Shown in pieces: positions 1 to 47,643 of a stretch of 47,643 nucleotides of DNA. Every line of letters begins with the position of its first letter. The stretch's first letter is position 1. The position numbers were made by a program, and so were the translations under genes. Origin of the DNA: Lachnospiraceae bacterium (GTDB lineage: Bacteria > Bacillota > Clostridia > Lachnospirales > Lachnospiraceae); assembly GCA_017626325.1 (NCBI GenBank), contig JAGAIZ010000057.1:1-47643 (forward strand), in the 5' to 3' direction. A model generated the notes under the pieces. It was not told the origin of the DNA. It made no database searches and saw only the letters and a program-made list of their open reading frames with translations.

Positions 1-52
1 AGCGGCAGGGAAACGGGAAGAAGCCGGAAGAAGGCTGCCGGAGGAAAGACAT

Positions 53-124
53 GGCTCCATGGTCAAGCGGTTAAGACATCGCCCTTTCACGGCGGTAACA
101 CGGGTTCGATTCCCGTTGGAGTCA
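53..124 (+). tRNA. tRNA-Glu (TTC)
   Basis: The acceptor arms GGCTCCA and TGGAGTC pair with one G-T wobble. The D-arm, the anticodon loop CTTTCAC with anticodon TTC, and the T-arm GGTTCGATTCC are all in place. The 3' CCA is not encoded. A weak hairpin with a T-tract follows at 128-148. Confidence 0.96.
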
Positions 125-127
125 TTT

Positions 128-148
128 GCTTTTTATAAAGCTTTTTTT
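128..148 (+). terminator. Weak hairpin with T-tract after tRNA-Glu
   Basis: A 5-bp stem, GCTTT/AAAGC with a TTAT loop, is followed by seven T. It is short and AT-rich, so at best a weak terminator between the two tRNA genes. Confidence 0.3.
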
Positions 149-178
149 GTTTTTATAAATAGTATATAATAGTATTAT

Positions 179-249
179 GGTGACTTAGCCAAGTGGTAAG
201 GCCCCGGTCTGCAACACCGTTATCGCCGGTTCAAATCCGGCAGTCACCT
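179..249 (+). tRNA. tRNA-Cys (GCA)
   Basis: The acceptor arms GGTGACT and AGTCACC are perfectly complementary, with T at the discriminator position as expected for tRNA-Cys. The anticodon loop is CTGCAAC, anticodon GCA, and the T-loop is GGTTCAAATCC. CCA is not encoded. A perfect TATAAT at 165-170 lies just upstream and could serve as its -10 box, though no good -35 is seen. Confidence 0.96.
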
Positions 250-256
250 TTTAAAG

Positions 257-295
257 ACCTTACAAGTGCGTAACTTATAAGGTTTTTTATTTTTT
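257..295 (+). terminator. Rho-independent terminator of the tRNA pair
   Basis: An 11-bp stem with one mismatch (ACCTTACAAGT against ACTTATAAGGT) has a short loop and is followed by a T-rich tract. Confidence 0.7.
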
Positions 296-384
296 ACTGA
301 ACTCTATATTATGTAAATTAAGAAAAAATTATATATAATTAAGGAAAGGAATGATAAGAAAAGGTAAAAATTTCGTAAATTTCA

Positions 385-411
385 TTGACAAATTTGAAAT
401 GGGGTTATATT
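385..411 (+). promoter_or_regulatory. Sigma-A-like promoter for the chemoreceptor gene
   Basis: A perfect TTGACA at 385-390 is followed by an AT-rich -10 region; TATATT at 406-411 leaves a 15-bp spacer, and TATTTT at 408-413 leaves 17 bp. It lies about 60 bp upstream of the start codon at 474. There is no sigma-28-type motif. Confidence 0.5.
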
Positions 412-473
412 TTTAAATGTAATGATATAAATAACGGAACGTAAGGCTTGCTGAGGTAGAGAGGAGAATTGTT

Positions 474-1778
474 ATGGTATCTGATAAAGAGGAGAGATTT
501 AAGAATTTAAGCGTCAAAGATAAAGTAAACAACGTAACCACCCTGATTATTATCATGTATCTGGGCAGTATGATATTCGCCAGCGTTATGTTGATGGTTA
601 TGCGCAAGCTGCCGATAGAATATGAGCTGGCTTTCGGAATAATTACGATTGTTGTATTGGCTGTAATAGCATTCAATTGTGTAAGAGTTACGTCAAAGAG
701 AGCCAAGTGGCTTGTGAAGTACATTGCCGAACCAATTGGAGAACTGAGTCAGGTGGCGGAGGACATATCGAACGGCAGGCTTGATGTTGAGGTTGCTTAT
801 GAGGCACAGGATGAGATTGGCCAGCTTGCAAAGGATTTTAAAAAGACGGCGGTTACATTACATAAGATTATTGCGGATTTAAGCAATATTCTGGAGGCGT
901 TCGCGCAGGGAGACTATACGATTCATTCAGAGTGTAAAGAAGCTTATGTAGGTGCTTTTCAGATTGTCATGGATAAATTGATGGCTACAGTTACGAATAT
1001 AAGCTCTACGCTTCATCTGATCAGGGATGCATCTGACGAAGTGGCGGCCGGAGCGGGACAGCTTGTGGTAAGCTCGCAGGATCTTGCTAAGGGAGCTGAA
1101 GAACAGTCGATTGCGGTAGATAATCTGGTAGCAAGTGTAACGGAAGTCGCGAATCAGGTTATTGCGAACAGCAAATCTACGGATATCGTTCACGATAAAG
1201 CAAAGGAAGTAGGAGCAGAGGCGGTTATCAGCCAGAACAAGATGAAAGAGCTTATGCAGGCAATGGAAAGCATTTCCAAGACCTCTCAGGAGATAGAAAA
1301 GGTCATTGTAGAGATAGAAAGTATCGCTTCCCAGACGAACCTGCTTGCGTTAAATGCATCTATAGAGGCAGCCAGAGCAGGAGAAGCCGGCAAAGGCTTC
1401 GCTGTTGTGGCCGAACAGATCAGAATGCTGGCGGAGAGCAGTGCGGATTCCGCAGAGACCTCCAAGCATTTGTTGGAAGTAAACCGTACAGAGGTTACAC
1501 ATGGCAATGATGTAACGCAGAAAACGGCGGATTCCCTGAATAAAGTATTGGCGGAGCTGGATCATATTATCGGAGAGGTTGCCAATATTCGTACCGCATC
1601 TGATAATCAGGCTGTTTCGGTTAAGCAGATCGAAGAGGGAGTGAAACAGATCAGTGATGTTATTCAGAGCAATTCGGCGGCTTCCGAGGAAGCTTCAGCG
1701 ACAAGCGAGGAGTTATCAGCAGAGGCGGATTCTTTAGATTCTCTGGTAGGAAGATTCAAGCTGCGTGATGTGAAGTAA
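474..1778 (+). CDS. Methyl-accepting chemotaxis protein without an extracytoplasmic sensor domain
   Basis: This 434-residue chemoreceptor would form part of a signalling array that controls the kinase CheA. Two hydrophobic segments (about 22-43 and 50-70) are separated by only a few residues, so almost nothing is exposed outside the cell. A HAMP-like region follows at about 71-125. The long helical signalling domain carries the conserved hairpin tip at about 284-310, including QTNLLALNASIEAARAG. The start is preceded by GAGGAG. The gene stands alone, with its own promoter and terminator, between tRNA genes and a lipoprotein gene. Known for the family: receptors of this form sense internal or membrane states, or depend on partner proteins. 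The actual signal cannot be read from the sequence. The class is certain. Confidence 0.93.
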   Translation: MVSDKEERFKNLSVKDKVNNVTTLIIIMYLGSMIFASVMLMVMRKLPIEYELAFGIITIVVLAVIAFNCVRVTSKRAKWLVKYIAEPIGELSQVAEDISNGRLDVEVAYEAQDEIGQLAKDFKKTAVTLHKIIADLSNILEAFAQGDYTIHSECKEAYVGAFQIVMDKLMATVTNISSTLHLIRDASDEVAAGAGQLVVSSQDLAKGAEEQSIAVDNLVASVTEVANQVIANSKSTDIVHDKAKEVGAEAVISQNKMKELMQAMESISKTSQEIEKVIVEIESIASQTNLLALNASIEAARAGEAGKGFAVVAEQIRMLAESSADSAETSKHLLEVNRTEVTHGNDVTQKTADSLNKVLAELDHIIGEVANIRTASDNQAVSVKQIEEGVKQISDVIQSNSAASEEASATSEELSAEADSLDSLVGRFKLRDVK

Positions 1779-1822
1779 TTGAACTGATTTTTAGAATTGA
1801 TTTGAGATAGGGATTGTCGGAG

Positions 1823-1870
1823 AAAGCATCGTATCAGGATCGAATGAGGTCTTGCGCGATGCTTTTTTAT
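1823..1870 (+). terminator. Rho-independent terminator after the chemoreceptor gene
   Basis: The arms AAAGCATCG and CGATGCTTT enclose a loop of about 26 nt and are followed by a run of T. Confidence 0.65.
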
Positions 1871-1923
1871 TTGTAAAGTGTTGCTGTCAAGCGATCTTTT
1901 GCATTGAAATGTATCATGCCCGG

Positions 1924-1966
1924 AGATAAAAACAGGATCCATGCTTATCATGCATGAATCCTGTTT
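1924..1966 (-). terminator. Terminator for the DUF3048 lipoprotein gene
   Basis: Read on the minus strand, the arms AAACAGGAT and ATCCTGTTT (with extra CATGC pairing inside) form a hairpin followed by a T-rich stretch. It lies about 40 bp after the stop codon. Confidence 0.65.
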
Positions 1967-2004
1967 GCAATCCGGTATTATATTTTGCCGTATCATATGA
2001 ATGA

Positions 2005-3165
2005 TTACTGTGCGTCCGCCGAAGTAATCTTCACATCGTCTACTAAGAAGGAATCACCGTCTTCCACAATGCATACCATTGTTTTGCCGGTATTAAACTG
2101 AATTTCATTTCCGTCATCATCGTAGTATCTTGTAGCGCCGTAATCGGAGGTTTTCTCCCAGGTAACATGGATTCCTTTGCCATTGGTGAAGAACCATCCG
2201 TCTCTGGTGTTGTCGTGACACTGGAATGCCAGATAGCCTTTCTGGTCACGAACCTCGAAATAAGTGTTCTGAATAATAATGTTCTTAAAAGATAATTGCT
2301 GGCTGTTTGCCAGATCTACGTGAGGACCCTCCGCTTCGCCGGATAAGTGCTGATATCTGTCATACAGACCGGTCTCGCTGTTATATACGAAGTAGCAGTT
2401 GGTAACCGGATAGGTGGGCGACATATCCACCTTATTAGCGGTAATTGCATCGCTGTACTGCTCTAAGGTATTAGGCGCATCTGTCGGGGCAAACACGTAA
2501 TGCTGTTCGTCAGCGTAGCCGTCACGATATTCCAGATCATATCCCAGCTTCTCGATATCCGCCATAATGCCCTGCGTATCTACGTAAGAGTTATCGGTAG
2601 AATTGCCGGTGTCGCTCGCACGCCAGAAATTGCTGCTGGATAAGCCGTCGATATCTTCCGTATCATCACGATTAATTACTTCGTCTATGTAGAACGGTCC
2701 GCCGTAATGAATGTAAAATGCATCCCATTCAAACGACCAATATACGTAATAATCACGACAGCTTCTCACGTTGCCGAGTCTGTCGAAATCACTCCAGTCC
2801 TGGAACAGTGCCATCAGACGGGTTATGCTTCCCTCGACATTGCATTCATACAAAACATCAGCCCTGGAAATACCATATTGCGCCGCAGTTTTTGTATTAG
2901 GAATCATAACGGTGATCGGCCTTGTATTGTTTACCTCTTCGGTAACCCACTCATTTGTGATTCGGCTTCGAACCATTCCCTCTTCCGGAGGAAGGTCTTC
3001 GTCAGTTTCTTCTTCTACCTCTTCTGCCTCTTCTTCAATGTCTGGTACGTCATCAATAACTTGTTCTACAACAGGTTCAACGATTTCTTCTTCTTTTTTA
3101 CCACAACCAAATAATAAAAGAGCAGAAGATAAAGATACAAGAAGAAGCACTTGCAATCTCTTCAT
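2005..3165 (-). CDS. DUF3048-family (YerB-like) lipoprotein
   Basis: This is a 386-residue exported lipoprotein. The signal peptide at 1-20 ends in the lipobox LLFGC, with C21 as the lipidated cysteine. A strongly acidic Glu/Asp/Val linker at about 25-60 would act as a spacer from the membrane. The rest matches the DUF3048 pattern as I recall it: an N-terminal domain with RPITVMIPNT and ADVLYECNVEGSITRLMA, then a C-terminal domain ending in KTMVCIV. The family is widespread in Firmicutes (YerB in Bacillus) and has no settled function; a cell-envelope role is inferred from its location. AGAGAGG precedes the ATG at a normal distance. The gene is a single transcription unit with its own promoter and terminator, divergent from rmlD. 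Confidence 0.88.
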   Translation of the reverse strand: MKRLQVLLLVSLSSALLLFGCGKKEEEIVEPVVEQVIDDVPDIEEEAEEVEEETDEDLPPEEGMVRSRITNEWVTEEVNNTRPITVMIPNTKTAAQYGISRADVLYECNVEGSITRLMALFQDWSDFDRLGNVRSCRDYYVYWSFEWDAFYIHYGGPFYIDEVINRDDTEDIDGLSSSNFWRASDTGNSTDNSYVDTQGIMADIEKLGYDLEYRDGYADEQHYVFAPTDAPNTLEQYSDAITANKVDMSPTYPVTNCYFVYNSETGLYDRYQHLSGEAEGPHVDLANSQQLSFKNIIIQNTYFEVRDQKGYLAFQCHDNTRDGWFFTNGKGIHVTWEKTSDYGATRYYDDDGNEIQFNTGKTMVCIVEDGDSFLVDDVKITSADAQ

Positions 3166-3210
3166 CTTTAATCCTCTCTTTCTATATCAGGTAATAACCC
3201 AACTGTTCCT

Positions 3211-3239
3211 AGTATATCATAAGAAAATTACAGAGTCAC
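3211..3239 (-). promoter_or_regulatory. Promoter for the DUF3048 lipoprotein gene
   Basis: On the minus strand GTGACT (3234-3239) and TATACT (3211-3216) are spaced by 17 bp, about 45 bp upstream of the start codon. Confidence 0.5.
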
Positions 3240-3249
3240 TAGAAATTAT

Positions 3250-3279
3250 TTGAAAATATAGACAAAATGTTACTAAATT
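3250..3279 (+). promoter_or_regulatory. Possible promoter for rmlD
   Basis: TTGAAA at 3250-3255 is followed at 18 bp by TAAATT (3274-3279). The match is modest and the leader would be about 170 nt. Confidence 0.3.
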
Positions 3280-3453
3280 ATTACATAAAGTTTGGAAGAA
3301 TGTATAGGCACTTTTGCAACAGGAAAACATAGGGGTAGAAATGATAAAGAATTGCATAATTTATCCATAAGTTGTAAGATATACATACCAGTACAATTCT
3401 GGATAACAGAGGGGATTCTATTCATTAATATAAGAGAAAGCAGAGGATATTTC

Positions 3454-4299
3454 ATGAAAAAGATTATTGTAACAGGCTGTAATGGACAATTGGGACGTGC
3501 TATGAATCAGCAGTATGCAGGCAGTACGGAGTACGAATTGATCAATACAGATGTGGGAGAATTAGACATTACGAAGATAGACGACGTTATGGAGTTCGTA
3601 CGCGGCATACAGCCATACGCTATTATCAATTGTGCCGCTTACACGGCGGTGGAAGCCTGCGAGAAGGAAGAAGACCTGGCATTCCGGATCAATGCGATCG
3701 GACCGCGGAATCTGAGTATCGCGGCCAATGAGACGGGCGCCAAAATGATGCATGTGTCTACGGATTATGTATTTGACGGCAACGGCGCCAGACCTTATAT
3801 AGAGACTGATCCGGTGGGACCGCAGGGCGCTTACGGCAGAACGAAGTTAGCCGGTGAGAATTTTGTAAAGGAATTCAGCGCCAAACATTTCATTGTACGT
3901 ACCGCATGGCTATACGGCGACGGCAAGAATTTTGTGAAGACCATGTTACGTTTATCGGAAACCAACGATAAGGTGAGAGTTGTACGGGATCAGGTGGGGT
4001 CTCCGACCAGTGCCAGAGAATTGGCGAAGGCAATCGCTTATCTGCTTCCTACGGAGAATTACGGTCTCTTCCATGGAACCTGCGAGGGAGACTGCAGTTG
4101 GGCGCAGTTTACGGAGGAAATTTTCAGACTGGCAGGCAAGAATACCGTGGTGGAAGGTATTACATCCGAGGAGTACGGCGCTGCCGTGAAGCGTCCCGCT
4201 TATTCCATTCTGGAAAATTATATGTTCAAGATGACGACAGATTTTATGTTTGCCGACTGGCATGATGCCATTGCGGAGTATTTGAAGGATGGCAAATAA
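3454..4299 (+). CDS. rmlD: dTDP-4-dehydrorhamnose reductase-like enzyme (RmlD family)
   Basis: This 281-residue NAD(P)H-dependent reductase belongs to the extended short-chain dehydrogenase family. RmlD reduces dTDP-4-keto-L-rhamnose to dTDP-L-rhamnose in the cytoplasm. The Rossmann motif GCNGQLG is at 8-14, STDYVFDG at about 102-109, and the catalytic YxxxK is Y127/K131. The start at 3454 was chosen because the family begins MKKIIVTG and AGAGG precedes it; an in-frame ATG at 3292 would add 54 residues unlike the family. RmlA, RmlB and RmlC are not in this window, so the dTDP substrate must come from genes elsewhere. A different 4-keto-deoxyhexose substrate cannot be excluded. It is the first gene of the polysaccharide locus. 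Confidence 0.85.
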   Translation: MKKIIVTGCNGQLGRAMNQQYAGSTEYELINTDVGELDITKIDDVMEFVRGIQPYAIINCAAYTAVEACEKEEDLAFRINAIGPRNLSIAANETGAKMMHVSTDYVFDGNGARPYIETDPVGPQGAYGRTKLAGENFVKEFSAKHFIVRTAWLYGDGKNFVKTMLRLSETNDKVRVVRDQVGSPTSARELAKAIAYLLPTENYGLFHGTCEGDCSWAQFTEEIFRLAGKNTVVEGITSEEYGAAVKRPAYSILENYMFKMTTDFMFADWHDAIAEYLKDGK

Positions 4300-4308
4300 T
4301 TCAAACTG

Positions 4309-4317
4309 TGGTATAAT
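4309..4317 (+). promoter_or_regulatory. Extended -10 promoter for gmd
   Basis: TGG followed directly by a perfect TATAAT (4312-4317) is an extended -10 element. There is no good -35, as is common for this class. It lies about 80 bp before the gmd start. Confidence 0.5.
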
Positions 4318-4398
4318 GAGTCTTGCGGCGGCTTGCGCTCGGTAAAATTCAATATTTGTGAAATTAAGAAAAAGAGATGAAAGAAAAAGGAGATTGGC

Positions 4399-5469
4399 AT
4401 GCAGAAAACAGCGTTGATTACAGGTATTACAGGTCAGGACGGTTCTTATTTAGCCGAGTTTTTATTGGAGAAAGGATATGAAGTACACGGTCTGATTCGC
4501 AGACACAGTATCACGAATACGGCAAGAATCGATCATCTGATCAATTCTGATTATCATAAGGTTAAATTTTTCCTGCATTTTGCAGACACGACAGATTCCA
4601 GCAATCTGATGCGCCTGATTGCCGAGATTCGGCCTACGGAGGTCTATAATCTGGCGGCACAGTCTCATGTAGGGGTGTCTTTTGAGGTGCCGGAGTACAC
4701 GGCGGAGGCAACAGGCGTCAGCACGCTTAAACTGTTAGAAGCGATTCGCGTAAACGGCGGAACGTGCAGATTTTATCAGGCATCTACATCCGAATTGTTC
4801 GGCGGTATTCCCGAGACGGCGCCGCAGAGCGAGAAGACCCCGTTTTATCCCAAGAGCCCTTATGGCGCGGCGAAGCTGTATTCTTACTGGATCACGGTAA
4901 ACTATAGAGAGTCTTATAATATGTTTGCATGTAACGGTATTTTGTTTAACCATGAATCTCCGAGACGCGGTGAGAATTTCGTTACCAGAAAGATCACGCT
5001 GGCGATCGCGAACATTGTCGCGGGCAGGCAGGAGAAATTATCTTTGGGGAATATGAATGCGAAACGTGACTGGGGGTTTGCAGGGGACTATGTCAAAGGA
5101 ATGTGGCTCATGTTGCAGCAGGACAAGCCGGATGATTTCGTGCTTGCCACCAATGAGACTCATACAGTCAGGGAATTTGTGGAAGCGGCTTTTGGGGAAT
5201 TGGGTATTGAGGTTCGCTGGGAAGGCACCGGTGTCAATGAGAAGGGTTATGATGCCGGGACAGGTAAGCTTCTCGTAGATGTAAATCCTGAGTTTTATCG
5301 TCCGGCTGAGGTGGAATTCCTTTGGGGAGACTGCAGTAAGGCTGAGAAAGAGCTTGGCTGGAAGCGGGATGTAGATTTCAGGGGATTGGTTGCCATGATG
5401 ATGGATTCGGATCTGCGGGAGATCGCAGGTATGAGCTGCGCTGATTATAAGGCGCAGAATGGTAAGTAA
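4399..5469 (+). CDS. gmd: GDP-mannose 4,6-dehydratase
   Basis: Gmd converts GDP-D-mannose to GDP-4-keto-6-deoxy-D-mannose, the first step of GDP-L-fucose synthesis, using tightly bound NADP. The 356-residue length fits the family. The nucleotide motif [20 protein letters not shown] is at 8-27. The catalytic residues can be placed as T130, E132 (in QASTSELFG) and Y155/K159 (in [10 protein letters not shown]), close to the known T/E/Y/K set. [17 protein letters not shown] is another family block. AAAGGAG precedes the ATG. The second enzyme of the pathway, fcl, follows after one membrane-protein gene, so GDP-fucose is very likely made here. It might also feed GDP-rhamnose-type routes, but fcl nearby argues for fucose. 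Confidence 0.97.
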
Positions 5470-5487
5470 GAAAAGGCTTAAGTATCT

Positions 5488-7242
5488 ATGCTATCGGTGA
5501 TATTGATATGGTGTTATATGCTGGTGACCGCTTCGGCGGTAGGATATGGTGTACTGCATGTGCTTACAAGCCGTATACCATATCGAATCAGGCATATGGA
5601 CAGCTATTTGATGTGCGGGCTTGTATGCGTCACGGTATACGCGCAGTTCTTCAGCTTGTTTTATAAGGTTGGGCTGCTTGCGAATCTGATATTGTGTGCG
5701 GTGTGCATTATGGTTCTGTGGCGCAGCAGGCAGGCGCTTGGCTGCATGTTTGCGGGAGTATGGAGTCAAATAAAAGAAAATCAATCAGGGAAAAGAGGGA
5801 GAATGCTTGTCATACTATTCCTCTTTTTGCTATTTGCATATGGAACTTCCAGGGGAATCATTCACTATGATACCGGCTTGTATCATGCGCAGAGTATCCG
5901 CTGGCTGGAGGAGTATGGTGTGGTAAAAGGACTGGGAAACCTGCATTGCAGGCTTGCCTATAACAGTTCGTCCTTTGCGTTGTCTGCCTTATACAGTATG
6001 GCGTTTCTGGGCGGGCAGTCTTATCACTGCTGTGCGGGGCTGTTTGCTTTCATTGTAGCGAAGCTCTGCCTGGAAATGTGGGACAGTCTGCGGCGCTGCA
6101 GGCTTAGGGTCAGTGATTTTGCCCGGGTTATGGGTATTTACTATCTGGTAAATATTTTCGATGAGATGGTTTCGCCTGCTTCGGATTATTTCATGGTGCT
6201 GACTGCGTTCTATATTGTAATCCGCTGGCTTGATCTGGTGGATAGCGAAGAGAAGGAAGCGCTTCCATATGCGCTGCTGTGCGTGGCGGGGGTATTTCTG
6301 ATGACGGTGAAGCTGTCCGCGGCGCTGATATTGCTTCTGGTAATTCATCCGGCATACTATCTGCTCAAAAACAGAAAATGGCGGGAGATTGTATTATATC
6401 TGTGTCTCGGCATAGTCACGGCGCTTCCGTATTTTATCAGAAATATCATCATTTCCGGCTGGGCAGTGTATCCTTTTACGATGCTTAAGCTGTTGGATGT
6501 GCCCTGGAAGATACCGGAGGGACTGGCGGATTATGACGCCAGGGAGATACAGGTCTATGGAAGAGGCTATACGGATGTGGCGCAGTTTGACCGGCCTGTC
6601 CGGGAGTGGCTGCCGGAGTGGTTCAGAGGGCTGGCTGGCAGCGACAAGGTTCTGGTGCTGGCGGCAGGCGCGTCTGTGTGTATACTTCTGTTGTGGGGCA
6701 TACGATTGCTGTGGAAGACGCTTGGATATAAGAGAAAGCAATCAGGAGGCATAGATGCGAGGATGTGGCAGATTCTTCTGGTACAGGCGACAATGGCGGG
6801 TTCCTTCCTTTTCTGGCTGGCTACTTCGCCGTTAATCCGCTATGGCTGTGTGTATGTGTATCTGACTTCCGCAGTAATATCAGGCAGCGTTTATGACAGG
6901 ATGATGGAGTACGGCGCTGCGAAAACAGGAGCAGGTACAGGGCGGAGACGGAAGCTGTATGGCGCTGCGGGCAGATTGTGTATGGCGGCGGTGCTGCTGC
7001 TGACCGGATATAAGGTGTTTGCGCTGGGCAGGGAAATTGCCACGACGTATACGAATGATTACTGGCTGGTACAGAAGGATTACGAGAATTATGAGGTGAT
7101 TCCTTATGAAATCAACGGCGTTGTATTCTACTATCCGGCGCAGGGCGACCAGGTAGGATATGAGAGTTTTCCTTCTTCGCCGACGATAGCGGAGATCGGA
7201 TTTCTGGGAGAAGATATAGAGGACGGATTCTACAGACCATAA
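5488..7242 (+). CDS. Polytopic membrane protein, LIC_10190-like (possible GT-C glycosyltransferase)
   Basis: The 584-residue protein has roughly ten or more hydrophobic segments along its length. After the first helices it carries YDTGLYH at 127-133 and [14 protein letters not shown] at 148-161, blocks I associate with LIC_10190-type membrane proteins of polysaccharide loci. An acidic/histidine motif in the first large outer loop is typical of GT-C enzymes, which transfer sugars from polyprenyl-phosphate carriers outside the membrane; that role is inferred. It starts 18 bp after gmd with a weak AAAAGG site and sits between gmd and fcl, in the same direction. Acceptor and donor cannot be told. 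Alternative roles are a polymerase or a transporter. Confidence 0.7.
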
Positions 7243-7301
7243 CAAAGCAATTTGCTTTTGATATATTGGAGTATCACGATAGAAAGGAAAGGAAGCAGTA
7301 T

Positions 7302-8243
7302 ATGAACAAGACAGACAAGATTTACGTAGCAGGTCACAGAGGACTGGTAGGCAGCGCGATTGTGAGGAATCTGCAGGCGAAGGGCTATGAGAATATCATC
7401 GGCAGAACGCACAGGGAACTGGATCTGACGAGCCAGCAGGCGGTCAGAGATTTCTTTGAGGCGGAGAGACCGGATGTGGTAGTGCTCGCGGCTGCTAAGG
7501 TGGGCGGTATCAATGCGAATAACACGACGCCGGCGGAATTTGCGTATGAGAATATGCAGATTCAGTGCAATGTCATTAAGTGCTGTCACGACTATAAGGT
7601 AAAGAAGCTGCTGTTTCTGGGCAGCACTTGTATCTATCCTAAGATGGCGCCGCAGCCGATTCCGGAGGATGCTCTCCTGACAGGACCGTTGGAAGTAACC
7701 AATGAGGCGTATGCCATTGCAAAGATTGCGGGACTGGAGATGTGCAAATTCTATAAGAGACAGTACGGAGACGATTTCATTAGCTGTATGCCGACCAATC
7801 TGTACGGACCGCATGATAATTACGATCTGCAGGGTTCCCATGTCATGCCTGCCATGATTCGTAAGTTCCACGAGGCGAAGGTAAATAACGCGGAGTCAGT
7901 GGAGCTGTGGGGAACAGGGACACCGCTTCGGGAGTTCTTATATGTGGATGATATGGCGGATGCCTGCGTATTCCTGTTGGAGCATTACAGCGGCGAACAG
8001 CATGTGAACATTGGTACCGGCAAGGAAGTGACGATCAGAGAACTGGCTGAAACAGTGCAGAAGGTAGTAGGCTATGAAGGGAAGATCGTATGGAATAAGG
8101 ATATGCCGGATGGAACGCCGCGTAAGCTGACGGATGTGACCAAGCTGCACGGCCTTGGCTGGAATCATAAGGTTGAACTGGAGGAAGGCGTAAAGCTTGC
8201 CTATGACTGGTTTAAGGAGAATGTGGAGAACGCAAGGCTGTAA
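7302..8243 (+). CDS. fcl: GDP-L-fucose synthase
   Basis: Fcl (WcaG) performs the 3,5-epimerisation and 4-reduction of GDP-4-keto-6-deoxymannose to GDP-L-fucose with NADPH. The protein has 313 residues. The Rossmann motif GHRGLVGSA is at 11-19. The catalytic triad can be placed as S108 (in LGSTCIYP) and Y137/K141 (in NEAYAIAK), and [16 protein letters not shown] is a family hallmark. The start at 7302 is supported by AGGAAAGGAAG; an upstream in-frame ATG at 7266 would only add a charged tail. It completes the GDP-fucose pathway begun by gmd. A hairpin overlaps its stop codon. Confidence 0.97.
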
Positions 8244-8269
8244 ACAGGGCGATAACTTATCGTTTACAG
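8238..8269 (+). promoter_or_regulatory. Stem-loop over the fcl stop codon
   Basis: The arms CTGTAAAC and GTTTACAG, with extra GATAA/TTATC pairing inside, form a hairpin with no T-tract. It could protect the mRNA 3' end or act as a weak attenuator. Confidence 0.35.
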
Positions 8270-8390
8270 CGCGGCGTTTGTCTGATATTATGTCAGAAAT
8301 GGTAAATATGCGGCGGCATTTACCGGTATCATGATCGGAAGAAAGCATATATTGCCATAATTTACGATTTGTTGAAGGAGTAAAAGGGGA

Positions 8391-8771
8391 ATGTTACAAG
8401 TAAATAGTGTAAGTACGCAGGAGCTGGAACAGGCGATATCCGATTTCATGTTGGAGCTGGGAATCCCCGCACATCTGCGGGGATATCAGTATTTGCGGAG
8501 TGCGGTAGGCATGTGCGTGGAGGATATGGAACTGGTAGGCAGCGTAACCAAGCTCTTATATCCTGATCTGGCGAAGCTGTATCAGACGACAGACCAGAAG
8601 ATAGAAAGAGCGATCCGCAACGCGATCGAGGTATCGTGGGAGAGAGGCAACAGCGCGTTGTTTGAAGAATTGTTCGGCTATTGCAACGGCAACGGCTACA
8701 GCAGGCCGACCAACAGCGAATATATCGCTGCGGCTGCCGATTACATAAGGCTTAAGTATGAATTATTATGA
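8391..8771 (+). CDS. Stand-alone Spo0A C-terminal DNA-binding domain protein
   Basis: The 126-residue protein corresponds to the effector half of the sporulation regulator Spo0A. It has the family blocks GIPAHLRGYQYLRSA (24-38), VTKLLYPDLAKLYQTT (52-67), the recognition-helix region IERAIRNAIEVSWERGN (71-87), and PTNSEYIAAAADYIRL near the end. There is no receiver domain and no phosphoacceptor aspartate, since the protein starts only about 20 residues before the first helix. It should bind DNA at 0A-box-like sites without direct control by phosphorelay. An AGGGG site precedes the ATG, and a strong terminator follows, so it ends the first polysaccharide unit. A regulator of the locus or of biofilm/sporulation genes is the likely role (inference). 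The domain call is secure. Confidence 0.9.
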   Translation: MLQVNSVSTQELEQAISDFMLELGIPAHLRGYQYLRSAVGMCVEDMELVGSVTKLLYPDLAKLYQTTDQKIERAIRNAIEVSWERGNSALFEELFGYCNGNGYSRPTNSEYIAAAADYIRLKYELL

Positions 8772-8776
8772 AATGT

Positions 8777-8825
8777 AAGAAAGAGACTTATCTCTGAAGA
8801 GATACGTCTCTTTCTTTTTTTGTAC
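8777..8825 (+). terminator. Strong Rho-independent terminator after the Spo0A-domain gene
   Basis: The stem AGAAAGAGAC/GTCTCTTTCT continues with TATCTC/GAGATA and is followed by a long T run. Confidence 0.85.
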
Positions 8826-8839
8826 AACTATGGTAGAAT
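8811..8839 (+). promoter_or_regulatory. Promoter for the main glycosyltransferase operon
   Basis: TTTCTT (8811-8816) and TAGAAT (8834-8839) are spaced by 17 bp, with TGG directly before the -10 forming an extended -10. The -35 overlaps the preceding terminator tract. Confidence 0.45.
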
Positions 8840-8939
8840 TATGTTGAATTAGTCTGACTATTGTTCGCAGACGGTATCTATGCAGGCAGATACATATTGC
8901 TTGCAGTTTCAGATTGACAGAAGGGCATGGAGCGTTGCA

Positions 8940-9869
8940 ATGAAGTTACTCAGTGTTATAGTACCTTGTTATAATGAGGAAGAAAATATCAGAGATTTTT
9001 ATGACGAATTATTCAAAAATACTCTCTTTTTTCAGGAAAAGGAAATAGAGGTAGAGGTTTTGTATATTGACGACGGTTCGAAGGACAGGACTGTGCAAGA
9101 GGTAAAGAAGCTGCGGGCGGAAGACGAAAGGGTACATCTGGTATCTTTCTCCAGAAATTTCGGTAAAGAAGCGGCGATCTATGCCGGCCTGCAGAAGGCC
9201 AAAGGCGATCTGGTCGTCCTGATGGACGCGGATCTGCAGGACCCGCCGTCGCTGCTTCCTGAGATGTATACCTATATTGAGAATGGCTATGATTCCGTGG
9301 CAACCAGGCGGGTGACGCGGAAAGGGGAACCGGCGATCCGGTCCTTTTTTGCCAGAATGTTTTACCGCATTATGAATAAGATTTCCAGGACAGAGATTGT
9401 GGACGGCGCAAGGGATTACCGTCTGATGACCAGGCAGGTGGTAGACGCGATTCTTGCCATGACGGAGTATAATCGTTTTACGAAGGGAATCTTCGGCTGG
9501 GTCGGCTATGAGACGAAGTGGCTGGAATATGAGAATATTGAGCGGAGGAAGGGAGAGACGAAATGGTCCTTCTGGAAACTTTTCGCCTATTCTCTGGAAG
9601 GCATTACGGCATTCTCCACGGTGCCGCTTACGATTGCCTCCGTGATCGGCATTCTGTTCTGTGTACTGGCTTTTGTGATGATTGTCGTGACGATCGTGCG
9701 GAAGGTCTGCTTCGGGGATCCTACTTCGGGCTGGCCGTCTCTGGTGTGCATTATTATGCTGGTCAGCGGCGTGCAGTTGTTTTGCCTGGGGATTGTCGGG
9801 CAATACTTATCCAAGACTTATATGGAAGTGAAGAAAAGACCTATCTATCTGGTGAAAGAGGATATCTGA
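8940..9869 (+). CDS. GT2 glycosyltransferase with two C-terminal membrane helices (GtrB/DPM1-like)
   Basis: The 309-residue protein has a GT-A fold N-terminus with SVIVPCYNEEENI, YIDDGSKDRT and the metal-binding DADLQDPP block. Two hydrophobic hairpin helices close to the C-terminus (around 235-260 and 270-295) match the family that moves a sugar from a nucleotide donor to polyprenyl phosphate on the inner face of the membrane. Such lipid-linked sugars feed GT-C enzymes, three of which are encoded nearby, so supplying them is a reasonable inference. The start at 8940 gives the standard MKLLSVIVP beginning with GGAG upstream. The stop overlaps the next start by one base. The sugar is unknown. 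Confidence 0.9.
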   Translation: MKLLSVIVPCYNEEENIRDFYDELFKNTLFFQEKEIEVEVLYIDDGSKDRTVQEVKKLRAEDERVHLVSFSRNFGKEAAIYAGLQKAKGDLVVLMDADLQDPPSLLPEMYTYIENGYDSVATRRVTRKGEPAIRSFFARMFYRIMNKISRTEIVDGARDYRLMTRQVVDAILAMTEYNRFTKGIFGWVGYETKWLEYENIERRKGETKWSFWKLFAYSLEGITAFSTVPLTIASVIGILFCVLAFVMIVVTIVRKVCFGDPTSGWPSLVCIIMLVSGVQLFCLGIVGQYLSKTYMEVKKRPIYLVKEDI

Positions 9870-10708
9870 TGAGCGGGCTGATCAGTATTATAGTGCCCGT
9901 GTATAACGCGGCGCCTTATATCGCGAATACAATTGAAATGGTAAGACGGCAGACATACAGAGACTGGGAGCTGCTGTTAGTGAACGACTGTGCCGCGGAT
10001 GAAAGCATGTCCGTGATAGAGCAGGCGCTTGCGGATTATGTCCATGTAAACGGCAGGCCGGGACAGCCGGATATCGCAGCAGTGGATGTGTATATGCCCC
10101 CGGAGGAGGAGCGCCGAAAAGAGGGCGGCGTAGTCAGGGTCATCAGTAAGAGGCGCAACGAGGGAGCCGCCAGGGCGCGCAACACCGGACTTGCGGCGGC
10201 GCAGGGCAGATATATCGCGTTTCTGGACGCCGATGATGTGTGGATGCCGGACAAGCTGGCACGGGAGCTTGCTTTTATGAAGGAAAAAGGGGCGGGGTTT
10301 GTATGCAGCGCATACGAGTTCGGAGACGAACAGGCGCGCCCGACGGGCAAGGTCGTCCATGTGCCGGACAGGCTGACTTATCGTAAGGCTTTGTCGAGAA
10401 CTGTAGTATTCACCACTACGGTACTGATAGACCGCGAGAAGATACCGGACAGGCTGATCAGAATGCCGGAGGTAGAGAGTGAGGATACGGCGACCTGGTG
10501 GCAGATCATGAGAGAGGGGCATACAGCATACGGATTGGATGAAGTGCTTGCCGTATACCGCAGACCGGCGAAATCGTTATCCTCGAATAAATTTACGGCA
10601 GTGAAGCGTATCTGGAAGCTGTACCGCAGGCAGGAAGGACTGTCTGTTGTAAGCAGCGCATTCTACTTTGTCCAATGGGCGTACAGGGCGACGGCGCGCC
10701 GGCTGTAG
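9869..10708 (+). CDS. GT2 family glycosyltransferase
   Basis: This 279-residue cytoplasmic glycosyltransferase begins SGLISIIVPVYNAAPYI, has the donor-site residues LLVNDCAADES, a conserved RNEGAARARNTGL block, and the metal motif FLDADDVWMPDKL. The second half carries a WWQIMREG region and Y-R motif common in this group. The start codon overlaps the previous stop codon (TGATG), so the two are translationally coupled. The region at about 60-85 has an insertion rich in Glu/Arg/Pro compared with usual members. It should add one sugar to the growing lipid-linked repeat unit; linkage and sugar are unknown. Confidence 0.9.
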   Translation: MSGLISIIVPVYNAAPYIANTIEMVRRQTYRDWELLLVNDCAADESMSVIEQALADYVHVNGRPGQPDIAAVDVYMPPEEERRKEGGVVRVISKRRNEGAARARNTGLAAAQGRYIAFLDADDVWMPDKLARELAFMKEKGAGFVCSAYEFGDEQARPTGKVVHVPDRLTYRKALSRTVVFTTTVLIDREKIPDRLIRMPEVESEDTATWWQIMREGHTAYGLDEVLAVYRRPAKSLSSNKFTAVKRIWKLYRRQEGLSVVSSAFYFVQWAYRATARRL

Positions 10709-10791
10709 ACAGATGTCTGCGGCGGTGAGGTACTGCAGAAGCTTAGAGACATTGCGGTTTTCGGATAGAATGCTTTGAAATGGAGATTGTT

Positions 10792-12186
10792 ATGAAACGG
10801 ACGGAAACAATAAAGAGAATGATCATTTTGCAGCTTTCCTTTTTGGGACTGCTTATTCATACGGCAATATACGCGTATTTCTGGTTTGAAGAATATTATC
10901 CGTTTTTGAAAATATACAGGAATTTCAGATATTATTTCAGGGGCCATGTACTGATTATACTGATTTATTTCGTGCTGCTGTTCTTCTTTGCCAGTACTTA
11001 CGGCGCGTTGAAGATCGGCTATCTGAAGCCTGTGGATGTATTTATATCACAGTTTTTCTCGCTGCTGTTCGTCAATGTGATCTCTTATTTCCAGATCTCT
11101 CTGATGGCAAACTGGGTTGTCAAGGTAGGACCGATTGCCAAGACGATGCTTTTGCAGACGGCATTTTCCGCTGTATGGGCATTTGTCTGCAACGCGTTTT
11201 ATTATAAAGCATTCCCCCCCAGAGGGATTCTGATTGTGCACGGAGAACGCCCAATCGACGATATCGTGGCGAAATTCGAATCCCGTAAGGATAAGTATAA
11301 GATTGAGAAATGCATGAATATTTCTGAGGGAATCGACGCTGTGAGGGAAGAAGTAGAGAAGCAGTACGGCGCTGTGGTGCTGTGGGATATTCCGGCGAGC
11401 GCGAGAAACGCTCTGCTGAAATACTGCTACAGCAAGTCCATTCGCGTCTATATGATGCCGAAGATATCGGATGTGCTGGTGAAGGGTGCAGATCAGCTTC
11501 ATCTGTTTGATACGCCTATATATCTGACAAGGGAATACGCGCTGAAGGTGGATCAGCGGATCGCGAAGAGAATGGTGGATCTGCTCTGTTCTGTGCTGCT
11601 GCTGATTATCGCGTCGCCTTTTATGCTGATTACGGCGGCGGCAATCAAGCTGTATGACGGCGGACCGGTCTTCTATAAGCAGGTACGCTGTACGAGGGAC
11701 AGGAAGGAATTCTATATTCTGAAATTCAGAAGTATGAAGGTGGATGCGGAGAAGGACGGCGTGGCGCGTCTTGCCTCGAAGAATGATTCCCGTATCACAC
11801 CGGTGGGTAAATTTATCCGCGCGACGAGGATTGACGAGCTTCCGCAGTTGTTTAATATTTTAAAGGGCGAGATGTCTTTCATCGGTCCCAGACCGGAACG
11901 GCCGGAGATCATAGACCAGTATATGGAGGAAATGCCGGAGTTTGCTTACCGTATGAAGGTGAAGGCAGGTCTGGCCGGTTATGCGCAGGTGTACGGTAAA
12001 TATAACACGACGCCTTACGACAAGCTGAAGCTGGATTTGACTTATATCGAACAGTATTCGGTGTGGCTTGATCTGAAGCTGATGCTGCTTACGCTTAAGA
12101 TATTGATCAAGCCGGAAAGCACGGAAGGGGTGGACAGCACCCAGACGACAGCGCTTAAGAAGAAGGACGGCGAACAGCATGAGTGA
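10792..12186 (+). CDS. Polyprenyl-phosphate sugar-1-phosphate transferase (WbaP/EpsL-type)
   Basis: The 464-residue enzyme starts repeat-unit assembly by placing a sugar-1-phosphate on undecaprenyl phosphate at the cytoplasmic face. Four hydrophobic segments fill the first 135 residues, followed by a cytoplasmic Rossmann-like region (about 144-240). The catalytic C-terminal domain from about 258 has KFRSMKVDAE (311-320), RATRIDELPQLFN with the D348/E349 catalytic pair, GPRPERPE (365-372) and KAGLAGYAQVYGKY (390-403). ATG 10792 is favoured over 10780 because GGAG lies six bases before it. The 3' end overlaps the Wzz-like gene by 8 bp. The sugar transferred cannot be read from the sequence. Confidence 0.95.
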   Translation: MKRTETIKRMIILQLSFLGLLIHTAIYAYFWFEEYYPFLKIYRNFRYYFRGHVLIILIYFVLLFFFASTYGALKIGYLKPVDVFISQFFSLLFVNVISYFQISLMANWVVKVGPIAKTMLLQTAFSAVWAFVCNAFYYKAFPPRGILIVHGERPIDDIVAKFESRKDKYKIEKCMNISEGIDAVREEVEKQYGAVVLWDIPASARNALLKYCYSKSIRVYMMPKISDVLVKGADQLHLFDTPIYLTREYALKVDQRIAKRMVDLLCSVLLLIIASPFMLITAAAIKLYDGGPVFYKQVRCTRDRKEFYILKFRSMKVDAEKDGVARLASKNDSRITPVGKFIRATRIDELPQLFNILKGEMSFIGPRPERPEIIDQYMEEMPEFAYRMKVKAGLAGYAQVYGKYNTTPYDKLKLDLTYIEQYSVWLDLKLMLLTLKILIKPESTEGVDSTQTTALKKKDGEQHE

Positions 12187-13258
12187 GATCAGATATGCCG
12201 ATGCAGGCATGGATATGAAAAAATGGATGCTTTTGTGGATCAGTAAGTTCTGGATTGTGCTGGCGGCCGCGGCAGCAGGCGCGGTACTTGGGGGCGTGGT
12301 ATATACGATGGCCCGTATTGTGCCGGAGGCAGAGCGGGAATACCAGGCGGTTTCCAAGATCTATCTGGATTTCGCGGCGGATGAGACGGGAGAAGTCTAT
12401 CAGGAATATAACGGTTACACATGGAACGACCTGATGGCAACGGATCCGATTCTGGATGTGACGATGTCTGATCTGCCGGAAGGATATACGAGAGAAGAAG
12501 TGATGGAAGCCACGGAAGCGACGATTCTTTCTGACTTAAGGCTCCTGACTGTGACAATAACGACCAATGACCCGGGGCGGACAGATACGATTCTGGCGGC
12601 GACGGATCAGGCATTGGAGACATATGGCAGCAGCGCCAAGGAATTTATAGAGATTAAGACGATTCAGACAACAGAGGCTAAGCTTGTGGTAGCGGATTCG
12701 AGGCTTATGCAGGCGGCTTTGATCGGGCTTGTGATCGCGTTTGCGGCGGTTTTCATCGGAATGCTGCTGTACTATATACTGGATGACAGAATCATTGTGG
12801 CCGGCGACGTTAAACAGGTGACAGATGTGTCATTTATAGGATATACGTTTGATGATGCAGATGCGGCGCAGACGGCCCGCAGGGAAGATACGCAGAGCAG
12901 GCAAAGGATGTCTGCGGCGTGGAAGGGGACGCTGCAGACGCACCATGATCAGGCGGTGGCTTATCTGCGCAAGCACCACGGAAACGTCCCGGAAATCAGA
13001 GTTGTCCCGGCGGAAGAAGCTTTGGCAGAGCTTTCTATCAGGGGAGGCGGCGTATCGGAGCGCTTCGCGGGCGAAGGCAAAGAGGACGGAGTGATTCTGA
13101 CGGTTCCTTACGGTACTGTACATGGAGCCTATCTGGCTTATCTGATCGGACAGTATGAGGCGCAGGGGCGCAGCGTACTGGGCATTGCCATAGGAAACGC
13201 GGATATCGCGTTCCTGCGCAGATATTACGGAAGGGCAGTCGGCAGAGAACGCGTATAA
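12179..13258 (+). CDS. Wzz/YveK-like chain-length protein with apparent kinase-fold remnant
   Basis: The 359-residue protein has the topology of capsule co-polymerases: transmembrane helices at about 17-43 and 178-200 around an outer domain, which here is short (about 130 residues). Such proteins set polymer length together with the polymerase and a tyrosine kinase. After the second helix, DDRIIVAGDVKQVTDVSFIG resembles the link to a BY-kinase domain. Residues about 301-347 (GVILTVPYGTVHGAYLAYL, then GQYEAQGRSVLGIAIGN) resemble the last third of that kinase domain. No Walker A motif or tyrosine cluster is present, so it should not be an active kinase. It overlaps the preceding gene by 8 bp and abuts the following one. 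Confidence 0.8.
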   Translation: MSEIRYADAGMDMKKWMLLWISKFWIVLAAAAAGAVLGGVVYTMARIVPEAEREYQAVSKIYLDFAADETGEVYQEYNGYTWNDLMATDPILDVTMSDLPEGYTREEVMEATEATILSDLRLLTVTITTNDPGRTDTILAATDQALETYGSSAKEFIEIKTIQTTEAKLVVADSRLMQAALIGLVIAFAAVFIGMLLYYILDDRIIVAGDVKQVTDVSFIGYTFDDADAAQTARREDTQSRQRMSAAWKGTLQTHHDQAVAYLRKHHGNVPEIRVVPAEEALAELSIRGGGVSERFAGEGKEDGVILTVPYGTVHGAYLAYLIGQYEAQGRSVLGIAIGNADIAFLRRYYGRAVGRERV

Positions 13259-13270
13259 ATGGTGGCGGTT

Positions 13271-14062
13271 ATGAGAATTCAGGTACTTATTTCGGCAGTA
13301 GAGAAGAACGCGGCTGAGCTTGCCGCAGAGATGAATATACGGACGGACGCGGTAATCGTGAATCAGTGTGACCGGTATGGATACGAGGAAATACCGGTAT
13401 CCGGCGGGAAAGTACAGTGCTTCTCCATGAAGGAGAGAGGTGTGGGACTAAGCCGCAACACCGCGCTTCTGCATGCGGATACGGATATCTGTCTGTTCTC
13501 GGACGAGGACATTGTATTAGAGAAGGACTACGAAGAGAAGATATGCAGGGCATATGAGGAACTGCCGGAGGCGGATATGATTCTGGTCAATGTGCGGGTG
13601 GCTCCGTCCCGTAAGACTTATTGGAATGAGGATATTCACAGAATAAATTACCGCAACTACGGGCGTTATCCGGCGTACGCCATTACAGCGAGACTGGATT
13701 CGCTCCGCAGGGCTAACGTACAGTATTCCCTGCTGTTTGGAGGCGGCGCCAGATACAGCAACGGGGAAGACAGTTTGTTCTTAAGAGACTGTCTGAAGGC
13801 CGGGCTTGTGATGTATGCGCATACGGTCTGCATCGGAGAAGAGAAAGAGAGAGAATCCACGTGGTTTAGCGGGTATCATGATAAATTTTTCCGTGACAGA
13901 GGCGTTTTGTACCACTATTTGTACGGGGCGGCGGCCGTTCCTCTGGCGGGGCGTTTCCTGTGGGTGCACAGGCGTGAGATGTGCCGTCAGATCCCCCTGG
14001 GACGGGCGTTTCGGCTGATGAAAGAGGGAATCCGCGAAGGAAAGGGAAATAAGAGTCGATGA
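13271..14062 (+). CDS. Putative GT2-like glycosyltransferase
   Basis: The 263-residue protein begins MRIQVLISAVEKN and has a CFSMKERGVGLSRNTALLHADTD region followed by LFSDEDIVLEKDYE, which matches the DxD-type metal-binding area of GT2-fold enzymes. A later block, LFGGGARYSNGEDSLFLRDC, resembles acceptor-site sequences of this group. ATG 13271 is preferred, with GGTGG upstream; an ATG at 13259, right after the previous stop, would add four residues. The gene overlaps the EpsG-like gene by four bases (ATGA), so they are coupled. The sugar and linkage are unknown. Confidence 0.8.
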   Translation: MRIQVLISAVEKNAAELAAEMNIRTDAVIVNQCDRYGYEEIPVSGGKVQCFSMKERGVGLSRNTALLHADTDICLFSDEDIVLEKDYEEKICRAYEELPEADMILVNVRVAPSRKTYWNEDIHRINYRNYGRYPAYAITARLDSLRRANVQYSLLFGGGARYSNGEDSLFLRDCLKAGLVMYAHTVCIGEEKERESTWFSGYHDKFFRDRGVLYHYLYGAAAVPLAGRFLWVHRREMCRQIPLGRAFRLMKEGIREGKGNKSR

Positions 14063-15216
14063 TTTTGTATATCACGGTGACGGCGGTTACAGTGCTGCTT
14101 GCCTCACTGGTAAATAACCGGCCGGTTATGCAGCCTTATAGGATTACGAGACAGCAGATGTGCAACCGTGTCTGTGCGGTAAGCATTTTCCTGCTGCTGT
14201 TCGCGTTATCTGCCTGCAGGCTGAATGTGGGCAACGATTATGCCAAATATGTGGAATTTATGCATTTGGTCAACTGTGACTCCTATGTGCCTACGGAAAT
14301 CGGTTTTAATCTGTTGGTGAAGCTGGTGTACGGGCTGTCCGGGTATGAGAATTATCTGCTTGTTTTTGCTGTTTACGCATTTGCCACGGTTGCGCTGTTC
14401 CTTGCGGCGATTTATGAATTGAGCGACGAATTTCCGCTTTCGTTTTTCCTGTTCATGATGCTGGGTTACTATTTTCAGACCTTCAGCACCGTGCGGTATT
14501 ATCTGGCGCTGGCAATCGCCCTGTATTCTATGAAATATGTGCTGCGCAGACAGTGGGGCAGATTTATTGCGCTGATCCTGCTTGGCGCGACGTTTCACAA
14601 ATCGCTGCTGGTGGTTATCGCGTTGTATTATCTGGCAACGCTGCCCTGGAAGAAATGGCAGCTTGCGGCAGCGGCGCTCTTTTGCAGTACCTTTTTGTTT
14701 ATGCAGGATTTCTACCTGAAGCTGGTGGTGTTTTTGTATCCGACTTATGAAGATACGGAGTATCTGGAAGGCGGGACAAGTTATATTAATATATTGCGCT
14801 GTGCGGCGGTACTGGTATTTGCGGGAATCATCCTGTGGATGTCGGGAAAGGACACGGCTGCAGACGACGTTTATGGCAGCGGCGAAACGAAAAAAGGATG
14901 GGAAGATGCCAGATTTCGTTTCTATTTCTATTTGAATCTGGGGGCATTGGCGCTGTATGTATTCTGCTCCTTTCTGCCCATTATCTCCAGAATCGGATAT
15001 TATCTGACGGTCAGTCATATTTTGTTTCTGCCGATGCTGTTAAATCAGATAAAAAATAAAAGATGGCGCAGGGTATTTCGCCTGGGAATTCTGGCGGCGG
15101 CGGCTTTATATTTTATCATGTATATGAGCAGAGCGGGAAACGACGGTGTGTTGATTCTGCCGTATAAGACCTTCTTCTTCCATGACATGGTTAATATTCT
15201 GTCAGACGTAAATTAG
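14059..15216 (+). CDS. EpsG-family polysaccharide polymerase
   Basis: The 385-residue membrane protein has about ten hydrophobic segments. Near the start, RLNVGNDYAKYVEFM is the family block (R-x-x-x-GNDYxxY) and EIGFNLLVKLV follows; FSTVRYYLALAIALYSMKYVL and LLGATFHKSLLV are further matches. EpsG-like proteins are Wzy-type polymerases that join lipid-linked repeat units on the outer face of the membrane. Together with the Wzz-like protein and the sugar-1-phosphate transferase it suggests a Wzx/Wzy route, although no flippase is visible in the window. It overlaps the previous gene by four bases. Confidence 0.88.
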   Translation: MILYITVTAVTVLLASLVNNRPVMQPYRITRQQMCNRVCAVSIFLLLFALSACRLNVGNDYAKYVEFMHLVNCDSYVPTEIGFNLLVKLVYGLSGYENYLLVFAVYAFATVALFLAAIYELSDEFPLSFFLFMMLGYYFQTFSTVRYYLALAIALYSMKYVLRRQWGRFIALILLGATFHKSLLVVIALYYLATLPWKKWQLAAAALFCSTFLFMQDFYLKLVVFLYPTYEDTEYLEGGTSYINILRCAAVLVFAGIILWMSGKDTAADDVYGSGETKKGWEDARFRFYFYLNLGALALYVFCSFLPIISRIGYYLTVSHILFLPMLLNQIKNKRWRRVFRLGILAAAALYFIMYMSRAGNDGVLILPYKTFFFHDMVNILSDVN

Positions 15217-15260
15217 GACAGCGGGGAGCGCAGCCCTGACGCTTCGGAATGGAGAGTGTG

Positions 15261-16082
15261 ATGACATTCAGTATTATTGTAGTCTGTATGAATGCAGGCG
15301 AGAAACTTCATGAAACGATAAAAAGCATCCTGAGCCAGACGGAGACGGATTATGAAGTCGTGATTAAGGACGGCGGTTCTACGGACGGTTCCCTGGAAGC
15401 CCTGGAGCCTAATGAGAAATTCCGGGTGTACAGTATGCCGGACGAGGGAATCTATGACGCGATGAATCAGGCGATCCGCCGTTCGCAGGGAGACTATATC
15501 TGTTTCTTAAACTGCGGGGATTATTTCTACGATGAAATGGTGCTGCAGAGGGTCAAAAACAGGATCGCGCATAAGAAAAGCAGCCGTCCGGTTATTTTCT
15601 ACGGCAATATCTATGAACGGAAAACGGGGGCTGTAGTACAGTCTAATCCGGTGCTCGACGAATTCGCGCGTTATCGGAATCTGCCGTGTCACCAGGCCTG
15701 CTTCTATGAGCGTGAGCTGTTTGCGATCAGGGTATTCGACACGACCTACAGGGTACGCGCCGATTATGAGCATTTTATGTGGAGCCTCTATAAGAAGAAC
15801 GCGAGAGCGGTATATATGCCTTTTACGGCGGTCAGTTATGAAGGCGGCGGCTATTCGGAGTCGAAGGAAGGCAGGAGACGGTCCGGATGGGAGCACAGAC
15901 AGATCGTCGCCAAATATATGTCCAAGAAGAAGGTGTGGCAGTACCGTATGATCATGCTTCTGACGCTTTCGCCGCTCAGGACGTGGGCAGCGGAAAATCC
16001 CGCGACTGCAGGGATGTATCAGGAGATCAAGAAGAAAATTTATAAAGGACGGAAACAGAGCAAAGCAAAAGAGAAAAGATGA
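15261..16082 (+). CDS. GT2 family glycosyltransferase (WcaA-like)
   Basis: The 273-residue enzyme has MTFSIIVVCMNAGEKL, VIKDGGSTDGSLE and a PDEGIYDAMNQAIRRSQGDY block followed by FLNCGDYF, all typical of the WcaA/colanic-acid type GT2 subgroup. NLPCHQACFYER is another conserved stretch in this subgroup. ATG 15261 is chosen over 15249 because GGAG lies six bases upstream. It is a soluble cytoplasmic enzyme expected to add one sugar to the repeat unit; which one is unknown. Confidence 0.9.
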   Translation: MTFSIIVVCMNAGEKLHETIKSILSQTETDYEVVIKDGGSTDGSLEALEPNEKFRVYSMPDEGIYDAMNQAIRRSQGDYICFLNCGDYFYDEMVLQRVKNRIAHKKSSRPVIFYGNIYERKTGAVVQSNPVLDEFARYRNLPCHQACFYERELFAIRVFDTTYRVRADYEHFMWSLYKKNARAVYMPFTAVSYEGGGYSESKEGRRRSGWEHRQIVAKYMSKKKVWQYRMIMLLTLSPLRTWAAENPATAGMYQEIKKKIYKGRKQSKAKEKR

Positions 16083-16100
16083 CAACCATGGAGGATTGCT

Positions 16101-17387
16101 ATGAAAATATTATGGGTATGTAATATTATGCTGCCGGCCATTGCGAAACGTCTGAATATGCCTTACAGCAACAGAGAGGGCTGGCTCAGCGGGCTGTTGG
16201 ACAGAGTTATTTCAGAACAGGACAGGAATCGGATAGAACTGGCAATCGCTTTTCCGGTGGAGGAATCTACAGGCGCGTTCGATCAGGTGATGCAGCTTGG
16301 GGAGAATATGTCCTGTCATTGTTACGGCTTCGTGGAAGATCTGACAATGCCGGAGAAATACGATCCTGAACTGGAAACGTATTTCAAACTGATTATAGAT
16401 GATTTCCAGCCGGACATTATGCATGTGTTCGGAACAGAATTTCCGCATGCGCTGGCGGCCATCAAGGTCTTTCAGAACCCGGAACATACGCTGGTGGGAA
16501 TACAGGGACTTATCTCTGCCTGCGCGAAGGTATATATGGCGGATCTGCCGGTGAAGGTGCAAAGACAGGTCACCCTCCGCGATATGCTCCGCAAGGACAG
16601 TATCCGGCAGCAGCAGAAGAAGTTCGAGAAGCGCGGCGTATATGAGATCGAAGCGCTCAAAAGGGTGAAGCACATAGCGGGCAGAACGGATTTTGACCGT
16701 TCGGAGACGGCGAGAATTAATCCTGACGCGGAATATCATTATCTGAATGAGACGCTCAGGGGGATCTTTTACCGCGACAGATGGAAGAGAAGCAACTGCC
16801 AGACATACCGTATCTTCATGAGCCAGGGCGACTATCCCTTAAAGGGGCTTCATTATATGTTAAAAGCGATGCCCAGAATACTGGAGCAGTTCCCGGACGC
16901 GGAGTTATATGTGGCGGGAAGCAATATCATAAGCAGAGAGACCTGGAAGGATACGCTGAAGCTGCCGGCATACGGTAAATATCTGCTCAAGCTGATTCGG
17001 GAGAATCATCTGGAAGAGAAGGTGACGATGCTGGGGCGGTTAAATGCCGAGGAGATGAAGAAGCAGTATCTGGCGAGCCACGTGTTCGTCTGCCCGTCCG
17101 CGCTGGAGAATTCGCCCAATTCCGTGGGGGAAGCGATGCTGCTGGGCGTTCCCTGTGTGGCTGCCAATGTGGGCGGCATACACAACCTGCTGACGGACGG
17201 CGGGGACGGCTTTCTGTATCCGCCGGGAGACGTGGATGCGCTGGCGGATCAGATCATAGAGATTTTTACGAAGGAAGCAATCGTGGACCGTATTACGGAT
17301 AATGCCAGAAAACACGCCCGTGCCAATCATGATGCGAATCAGAACTATTATCGTCTGATGCGGATCTACAGGGAGATGCTGTCATGA
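16101..17387 (+). CDS. GT4 family glycosyltransferase
   Basis: The 428-residue protein has a two-domain GT-B layout. The N-terminal domain begins MKILWVCNIMLPAIAKRL and includes DIMHVFGTEFPHA. The C-terminal donor-binding domain has YPLKGLHYMLKAMP, LYVAGSN, VTMLGRLNAEEM and the conserved PSALENSPNSVGEAMLLGVP stretch, with the E-x7-E signature, followed by GGDGFLYPPGD. GGAGG precedes the start. It overlaps the next gene by four bases (ATGA). The family transfers sugars with retention of configuration; sugar and acceptor are unknown. Confidence 0.92.
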   Translation: MKILWVCNIMLPAIAKRLNMPYSNREGWLSGLLDRVISEQDRNRIELAIAFPVEESTGAFDQVMQLGENMSCHCYGFVEDLTMPEKYDPELETYFKLIIDDFQPDIMHVFGTEFPHALAAIKVFQNPEHTLVGIQGLISACAKVYMADLPVKVQRQVTLRDMLRKDSIRQQQKKFEKRGVYEIEALKRVKHIAGRTDFDRSETARINPDAEYHYLNETLRGIFYRDRWKRSNCQTYRIFMSQGDYPLKGLHYMLKAMPRILEQFPDAELYVAGSNIISRETWKDTLKLPAYGKYLLKLIRENHLEEKVTMLGRLNAEEMKKQYLASHVFVCPSALENSPNSVGEAMLLGVPCVAANVGGIHNLLTDGGDGFLYPPGDVDALADQIIEIFTKEAIVDRITDNARKHARANHDANQNYYRLMRIYREMLS

Positions 17388-18601
17388 CCTTTGCGTTTGT
17401 GTCTAATTATATCAATCACCATCAGATACCGCTTTGCAATGCGCTTTACAGGGAACTGGGGAAGGATTTTACTTTTATCCAGACCATGCCGATGGAGGAA
17501 GAGCGCGTGGCAATGGGATGGGGAGTGGATCTTGCAAAGCTGCCCTATGTGAAATGTCTGTATCGGGAAGAATACGACTGTCTGAAGATCATAGCGGAGA
17601 GCGACGTAGTGCTCCTTGGATGGACCATGCGGGAGGATATCGCAAAGTCCAGACTGCGAAGCGGCAGGACGACGCTGCGCGTCAGCGAACGCCTCTACCG
17701 GGAGGGACAGTGGAAGGCGGTTTCGCCCCGCGGACTGCTGGCGAAATATCAGGAACATATCAGATACCGCAGGCGGGATGTCTGTATGCTGTGTGCCGGG
17801 GCTTACACAGCGTCGGATTTCCATCTGATCGGCGCTTACCCGGAGAAGCTGTTCCGGTGGGGGTATTTTACGGCTCTTAGGACATACGCACAAGGAGAAC
17901 CGGAGGAGCTTAAGATCAAGGACGGCGCGCTGCATCTCGTCTGGGCCGGCAGATTCATTCCGCTCAAGCACCCGGAGTATGCAGTCAGGCTGGCGAAGCA
18001 TCTGCGGCAGAAGGGGTATAAATTTCATATCCATATGCTGGGAGACGGAGAACTGGAACCGTCTCTGCGGCAGGATGCGGCACAGGCAGGGCTTGGGGAT
18101 GCTATTACCTTCTATGGTTATACGGAACCTGAAAAAGTGCGTGACGTGATGGAGAAGTGTCATATCCATCTTTTTACGAGCAACTATCTGGAAGGCTGGG
18201 GCGCCGTGGTGAACGAGGGCATGAACAGCGGATGCGTGGAAGTAGTCAATGCACAGGTAGGAGCAGCGCCCTATCTGATACGGCATGGCGTCAATGGTCT
18301 GGTATACCCGGATGATGATTATGAGCGGATGGAAGAGATGGTGGAGTACTTGTTCGACCATTGGGATGAGGCGAAGCATATGGGACGCGCCGCCTATGAG
18401 ACGATTCGTGACACATGGAATGCGGAACATGCTGCGGCAGAATTGCTGCGGTTTACGAGGGAATTACAGAAGGGCAGGATTGTTCCGGCAGAAAGCGGGC
18501 CGCTCAGTAAAGCGCCGGTTATCAGACCGGGCAGAATGTATCAGAGCATGATGAACGGCGAACTGAAAGACTCCGCCGCAGATGCGTGGAGTTGTAAGTA
18601 A
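17384..18601 (+). CDS. GT4-like glycosyltransferase
   Basis: The 405-residue protein has a GT-B layout with an N-terminal MTFAFVSNYINHHQIPLCNAL, as in glycosyltransferases that act late in surface-polymer assembly. The C-terminal domain carries VWAGRFIPLKHPEYAVRLAK, IHMLGDGELEPSL, ITFYGYTEPEKV and the donor-site region EGWGAVVNEGMNSGC, with the conserved Glu pair partly replaced. GVNGLVYPDDD closes the domain. Its start overlaps the previous stop by four bases. A tail of about 40 residues after the last helix looks unstructured. It should add one sugar; identity unknown. Confidence 0.88.
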   Translation: MTFAFVSNYINHHQIPLCNALYRELGKDFTFIQTMPMEEERVAMGWGVDLAKLPYVKCLYREEYDCLKIIAESDVVLLGWTMREDIAKSRLRSGRTTLRVSERLYREGQWKAVSPRGLLAKYQEHIRYRRRDVCMLCAGAYTASDFHLIGAYPEKLFRWGYFTALRTYAQGEPEELKIKDGALHLVWAGRFIPLKHPEYAVRLAKHLRQKGYKFHIHMLGDGELEPSLRQDAAQAGLGDAITFYGYTEPEKVRDVMEKCHIHLFTSNYLEGWGAVVNEGMNSGCVEVVNAQVGAAPYLIRHGVNGLVYPDDDYERMEEMVEYLFDHWDEAKHMGRAAYETIRDTWNAEHAAAELLRFTRELQKGRIVPAESGPLSKAPVIRPGRMYQSMMNGELKDSAADAWSCK

Positions 18602-18639
18602 GAAAAGGAACCATTGAATTCGAAGACTGGCAGAAAGGC

Positions 18640-19662
18640 ATGGGTATCAGGTTGAAGAAGATCAGCGTCATAGTACCGGTATACAATTCTATAGAGTGTC
18701 TCGAAAGATGTGTTAAATCGATCTGTGCGCAGACCTATTCCAATCTGGAAATCATCCTGGTGGATGACGGTTCCACAGACGGCACGGACAGGCTGTGTGA
18801 GCTTCTCGCGCTGCAGGATGAGCGTATCGTCGTGTATCATAAGGCAAACGGCGGGGCTTCTTCCGCCAGAAATACAGGAATTCGGCTGGCGTCCGGCGAA
18901 TATCTGGGGTTTGTGGACAGCGACGATTATATTGAGCCATATGTGTATGAGGAAATGATAAAGGCGTTTGCGGAAGCCGGGACAGACAGACAGGGATGTG
19001 CGATCGTGCAGATATCCCGCGATGAGGTGGACGAGGAAGGAAATCGTCTGCCGGATGTGTGCGTGCCGCCGAAGCAGAAGCGGTTCTGCGACACGGAAAC
19101 CTTTGTGAAGGAGCTGCTGCTGCACCAGGGGGATTGTTCCTTCTGCACCAAGCTGGTAAAGAGGGAATTGTTTCAGGAGCACAGGTTCCCGGAGGGCGTG
19201 CTGAATGAAGATTTCAGACTGCTGGTGGAGATGCTGCAGGAGATAGACGGGATCATTATTCTGCCGCAGCAGGGCTATCATGTGGTATGCCGGAAGGACA
19301 GCACTACGAGGAAGAAAACGAAGGACAGCTTCTCGCGGGTGTTCTTAGATATTGTGGACAATGCGGACCGTATGCAGGAGCTTGTGAACAGGAAATATCC
19401 GGCGTTGTATCCGTATGCCGTCCGGTTTAATCTGTATCAGCGGCTGGACTATCTGCTTCATGTGCCGATATCGCAGATGACGGGGAAGAATGAATTCTAC
19501 CGTAATGTGATAAAATATCTGAGAAGGCATGCGGCGGATTCAGTTCGGAATCCTTACCTGACAGGCAGGCAGAAGGTGTATCTTATGCTTCTGACGACGG
19601 CGCCGAAGACAGTCAGGAGAGTTCACGCAAAGAAGATGGAGCGGCGTAAGGCAAGCTGCTGA
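18640..19662 (+). CDS. GT2 family glycosyltransferase
   Basis: The 340-residue enzyme has KISVIVPVYNSIECLERCV, ILVDDGSTDGTD, NGGASSARNTGIRLASGEY and FVDSDDYIEP, the full set of GT2 (GT-A fold) motifs. A C-terminal third of about 120 residues is predicted helical and basic and may contact the membrane. The ATG at 18640 has GAAAGG very close to it, which is not ideal spacing; a TTG a few codons on is an alternative. It is within the operon, 38 bp after the previous gene. Confidence 0.9.
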   Translation: MGIRLKKISVIVPVYNSIECLERCVKSICAQTYSNLEIILVDDGSTDGTDRLCELLALQDERIVVYHKANGGASSARNTGIRLASGEYLGFVDSDDYIEPYVYEEMIKAFAEAGTDRQGCAIVQISRDEVDEEGNRLPDVCVPPKQKRFCDTETFVKELLLHQGDCSFCTKLVKRELFQEHRFPEGVLNEDFRLLVEMLQEIDGIIILPQQGYHVVCRKDSTTRKKTKDSFSRVFLDIVDNADRMQELVNRKYPALYPYAVRFNLYQRLDYLLHVPISQMTGKNEFYRNVIKYLRRHAADSVRNPYLTGRQKVYLMLLTTAPKTVRRVHAKKMERRKASC

Positions 19663-19683
19663 CAGAAGGTACAGGCGGATATT

Positions 19684-21408
19684 ATGACAGGAGAAAAAAA
19701 ACGGGAAAGAAAATTCTACATCGTATGTTTTGTTGTGATTTGGGCTGTACAGATGGCGGCAGCCTTTTATTTTTGTACCTGCAAGCAGGGATTTCATGAG
19801 GATGAGTATTATACATATTACTCCACGGCGCGCACGAATGGATTCTATATTGAGGACGGCGTGTGGATGACCAGAGAAGCTTACCGGAATGAATTCGTGG
19901 TGCTTAAAGGACAGCAGTTCCAGTACGGGCTTGTGAAACAGGTGCAGTCCTGGGACGTGCATCCGCCGGTATATTACTGGGTATTCCATACGATCGAGTC
20001 ATTGACGCCGGGAGTGTTCTCAAAGTGGACCGGACTGATGCTCAATCTCTTTTTTCATGGAATAAATCTTGTGCTTCTGACATATCTGTCATATTTAATG
20101 TGCGGCCGTAACAGGAAGGCGGCGCTTGGCGTGACGCTGTTCTATGGCCTGACGCCTGCCGCTGTCAGCGGCGTGGTCTTTATCAGAATGTATGAGATGC
20201 TTACTATGTGGGTTCTTATATGTGCGATTCTGCATGTGGGAGCGGTGAAGAGCCGGGAAGAGGCGGCGCTGGCAGAACGCGTGTCTGCCGGTGATGAGGA
20301 CGCAGGGGCGGCTGCTGTGCGGAAGCTATCCCGGCAGAAGTTTCTGATTCCGCTGTCTGTCGTCACATATTTGGGATTCCTGACACAATATTATTACTTT
20401 ATATTTCTCTTTTTCATCGGGGCGGCATTTTGTGTTTATCTGCTGTGGCGTGACCGAAGCGTCCGGAACTGCCTGCGCTATGGTATCAGCCAGATGGCGG
20501 CGTTTGCGCTTGCATATCTGACCTACCCATCCTGTCTGGGACAGATGTTCAGGGGGCAGAGAGGAGCGCAGGCAACAGAGAATTTTATGGATCTGTCCAA
20601 TACGCTGGAACGTCTGCGGTTCTTCTATAATCTGCTGGACGAGTATGTGTTCGGCGAATGGCTGACAGAGCTTCTCCTGGTCATGATGGCGGCGGCTGCG
20701 CTGTGGGTATACGTGGAGAAGCGCCGGCGGAAGAAGGGAGATGTGAGGGCGCGGACCCCGGCAGAAAGAGGGATCGCCGCAGATACCGCTTTCTGGGTGC
20801 TTGCCGCTGCGGTAACCGGTTATTTCCTTGCGGTTTCCAAGACGGCGCTGCTGCTGGGCGATACCTCCAATCGTTACCAGCTTCCGGTCTACGGCATGAT
20901 CGTGCTGCTGCTTTTTACAGCTTCCCGGCGTCTCGGGGCACGCCTTTGGGACTGTATCCTGACAGGGAGAAGCGGCGCGGCCGGCAGGAAATTGGCAGTA
21001 AGCGCGGCGGTGATTCTGTGTCTGCTTGTGGATTTAAACGGCCTTGCCGGAGGAAGGGTCGTGTTTCTCTATCCGGAGGACGAGGGGCAGACGGCGTTTG
21101 CCGCAGAGTGTGCCCGGGCGGATATTCCTGTGGTGTATCTCTACCAGCCGGGAGCGGAATGGTGCGTCTGGGACGTGACGAATGAACTGCTGGAATATCC
21201 TGCCGTGTATTTCGCCGCGGCTGACAGCGGCGAATTGATTGCGGATGAGCGGATTGCGCAGGCTCAGCAGCTTGTAGTGTATCTGGCGGACGGCGCGGAC
21301 GCGGACGTACAGCTTCAGAGGATACTGGACGGCTGCGAATATCTGACAGAATATGGCCAGCCGGTCTTTGAAGAGAAATACTGTGACGTCTATTATCTGC
21401 AGCAATAG
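19684..21408 (+). CDS. GT-C membrane glycosyltransferase (GT39/ArnT-like)
   Basis: The 574-residue protein has about ten membrane helices. In the first outer loop it has GFHEDEYYTYY, with the acidic pair D40/E41 in the place used for catalysis by GT39-like enzymes, and later SWDVHPPVYYWVFH, another family pattern. Such enzymes move sugars from a polyprenyl-phosphate donor to an acceptor outside the cell. The GtrB-like enzyme at 8940 could make the donor. It closes the main glycosyltransferase operon; a promoter lies downstream before pseB. Substrates are unknown. Confidence 0.82.
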   Translation: MTGEKKRERKFYIVCFVVIWAVQMAAAFYFCTCKQGFHEDEYYTYYSTARTNGFYIEDGVWMTREAYRNEFVVLKGQQFQYGLVKQVQSWDVHPPVYYWVFHTIESLTPGVFSKWTGLMLNLFFHGINLVLLTYLSYLMCGRNRKAALGVTLFYGLTPAAVSGVVFIRMYEMLTMWVLICAILHVGAVKSREEAALAERVSAGDEDAGAAAVRKLSRQKFLIPLSVVTYLGFLTQYYYFIFLFFIGAAFCVYLLWRDRSVRNCLRYGISQMAAFALAYLTYPSCLGQMFRGQRGAQATENFMDLSNTLERLRFFYNLLDEYVFGEWLTELLLVMMAAAALWVYVEKRRRKKGDVRARTPAERGIAADTAFWVLAAAVTGYFLAVSKTALLLGDTSNRYQLPVYGMIVLLLFTASRRLGARLWDCILTGRSGAAGRKLAVSAAVILCLLVDLNGLAGGRVVFLYPEDEGQTAFAAECARADIPVVYLYQPGAEWCVWDVTNELLEYPAVYFAAADSGELIADERIAQAQQLVVYLADGADADVQLQRILDGCEYLTEYGQPVFEEKYCDVYYLQQ

Positions 21409-21463
21409 GCGGCGCTTTGGAGACGACTTAGGTGACGGACTCAGGAGACGAAGATGGAATGGA

Positions 21464-21492
21464 TTGCAAACAATTTCCCGCTATGCTATACT
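21464..21492 (+). promoter_or_regulatory. Promoter for pseB-pseC
   Basis: TTGCAA (21464-21469) and TATACT (21487-21492) are spaced by exactly 17 bp and lie about 40 bp upstream of pseB. It would let pseBC be expressed apart from the upstream operon. Confidence 0.65.
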
Positions 21493-21531
21493 TAGAGACG
21501 ATGTAGAAGATATTATTTCGGAGGAAAACTC

Positions 21532-22527
21532 ATGTTAAACGGCAAAACAATTCTGATTACCGGAGGCACAGGTTCTTTCGGTAAATGCTTTACTAAATAT
21601 GTACTGACGCATTATGAACCCAAGAAGGTTATCATTTACTCCAGGGACGAGTTCAAGCAGTGGATGATGGAGAATGAATTTGCGGAATATAAAGAGAAGC
21701 TTCGGTTTTTTATCGGAGACGTGCGCGATGTGGAACGTCTGAAAAGAGCCTGCGAGGGCGTGGATTACATTATCCATGCGGCGGCGTTAAAGCAGGTGCC
21801 TGCCTGCGAATATAATCCCAATGAGGCGATCAAGACGAATATCCACGGCGCTATGAACGTGATCGACGCGGCGCTGGATTGCGGCGTGCATAAGGTAGTG
21901 GCGCTTTCTACGGATAAGGCGGTAAATCCTGTGAATCTGTACGGAGGGACTAAGCTTGTATCGGACAAGCTTTTTGTGGCGGCAAACGCTTATGCGGGCA
22001 GCAAGGATATCAATTTCTCTATTGTAAGGTACGGCAACGTGGCGGGAAGCCGGGGCTCTGTGATTCCGTTTTTCCATAAGCTTATTCAGGAGGGCGCGAC
22101 AGAGCTGCCGATTACAGATTTCCGTATGACAAGATTCTGGATCAGCCTGACGGAAGGCGTCGAGCTGGTGATCAAAGCGCTTGCGGAAGCGACGGGAGGG
22201 GAGACCTTTATCAGCAAGATTCCGTCCTTTAAGATTACGGATCTGGCGGAGGCTATGCTGCCGGGATGTAAGATGAAGGAGACAGGGATTCGTCCGGGTG
22301 AGAAGCTGCATGAGATTATGGTAACAACAGAGGATTCCATGACTACCTATGAATATGAGAAGCATTTTATCGTGTATCCGCAGATGACGTGGAACAACAG
22401 ACAGAAGCCCGATTTAAGCGGCAGAAAGGTGGCGGACGGCTTCTCCTACAGTTCCGGCAACAATACGGAATGGCTGAGCGTAGAAGCTATCAGAGAACTA
22501 TTAAAGGATGTAGAACTGGAGAAGTAG
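21532..22527 (+). CDS. pseB: UDP-GlcNAc 4,6-dehydratase (inverting), PseB
   Basis: PseB removes water from UDP-GlcNAc and inverts C5 to give the 4-keto-6-deoxy-L-arabino sugar, the first step to pseudaminic acid. The protein has 331 residues. The NADP motif TGGTGSFGK is at 10-18. The catalytic residues can be placed as D128/K129 in LSTDKAVNPVNLYGGTKL and Y137/K141, as in the FlaA1/PseB subgroup. RYGNVAGSRGSVIPFF and GIRPGEKLHE are further family blocks. GGAGG precedes the start. PseC follows. CapD/CapE-type dehydratases are related, but length and neighbours favour PseB. Confidence 0.95.
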   Translation: MLNGKTILITGGTGSFGKCFTKYVLTHYEPKKVIIYSRDEFKQWMMENEFAEYKEKLRFFIGDVRDVERLKRACEGVDYIIHAAALKQVPACEYNPNEAIKTNIHGAMNVIDAALDCGVHKVVALSTDKAVNPVNLYGGTKLVSDKLFVAANAYAGSKDINFSIVRYGNVAGSRGSVIPFFHKLIQEGATELPITDFRMTRFWISLTEGVELVIKALAEATGGETFISKIPSFKITDLAEAMLPGCKMKETGIRPGEKLHEIMVTTEDSMTTYEYEKHFIVYPQMTWNNRQKPDLSGRKVADGFSYSSGNNTEWLSVEAIRELLKDVELEK

Positions 22528-22538
22528 ATCAGACCAAG

Positions 22539-22565
22539 AGGACATGTGTGCAAACTGCATGTCCT
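22539..22565 (+). promoter_or_regulatory. Stem-loop between pseB and pseC
   Basis: The arms AGGACATG and CATGTCCT are perfect complements around an 11-nt loop. Only three T follow, so it is more likely an mRNA processing or attenuation element than a full terminator. Confidence 0.35.
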
Positions 22566-22604
22566 TTATGTGTAATTTGTGACGCTCAGACATGGAGGAT
22601 TAGA

Positions 22605-23801
22605 ATGAATAAACCGGCGATAGAGGGGGGAACCCCTGTCAGAGATACGAAGATTTATTATGGGCATCAGTATATTGACGATGCGGATATCCAGGCGGTA
22701 GTGGATGTGTTGAAGAGCGATGCTATCACCTGCGGTCCTAAAATCAAGGAACTGGAAGAGAAATTGTGCCGGATGACGGGAGCCGGATACGCGGTCGTAT
22801 GCAGCAACGGCACAGCGGCGCTTCATATTGCGGCGCTGGCGGCAGGCGTGGGGGAAGGCGACGAGGTCATTACCACACCGATTACCTTTGCGGCGTCGGC
22901 GAACTGCGCGCTCTACTGCGGCGCGAGACCGGTTTTTGCGGATATCAACCCTGAGACGTATAACATAGATCCGGCTAAGGTACAGGCGGCTGTCACGCCC
23001 AGGACTAAGGCTGTGGTGGCGGTGTCTTATACGGGACAGTCGGTGGAATTCGAACCGCTTAAGAAAATATGCCGGGAGAATCACCTGACGCTGATCGAGG
23101 ATGGAGCGCATGTGATTGGTACGAAGTATAACGGGCAGCCCAACGGCTCTGTTGCGGATATGACTACCTTCAGTTTTCATCCGGTCAAGACGGTAACCTG
23201 CGGCGAGGGCGGCGCTGTGCTTACAAACGATGAGACATTGTACAGGAAGCTGCTGCTCTACCGGGCCCATGGCATTACGAGGGACGATGCGCAGATGGAG
23301 CATGAGCCGGACGGCTCGTGGTATTATGAACAGATTGCGCTGGGCTATAATTACCGTATGACGGATATTCAGGCGGCGCTTCTGATCAGCCAGTTGGACA
23401 AACTGGAGATGTTCAGCAGGCGCAGGAAAGAGATCGTGGCAAGATATGATGAAGCGTTTGCGAAGCTGTCTGGTCTCTTCGTCCAGAAGGAAATACCGGA
23501 GTCCGATACGACCAGGCATCTGTATATCCTGCGTATCGTGCCGGATAAGCTGAGGATTAACAGAAAGCAGTTTTTTGAGGCGCTTGCGGCGGAGAACGTA
23601 TGCTGTAACGTCCATTATATACCGACTTATTACTTCCCATATTATGAGAAGCTGGGGTACCGCAGGGGACTGTGCCCGAATGCGGAGAAGCTGTATGAGG
23701 AAATCATATCGCTGCCGCTTTATTATGCGATGAGCGACGAGGATGTGGAGAGCGTAATCGAGGCGGTGACGAAGATAGCGTCGTATTATGCGAAAGAATA
23801 G
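22605..23801 (+). CDS. pseC: UDP-4-keto-6-deoxy-AltNAc aminotransferase, PseC
   Basis: PseC transfers an amino group to C4 of the PseB product with PLP, giving UDP-4-amino-4,6-dideoxy-beta-L-AltNAc. The 398-residue protein is a DegT/DnrJ/EryC1-type enzyme. The Schiff-base lysine is K195 in TFSFHPVKTVTCGEGGAVLT, with IEDGAHVIG (D166) for the pyridine nitrogen and SNGTAALHIAAL for phosphate binding. The start at 22605 has GGAGG and the family beginning; longer in-frame starts run into pseB. The next enzyme of the pathway, the acetyltransferase PseH, is not found in the window. Confidence 0.94.
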   Translation: MNKPAIEGGTPVRDTKIYYGHQYIDDADIQAVVDVLKSDAITCGPKIKELEEKLCRMTGAGYAVVCSNGTAALHIAALAAGVGEGDEVITTPITFAASANCALYCGARPVFADINPETYNIDPAKVQAAVTPRTKAVVAVSYTGQSVEFEPLKKICRENHLTLIEDGAHVIGTKYNGQPNGSVADMTTFSFHPVKTVTCGEGGAVLTNDETLYRKLLLYRAHGITRDDAQMEHEPDGSWYYEQIALGYNYRMTDIQAALLISQLDKLEMFSRRRKEIVARYDEAFAKLSGLFVQKEIPESDTTRHLYILRIVPDKLRINRKQFFEALAAENVCCNVHYIPTYYFPYYEKLGYRRGLCPNAEKLYEEIISLPLYYAMSDEDVESVIEAVTKIASYYAKE

Positions 23802-23812
23802 GGCTGAGATCT

Positions 23813-24853
23813 ATGAAATTATCGATTATCGTACCCGTTTATAATATGGCGGCGGATGGGAAACTGGAATATTGTCTGAATTCCCTGGTGGGACAGACGA
23901 TTGAGGACTATGAGATTATCGCTGTGGACGACTGTTCGACGGACACTTCCTGGGATATCCTGCAAAGATACGGGAAAGAGTATCCTGAGAAATTCCGTGC
24001 CGTGCATTCTGAGGTCAATCTGAAGCAGGGCGGCGCCAAGAATATCGGTATGGAGCTGGCGCGGGGCGACTGGATCGGCTTTATCGACAGTGACGACTGG
24101 GTGACGCCTGATTTCTACGAAAGACTCATTGCCAGAGGGGAAGAGACAGGCGCGGACATGGTAGGCTGTGATTACCATCTGACCAGTGAGCACAGCATGA
24201 AGATAGGCCAGGTAGTGCACAACAACAAACCGGAGCAGACGGGGCTTCTGAATGAAGAGAAATACCGTTCCCTGATTCTGGATGGGGGCAGTCTGGTGGT
24301 GAAGGTGTACCGCAGGGATATTGTCATCGGACACCCAAGCCGTTTTCCGGAAGGAATATTCTATGAGGATAACGCGCTGGGCAATTCCTGGATGCTGCGC
24401 GCGAAGCGCTTTGAATATATTCAGGAACCCTTATATTATTATTATCAGCACGATACCTCCACGGTTCATACGATTAACGTCAAAAGATGTGAAGACCGCA
24501 TGGAAGCGGGGCGTATTATGCTGCAGGAGGCGAAGCGGTACGGTTATCTGGAGCGGTATTATCCGGAACTGGAATTTACCTTTGCCACACTCTTTTATGT
24601 GAATACGCTTTTTACCTATATGCAGGGCGTGCGTCCGGTACGGGCAGGCTTCGTCCGGCGGCTGGGCAAAGAAATGCTTGAGAATTTCCCGGATTTCCAG
24701 AAGAACCGGTATTATGCGGAGCGCATCGGCGCGGAAGAAAAGAAGCTGGTGCGGATGCAGCTTGCGTCCACAGTTATGTTTATTCTGTATTATAAGCTGC
24801 TGTGGGGATACAGGAAGCTTCGTAAGAGGCTTAGTAAGCAAAAGAAGGATTGA
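23813..24853 (+). CDS. GT2 family glycosyltransferase
   Basis: The 346-residue enzyme has MKLSIIVPVYNMAADGKLEY, AVDDCSTDTSWDI, LKQGGAKNIGMELARGDW and FIDSDDWVTPDF, a complete GT2 set. FPEGIFYEDNALGNSW is a conserved acceptor-side block of this subgroup. A basic, hydrophobic helix near the C-terminus may associate with the membrane. It is 11 bp after pseC, in the same direction. Its place next to pseBC makes it a candidate for adding the pseudaminic-type residue or its neighbour, but nonulosonate transferases are normally not GT2, so this is only a guess. Confidence 0.88.
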   Translation: MKLSIIVPVYNMAADGKLEYCLNSLVGQTIEDYEIIAVDDCSTDTSWDILQRYGKEYPEKFRAVHSEVNLKQGGAKNIGMELARGDWIGFIDSDDWVTPDFYERLIARGEETGADMVGCDYHLTSEHSMKIGQVVHNNKPEQTGLLNEEKYRSLILDGGSLVVKVYRRDIVIGHPSRFPEGIFYEDNALGNSWMLRAKRFEYIQEPLYYYYQHDTSTVHTINVKRCEDRMEAGRIMLQEAKRYGYLERYYPELEFTFATLFYVNTLFTYMQGVRPVRAGFVRRLGKEMLENFPDFQKNRYYAERIGAEEKKLVRMQLASTVMFILYYKLLWGYRKLRKRLSKQKKD

Positions 24854-24864
24854 GAAGACACAGA

Positions 24865-27123
24865 ATGCAGACAAAAGAGATATCTATCCGGTATAAAATC
24901 ATATACGCCGTTATCGTATGCTTCGCGGCGGTTATGCTGCTGCTTGCCGACGAGGGCTCTCAGCCGCTTCAATACAGCGGTTCCGGCCTGCAGCATTCTG
25001 TCGGCCTGATTGATTCGGAAGGCGCGCTGGTGATCCGGGATTCGGTGGCGAGAAGCGGTTCCATAGCCAATACGCCGCAATATGTGATGAATAGGGGCAC
25101 TTATCGTGTGGATATGGCTTATCTGGCGGACAAGAGCGGCTCGGCACTGGAGCTATGGGAGCAGGGAAGCAAGATTGCCGCATGGCCCATCCCGGCGGGA
25201 CAGGAAGAGATGAGCGTGGATTTCACGCTGTCTAAAGATGCGAAGCAGCTCCAGTTCAAAATCAACTACGGCGGAGAAGGGGAACTGACGATTCAGACCT
25301 TCACGCTGTCTCCTTATGGGATGTTTTATTCCGACACCTATTTTTTCCTGGCGCTCCTTGTGCTGATTCATGCGCTGGGATATCTGTATGTCAGAAGCGG
25401 CGCTAAATGGCTTACGCAGGAGAGAATGACGGATTTATGCGTGGTGCTCGGCACGGCTATTCTGGCTACTACGCCCATGATGCAGACGTATCTGTATAAC
25501 GGAGACGACCTGTGTTATCATCTGGCGCGGCTGGAGGGCTTAAAGGATGGCATATTAGACGGCCAGATACCGGTCAATATCCTGCCTGACAGCTTGAAGA
25601 ATAACGGTTACCTGAATGCCATGTATCCGTATCTTTTCCTGTATATCGGAGCGTTTCTGCGAATATGCAGAGTGTCGCTTGCGCTGTCCTATAAGACGCT
25701 GATCTTCCTGGCGAATCTGGGAAGCGCGGTCAGCGCTTATGTGGCCATGAAATCTATGGTACGGTCGCGCAGAAGCGTGATGCTGGCAGTAGTGCTGTAT
25801 ACGCTTATGCCGTATCGGTTTACGAACATCTTTTCCAGAGGGGATCTGGGAGAAACGCTTGCGCTGATTTTCTGGCCGCTTATCATCGCGGGTCTGTACC
25901 ATGTGATTATGGGGGACCGCAGCAAGTGGTATTATCTGGTCATTGGTTTCAGCGGCGCGCTGCAGAGTCATATTCTGAGCGTCGCCTTTGTGGCGGTATT
26001 CTGTGTGATCACCGCGCTTGTATATTGCGGGCGTATTATCAGGGAGAAACGGTATGTGGAGATCATGAAGGCAGCAGGACTTTCCATTCTCCTGAATATA
26101 TGGTATCTGGCGCCCTTCGTGACCTATTATTTTCAGGAAGACATCTGTAAGGACAGTCTCAGGTGGAGCGGCTATTTCGAACAGTCGATCAATCTGTCTA
26201 ATATGACGCAGAGCTTAAGCCTGTACAATAAACAATATTTTTCGTTGGGACTGGCGCTCTTAGGATGCCTTGGCATCGGCGTGATATATCTGTTCTGCGA
26301 GAGGAGAGACGGGAAGACGGATTCGGACGGCTATCTGCTGTATCTGTTCATCGCAGGCTGTATGCTGACCTTTATGACTACAGGGTATTTCCCGAACCGT
26401 GCGCTGCTGGCAAACAGCCTGTTTGAAAATATAGCGACGATGATCCAGTTCCCATGGCGGTTCTTAGGACCGGCGTCCGCCTGTATCCTGTTTGTGGGAG
26501 CAATCGGCCTTGCGCGTTCTGAGATTATTAAGCCTTACCGCAATCTTGTATTTGCCATGCTTGTGGGACTTAATCTGCTGATCATTATTTCCGTGCCGTC
26601 GGATAATAATCATATGCCTTATGAGAATGCCCAGGCGCTGGCGTCCAAAGGGCACGAGAGCAAGCTCGCGGCGAATATCGGGCTGTTCTATCCTCACGAG
26701 TGGCGTATAGACGGAGCCTCGGAGGAGAAGCTCACAAGCAGTGTGATCAATTCCGATATGAATACGATCACGATTTATGACTATCAGAAGAACGGTACGA
26801 AAGCGGCGGTATCCTACCGCGCTACAGACGATACGGGCTACATAGAACTGCCGATACAAAGCTATATCGGTTACCGTGCGTATGATGAGAATGGAGAACC
26901 TGTCGCGATAGCGCGCGGCGACGCTGCCCGAATGCGCTTTAAAGTCAGGGGAGACGGCCGGGAACACCGGATCTATGTGCGGTATGGTCCTGTGGCGGGA
27001 TTCGTGATTGCGAACGTGATTTCCGCTTTGACGCTGGCAGGCTGCGGCTGGCATTTGTGGCGGTCCGGAAAAAGAAAGCGTCTGCCGGACGAACGGATAT
27101 TGTCCGGCACTGATCAGGAGTAA
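24865..27123 (+). CDS. Large GT-C-like membrane protein (YfhO/6-pyruvoyl-tetrahydropterin-synthase-related type)
   Basis: The 752-residue protein has an N-terminal helix, an outer beta-rich region (about 30-155) that resembles a carbohydrate-binding fold, and then about ten membrane helices. After the second helix, GDDLCYHLARLEGLKDGI (about 213-230) and later MPYRFTNIFSRGDLGETLAL (about 314-333) are blocks shared by YfhO-like and PTPS-related membrane proteins. The role is probably glycosyl transfer outside the membrane, by analogy. ATG 24865 is favoured; a TTG at 24850 has no room for a ribosome site. It ends the plus-strand unit and overlaps pseG tail-to-tail by 10 bp. Confidence 0.72.
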   Translation: MQTKEISIRYKIIYAVIVCFAAVMLLLADEGSQPLQYSGSGLQHSVGLIDSEGALVIRDSVARSGSIANTPQYVMNRGTYRVDMAYLADKSGSALELWEQGSKIAAWPIPAGQEEMSVDFTLSKDAKQLQFKINYGGEGELTIQTFTLSPYGMFYSDTYFFLALLVLIHALGYLYVRSGAKWLTQERMTDLCVVLGTAILATTPMMQTYLYNGDDLCYHLARLEGLKDGILDGQIPVNILPDSLKNNGYLNAMYPYLFLYIGAFLRICRVSLALSYKTLIFLANLGSAVSAYVAMKSMVRSRRSVMLAVVLYTLMPYRFTNIFSRGDLGETLALIFWPLIIAGLYHVIMGDRSKWYYLVIGFSGALQSHILSVAFVAVFCVITALVYCGRIIREKRYVEIMKAAGLSILLNIWYLAPFVTYYFQEDICKDSLRWSGYFEQSINLSNMTQSLSLYNKQYFSLGLALLGCLGIGVIYLFCERRDGKTDSDGYLLYLFIAGCMLTFMTTGYFPNRALLANSLFENIATMIQFPWRFLGPASACILFVGAIGLARSEIIKPYRNLVFAMLVGLNLLIIISVPSDNNHMPYENAQALASKGHESKLAANIGLFYPHEWRIDGASEEKLTSSVINSDMNTITIYDYQKNGTKAAVSYRATDDTGYIELPIQSYIGYRAYDENGEPVAIARGDAARMRFKVRGDGREHRIYVRYGPVAGFVIANVISALTLAGCGWHLWRSGKRKRLPDERILSGTDQE

Positions 27124-28250
27124 AGCAGGGCATTAGCGATTCTTGCGGCTCCCTTTCCATCCAGAAAAGCTCTCATAGACCGGGAGCTTTTTTTGCGTGC
27201 CTCATAATCAACTGACATAGATGTCAGAAAAAGGAGGATGCGGTCAAGGATGGCAGAAGGCTGGAGGATATCGCCGGCGCAGGGAATCAGGCCGGAATTG
27301 GCGAAAGTCTCCACGGCGGTGCGCTGGTTGTCCGCCATCAGATAGCTGATTGTGGGGACGCCTACGGCGCATAGCTCGCACAGAGTCGTACCCCCAGCGG
27401 AAACTGCCAGGTCACAGGATGCCATAAGGGACGCCATATCGGAGACACCCTCGTGAATATGGATATGTCTGTTGGTCTTAGCAAGAGCGGCCAAAGCATG
27501 ATAGCGGCGGTTGGCGCGGCTGGTGAGAATGTGGTAGTCGTATGCCCGGAGAGGTTCCCATGATTCCTCCGAAGCGTCTGCCTGTAAAGGAGCGTAAATA
27601 CTTTGCAGCAGGCGCTGTGCCAGCCCATAGGGATCGGCGCCGCCGGTGGAGAGAAGGATATTCTTTACGACAGGGCGGACCGTGTAGGGCGGCTGCATAA
27701 ACTGCGCCCGAAGAGGCGTATATTGGGGACCTAATAATCTGCGGGAAGCGTTCCGGTAATAACTACAGGCCGCTTCCGTATCGTAATTGACGAGCAGATC
27801 GACATCACAGAGGAAGCTTCTTAAGTCGTCCAGATAAGCTACCCGGCAGCATTCCCGAAGGGCCGCAAAATAAGCCGGGGCGGCATAGTAGGAATCTATG
27901 AAAAGCCACGGCCTGCCGCAGTCCGCCGCAGGAAACCGGTTTAAGGATCCGGAAGAGTCCGGTTGATTCTTGTATACAAAAGGCGGCTCCTGCTTAATCA
28001 GAGGCAGCAGCAGCGGCAGTTCTGCATATAGGCTGCGGTAATCGCTGTGCAGGCAATGTATGTCGAATTCATCCGGCGTATTAAGGCGCTCCGTAAGGAG
28101 CGAGAGACTCGTCGTATCCGATATGATGAAGCGTACCGAAGCGCCCTGCGCTTTGCAGGCACGCGCGATTGCGAGACAACGCATGATATGTCCCGTGGCA
28201 ATCTTCTCATTTCCATCTGTTCTGAAATAAATAACAGGTAAGTCTGACAT
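27114..28250 (-). CDS. pseG: UDP-2,4-diacetamido-2,4,6-trideoxy-beta-L-altropyranose hydrolase, PseG
   Basis: PseG removes UDP from the diacetamido altrose sugar to supply PseI. The 378-residue protein has the GT-B-like hydrolase fold: FRTDGNEKIATGHIMRCLAIA (with the catalytic GHxxR His), YLDDLRSF, LLGPQYTPLR, LLSTGGADPYG and SAGGTTLCELCAVGVP. It is about 80-100 residues longer than compact PseG proteins. The additions lie at about 85-110 and 225-240, and there is no attached acetyltransferase domain. GGAAGGA precedes the ATG. It is on the opposite strand to pseBC and to pseFI, with its own promoter (28358-28386). Its 3' end overlaps the preceding gene by 10 bp. Confidence 0.92.
   Translation of the reverse strand: MSDLPVIYFRTDGNEKIATGHIMRCLAIARACKAQGASVRFIISDTTSLSLLTERLNTPDEFDIHCLHSDYRSLYAELPLLLPLIKQEPPFVYKNQPDSSGSLNRFPAADCGRPWLFIDSYYAAPAYFAALRECCRVAYLDDLRSFLCDVDLLVNYDTEAACSYYRNASRRLLGPQYTPLRAQFMQPPYTVRPVVKNILLSTGGADPYGLAQRLLQSIYAPLQADASEESWEPLRAYDYHILTSRANRRYHALAALAKTNRHIHIHEGVSDMASLMASCDLAVSAGGTTLCELCAVGVPTISYLMADNQRTAVETFANSGLIPCAGDILQPSAILDRILLFLTSMSVDYEARKKSSRSMRAFLDGKGAARIANALLYS
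27165..27194 (+). terminator. Plus-strand terminator within the 3' end of pseG
   Basis: AAAAGCTC and GAGCTTTT pair around an 11-nt loop and are followed by further T. It ends plus-strand transcripts of the polysaccharide operon inside the coding region of the opposite gene. Confidence 0.55.
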
Positions 28251-28357
28251 GGCATGTCCTTCCTTTCCTTCCAGGCTGTACAGACGCCTGGGCTGCGGAA
28301 GCCGGTTAAGAAGTGAGGCTCCGGTACCTTCCGGCGGCTGCGGCTGGCGTTATCTGT

Positions 28358-28386
28358 AGTATAACGATTTTATGTCCGGCTGGCAA
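28358..28386 (-). promoter_or_regulatory. Promoter for pseG
   Basis: On the minus strand TTGCCA (28381-28386) and TATACT (28358-28363) are spaced by 17 bp. The transcript would have a leader of about 100 nt. Confidence 0.6.
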
Positions 28387-28442
28387 ATCATACGCCGGCA
28401 ATTCTCATATTTTTCATTTTTTTTGTGCAGAAAACGCTGCGG

Positions 28443-28471
28443 TTGTGTTATGATACGCGTTTTGGTATACT
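28443..28471 (+). promoter_or_regulatory. Promoter for the AraC regulator gene
   Basis: TTGTGT (28443-28448) and TATACT (28466-28471) are spaced by 17 bp, about 60 bp before the start at 28534. It diverges from the pseG promoter. Confidence 0.6.
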
Positions 28472-28533
28472 GTAAATGACATTACACTGGTGCGGGAAAC
28501 ATGCGCGGTCAGGTCTGCGGCGGGAGGAGCACG

Positions 28534-29472
28534 ATGAGCGGTACGGGCAAAAGGGAGAAACAGATTCAATTCCGGTATTATGAGATCCCGCAGAATCAGC
28601 CTTTAATGGCTCTTCTGGGGGAAAAATGGGTACGTCCTTATGGAGAAGGCGTGGAGTATCTGCATTTCCACAATTACTTGGAGATCGGTTTCTGCTATGA
28701 CGGAACCGGCAATGTGGTGCTGGACGAACAGATCGTCAATTATCATAAGGATATGTTTTCCGTCATTCCGAAGAACTTTCCGCATACGACCAACAGCGAG
28801 AATTATGCTTTGAGCCGATGGGAATATTTATTCATCGATGTGGAAAATTTCCTGCACGAGGTCTATCGGGATAATCTCATATTTGCCAACGATATGATCG
28901 CCCTTGTCAACAGCAGGGCGTATCTGCTCGATGCAGCCGGGCAGCCGGAGCTTGCAGGCCTGATTCTGCAGATCATGAATGAGATGCGGGATAAGAAAGA
29001 GTTCTACCTTGAGACGATCAAGGGACTGCTGCTGTCTTTGATGATTCATATTGCAAGGCTTGGCAGCAGGCATACGGGCAAGGTGAGAAAACAGACGGGC
29101 GGTCAGGTCCAGATCGCGGATGTGCTTGATTATATCAGCAGACATTTCGAGGAAGATCTGACAATTGGGAAGCTGGCGGCGGTCAGCCATATGTCCGAGA
29201 CGCATTTCAGGCGTATTTTCCTGAAAAATATGAATATGACGCCCTCCGATTATCTGAACATGGTGCGGGTTCATGCGGCGTGCGAATATATGAAGAAGAG
29301 CAGCGTCTCTATGAATCTGGTGGCGGAGAAATGCGGATTCCAGTCGGTATCCACGTTTAACAGGAATTTCAAGAAGATAGTCGGGATTACGCCTTATCAG
29401 TGGAAGATCCATCCCGAGAATTATGAAGGAAGGCTGTTGAATTGTAAAATTTCTGCTTATAAGGGATGGTAA
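28534..29472 (+). CDS. AraC-family transcriptional regulator with cupin-type sensor domain
   Basis: The 312-residue regulator has an N-terminal cupin-like sugar-binding region (about 30-130, with YLHFHNYLEIGFCYDGTGNV and PKNFPHTTN) and a C-terminal AraC DNA-binding domain of two helix-turn-helix units from about 205. It shows LTIGKLAAVSHMSETHFRRIFLK (first unit) and NLVAEKCGFQSVSTFNRNFKKIVGITPYQW (second unit). GGAGG precedes ATG 28534, so this is preferred to an ATG at 28501. It lies directly upstream of the sugar importer and beta-galactosidase genes, with a terminator between, and very likely activates them in response to a galactoside. That role is inferred from position. Confidence 0.9.
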   Translation: MSGTGKREKQIQFRYYEIPQNQPLMALLGEKWVRPYGEGVEYLHFHNYLEIGFCYDGTGNVVLDEQIVNYHKDMFSVIPKNFPHTTNSENYALSRWEYLFIDVENFLHEVYRDNLIFANDMIALVNSRAYLLDAAGQPELAGLILQIMNEMRDKKEFYLETIKGLLLSLMIHIARLGSRHTGKVRKQTGGQVQIADVLDYISRHFEEDLTIGKLAAVSHMSETHFRRIFLKNMNMTPSDYLNMVRVHAACEYMKKSSVSMNLVAEKCGFQSVSTFNRNFKKIVGITPYQWKIHPENYEGRLLNCKISAYKGW

Positions 29473-29499
29473 ACGAAAAAAGTAGTAAAATAAACGACG

Positions 29500-29509
29500 T
29501 AAACGTTTA
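29500..29509. promoter_or_regulatory. Perfect palindrome TAAACGTTTA
   Basis: This 10-bp perfect palindrome resembles the core of LacI/CcpA-family operators. It lies between the AraC stop codon and the terminator, about 70 bp upstream of the importer -10 box. It could serve catabolite or sugar-specific repression, but matches the cre consensus only partly. Confidence 0.35.
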
Positions 29510-29510
29510 A

Positions 29511-29546
29511 GGTGTAAATTCGTGGTTGAATTTGCACCTTTTTTGG
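29511..29546 (+). terminator. Terminator after the AraC regulator gene
   Basis: An 11-bp stem (GGTGTAAATTC/GAATTTGCACC, one G-T wobble) with a six-base loop is followed by TTTTTT. Confidence 0.85.
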
Positions 29547-29563
29547 TCGCTGATAACAACATA

Positions 29564-29586
29564 CGAAAATTTCGAAGGGTTATAAT
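29564..29586 (+). promoter_or_regulatory. Promoter region of the sugar importer operon
   Basis: A perfect TATAAT at 29581-29586 lacks a good -35. In its place is an inverted repeat CGAAA-A-TTTCG at 29564-29574. A consensus -10 with a poor -35 is usual for promoters that need an activator such as the adjacent AraC protein. Confidence 0.45.
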
Positions 29587-29713
29587 GCATATACAATCGA
29601 TTAAAAAGACAGTCGGAAATATGCAAATTGACGAAGGATTTTGAAAGATTGTAAAAAGAAGCAAAGAAATAGTGCACAAGATGCACAAAAATCAAGTGGG
29701 AGGAAGAAGTATC

Positions 29714-31096
29714 ATGAAAAGAAAGATTTTAGCAGCTTTACTTGCATCCACAATGGTTTTATCCCTTGCAGGATGCGGTTCGGGTTCCAGTGATTCATCT
29801 ACTGCTGCACCGGCGGAAGATGGCGCTGCAGCGGCAGAAGAAGAGGCAGCTCCGGCAGAGGATACCGGCGATGCGGCAGCAGAAGAGACAGCGGCAAGCG
29901 GAGACCAGACATTGACGGTTTGGTGCTGGGATCCGGCATTCAACATGAACGCAATGTATGAGGCAGAGAAGGTATATCAGCAGGATCATCCTGATTTCGC
30001 GTTAAACGTTGTTGAGACGCCTTGGGAGGATGTTCAGACAAAGGTTACTACAGCAGCGGCATCCGGCGACTTAAGCACACTGCCTGATATCTTATTAATG
30101 CAGGACAACGCATTCCAGAAGAACGTAATCAGTTATCCCGACGCATTTCTTGACCTGACAAGCAGCGGCGTTGATTTCTCACAGTTTGCGGCAGGTAAAA
30201 CAGCGTACTCCGTAGTAGACGGCAAGAATTACGGCGTTCCTTTTGATAACGGCGCGGTTATCGGCTGCTATCGTACAGACGTATTAGAGCAGGCTGGTTT
30301 GACAGTAGACGATTTCACAGATATCACATGGGATCAGTACATTGAGAACGGCAAGAAGGTTCTTGACGCAACAGGCAAGCCCCTCATCTCCATGCAGGCA
30401 GGCGAGTGCGACCTGATCATGATGATGCTCCAGTCCGCAGGTTCTTCTCTGTTCAACGAAGACGGAACGGCTAATATCGTAAACAATGACACATTAAAGG
30501 TTGTTATGGAGACATACAAGGCTCTGAAAGATTCTGGCGTACTGGTTGAGGTTAATAGCTGGGATGAGTACGTAGGCTCCTTCGTAAGCGGCGACGTAGC
30601 AGGCACGATCAACGGATGCTGGATCATGGCTTCCATCCAGACAGCAGAGGATCAGGCTGGTAACTGGGCAATCACAAATATGCCGAGTCTTGTAGGCGTA
30701 GACGGCGCTACCAACTACTCCAACAACGGTGGTTCTTCCTGGGCTGTAACAGCTAACTGCCAGAATACAGAGCTTGCTTATGATTTCCTTGCAAGCACTT
30801 TCGCAGGCAGCGCAGAGTTATATGACAATATCCTTTCCAGCGGCGCTCTGGCAACATGGGCTCCGGCAGGTGATTCCGACGCATACGGCGTAGGCAACGA
30901 CTTCTTCGGCGGCGACGCAGTTTCCGCTAAGATCGTAGACTTCTCCACGAAGGTTCCGTCCAATATCACAGGCGTTTACTACTATGAAGCGCGTGACGCG
31001 GTGGCTACGGCAATCACAAACTACATCAACGGTTCTGACATTGCAACAGAATTACAGACAGCAGAAGATACTGTAAACTTCAATATGGGACAGTAA
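29714..31096 (+). CDS. Sugar ABC transporter substrate-binding lipoprotein
   Basis: The 460-residue lipoprotein binds a sugar outside the cell and delivers it to the two permeases encoded next. The signal peptide ends in the lipobox LAGC, after MKRKILAALLASTMVLS. A low-complexity Ala/Glu/Asp/Ser linker follows up to about residue 70, then a family 1 (MalE-type) binding protein fold starting TLTVWCWDPAFN. ATG 29714 has GGAGG and the signal-peptide start; an upstream in-frame ATG at 29672 would add a non-signal tail. With the AraC gene and LacZ, a beta-galactoside such as lactose or a host-glycan oligosaccharide is the probable ligand (inference). Confidence 0.92.
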   Translation: MKRKILAALLASTMVLSLAGCGSGSSDSSTAAPAEDGAAAAEEEAAPAEDTGDAAAEETAASGDQTLTVWCWDPAFNMNAMYEAEKVYQQDHPDFALNVVETPWEDVQTKVTTAAASGDLSTLPDILLMQDNAFQKNVISYPDAFLDLTSSGVDFSQFAAGKTAYSVVDGKNYGVPFDNGAVIGCYRTDVLEQAGLTVDDFTDITWDQYIENGKKVLDATGKPLISMQAGECDLIMMMLQSAGSSLFNEDGTANIVNNDTLKVVMETYKALKDSGVLVEVNSWDEYVGSFVSGDVAGTINGCWIMASIQTAEDQAGNWAITNMPSLVGVDGATNYSNNGGSSWAVTANCQNTELAYDFLASTFAGSAELYDNILSSGALATWAPAGDSDAYGVGNDFFGGDAVSAKIVDFSTKVPSNITGVYYYEARDAVATAITNYINGSDIATELQTAEDTVNFNMGQ

Positions 31097-31116
31097 GCTG
31101 CGGCAGTAGAAATGAT

Positions 31117-31147
31117 GGGGAACGGTTTAACCGGCTGTTCCCCTTTT
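31117..31147 (+). terminator. Hairpin between binding protein and permease genes
   Basis: GGGGAAC and GTTCCCC pair, with GG/CC pairing inside, followed by seven T. Placed inside the operon it probably lets some transcripts through, giving more binding protein than permease. Confidence 0.75.
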
Positions 31148-31249
31148 TTTATCCGGTATAGCCTTTGAAGGCTGGCTGACGCGTTGCCGACGGGCGCCGG
31201 AAGGTGTATGAGAAGGTATTGGCAGAAAACAGGAAGGAGGGACTTTTCC

Positions 31250-32143
31250 TTGAGTAAACCGTCAAAAAAAATGACTCTGAATAAAAAGCACAATATAACC
31301 GGATGGCTCTTTCTGGCGCCGGGTGCGCTTTTGATTTTGTTTATGAGCTTTGTCCCCATGGGAAGGGCGCTGGTATTATCTTTTAAAACAGGCGTAGGCG
31401 CGGCAATGAAGTCCTGCGGCCTCATGAACTACACACGAATGTTCCAGGACACAGTCTTTGTACAGTCCATTAAAAATACATTTTTCTATCTGATTATCCA
31501 GGTGCCGATTATGCTGATCTTCGCGCTGATTCTGGCATCTATCTTAAATAACAGGCAGCTCCGCTTCAAAGGGCTGTTCCGTACGATGATATTCCTGCCT
31601 TGCGCTACTTCGCTGGTAGCGTATGCGGTTATCTTCCGTTCCTTATTCGCGAACAACGGTATTGTCAACTGGGTGTTGGTGAATCTGGGAATTCTGGATC
31701 AGCCGTATTCCTTCCTGACTAACGTATGGAGTGCGAGAATCGTTATCATTATCGCTCTTCTCTGGCGGTGGACGGGATATAACATGGTATTCTATCTGGC
31801 AGGCTTGCAGAATATTGAGTATTCTGTCTATGAAGCGGCGAAGATTGACGGCGCTTCGGCGATTCAGTCATTCTTCAAGATTACGGTTCCGCTGTTAAAG
31901 CCCACGATTCTTCTGACGGCGATTATGTCCACCAATGGTACGCTGCAGTTGTTCGATGAATCTGTCAACCTGACAGACGGCGGTCCTGCCAATGCATCCA
32001 TTACGATGTCGCATTACATATACAATGTATCCTTTAAATATGTGCCGAACTTCGGATATGCGGCGGCAATGTCCTTCTTAATTTTGATTCTGGTTGCCAT
32101 TCTGGCATTCCTGCAGATGAAAGTAGGTGATAAGCGTGATTAA
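31250..32143 (+). CDS. Sugar ABC transporter permease (MalF type)
   Basis: The 297-residue protein has six membrane helices and the coupling-loop motif YEAAKIDGASAIQSFFKITVPLLKP with the EAAxxDGA signature used to contact the ATPase. AGGAGGG lies nine bases before a TTG at 31250, which gives the protein SKPSKKMTLNKKHN; this start fits better than the ATG at 31271, which has no ribosome site. It pairs with the following MalG-type permease, overlapping it by 8 bp. No ATPase gene is present, so a shared MsmK/UgpC-type ATPase encoded elsewhere is expected. Confidence 0.92.
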   Translation: MSKPSKKMTLNKKHNITGWLFLAPGALLILFMSFVPMGRALVLSFKTGVGAAMKSCGLMNYTRMFQDTVFVQSIKNTFFYLIIQVPIMLIFALILASILNNRQLRFKGLFRTMIFLPCATSLVAYAVIFRSLFANNGIVNWVLVNLGILDQPYSFLTNVWSARIVIIIALLWRWTGYNMVFYLAGLQNIEYSVYEAAKIDGASAIQSFFKITVPLLKPTILLTAIMSTNGTLQLFDESVNLTDGGPANASITMSHYIYNVSFKYVPNFGYAAAMSFLILILVAILAFLQMKVGDKRD

Positions 32144-32942
32144 GTTCAGAAAATTTGCCATGTATTTATTTCTTATCATAGTATCGTTTTTCTCAGTGTT
32201 CCCGCTGTACTGGATGGTCTGCGCGGCTACTAACAAGAGCGCTGAGGTAATCAGCGGACGCCTGATTCCGGGTACATATTTTGTGGAGAACATGAAAGCG
32301 CTGTTAGCGTCCCAGAATGTGGGAAGGGCGATGACTAATTCTTTCCGGTATGCAATCATCCTGACAATACTGTCGCTGATCATCAGTTCTCTGGCAGGCT
32401 ATGGCTTCGAAATATATCACGATAAGGCGAAGGATTTCGTTATGAATATCATTCTGCTTGCGATGATGGTGCCTTTCGTGGCGACGATGATTCCGCTGTT
32501 CCAGATGTTTTCCAAAGCGGGATGGCTGAATTCCACAATAGGCTTTATTCTTCCGACGATTTCAACGCCGTTTCTGATTATGATGTTCAGACAGAGTGCG
32601 CGCTCGTTCCCCCATGATATTATGGAGGCGGCGAGAATCGATGGTTTATCCGAGATTCGTATTTTCTTCCAGATGTTCATTCCGACGATGCGTTCTACAT
32701 ACGCTGCGGCGATGACAATTACTTTCATGAACGCGTGGAACAGTTATTTGTGGCCGAAGGTAATTATGACGGACTCCAACAGCCAGACAATGCCCATGGT
32801 TGTGGCGAACCTGACACAAGGTTACGTGACGGATTATGGCGTGCTGATGTTAGCCGTACTGTTCTGTACGCTGCCTACGGCGATCGTATTCTTCTGCTTA
32901 CAGAACGCGTTTGCGGAAGGTATTACAGGCGCGGTTAAATAA
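32136..32942 (+). CDS. Sugar ABC transporter permease (MalG type)
   Basis: The 268-residue protein has six membrane helices and the EAARIDGLSEIRIFFQMFIP coupling motif. A GTG start at 32136 with AGGTGA five bases upstream gives the beginning MIKFRKFAMYLF; an earlier GTG at 32127 overlaps that ribosome site. It completes the importer and is followed by the beta-galactosidase gene. Confidence 0.92.
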   Translation: MIKFRKFAMYLFLIIVSFFSVFPLYWMVCAATNKSAEVISGRLIPGTYFVENMKALLASQNVGRAMTNSFRYAIILTILSLIISSLAGYGFEIYHDKAKDFVMNIILLAMMVPFVATMIPLFQMFSKAGWLNSTIGFILPTISTPFLIMMFRQSARSFPHDIMEAARIDGLSEIRIFFQMFIPTMRSTYAAAMTITFMNAWNSYLWPKVIMTDSNSQTMPMVVANLTQGYVTDYGVLMLAVLFCTLPTAIVFFCLQNAFAEGITGAVK

Positions 32943-33022
32943 GGCGGGAGCTGTTGAGCGACCAAAGGAGTATATGAAAATATTTTTAAATCTAAGCATA
33001 GTAGAAAGGAGCCTTGCTATTT

Positions 33023-36000
33023 ATGACACAGTTTCATTACGACAAGGTAAAAGATCCATTGTTTTTCAAGGAGAATGTACTTCCTGCCCACTCTATGCAG
33101 CCGATCTATAAAAACAGCAGGGAACTCTTCAATAAGAAGAGCTCCCTGAAAAAGTCTTTAGACGGCGTATGGAAGTTCTCTTATGCGGTCAATATTGATT
33201 CCGCTGTTCCGGGTTTCGAGAAGGAAGAATATGACTGCAGGACGTGGGCGGACATCCGCGTTCCGGCGCATATCCAGATGGAGGGTTACGACGCGCCCCA
33301 GTATGTGAATGTCCAATACCCTTGGGACGGCAGAGAAGAATTGTCTCCGGGTGAGATTCCTACGCGGTTCAATCCGGTGGCAAGCTATGTGAAATATTTC
33401 GAAGTGCCGGATCAGATGCAGGGCAAGGAAATCCGTATCTGTTTCCACGGTGTGGAAAGCGGCATGGCGCTGTGGTTAAACGGCAGCTATGTAGGTTACA
33501 GCGAGGACAGCTTCACACCCTCTGACTTTGACCTGACTCCTTATATTAAGGACGGGGAGAATAAGCTTGCCGTACAGGTCTATAAGTGGACCTCATCAAG
33601 CTGGTGCGAGGATCAGGATTTCTTCCGGTTCTCGGGTATCTACCGCAGCGTGGAGCTGTACGCTGTGCCGAAGGCGCATGTGGAGGATATCCGGGTGAAG
33701 ACGCTGTTTCATGGAGATGATTTCTCGAAAGCCGTGTTGGAGGTACAGACAAAGGTTAAGGGAAACGGAAGCGTTCGTTATACCCTTACAGACGGGGACA
33801 ACGTGCTGTTTGAACGGACAGAGGCAGTCTGCGGACAGCCGGATGCTGCGGGCAGCGATCCGGAAAAAGCAAATAAGGCTGGTCAAAGTGCTGCGGGCAC
33901 GGCGACAGTCATGATAGAGGAAGAGATTACCGCGCCGAAGCTTTGGAGCGCGGAAGAGCCGTATCTGTACAAGCTGTCTGTGGAAGTGCATTCCGAATCC
34001 GGTGAGACGGAAGAATATATGGAGCAGGCGGTAGGTTTCCGCAAGTTCGAGATGAAGAATAACAGGATGCTCTTAAATGGTAAGAGAATCGTGTTCAAGG
34101 GAGCGAACCGACATGAATTCAGTTCTATATCGGGACGGCACGTGTCCTATGAGGAACTGGAGAAGGATATTGTGATGATGAAGCGCCATAATATCAACGC
34201 TGTCAGAACCTGCCATTATCCTGATGATCTTGATATCTATGATCTGTGCGATCGGTACGGAATCTATCTGTTGGCGGAATGCAACATGGAGACTCACGGA
34301 ACCTGGGACGCATATAGAAGAGGACTAAAGGATAAGTCCTATGTCCTGCCGGGAGATAAGGACGAGTGGGAGCCGATGATGCTTGACCGCGTTAATTCCT
34401 GTTATCAGAGGGACAAGAACCATCCGTCTATTGTGCTGTGGTCCTGTGGAAATGAGTCCTTCGGCGGCAGAACGATTTTCCGTATGTCTGAGAAGTTCAG
34501 GGAGCTGGACGACACGAGACTGGTGCATTACGAGGGAGTCTTCGAGGACAGAAGCTATAATGATACTTCCGATATGGAAAGCCGTATGTACGCGAGAGTA
34601 TGGGAAATCGAAGAATATCTCAAGGATGCGGACGCGAAACCCTTCGTAAGCTGTGAGTATTCCCATGCCATGGGTAATTCCTGCGGTGCGCTGCATAAAT
34701 ACACAAGACTGGCTGATCAGGAGAACTCCGGTTATCAGGGAGGCTTTATCTGGGATTACATCGATCAGTCTATTTATAAGAAGGACCGTTACGGTAAAGA
34801 ATTCCTGGCTTACGGCGGAGATTTCCATGACCGCCCGACGGACTATAATTTCAGCGGCAACGGTATCGTATACGGAGGGGAGCGGGACGCTTCTCCGAAA
34901 ATGCAGGAAGTGAAATTCGATTATCAGAATATTGAGATTACGGTGGGAGAGAAGGAATTTGAGGTATGGAACAAGAATCTGTTCGTGAATACCGATACCT
35001 TTGAGGCCAGAGCGTATCTTCTGCGCAACGGCGTGCAGATTGCGGAGGAAAGGTTAGAGATTTCCGTAGCGCCGGAGAGCAGGGCGAGCTTCCCGATGCC
35101 GTTCGAGATTCCCGCTTTCGCAGGCGAATATGCGGTGACGGTTTCCTTCCGGCTGCGGGAGGATACCCTGTGGGAGAAAGCCGGATATGAGGTGGCTTTC
35201 GGTCAGGCAGTTGTGGCAGTCGTAAGCGCAGAGGATCCCGGCGTGCAGGCTGCGGTGGAAGCGGGCATCCCCGTAGGCGCAGCAGACTGTGTGCCGGTGG
35301 AGAAGAAGCCTTATACCATAATCTATGGCAATAACAATATCGGCGTCAGAGGTGAGGAGTTTGAAGCCCTGTTCTCTATGCTGGGCGGCGGGCTGGTTTC
35401 TTACCGCTATGCGGGCGTAGAACTGTTAGAAAGAACGCCGAAGCCGAATTTCTGGCGTGCGCCGATTGATAACGATGAGGGCAATAACATGCCCGGCAGG
35501 TATGCTCAGTGGAAGATTGCCAGTCTCTATCTGACGGGTAAGGGTGTAGGCAGGAAAGCGGACACACCGAATATCGCGGAATATATAAACCCTGTGGTGA
35601 CAGAAGAGAAGGACTGTGTGGCGCTGACCTATATCTATCGTCTTCAGACCACACCGGATGCGGAATGTCAGGTGACCTACAGAGTCTACGGCGACGGACG
35701 CATTTACACGACATTGTCCTATGACCCGGTGAAGGAGCTGGGCGATATGCCTGAGTTCGGCATGATGTTTACCTGTGACGCGGACTATGATCATGTAGAA
35801 TGGTACGGCGGCGGTCCTGCGGAGACCTACGAGGACAGAAAAGAGGGCGCGAAGCTTGGCGTGTACCGGAATCTGGTCAAGGACAACATGGCACAGTACA
35901 TGGTACCCCAGGAATGCGGCAACAAGACCGGCGTCCGGTGGGCGAAGGTGACGAACAGAAAGGGCAGAGGACTTCTGTTTATGGGAGATTGTATCAATTT

Positions 36001-36205
36001 CTCAGCGCTGCCTTATACGCCTCATGAGATGGAGAACGCAAGACATCCTTATGAGCTGCCTGAGATACATTATACGGTTATCCGTGTGGCGAAGCAGCAG
36101 ATGGGCGTAGGCGGCGATAATAGCTGGGGCGCACTGGTACATCCTGAATATTTGATCGATGTGAGCGGCAAGGTGGAATTTGCATTTACGTTCCGCGGAA
36201 TCTGA
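33023..36205 (+). CDS. lacZ: Beta-galactosidase (GH2, LacZ type)
   Basis: The 1060-residue enzyme hydrolyses terminal beta-D-galactose. It has the LacZ order: a jelly-roll sugar-binding domain (YFEVPDQMQGKEIRICFHGVES within 125-150), an Ig-like domain, the catalytic barrel from about 345, and a C-terminal bgal small chain region. The acid/base residue is E478 in LWSCGNESFGG and the nucleophile E545 in FVSCEYSHAMGNS. It has no signal peptide, so it works on the sugar taken up by the importer. ATG 33023 is preferred, with AGGAG about eleven bases upstream; a TTG nine bases earlier is possible. Residues about 275-297 form an extra Ala/Gly/Lys-rich loop. Confidence 0.95.
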   Translation: MTQFHYDKVKDPLFFKENVLPAHSMQPIYKNSRELFNKKSSLKKSLDGVWKFSYAVNIDSAVPGFEKEEYDCRTWADIRVPAHIQMEGYDAPQYVNVQYPWDGREELSPGEIPTRFNPVASYVKYFEVPDQMQGKEIRICFHGVESGMALWLNGSYVGYSEDSFTPSDFDLTPYIKDGENKLAVQVYKWTSSSWCEDQDFFRFSGIYRSVELYAVPKAHVEDIRVKTLFHGDDFSKAVLEVQTKVKGNGSVRYTLTDGDNVLFERTEAVCGQPDAAGSDPEKANKAGQSAAGTATVMIEEEITAPKLWSAEEPYLYKLSVEVHSESGETEEYMEQAVGFRKFEMKNNRMLLNGKRIVFKGANRHEFSSISGRHVSYEELEKDIVMMKRHNINAVRTCHYPDDLDIYDLCDRYGIYLLAECNMETHGTWDAYRRGLKDKSYVLPGDKDEWEPMMLDRVNSCYQRDKNHPSIVLWSCGNESFGGRTIFRMSEKFRELDDTRLVHYEGVFEDRSYNDTSDMESRMYARVWEIEEYLKDADAKPFVSCEYSHAMGNSCGALHKYTRLADQENSGYQGGFIWDYIDQSIYKKDRYGKEFLAYGGDFHDRPTDYNFSGNGIVYGGERDASPKMQEVKFDYQNIEITVGEKEFEVWNKNLFVNTDTFEARAYLLRNGVQIAEERLEISVAPESRASFPMPFEIPAFAGEYAVTVSFRLREDTLWEKAGYEVAFGQAVVAVVSAEDPGVQAAVEAGIPVGAADCVPVEKKPYTIIYGNNNIGVRGEEFEALFSMLGGGLVSYRYAGVELLERTPKPNFWRAPIDNDEGNNMPGRYAQWKIASLYLTGKGVGRKADTPNIAEYINPVVTEEKDCVALTYIYRLQTTPDAECQVTYRVYGDGRIYTTLSYDPVKELGDMPEFGMMFTCDADYDHVEWYGGGPAETYEDRKEGAKLGVYRNLVKDNMAQYMVPQECGNKTGVRWAKVTNRKGRGLLFMGDCINFSALPYTPHEMENARHPYELPEIHYTVIRVAKQQMGVGGDNSWGALVHPEYLIDVSGKVEFAFTFRGI

Positions 36206-36231
36206 GTTTGAATCGATATTGGATAGATAAT

Positions 36232-36287
36232 AGAAATCCCGGAGTGCCCGGCACGATAGTATCGTGCCGGATGCTTCGGGATTTCTG
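36232..36287. terminator. Long imperfect hairpin after lacZ
   Basis: Two 26-nt arms pair with four mismatches; the outer stem AGAAATCCCG/CGGGATTTCT and the inner stem CCGGCACGAT/ATCGTGCCGG are perfect, with a 3-nt loop. No T-tract follows on either strand, so it may be a processing or Rho-linked end of the lac transcript rather than a standard terminator. Confidence 0.5.
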
Positions 36288-36342
36288 AGTCTGAAAGCAG
36301 GAAAATATTTATTTTTGATCTTTTCCGGGGAAAAAATTAACC

Positions 36343-36369
36343 TTTCGCAAAATATTTCATTTTACGAAA
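36343..36369 (+). repeat. Left recombinase core site (inverted repeat IR-L)
   Basis: This 27-bp element is itself an imperfect palindrome of two recombinase-type arms around the 5-bp spacer ATTTC (36354-36358). It matches the reverse complement of 37782-37808 at 25 of 27 positions. Flanking CC and GG extend the palindrome to 31 bp. Confidence 0.85.
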
Positions 36370-36385
36370 GGCAAAAAAAGCAAAC

Positions 36386-36402
36386 TATACAAAATATGTA
36401 TA
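36386..36402. promoter_or_regulatory. Palindrome TATACA-N5-TGTATA
   Basis: A perfect 6-5-6 inverted repeat lies just inside the left core site, in the path of the leftward promoter-like sequence. It has the size of an operator for a dimeric helix-turn-helix protein; the nearby XRE regulator is a candidate binder. Confidence 0.4.
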
Positions 36403-36432
36403 TTATTTTAATGCATTTAGTGTAAAAGGGGC
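36397..36432 (-). promoter_or_regulatory. Candidate outward promoter at the left end of the invertible segment
   Basis: On the minus strand TTTACA is followed after 18 bp by TATACA, giving a plausible promoter that points left towards lacZ in the present orientation. After inversion it would point right towards XRE-pseF-pseI. Confidence 0.35.
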
Positions 36433-36558
36433 AAGTGTTTTTTACGTTTTATCCATTTTCGCTCTTTTTTTATCCCTTTTGAGACTTGTTTTTTGGTAAA
36501 AAAGATTTGATGCAGTTGTATTAGCCGTCAGAAATAACGTCATAAGGAGGAAGAGAAA

Positions 36559-37725
36559 GTGCCAAGAAGAGGAGAAAATATTTATAAAAGAAAGGACGGA
36601 AGATGGGAAGGGAGAGTCAGAGGACAGGGAAATCATAAGAAATACCGGTCTGTATATGGCAAAACCTATCGGGAAGTAAAGACGAAATTAGAGAGTATCA
36701 AATCAGAACAGATGCACGCAGAGGAGGAAGGGAGCAGGGGGAAGGAATGCTGTACGGTAACGGAGGCTGCAGGACTTTGGCTCAGATCACAGCGAAACGA
36801 CTGGAAACCCGGCACATATGCCGCTTATAAACAGACGCTGGAGAAATATATCCTGCCGTATCTGGGAGAAAAGAAGGTCGATAGTATTGACAATGAGACA
36901 ATGGAATGCTTTGCTGCGTATATCAGCAGCGCAAGAAGGAAGGGAAATCTGTCTTCAAATTATCTGTTTCAGATTTGCTCGGAGGTACGCAGAATACTTC
37001 TGTATATAAACAGGAGATACTGTTACGGAATGGCGGTGCCTGCTAACCCGGTTGCCCGAAGACGCACGGCGAAGACAGAACTGCCCGGAAAAGAGTGTCT
37101 GGCGCTTCTGGAAAATTACCTGGTGCGTAACTGCTCGGATGATACCTGTCTTGGCATTCTGATTGCCTTTCATACAGGGATACGTATTGGGGAACTAAGC
37201 GCACTGACGTGGAAAGATATTAATATCGAAGAAGCATATATCAGTATCAGAAGAAATATGATGCGGGTAAGAATCTGCCAGGAGAATGGAGAACGAAGGA
37301 AAGGTATAACGCAAGTCATAGAGCAGACACCGAAAACATCCGATTCTACGCGCGTCATTCCTATTTCGGCGCGGCTGCTTTCCAGTCTGAAAGCGCACTA
37401 TAAAGACGATGGACGATATGTTGTCAGCGGCACGAAGAATTTGTGGGCAGAACCGCGCACCATCCAGTACCGATTTCAAAGGATTCTGCAAAAATGCGGA
37501 ATAGAGCCTTTTCATTTTCATATGCTTCGTCACGCATTTGCAACCAGATGCGTGACCATGGGGCTGGATATCAAAAGTTTAAGCGAGATACTGGGACACA
37601 GCAATATTCAGATCACATTGAATCTTTATGTACATTCTGATATGCGGCAGAAGAAAAGACTGATGGAGCAGTACGATATGCTTCTGGAGAAAACGGCTGC
37701 TCCGACAGCTATAGCCGTCAAATAA
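36559..37725 (+). CDS. Tyrosine recombinase/integrase
   Basis: The 388-residue site-specific recombinase has an N-terminal arm-DNA-binding region (GENIYKRKDGRWEGRVRGQG, as in Tn916-type integrases), a SAM-like core-binding domain (about 65-160) and a catalytic domain from about 170. The active-site set is complete: R209 (HTGIRIGEL), K259 (TPKTSDSTR), H321 and R324 (FHMLRHAFATR), H347 (LGHSNIQ) and the nucleophile Y357 (LNLYVHS). It starts with GTG at 36559, after AAGGAGG. It stands alone between two inverted core sites, with no excisionase or other mobile-element genes. A DNA-inversion role is inferred from this arrangement; integrase of a degenerate element is the alternative. Confidence 0.93.
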   Translation: MPRRGENIYKRKDGRWEGRVRGQGNHKKYRSVYGKTYREVKTKLESIKSEQMHAEEEGSRGKECCTVTEAAGLWLRSQRNDWKPGTYAAYKQTLEKYILPYLGEKKVDSIDNETMECFAAYISSARRKGNLSSNYLFQICSEVRRILLYINRRYCYGMAVPANPVARRRTAKTELPGKECLALLENYLVRNCSDDTCLGILIAFHTGIRIGELSALTWKDINIEEAYISIRRNMMRVRICQENGERRKGITQVIEQTPKTSDSTRVIPISARLLSSLKAHYKDDGRYVVSGTKNLWAEPRTIQYRFQRILQKCGIEPFHFHMLRHAFATRCVTMGLDIKSLSEILGHSNIQITLNLYVHSDMRQKKRLMEQYDMLLEKTAAPTAIAVK

Positions 37726-37758
37726 TTTGTCTTAAAAAAATCTTGATCATTTCTGTCA

Positions 37759-37764
37759 TATAAT
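37759..37764 (+). promoter_or_regulatory. TATAAT box at the right end of the invertible segment
   Basis: This perfect -10 hexamer lies between the recombinase stop codon and the right core site and points out of the segment towards XRE-pseF-pseI. No -35 match is present at normal spacing; the region there is A-rich. Confidence 0.3.
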
Positions 37765-37781
37765 AAGCGTTTCGCAAATCT

Positions 37782-37808
37782 TTTCGTAAAATGAAATACT
37801 TTACGAAA
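37782..37808 (-). repeat. Right recombinase core site (inverted repeat IR-R)
   Basis: This 27-bp palindromic element has the spacer GAAAT, the exact reverse complement of the left site's ATTTC, and is a 25/27 inverted match to 36343-36369. An extra copy of one arm (TTTCGCAAAT at 37770-37779) lies directly upstream, so the right side is not a simple mirror of the left. Confidence 0.85.
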
Positions 37809-37881
37809 ACAGGATTCCCTAAGAGAACAATTTTATGCAGTGTACAGCAGGTCTGTTTGGGAAAAGCGGGATATGCGGATC

Positions 37882-37909
37882 CTGCAAATATCGATTAAAA
37901 TGTGATACT
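37882..37909 (+). promoter_or_regulatory. Promoter for the XRE regulator gene
   Basis: CTGCAA (37882-37887) and GATACT (37904-37909) are spaced by 16 bp. It lies outside the invertible segment, so this gene has some expression independent of orientation. Confidence 0.4.
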
Positions 37910-37941
37910 GTGTACTTGTACCGGAGGATAGAAGAGCGTCC

Positions 37942-38379
37942 ATGAATCATCATGAAATTGCGGAATATATAACAGAACTTAGAATTACGCATGGCTATTC
38001 ACAGTTGGAACTTTCAGAAGCACTTGGAATTGGCAGACAGGCATATTCTCATTATGAGACGGGACGAAATCTGCCGACCTATCAGGCGATTGTCAAAATG
38101 GCAGAGTTGTATGGCGTATCGACGGATGAATTTATTTCCAGAATGCATTTGGATGCTGCTAAGCGGAGCGAATTGGAAGCATGCTTTAGAATTATGAAGG
38201 ATCAGGAGAAGGGGCATGCGGCGGCAGATATATTGTCGGTCGGGCAGCAGAAGAAGGAAGAGACGATGGCAGGCGGGGAAGCTTCCGCTATTAAGGCGGC
38301 AGTAGCCTATATGAGGAAGATGAGCGTTGAGAAACAGAAGAAGGTGGTGGAATTTATCAGATGGTATGGGGATGCATGA
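37942..38379 (+). CDS. XRE-family helix-turn-helix regulator
   Basis: The 145-residue protein has an N-terminal lambda-repressor-type HTH (about 5-60, with HGYSQLELSEALGIGRQAYSHYETGRNLPTYQ). After it comes a linker of about 40 residues and a C-terminal helical tail of about 40 residues ending in KQKKVVEFIRWYGDA, which may serve for dimerisation. It follows the recombinase unit and precedes pseF, all in the same direction. It could regulate the recombinase, pseFI or both; the palindrome at 36386-36402 is a possible target (inference). Confidence 0.9.
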   Translation: MNHHEIAEYITELRITHGYSQLELSEALGIGRQAYSHYETGRNLPTYQAIVKMAELYGVSTDEFISRMHLDAAKRSELEACFRIMKDQEKGHAAADILSVGQQKKEETMAGGEASAIKAAVAYMRKMSVEKQKKVVEFIRWYGDA

Positions 38380-38458
38380 GGGCGTGGGAACCGGACTGAG
38401 CAATTAATATAATGTAAGCGCTATGATAATTCGCGGGTAAATTCACGAAGGAAAAGTC

Positions 38459-38487
38459 TTGTTCATAATGATACGTTCTGTTATATT
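38459..38487 (+). promoter_or_regulatory. Promoter for pseF-pseI
   Basis: TTGTTC (38459-38464) and TATATT (38482-38487) are spaced by exactly 17 bp, about 45 bp before pseF. It shows that pseFI need not rely only on read-through from the recombinase region. Confidence 0.6.
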
Positions 38488-38534
38488 AATTTTATCAGCT
38501 AATTATCCGACAGATCGAGAAGAGAGAAGGAAAT

Positions 38535-39230
38535 ATGAGTTCAATAGCAATCATCACTGCCAGAGGCGGCAGTAAAAGAATACCCCGCAAGAATGTGAAG
38601 CCATTCTGCGGCAAACCGATTATCACCTATTCCATCAAGGCGGCGCTTGACTCCGGTCTTTTTGATGAAGTCATGGTGTCTACGGAGGACGAAGAGATCG
38701 CGCAGATTGCCAGAGAGGCGGGCGCACAGGTTCCTTTTATGCGCAGCAGTGAAAGCGCGGGCGACTATGCTTCTACGGATGATGTGCTGTTGGAAGTGCT
38801 GGAAGCGTATCGGACGCAGGGAAGGACATTTGACTCTTTTTGCTGCCTTTATCCTACGGCTCCTTTTGTGACAGCAGAGAAACTGAAAACGGCGATGGCG
38901 CTTTTGGAGAAAGCGGATTCGGTGATGCCGGTGGTGCCTTTTTCCTTTCCGCCCCAGCGGTGTATGGTGTTAAATGAGGAAGGCGAGCTTCGTATGAAAT
39001 GGCCGGAACATGCTAAGACCCGTTCTCAGGATCTGGAGCCGTATTATCATGACTGCGGGCAGTTCTATTGCTGTAAGACAGAGCTTTTTTTACAATATAA
39101 AACGACTGACTTACCGCATATGGTGCCGGTGATCATGAGCGAGCTGGAAGTGCAGGATATAGATAATCCAGACGATTGGGAGATCGCGGAGCTTAAGTAT
39201 AAGAAGATGATTGCGGCGAATATGCCTTGA
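38535..39230 (+). CDS. pseF: CMP-pseudaminic acid synthetase (CMP-NulO cytidylyltransferase), PseF
   Basis: This 231-residue enzyme activates the nonulosonic acid with CTP to give the CMP-sugar donor. It has the CMP-sugar synthetase motif ITARGGSKRIPRKNVKPFCGK (8-28), VMVSTEDEEIAQIAREAGA, CCLYPTAPFVTAEKL and the C-terminal VQDIDNPDDWEIAELKYK. Length and spacing match PseF more than the longer NeuA proteins, and pseI follows directly. It has its own promoter and lies 155 bp after the XRE gene. A CMP-legionaminate enzyme is the main alternative, but the PseB/C/G/I set argues for pseudaminic acid. Confidence 0.93.
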   Translation: MSSIAIITARGGSKRIPRKNVKPFCGKPIITYSIKAALDSGLFDEVMVSTEDEEIAQIAREAGAQVPFMRSSESAGDYASTDDVLLEVLEAYRTQGRTFDSFCCLYPTAPFVTAEKLKTAMALLEKADSVMPVVPFSFPPQRCMVLNEEGELRMKWPEHAKTRSQDLEPYYHDCGQFYCCKTELFLQYKTTDLPHMVPVIMSELEVQDIDNPDDWEIAELKYKKMIAANMP

Positions 39231-39294
39231 TTGCAGATAAGAAATTCTCTGTATGAGGTTTCTGTGAGGCGTTAGTGGAGGATGGGATATTTAT

Positions 39295-40344
39295 ATGAAG
39301 AAAGAATTCAGAATCGGCAGCAGAATGATCGGCGAAAATTCGCCCTGCTTCTGTGTGGCGGAGATGTCCGGCAATCATTTGAAGGATTATAACAGAGCGG
39401 TAGAGATTATCCATGCGGCGAAGGAAGCCGGAGCGGATGCCATCAAACTGCAGACCTACACGGCGGACAGCCTGTCCATAGATTGTGATAACGAGTATTT
39501 CCGGATTCACGGCGGATTGTGGGATGGTATGACGGAATATAAGCTGTATCAGGAAGCAAGCACCCCTTGGGAGTGGCAGCCGAAACTGCAGGAGGTGGCG
39601 GCAGGGCTTGGGCTGGAATGCTTTTCTTCTCCGTTTGACTTTGCGTCAGTGGATTTTATGACGGAGCTTGCTATGCCTGCCTATAAGATCGCTTCTTATG
39701 AGATCAATGATATACCGCTTATCCGCAAGGTGGCGAAGCTGCATAAGCCTGTTATCTTCGCAACAGGGGTTGCGCGGGCGGAGGATATTGAGCGGGCGCT
39801 TCAGGTATGTAAGGAAGAGGGAAATGAGGAGATCATGCTCTTGAAATGCGTATCGGCTTATCCCACACCCTATGAAGAGATCAATCTGAACATGATTCCC
39901 GCCCTGGCGAAGACTTATGACTGTCTGGTAGGGCTTTCCGATCATTCTATGGGAAGCGTGGTTCCGGTAGGGGCGGTTCCGTTAGGTATCAAGATGGTGG
40001 AGAAGCATCTGACGCTGCGCCGCGCGGATGGAGGCCCTGACGGCGCTTTCTCCATGGAACCGGAGGAATTTAAGGAGATGGTAGATCATATCCGGATTCT
40101 GGAGAAGGCTTTGGGACAGTCAGAATATAAGCTGACCAAGAAGCAGGAGAAGGAGCGCGGCGGTTCCCGGTCTCTCTTCGTCGTCAAAGATATCAAGGCG
40201 GGGGAGAAGATCACGCCTGAAAACGTGCGCTCGATTCGTCCCAATGCGGGGCTTCATACGATGTATTATGAGGAAGTGATGGGAAAGACGGCGGCGTGTG
40301 ATATCGCGATGGGAACGCCGCTTGCGTGGGAATTGATGCGTTGA
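39295..40344 (+). CDS. pseI: Pseudaminic acid synthase, PseI
   Basis: PseI condenses phosphoenolpyruvate with the 2,4-diacetamido altrose sugar to make pseudaminic acid. The 349-residue protein has a NeuB-type barrel (residues 1 to about 280: GADAIKLQTYTADSL, FSSPFDFASVDFM, PAYKIASYEINDIPLI, GLSDHSMG) and a C-terminal SAF/antifreeze-like domain (FVVKDIKAGEKITPENVRSIRPNAG). The SPFD region and the ASYEI block are those of PseI rather than sialic or legionaminic acid synthases. GGAGG lies a little far from the ATG. It is 64 bp after pseF. Confidence 0.94.
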   Translation: MKKEFRIGSRMIGENSPCFCVAEMSGNHLKDYNRAVEIIHAAKEAGADAIKLQTYTADSLSIDCDNEYFRIHGGLWDGMTEYKLYQEASTPWEWQPKLQEVAAGLGLECFSSPFDFASVDFMTELAMPAYKIASYEINDIPLIRKVAKLHKPVIFATGVARAEDIERALQVCKEEGNEEIMLLKCVSAYPTPYEEINLNMIPALAKTYDCLVGLSDHSMGSVVPVGAVPLGIKMVEKHLTLRRADGGPDGAFSMEPEEFKEMVDHIRILEKALGQSEYKLTKKQEKERGGSRSLFVVKDIKAGEKITPENVRSIRPNAGLHTMYYEEVMGKTAACDIAMGTPLAWELMR

Positions 40345-40403
40345 CAAAAGCAATGATGTTATAGTATGATAGAGTCACTCTGATTCGAGTGATTCTTTTT
40401 TTT
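40341..40403 (+). promoter_or_regulatory. Promoter-like sequence directly followed by a terminator hairpin
   Basis: TTGACA (40341-40346, over the pseI stop) and TATGAT (40365-40370) are spaced by 18 bp. The 10-bp stem AGAGTCACTC/GAGTGATTCT with a TTTTTTTT tract (40371-40403) comes right after. The hairpin is a good terminator for pseFI; the promoter would yield only a very short RNA. Confidence 0.5.
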
Positions 40404-40496
40404 ATGTGCAATATCGCACACAGGACATGTCGTCCGAGGATTCAAAAAGTTTAGAGGTATCATTGTAATATTGTTTTGCTGGAAAGATATATCTAT

Positions 40497-40525
40497 TTGA
40501 CAAAAGATAACAAATAAGTTATCAT
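40497..40525 (+). promoter_or_regulatory. Promoter and operator of the toxin-antitoxin operon
   Basis: A perfect TTGACA (40497-40502) and TATCAT (40520-40525) are spaced by 17 bp. The inverted repeat GATAAC-N6-GTTATC (40506-40523) fills the spacer and reaches into the -10, as expected for autorepression by the antitoxin. Confidence 0.7.
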
Positions 40526-40545
40526 AAAGAAGGGAAGGCTGCTTA

Positions 40546-40908
40546 TTGGAGATAATTTTTTATAAAGACAGAAATGGGAGATCGGATATTGTTGATTATC
40601 TGGATGAATTGAAGAAGAAAATGGTAACGAGTAAGGACGCTAAAATTAATCGGGAAAAGATTCTGGCATATCTTGCGGCATTATCCCGGTATGGAGCCAG
40701 AATCGGTCAGCCAATGGTTAGGCATATTGAAGGGGATATATGGGAATTGCGTCCTTTGAAAAAGAGAATATTTTTCTTTTATTGGAAAGAGAATAAAATT
40801 GTATTGCTGCATTATTATATTAAAAAGTCGCAGAAAATGTCCGTTAGAGAATTTGAAAAAGCAAAAAGAAATCTAAAAGATTTTTTGGAAAGGAATGAAT
40901 CTTTATGA
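40546..40908 (+). CDS. HigB/Gp49-like toxin (RelE superfamily)
   Basis: The 120-residue basic protein has the Gp49/HigB pattern: IIFYKDRNGRSDIVDYLDEL at the start, then RHIEGDIWELRPLKKRIFFFYW with the W-E-L-R-P core, LLHYYIKKSQKMSVREFEKAKRN near the end. These proteins are ribosome-associated mRNA endonucleases. It uses a TTG start at 40546, with GGGAAGG seven bases before it; no ATG is available. It overlaps the antitoxin gene by four bases (ATGA), the toxin-first order usual for higBA. Confidence 0.9.
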   Translation: MEIIFYKDRNGRSDIVDYLDELKKKMVTSKDAKINREKILAYLAALSRYGARIGQPMVRHIEGDIWELRPLKKRIFFFYWKENKIVLLHYYIKKSQKMSVREFEKAKRNLKDFLERNESL

Positions 40909-41192
40909 AAGAAATCAATACACTTGCGGATTATATGAACGATGAAAACAGGGTCAGTCCGGAAGAACGGCAGAGGATAAATTTCGAAGTGGAACTCATT
41001 GGAAAAATTATTGAGGCGCGGGAACAAAGAGGCTATTCACAAAGAGATTTAGCAAGGCTAAGCGGCGTGAAGCAGCCTGCAATCGCTAGGCTGGAAAGTA
41101 TGAGGTCAACGCCGCAGATAGATACTGTGTTAAAGCTGCTGGCACCGCTTGGATATACATTAACCATTGTTCCGTTTGAGCCACAACGATAA
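40905..41192 (+). CDS. HigA-like antitoxin (XRE family)
   Basis: The 95-residue protein has an XRE helix-turn-helix at about 35-90 (QRGYSQRDLARLSGVKQPAIARLESM) and should neutralise the toxin and repress the operon by binding the palindrome over its promoter. It starts inside the toxin stop codon. The unit lies between pseI and a convergent ATP-grasp gene. Confidence 0.9.
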   Translation: MKEINTLADYMNDENRVSPEERQRINFEVELIGKIIEAREQRGYSQRDLARLSGVKQPAIARLESMRSTPQIDTVLKLLAPLGYTLTIVPFEPQR

Positions 41193-41226
41193 GACATTGC
41201 CGCAAGAATAAGTCACAGATGCGTTT

Positions 41227-42201
41227 TCATTGTGGATATAGCCGTACTGTCATCAAATCCGTATACTTTAACATACAAACCCCTTCTTCGTAAGCGCCTG
41301 TCGTATCTGCATTTTCAATCCCCGCGATATTATTTGCGATCAGTTTGGGAAAATTCACGCCACAGTTGTACGCGTGGGGATAGCCGCCGCCGAAGCGCGG
41401 ATTGATCTCGGAGATATAATATTCTCCGTCGATCTGAAAAATATCCATGTCAATAGGACCGCACAAATCTAAAGTCGCCACGGTCTTCTGAATCAGTTCA
41501 AACAATTTCCCATCTTGATAAGAAACGGACTTCTCTGTCTCGCCCGCACGCATACGAAGTTTCTTCTTCACAAAGATCGTGACAGGTTTTCGGGACAATA
41601 AATCCACGTAAATATCTGCGCCGTATTCCTCACCCCTGGCAAAATTCTGAATAAGGTACTCTTCGTCGGCATATTTGCACAAAGCTTCCAATAATTCCAA
41701 ATGTTCCACTTTCTGAATGCCTACGCTGCCGCAGCCGCGGGTGGGTTTCAGGAAGACGGGCAGCGACATGGCGCCTGCTTCCTGCTCTTTCAGAAAAGCT
41801 TTGAAGCTGTTTGCGCTTGTAATGGCGGGCAGATGATGTTTCTTAAGATGTTCATAAAATGCAAACTTATCACGGCATAAATCTACCGCCTCGGCATTGG
41901 AGACGATAGGAGTGACACCAATATCAGTAAACAAATCTTTATGAGACGCGATCAGATACAATTCATCTTCCTGCAGGGGAAGGACGGCGTCAATATTTTC
42001 CTTGCGGCAGATATCGATAATGGTATCCAGATAATCCGGTTCTGTCATACGCGGTACGATATAATGGGCGTCCGTATCATATAATGCGGGCGCGTAAATG
42101 CTGCAGTCCGTACCGACTACCTTTTCGATGCCGTTTCCTTTTTCTTTAAAATAGCGCACAAGCAGGTTCCTTGTGCCGCAGCTTAAAATCAGAATATTCA
42201 T
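41227..42201 (-). CDS. ATP-grasp ligase (carbamoyl-phosphate-synthase-like)
   Basis: The 324-residue protein has an N-terminal Rossmann-like pre-ATP domain (MNILILSCGTRNLLVRYF, VLPLQEDELYLIA) and an ATP-grasp fold from about 110 with FLKPTRGCGSVGIQK, GEEYGADIYVD, CGPIDMDIFQIDG and the metal-binding SEINPRFGGGYPHAY. Such enzymes join a carboxylate to an amine through an acyl phosphate. GGAG precedes the ATG. It follows the PLP decarboxylase gene by 55 bp in the same direction, so the pair is probably one operon. The substrates cannot be read; a product of the decarboxylase is a natural candidate for the amine (inference). Confidence 0.88.
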   Translation of the reverse strand: MNILILSCGTRNLLVRYFKEKGNGIEKVVGTDCSIYAPALYDTDAHYIVPRMTEPDYLDTIIDICRKENIDAVLPLQEDELYLIASHKDLFTDIGVTPIVSNAEAVDLCRDKFAFYEHLKKHHLPAITSANSFKAFLKEQEAGAMSLPVFLKPTRGCGSVGIQKVEHLELLEALCKYADEEYLIQNFARGEEYGADIYVDLLSRKPVTIFVKKKLRMRAGETEKSVSYQDGKLFELIQKTVATLDLCGPIDMDIFQIDGEYYISEINPRFGGGYPHAYNCGVNFPKLIANNIAGIENADTTGAYEEGVCMLKYTDLMTVRLYPQ

Positions 42202-42256
42202 AATAGTTCTCCATCATCAAAACAGTGGCTGTCAGATGCACTGACAGATGTATCTT

Positions 42257-43456
42257 TTACATAATCTGTCCCTGTACATATTCTTCCGGCGTCCACTTTT
42301 TTCTGACCATCTTCATCTTGTCCCCGCTGCGCACATAGACCGCAGGGAAATATTGAATGAAAAGGGGATTCAGGCTCATAGTGTAGCCGCCTACATTTTC
42401 ATAGATAATATGATCGCCCGGAACCAATTCCGGCTGATTCTCGTAAGTAAAAAGCCGGTCCACCTCCATACAGGTGAAACCGCTGATGACCTGACGGCCT
42501 TTGACAGGGCGTTCGCCGGTATAATGTTCATTATAGTCTACATGAAACAAATGAGACGTTTTGATCATGGTCGGGTCAATGTTGAAACGGCTGCCGTCCG
42601 TCATCACATAGCGGGTGCCCTTGATGTCCCTCGTATCGAAAATGCTTGTCACAAAGGTGGTGCATTTGGAAATCAGGGAAATGCCCGGTTCCACAATGAT
42701 CTTAGTATTCTCCGGCGAAAAGCACTTGGATAATTCCTCAGCTACCGCCGGGAAATAATCGGGATATTCCGGTCTGCTTTCCATGCCGCCGCAGTAACCG
42801 CCGCCCAGATCTACATATTCCAAGTTAAAATCAAATTCCTGCTGCAACAGGCACGCCATCCGGGCGATAGAGCGGAAGATGTTCACGCTGCGGGACTTGC
42901 TGCTGGAGTGTAAGTGAAGACCGGTGATCCGTACGCCGGGAAGCCGCCGCAGAAGTTCGACAGCTTCTGCGAATTTACCTGTTTCGTAGCAGAAGCCGAA
43001 ACGTCCGCTGACTTCGCCCATGGTAGTTTCGCCGGGGCACATTTGTTCCAGATTGAAGTTGGCACGAATGCCGACTTTAAGTTCTGTACCCGGATTGCTA
43101 TTGACTAAATCAGTCAGCCATTCCAGTTCCTGACGGGAGTCCAGATTCACATAGCCGCCCGCAAGCAGTACGCTGCGGAAGGACTGTTCGCTTTTATAAG
43201 GACCGTTGTAGACGATCTCGCTGTCTGTGAAGCCCAGATATTTCGCAAGACTGTATTCATCCTCGGATACGACCTCTGCGTAAGCGCCGTTTCTCTTGAC
43301 GAAGCCCACCAGCCAGGGCAGGGAGTTGGTCTTGAAAGAATACCCCACCAGATAATTGCCCCAGTTTTCTTTCAAAGAGTCTGTGAGCATATCGTAGTAC
43401 CGCTGTAAAACAGGTTCGTCTATGACAAAATAGGGGGTTGGTAATTGTGTATTCAT
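42257..43456 (-). CDS. PLP-dependent decarboxylase (LysA/ODC fold III)
   Basis: The 399-residue enzyme has the fold III barrel start PTPYFVIDEPVLQRYY, YSFKTNSLPWLV with the Schiff-base lysine in the YSFKTN block, GLHLHSSSKS, YVDLGGGYCGG for phosphate binding, EPGISL, and a C-terminal beta domain with DHIIYENVGGYT. These match decarboxylases of the diaminopimelate/ornithine group; the catalytic-site cysteine region (FTCMEVDRL) departs from LysA (usually CESxD), so the substrate may be another amino acid or conjugate. The start at 43456 follows the family beginning; an upstream in-frame ATG exists. Partner of the ATP-grasp gene that follows. Confidence 0.88.
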   Translation of the reverse strand: MNTQLPTPYFVIDEPVLQRYYDMLTDSLKENWGNYLVGYSFKTNSLPWLVGFVKRNGAYAEVVSEDEYSLAKYLGFTDSEIVYNGPYKSEQSFRSVLLAGGYVNLDSRQELEWLTDLVNSNPGTELKVGIRANFNLEQMCPGETTMGEVSGRFGFCYETGKFAEAVELLRRLPGVRITGLHLHSSSKSRSVNIFRSIARMACLLQQEFDFNLEYVDLGGGYCGGMESRPEYPDYFPAVAEELSKCFSPENTKIIVEPGISLISKCTTFVTSIFDTRDIKGTRYVMTDGSRFNIDPTMIKTSHLFHVDYNEHYTGERPVKGRQVISGFTCMEVDRLFTYENQPELVPGDHIIYENVGGYTMSLNPLFIQYFPAVYVRSGDKMKMVRKKWTPEEYVQGQIM

Positions 43457-43508
43457 GGAAAACAGTATGCCCTTTCTAATGATTGCAGTCTGACAGCTTC
43501 TTCCTACC

Positions 43509-43537
43509 ATCTTACTCCATTTAAGAGACGGCGGCAA
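43509..43537 (-). promoter_or_regulatory. Candidate promoter for the decarboxylase/ATP-grasp pair
   Basis: On the minus strand TTGCCG (43532-43537) and TAAGAT (43509-43514) are spaced by 17 bp, about 50 bp before the start. Confidence 0.4.
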
Positions 43538-43613
43538 GAAGAAACATATCTTGTACTCCCGTACCGGTGAAGCCTTTTGAAATTAACCGGACTTTTTGAC
43601 AGGTAGAATTAAA

Positions 43614-44159
43614 CTAAAATCTTATTACCGACATATAATATTCTGTTATTTCTTCCGGGGAGTGACTCATATTATTTGCAATCCACCATTTGATTGCTTC
43701 GGCAAAGCTGCTTACCAAATGGTTTAGGACAAAGTCGGCAGGCGCATTGACCTTAAAGTTATCAATATACTGGAAGAACATATCTGATACATATTGTTTG
43801 AAATATTTCATAAATAAGTCACCGCTTTCATTGCTGAAAATGCCTTTTATATTTTGTTTGTTTTCCTGTAAGTGATAAAGAATATGGCAAATTCTTTCTT
43901 TCAGAGTGTGGTCGCAAGAAGAAAAGTCATGATTTGCTTCCCGGGGTAATTCTTCTGAAAATACATGAGTGAAAATATCGGTACACATGGATTTGAGAAG
44001 TTCTTCTTTTGTTTCAAAATGGGCATAAAAGGTGCTGCGCCCTATATTGGCTTCATCAATGATTTCCTGTACGGTAATGTTGTCAAAACGCTTCACTTCC
44101 AGTAATTTATTAAAAGCCTTAAAAATGGCGGCTCTTGTTTTCTGTTGCCGTCTGTCCAT
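43614..44159 (-). CDS. TetR-family transcriptional regulator
   Basis: The 181-residue regulator has an N-terminal TetR helix-turn-helix (about 5-50: RAAIFKAFNKLLEVKRFDNITVQEIIDEANIGRSTFYAHFETKEELL, read here in two blocks) and an all-helical ligand-binding half. GGGAGG precedes ATG 44159; an ATG at 44207 would run over the operator. It diverges from the P-type ATPase gene, with a palindrome in the shared region, and most likely represses itself and perhaps the ATPase. Confidence 0.9.
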   Translation of the reverse strand: MDRRQQKTRAAIFKAFNKLLEVKRFDNITVQEIIDEANIGRSTFYAHFETKEELLKSMCTDIFTHVFSEELPREANHDFSSCDHTLKERICHILYHLQENKQNIKGIFSNESGDLFMKYFKQYVSDMFFQYIDNFKVNAPADFVLNHLVSSFAEAIKWWIANNMSHSPEEITEYYMSVIRF

Positions 44160-44184
44160 AATACCTCCCGAATAAATTTTATAA

Positions 44185-44204
44185 TATGTTCCGTAACGAA
44201 CATA
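44185..44204. promoter_or_regulatory. Operator for the TetR regulator
   Basis: TATGTTC-N6-GAACATA is a perfect 7-6-7 inverted repeat just upstream of the tetR ribosome site. Its size suits a TetR dimer. Confidence 0.6.
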
Positions 44205-44220
44205 CAAGACAAATTATTTC

Positions 44221-44249
44221 TTGTTTCTTCTGAGAAATCCTTCCATAAT
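44221..44249 (+). promoter_or_regulatory. Promoter for the P-type ATPase gene
   Basis: TTGTTT (44221-44226) and CATAAT (44244-44249) are spaced by 17 bp, starting 17 bp after the palindrome at 44185-44204, so a bound TetR dimer could interfere with it. Confidence 0.5.
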
Positions 44250-44400
44250 AAAAACAGAACAAAGTGTTTTTTATCGTACTCATTATACGAGATGATTTAT
44301 CTGAAGTCAATGAGGCGGTTTTCATGGACATTTCCGCTTTGCATAAAGACGCAGCTTTTGAATTGCCGGGAACGGAGAAAATTGATTGGAGGTAATGACT

Positions 44401-46284
44401 ATGTTAAAGAAAGTGAATGATTTATTGGCAGGACTGCCTACGACGATAATCAGCGGTACTTTTTTGGTTTTCAGCTTCATCCTGCCGAGGGCAGGTGTGA
44501 ATCTGCCGGTTGACCCGGCATGGGCGACCATTATCATAAGCGGCATACCGCTTTTATATCTTGCGGTATGGAGAATTATATATAATCCCGGTATTAGCAA
44601 GATCTCGTCAGCCTTACTGATTGTGATTGCCATGTTTGCGGCGATTGCAATTGATGATTTATTTGCGGCAGGGGAAGTTGCGTTTATTATGGCGATTGGT
44701 GCGATACTGGAAGATATGACCACAGAAAGAGCCAAAAAAGGTCTGAAAAAACTTATCACCCTTGCCCCAGCACAAGGCAGAAGGATTGTGGGCGGAAAGG
44801 AGGAGATGATCCCGGCAGAGGAAATCCGCAAAAATGATATTCTGCGGATACTTCCGGGCGAAACAATACCTGTGGATGGAATTATTATCGAGGGGGAGAC
44901 TTCGGTTGATCAATCCATTATGACCGGCGAATCACTTCCGGTTGATAAGGGTATTGGCGAGGAGGTCTTCTGCGGCACAATAAATCGCTTTGGAGCTATT
45001 GATATGCAAGCTGTGAAGGTCGGGAATGACAGTTCTTTACAGAAGCTGATACGCATGGTACAGGAAGCAGAAGATAAAAAAGCGCCTATGGCAAGAATTG
45101 CGGATAAGATGGCAAGCTGGCTGGTCCCTGTAGCGTTACTTATTGCAGTCATTGCAGGTATCCTGACGAATGATATTGTTCGCGCAGTTACGGTTCTGGT
45201 GGTATTTTGTCCATGTGCCTTAGTATTGGCAACCCCGACGGCTATCATGGCAGCGATCGGTCAGGCTGCCAGGCATGGGGTCATTATTAAATCGGGCGAA
45301 GCGCTGGAAAAGATGGGAAGAGTGGATACGATAGTATTTGATAAGACAGGGACATTAACATATGGGAAATTGGAAGTCAGCGATATTCTTTCTTTCAAAG
45401 AAACAATAGGGGAACAGGAGATCCTGTCACTGGCAGCATCTGCCGAAGCAAAAAGCGAGCATCCGCTGGGAAAAGCGATCGTTGCATATGCGAAAGATAA
45501 AAAGATAGAAATAAAGGAATCCTCTGCTTTCAAAATGAGTGCAGGGAAAGGAATCTATGCTGAGGTCGGAGGAAAAAAGCTATTCTGCGGTAATGAGAAG
45601 TTTCTGGGAGAAAACAATGCTGCTGTCAGGGAGAATATCAAAGCTGTTACAGAAAAGCTGCGTATGCAGGGGAAAGCCTCTGTATTAATTGCGGAAAACA
45701 ATGAATGTATCGGGGGTTTGGCATTATCGGATATTTTGCGTGCGGAAGCAAAAGACATGGTTGAAAAATTAAATGATATGGGAACCAACATTGTATTACT
45801 TACGGGAGATCATAAAAATACTGCGGATTATTTTGCAAAGCAGGTTGGGATTACAGAAGTATATGCGGAACTGATTCCCGAGGAAAAGGTAGGAAGCATT
45901 CGGAAATTACAGGAAAATGCATTTCATGTTTGTATGATTGGCGATGGCGTGAATGATGCGCCGGCTTTGAAAACTGCCGATGTAGGAGTCGCTATGGGAA
46001 GCATGGGAAGCGATATTGCGGTGGAGGCAGCGGATATTGCATTGATGAGTGACGATATTTCTAAAATTCCTTATTTGAAAAGATTATCAAATGCAACGGT
46101 AAAAACGATTAAATTCAGCATCGCATTATCTATGTGCATTAATTTTGCCGCAGTCACACTTTCGGTTATAGGCGCCTTGACGCCGACAACCGGTGCGTTG
46201 GTACATAATGCCGGTTCCTGTCTGGTTGTACTGATTGCAGCACTTTTGTATGACAGAAATTTTGACGAAAACAGGGGGAAATAA
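44401..46284 (+). CDS. Heavy-metal P1B-type ATPase
   Basis: The 627-residue pump has the P-type order: membrane helices, actuator motif TGES (175-178), CPC ion-binding helix (270-272), phosphorylation site DKTGT (D314), SEHP (352-355) and the hinge GDGVNDAPAL. It lacks the N-terminal metal-binding domains of CopA/CadA pumps. The last helices carry a HNAGSCLVVLIAALL sequence, unlike the DxG of Zn/Cd pumps and the MxxSS of Cu pumps, so the metal cannot be stated; Mn/Fe/Co-type exporters have a similar HN. ATG 44401 with GGAGG eight bases upstream is preferred to earlier in-frame starts. Confidence 0.92.
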   Translation: MLKKVNDLLAGLPTTIISGTFLVFSFILPRAGVNLPVDPAWATIIISGIPLLYLAVWRIIYNPGISKISSALLIVIAMFAAIAIDDLFAAGEVAFIMAIGAILEDMTTERAKKGLKKLITLAPAQGRRIVGGKEEMIPAEEIRKNDILRILPGETIPVDGIIIEGETSVDQSIMTGESLPVDKGIGEEVFCGTINRFGAIDMQAVKVGNDSSLQKLIRMVQEAEDKKAPMARIADKMASWLVPVALLIAVIAGILTNDIVRAVTVLVVFCPCALVLATPTAIMAAIGQAARHGVIIKSGEALEKMGRVDTIVFDKTGTLTYGKLEVSDILSFKETIGEQEILSLAASAEAKSEHPLGKAIVAYAKDKKIEIKESSAFKMSAGKGIYAEVGGKKLFCGNEKFLGENNAAVRENIKAVTEKLRMQGKASVLIAENNECIGGLALSDILRAEAKDMVEKLNDMGTNIVLLTGDHKNTADYFAKQVGITEVYAELIPEEKVGSIRKLQENAFHVCMIGDGVNDAPALKTADVGVAMGSMGSDIAVEAADIALMSDDISKIPYLKRLSNATVKTIKFSIALSMCINFAAVTLSVIGALTPTTGALVHNAGSCLVVLIAALLYDRNFDENRGK

Positions 46285-46533
46285 TGGCGAAGTTTTTTTA
46301 ACATTTCCCGAAACACTATTGAAAAGAATGCGGTTTGGAACTATACTATTCCGGCGTCTATTCGACATGGTCGGGGAAACATGGCATCAGCTATCATGAA
46401 ATGCCGGTGCTGTATGGATGCAGCGGAGGGCAGAGCATTGGAACTGCTCGGAAAAGAGAAACTGCAGAATCTGACCGCCCTGCTTCTGGAATATGACCGG
46501 GCGCTGCAGAATGCACTGGAAGAATCGAGGTAA
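46284..46533 (+). pseudogene. MarR-family regulator remnant
   Basis: The ATPase stop overlaps an ATG that begins MAKFF and stops within a run of seven T. If one T were dropped, it would read on as NISRNTIEKN. In another frame 46326-46400 reads LYYSGVYSTWSGKHGISYHEMPVLY, which resembles the N-terminus of MarR proteins (xxxWxxKHGISYHEMLVLY). In a third frame 46435-46533 reads LELLGKEKLQNLTALLLEYDRALQNALEE, which resembles a MarR C-terminal helix. The HTH middle is missing. It is probably a decayed regulator of the MATE gene that follows, as MarR-MATE pairs are common in Clostridia. This is inferred from short matches. Confidence 0.55.
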
Positions 46534-46538
46534 TCCTC

Positions 46539-47643
46539 ATGGAAACATCAGAATTATTCGGGACTGAGAAAATCAGCAAAATACTATGCAAACTTGCGCC
46601 GCCTGTAATGCTGGCACAGCTTATACAAGCGCTCTATAATATCATAGACAGTCTGTTCGTAGGGCGATTCTCGGATACGGGATTGACTGCCCTGTCCATT
46701 ATATACCCCCTGCAGTTATTGATGATCGCATTCGCCGTGGGAACCGGCGTCGGTATCAATACAGTTATGGCATCAAAGCTGGGCACAGGACAAAAGGAAA
46801 AGGCAAATGAGTATGCGGGTGTCGGCACGCCCCTTGCTGGTGTTCTCTGGCTTATTTTTGCTGTGATCTGCTGGTGCGCTCTGCCGGCTTTCGCGAGAAT
46901 GTCTACCGATGACCCGGCAATCATTTACGATGTTATCATTTATGGCAGGATCGTCTGTGCGTTCAGTTTCGGCTTGTTTTTGGAAAGTATCTGGACAAAG
47001 GTGCTGCAGGCGGAAGGCGATATGAAGACTCCTATGATCGCACAGATCGTCGGGGCGGTGACCAATATCATTTTTGACCCGCTGCTGATTTTCGGAATGT
47101 TCGGCTTGCCCGGATTGGGGCTTGCCGGGGCTGCTATTGCTACCGTGGCAGGACAGATTGCAGCCGCTCCCATTGTGATGAAAAAGGGGTATCGTAAATC
47201 CCCGTCGAAAGCAGTTTATCTTCATCACATTAAGAAGATTTTCAGAATGGGAATGCCGAATATCTTAATGCAGTCCGCGTACACCTTTTACATTCTGGGA
47301 CTGAATCTGATTCTCTCTGCTTTTTCCGATCAGGCAGTCACGGCATTGGGCTTGTATTACAAATGGCAGACCTTTTTCTTCATCCCGCTGGGAGCTATGC
47401 AGACCTGTATCGTGCCTGTCATCAGCTTTAACTATGCGGCACGAAATATTGATCGCTGCAAGAAAACCCTGTCCACTGCTGTTTGCTTTGGCTGGGTTCT
47501 GATGGCGATAGGTACGCTGTGCTTTGTGTCGGTCCCGGCACAGATGCTCCGGGTATTTACCACGGATGAGACGGTGATTGAGATCGGATGCATCGGCTTT
47601 CGCTTTGTTGGCATCAGCTTTCTTCCTATGGTTACATCCCTGA
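46539..47643 (+). CDS. MATE-family efflux transporter (partial)
   Basis: The gene starts at 46539 and runs off the window with no stop; 368 codons are present. It begins METSELFGTEKISKILCKLAPP and continues with the MATE hallmark QALYNIIDSLFVGRF and GVGINTVMASKLGTGQ. Hydrophobic segments recur every 35-45 residues in the MATE pattern. These proteins export cationic drugs or metabolites using an ion gradient. It is directly after the MarR remnant, which may have lost control of it. The exported substrate is unknown. Confidence 0.92.
   Translation, partial: METSELFGTEKISKILCKLAPPVMLAQLIQALYNIIDSLFVGRFSDTGLTALSIIYPLQLLMIAFAVGTGVGINTVMASKLGTGQKEKANEYAGVGTPLAGVLWLIFAVICWCALPAFARMSTDDPAIIYDVIIYGRIVCAFSFGLFLESIWTKVLQAEGDMKTPMIAQIVGAVTNIIFDPLLIFGMFGLPGLGLAGAAIATVAGQIAAAPIVMKKGYRKSPSKAVYLHHIKKIFRMGMPNILMQSAYTFYILGLNLILSAFSDQAVTALGLYYKWQTFFFIPLGAMQTCIVPVISFNYAARNIDRCKKTLSTAVCFGWVLMAIGTLCFVSVPAQMLRVFTTDETVIEIGCIGFRFVGISFLPMVTSL

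Follow-up and report, generated by a model that had tools for sequence, protein, structure and literature searches.

A 1466-bp segment of a Lachnospiraceae genome (positions 36343-37808) is, with good confidence, a self-contained invertible promoter that encodes its own recombinase. It lies in the window, the whole stretch of 47,643 nucleotides analysed here, and, judged from its sequence and those of its relatives, the cassette very probably acts as an on/off switch that carries the gene for its own flipping enzyme. The earlier note had proposed such a self-encoded DNA inversion switch, and the proposal is strongly supported by evidence from the recombinase family, comprising flips between sister loci, matched 7-bp site centres, outward promoters and contig ends at the sites. 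For the locus in the window itself we infer the inversion, the promoter, the assignment of the ON and OFF forms and the genes that are regulated. Gut Clostridia would gain from this a clear class of self-encoded phase switch, and the core pattern, promoter and recombinase together would allow such switches to be predicted from sequence. Should the gated genes prove to be glycan genes, the surface coat would change at random, with a bearing on phage attack, immune recognition and colonisation. Sister loci in which the switch stands before a TnpB-like gene and a conserved RNA would link DNA inversion to a possible RNA-guided regulator.

The segment is bounded by a left core recombination site at 36343..36369 (plus strand; TTTCGCAAAA TATTTCA TTTTACGAAA), examined by inverted-repeat search, shuffles, pair alignment and a genome pattern scan, and a right core site at 37782..37808 (minus strand), which is inverted relative to the left one and carries the same 7-bp centre on the minus strand. 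The inverted-repeat search of the window returned a 27-nt pair matching at 93% of positions (25/27) with 1412 nt between the sites, exactly where the earlier note had placed it. That each site is a palindrome of two arms around a centre was likewise borne out: read from the sequence, the arms around a 5-bp centre are TTTCGCAAAAT/ATTTC/ATTTTACGAAA on the left and TTTCGTAAAAT/GAAAT/ACTTTACGAAA on the right, with an arm symmetry of 10/11 in each site. The centres ATTTC and GAAAT are reverse complements as had been claimed, and their extent could be refined, the part that is invariant within pairs being 7 bp long (TATTTCA in the window) and not 5 bp. Between the two sites there are two mismatches, both in the outer arm. 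A pattern built from both sites had 2 matches in the window, 100 dinucleotide-shuffled versions of which averaged 0.00 matches, and a relaxed core pattern found 4 sites, forming 2 pairs, in the window's own genome (3.1 Mb in 88 contigs, 92% complete), where the reversed-pattern control gave 0 matches. Each of these two pairs encloses a recombinase of the family, the second being 39% identical to the window's. An extra half-site, TTTCGCAAA, lies directly beside the right core site (window 37770-37778). On the minus strand, the left core site and its outer T-run (36340-36372) read outward as a terminator-like hairpin that may help to silence the promoter in the assembled orientation; a terminator scan of the region overall was near background (3 found vs 1.9).

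The gene between the sites encodes a 388-aa tyrosine recombinase of the integrase type with a GTG start (36559..37725, plus strand), identified from the ORF list, PF00589, NCBIfam profiles, a structure-sequence search and alignment. It is the sole non-overlapping ORF of at least 70 aa between the window's sites, in agreement with the previous description of a lone recombinase between inverted sites. The protein matches PF00589 with 94.5 bits (cut-off 27.1), and a search of its own genome with this family listed 8 matches. Residues R209, K259, H321, R324, H347 and Y357, the catalytic residues of tyrosine recombinases (R, K, H-x-x-R, H, Y), are invariant in 21 aligned rows, the window included; with the ORF also intact, the claim that all catalytic residues are present stands. 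The N-terminus is also conserved in this 21-row alignment. The closest solved structures by sequence are the XerC-like recombinase 4a8e, the Int protein (6emy, 6en0, 6emz) and XerA (5hxy). The equivalog cut-offs for XerC (74.3 of 335.15 bits) and XerD (58.4 of 329.6 bits) were not reached, nor were those for the FimB/FimE invertases (PRK09871, 45 of 222 bits; PRK09870, 23.8 of 221 bits).

Matches to this family at E<=1e-38 were found in 38 of 77 genomes of the genus at 51 loci, including that of the window, and together with 2 loci from other families of the order they make up the 53 loci studied. At E<=1e-75, among 348 genomes drawn from the bacterial family, a match occurred in the window's own genome only. 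An inverted pair of at least 19/22 within 900 bp is present at 40 of the 53 loci, and 156 shuffled flanks peaked at 18/22; perfect pairs lie farther out, around larger segments, at 2 further loci, which brings the loci with an inverted pair to 42. In one of these, G046, the inverted repeats are long and differ in kind, so that core pairs are present at 41 of 53 loci, and G046 is left out of the comparison of core pairs. In strand exchange by tyrosine recombinases the centres must match within a pair and are free to vary between pairs. The 41 pairs contain 29 different centres and 52 within-pair mismatches, 0 of which fall in the central 7 bp. Detection of pairs by similarity favours agreement generally, but we saw no reason for it to favour the centre over the arms, and the lack of any mismatch in these variable 7-bp centres reads as the mark of the strand-exchange region. 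The mismatches are divided into 38 in the outer arm and 14 in the inner arm, end positions included, and the right site of G030 is without its outer arm.

No pair was found at G003 and G083a, in each of which one site remains, at G010b and G085b, each with one site and a contig end near the element, or at G069, which starts at a contig end. The pair search also gave nothing at G092b, G093, G033, G081, G010a and G053, and a closer search revealed one degenerate site at G092b. By eye, no promoter is visible at G092b, and G003 has lost one site, yet a TTGACA-17-TATAAT promoter there faces the operon. One genome of the set carries identical recombinases at two places (G097a/b; L101 and L102, on G097:C2 and G097:C20), and the DNA downstream of them is up to 98% identical over 3.3 kb.

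The flipped arrangement, which the earlier note had suggested seeking in related genomes, was looked for and found between orthologous loci of sister species in the sister clade, not in the window's clade. Each of the 53 loci was oriented by its recombinase, and comparison of their outer flanks produced 234 match classes. Matches in the same direction comprise 135 right-right and 26 left-left classes, and in 68 classes a left flank matches a right flank as the reverse complement, two of them self-matches, leaving 66 between loci. Left-right matches in the same direction amount to 4 classes (3 from the window's pse genes and 1 within G053), and a reversed right-right match to 1. In whole-locus alignments the recombinase block runs one way and both flanks the other way for G084b/G092b, whose flanks are mostly 85-92% identical, and for G003/G082, G003/G087 and G003/G086b. 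G002/G084b is inverted likewise with a long gap on one side, and the inversion is visible on one flank in G064/G087. The breakpoints fall at the core sites where these survive, and one partner of each of the closest flipped pairs (G092b or G003) has a lost or degraded site. On the maximum-likelihood tree, with every other row scored as not flipped, the six flipped loci need 6 changes, at least 5 of which are forced by well-supported branches. Together, these comparisons indicate repeated flipping of the sister-clade cassette at unchanged positions.

In the window's own clade, comparison of the flanks of its loci revealed no flipped locus, the window being represented by one assembly in one orientation. 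Conserved-flank matches in this clade are on the same side and in the same direction, except for the window's pse genes, whose counterparts in G083b, G084 and G092 lie on the left flank. Because no flip was found there, inversion in the window's clade is argued from the family. Contig ends were also examined for 71 distinct loci, the 53 plus 18 further TnpB-like loci, and in 4 of them a contig ends at most 3 bases from a core site (G094:C128, G034:C64, G034:C121 and G015:C70). Such ends are expected if both orientations were sampled, and other repeats could also cause them. The loci with contig ends at a core site are L107, L124, L110 and L050.

Weighted scoring for sigma-A promoters, with 60 shuffles for each stretch, was applied to the DNA inside the sites. 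Outward from the left site the mean z was 2.83, and in 27 of 42 elements no more than 3 of the 60 shuffles scored as well, as against control values of 3/42 toward the recombinase and, at the other end, 2/40 outward and 0/40 inward. An exact TTGACA-17-TATAAT lies 56-90 bp from the site in 12 elements. Most of the support for the promoter stems from the sister clade. None of these 12 belongs to the window's clade (11 rows, 10 of them pair-bearing), in which 2 of the 10 pass the 3-of-60 mark, namely the window and G078. The window's own candidate, a weak one, is TTGCCC-18-TAAAAT at 36405..36434 (minus strand), pointing out over the left site, and 2 of its 60 shuffles scored as well; a second scan rated it as a 9/12 match and found 3 promoter-like sites in the region vs 5.2 in shuffles.

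Repeat counts revealed further elements inside the segment. A candidate arm-type binding site, GTCA-N8-GTCA (36527..36542, plus strand), lies just 5' of the recombinase start, and a second candidate, GTCA-N8-GTCT (37717..37732, plus strand), overlaps the recombinase stop in the same orientation as the first. In the family, 33 of 42 elements have GTCA-type direct repeats in the 75 bp preceding the recombinase start (0.5 expected) and 34 of 42 have them around or after the stop (1.3 expected), and those at both ends point the same way. These repeats may bind the N-terminal domain of the recombinase, whose conserved N-terminus may likewise hint at an arm-binding fold of the lambda-integrase type.

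In the mechanism that we propose, the recombinase would bind the palindromic core sites at both ends of the segment, and its N-terminal domain would probably also bind the internal arm-type GTCA repeats. Strand exchange within the identical 7-bp centres would flip the segment from 36343 to 37808, and since these centres lack symmetry and face opposite ways the predicted product is an inversion and not an excision. The promoter, placed between the left site and the recombinase, would point outward. In the assembled orientation it would face the end of a GH2 gene and a hairpin, leaving the right-hand genes OFF; after inversion it would face an XRE regulator and pseF-pseI, turning them ON, with the XRE regulator as the first gene to receive the promoter. 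At most of the loci that have a clear operon, among them the window's, the assembly shows the recombinase pointing toward the operon and the promoter away from it, a form that we read as the probable OFF state.

Upstream of the cassette lie a GH2 beta-galactosidase (ORF and Pfam) and what reads, from the sequences, as a sugar ABC transporter. The inverted-repeat search located a strong inverted repeat (36232..36286) between the GH2 gene and the left site, which may hinder outward transcription while the segment is in the assembled orientation. The first gene past the right site encodes an XRE-family HTH regulator (37942..38379, plus strand; ORF, Pfam); it sits between the right site and pseF and was missing from the earlier note. 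The possible targets behind it are pseF, for pseudaminic acid cytidylyltransferase (38535..39230, plus strand; TIGR03584, 288.7 bits, cut-off 205.7), and pseI, for pseudaminic acid synthase (39295..40344, plus strand; TIGR03586, 460.5 bits, cut-off 340.25). A pseG gene at 27114-28250 also scores above its NCBIfam cut-off, and the ORFs from 3292 to 27123 appear by eye to form a surface polysaccharide cluster. Of the former statement that the cassette adjoins pseFI in a surface-glycan region, pseF and pseI were confirmed and the glycan setting looks right by eye, but the XRE gene intervenes before pseF. Two small genes beside pseI (window 40546-41192) resemble by eye a toxin-antitoxin pair of the HigB/HigA type.

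This gene order gives weight to an alternative in which the segment inverts and the XRE regulator alone is switched directly, while pseF-pseI are driven by a promoter of their own and feel the switch indirectly, if at all, and we rate this as a serious contender at somewhat below an even chance. The gene next to the site is that of the XRE regulator, a gap of about 155 bp lies between this gene and pseF, the gap contains a weak promoter-like match (38442-38469), and in G083b, G084 and G092 pseF-pseI are found elsewhere, on the left flank of another element; in several relatives, however, the first gene behind the site is a surface-glycan gene. Since the XRE gene comes first behind the site and pseF may have its own promoter, switching of the glycan itself is a possible outcome of the flip.

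That the segment inverts at all would be denied if it were a small mobile element or prophage remnant, with an integrase and with inverted sites that are merely the element's ends, a view to which we give very little credence. It draws on a protein of phage-integrase type with relatives in viral contigs and in phage and plasmid records, and on G097, which carries an identical recombinase twice with near-identical downstream DNA. However, the window's recombinase is alone between its sites, the segment has no other mobility gene between its ends, those ends are inverted and not direct repeats, an outward promoter is common in the family, and the orientation of the cassette changes at orthologous places. 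The neighbours also speak against a mobile element: ten genes, first or second on the operon side, were scanned, and the 7 with a family comprise 4 surface-glycan genes (a glycosyltransferase, CpsB/CapC, a LytR-CpsA-Psr protein and a polysaccharide flippase, the last adjoining G081, a locus without a pair), one IspD-like gene and two with a Cas12f1-like TNB domain (TnpB-like, a transposon-derived family). The other 3 had no family, and packaging or conjugation families were absent among the ten. It is also improbable, though less so, that the switch is locked in the window's genome, the arm mismatches or another defect blocking inversion so that the sites only bind the recombinase. Relatives with a single site (G003, G083a) or one degenerate site (G092b) do look locked, and the window's sites have 2 arm mismatches; against this, the 7-bp centre is perfect in the window, mismatches in the arms are frequent across the family (52 over 41 pairs), and the recombinase gene is open with its catalytic residues in place. 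An invertible promoter with its own recombinase remains our preferred reading.

Behind many of the related cassettes lies a TnpB-like gene. Such a protein is encoded on the operon side at 15 of 53 loci, with a 16th beside G014, and its gene is the first behind the switch in 12 of the 15. The TnpB-like loci are L093:9809-11110 with 15 further of the 53 loci, and L107-L124. At E<=1e-40, 24 of 77 genomes contain 36 matches to this family between them, and the window's genome has none. A profile built from 14 of the proteins hits PDB chains of Cas12f and TnpB (best 4.9e-10; TnpB 8bf8 0.0018), and NCBIfam guided_TnpB gave 51.3 bits vs a cut-off of 100. The Asp of the NADYNAA motif of 7wju aligns with Lys in the 14-row consensus, and by eye 0 of 14 rows have the RuvC motif I Asp, the motif II Glu or the NADYNAA Asp, which are the catalytic residues; the zinc-finger cysteines are kept. 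A conserved block 3' of the gene (18 of 34 copies used) has an RNAalifold value of -20.8, whereas 30 column shuffles, which are a lenient control, gave -1.0 (sd 1.3), and 12 of its 22 base pairs are changed on both sides. Rfam returned miRNA matches only, below gathering scores, for this TnpB-linked RNA. A target search in 10 genomes with a 15-mer of the conserved tail, allowing one mismatch, gave no sensible target; its 17 places were 12 RNA loci by our own reading and 5 others, against 3 for the control. The TnpB-like proteins and the structured RNA are possibly RNA-guided regulators, and they resemble the TldR regulators of flagellin (excerpt of PMC13418256).

Upstream of 34 TnpB-like genes, a recombinase of the family is present in 17 cases, 13 directed toward the gene (one of them, G087c3, matched in part only) and 4 away. 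Among the other 17, some of which are at contig ends, 5 have an inverted core pair without a family recombinase, with the promoter toward the gene in G082c1 and G033c19 and away in G033c13, G087c1 and G085c4. Such recombinase-less segments are probably satellite switches acted on in trans. The recombinase-less promoter segments between core sites are L114, L121, L122, L123 and L108. A broader picture, which we offer tentatively and consider rather unlikely to hold as a whole, would make the cassettes genus-wide self-encoded stochastic glycan switches. In the sister clade they would gate a nuclease-dead TnpB-derived RNA-guided regulator that heads the operon with a guide-type RNA, a flip releasing a factor that silences or selects surface loci, and the XRE regulator of the window would occupy the same place in the circuit.

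A recombinase inside the segment that it flips is known already from Hin and from the hsdS locus. The Hin system combines short inverted sites with an outward promoter for a surface structure; the cassette is Hin-like in layout and would work like Hin but is not a Hin-type member, because its recombinase is of the tyrosine type by PF00589. Hin is a serine recombinase, whereas the window's enzyme belongs to the tyrosine type, has the layout of an integrase and probably has arm-type sites. The genes for FimB/FimE and for RecV sit outside the segments that they invert, whereas the window's recombinase gene lies inside. FimB/FimE and the RecV of C. difficile are otherwise comparable, since they too are of the tyrosine type and the segments that they invert have short inverted repeats on either side (for RecV, excerpt of PMC5903667). 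The same excerpt describes a recombinase gene as occasionally lying within the invertible segment, with Hin and the hix sites of the Salmonella flagellar switch as the example, an arrangement shared by the window (PMC5903667). It also describes the invertible promoters of Bacteroides capsules, in which inversion takes place before polysaccharide loci and one serine master recombinase, Mpi, serves at least thirteen regions (PMC5903667). The sister loci here have a Mpi-like trait in that they include promoter segments without a recombinase; Mpi acts on many regions, whereas the core pattern in the window's genome surrounds two self-encoding cassettes only. Like the window, the pneumococcal hsdS locus has its site-specific recombinase PsrA/CreX encoded within the invertible locus (excerpt of PMC11868660), and PsrA is a tyrosine recombinase (excerpt of PMC7096588), but that locus shuffles coding segments of a restriction subunit whereas the window's cassette would flip a promoter. 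A survey of gut invertons places invertase genes near invertons and generally not where these could regulate them (excerpt of PMC11892184). Among open-licence titles and the starts of abstracts, we found none that described such an arrangement for Lachnospiraceae or any other Firmicutes.

More distant relatives of the recombinase are found at 23-43% identity in viral contigs (80 kept of 168), in 1555 phage records, all at <60% identity, and in 446 plasmid records. Inverted pairs of at least 20/22 are present in 11 of 41 distant homologs (37 of these 80 viral loci and 4 plasmid loci). Two of the loci, L225 and L228, lie on megaplasmids of Enterococcus gilvus and E. raffinosus, in which a 34-37% identical integrase precedes runs of surface or secretion genes. 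In E. gilvus the integrase stands before WxL surface genes with a best pair of 18/22, which is not above chance, and the record, when compared for flipping, matched itself alone. The three E. raffinosus records all have the element on one strand, with the match interrupted by about 1.5 kb of extra DNA in 2 of the 3; here the pair is 22/22, and the recombinase lies before a run that includes signal peptidase and glucosaminidase genes.
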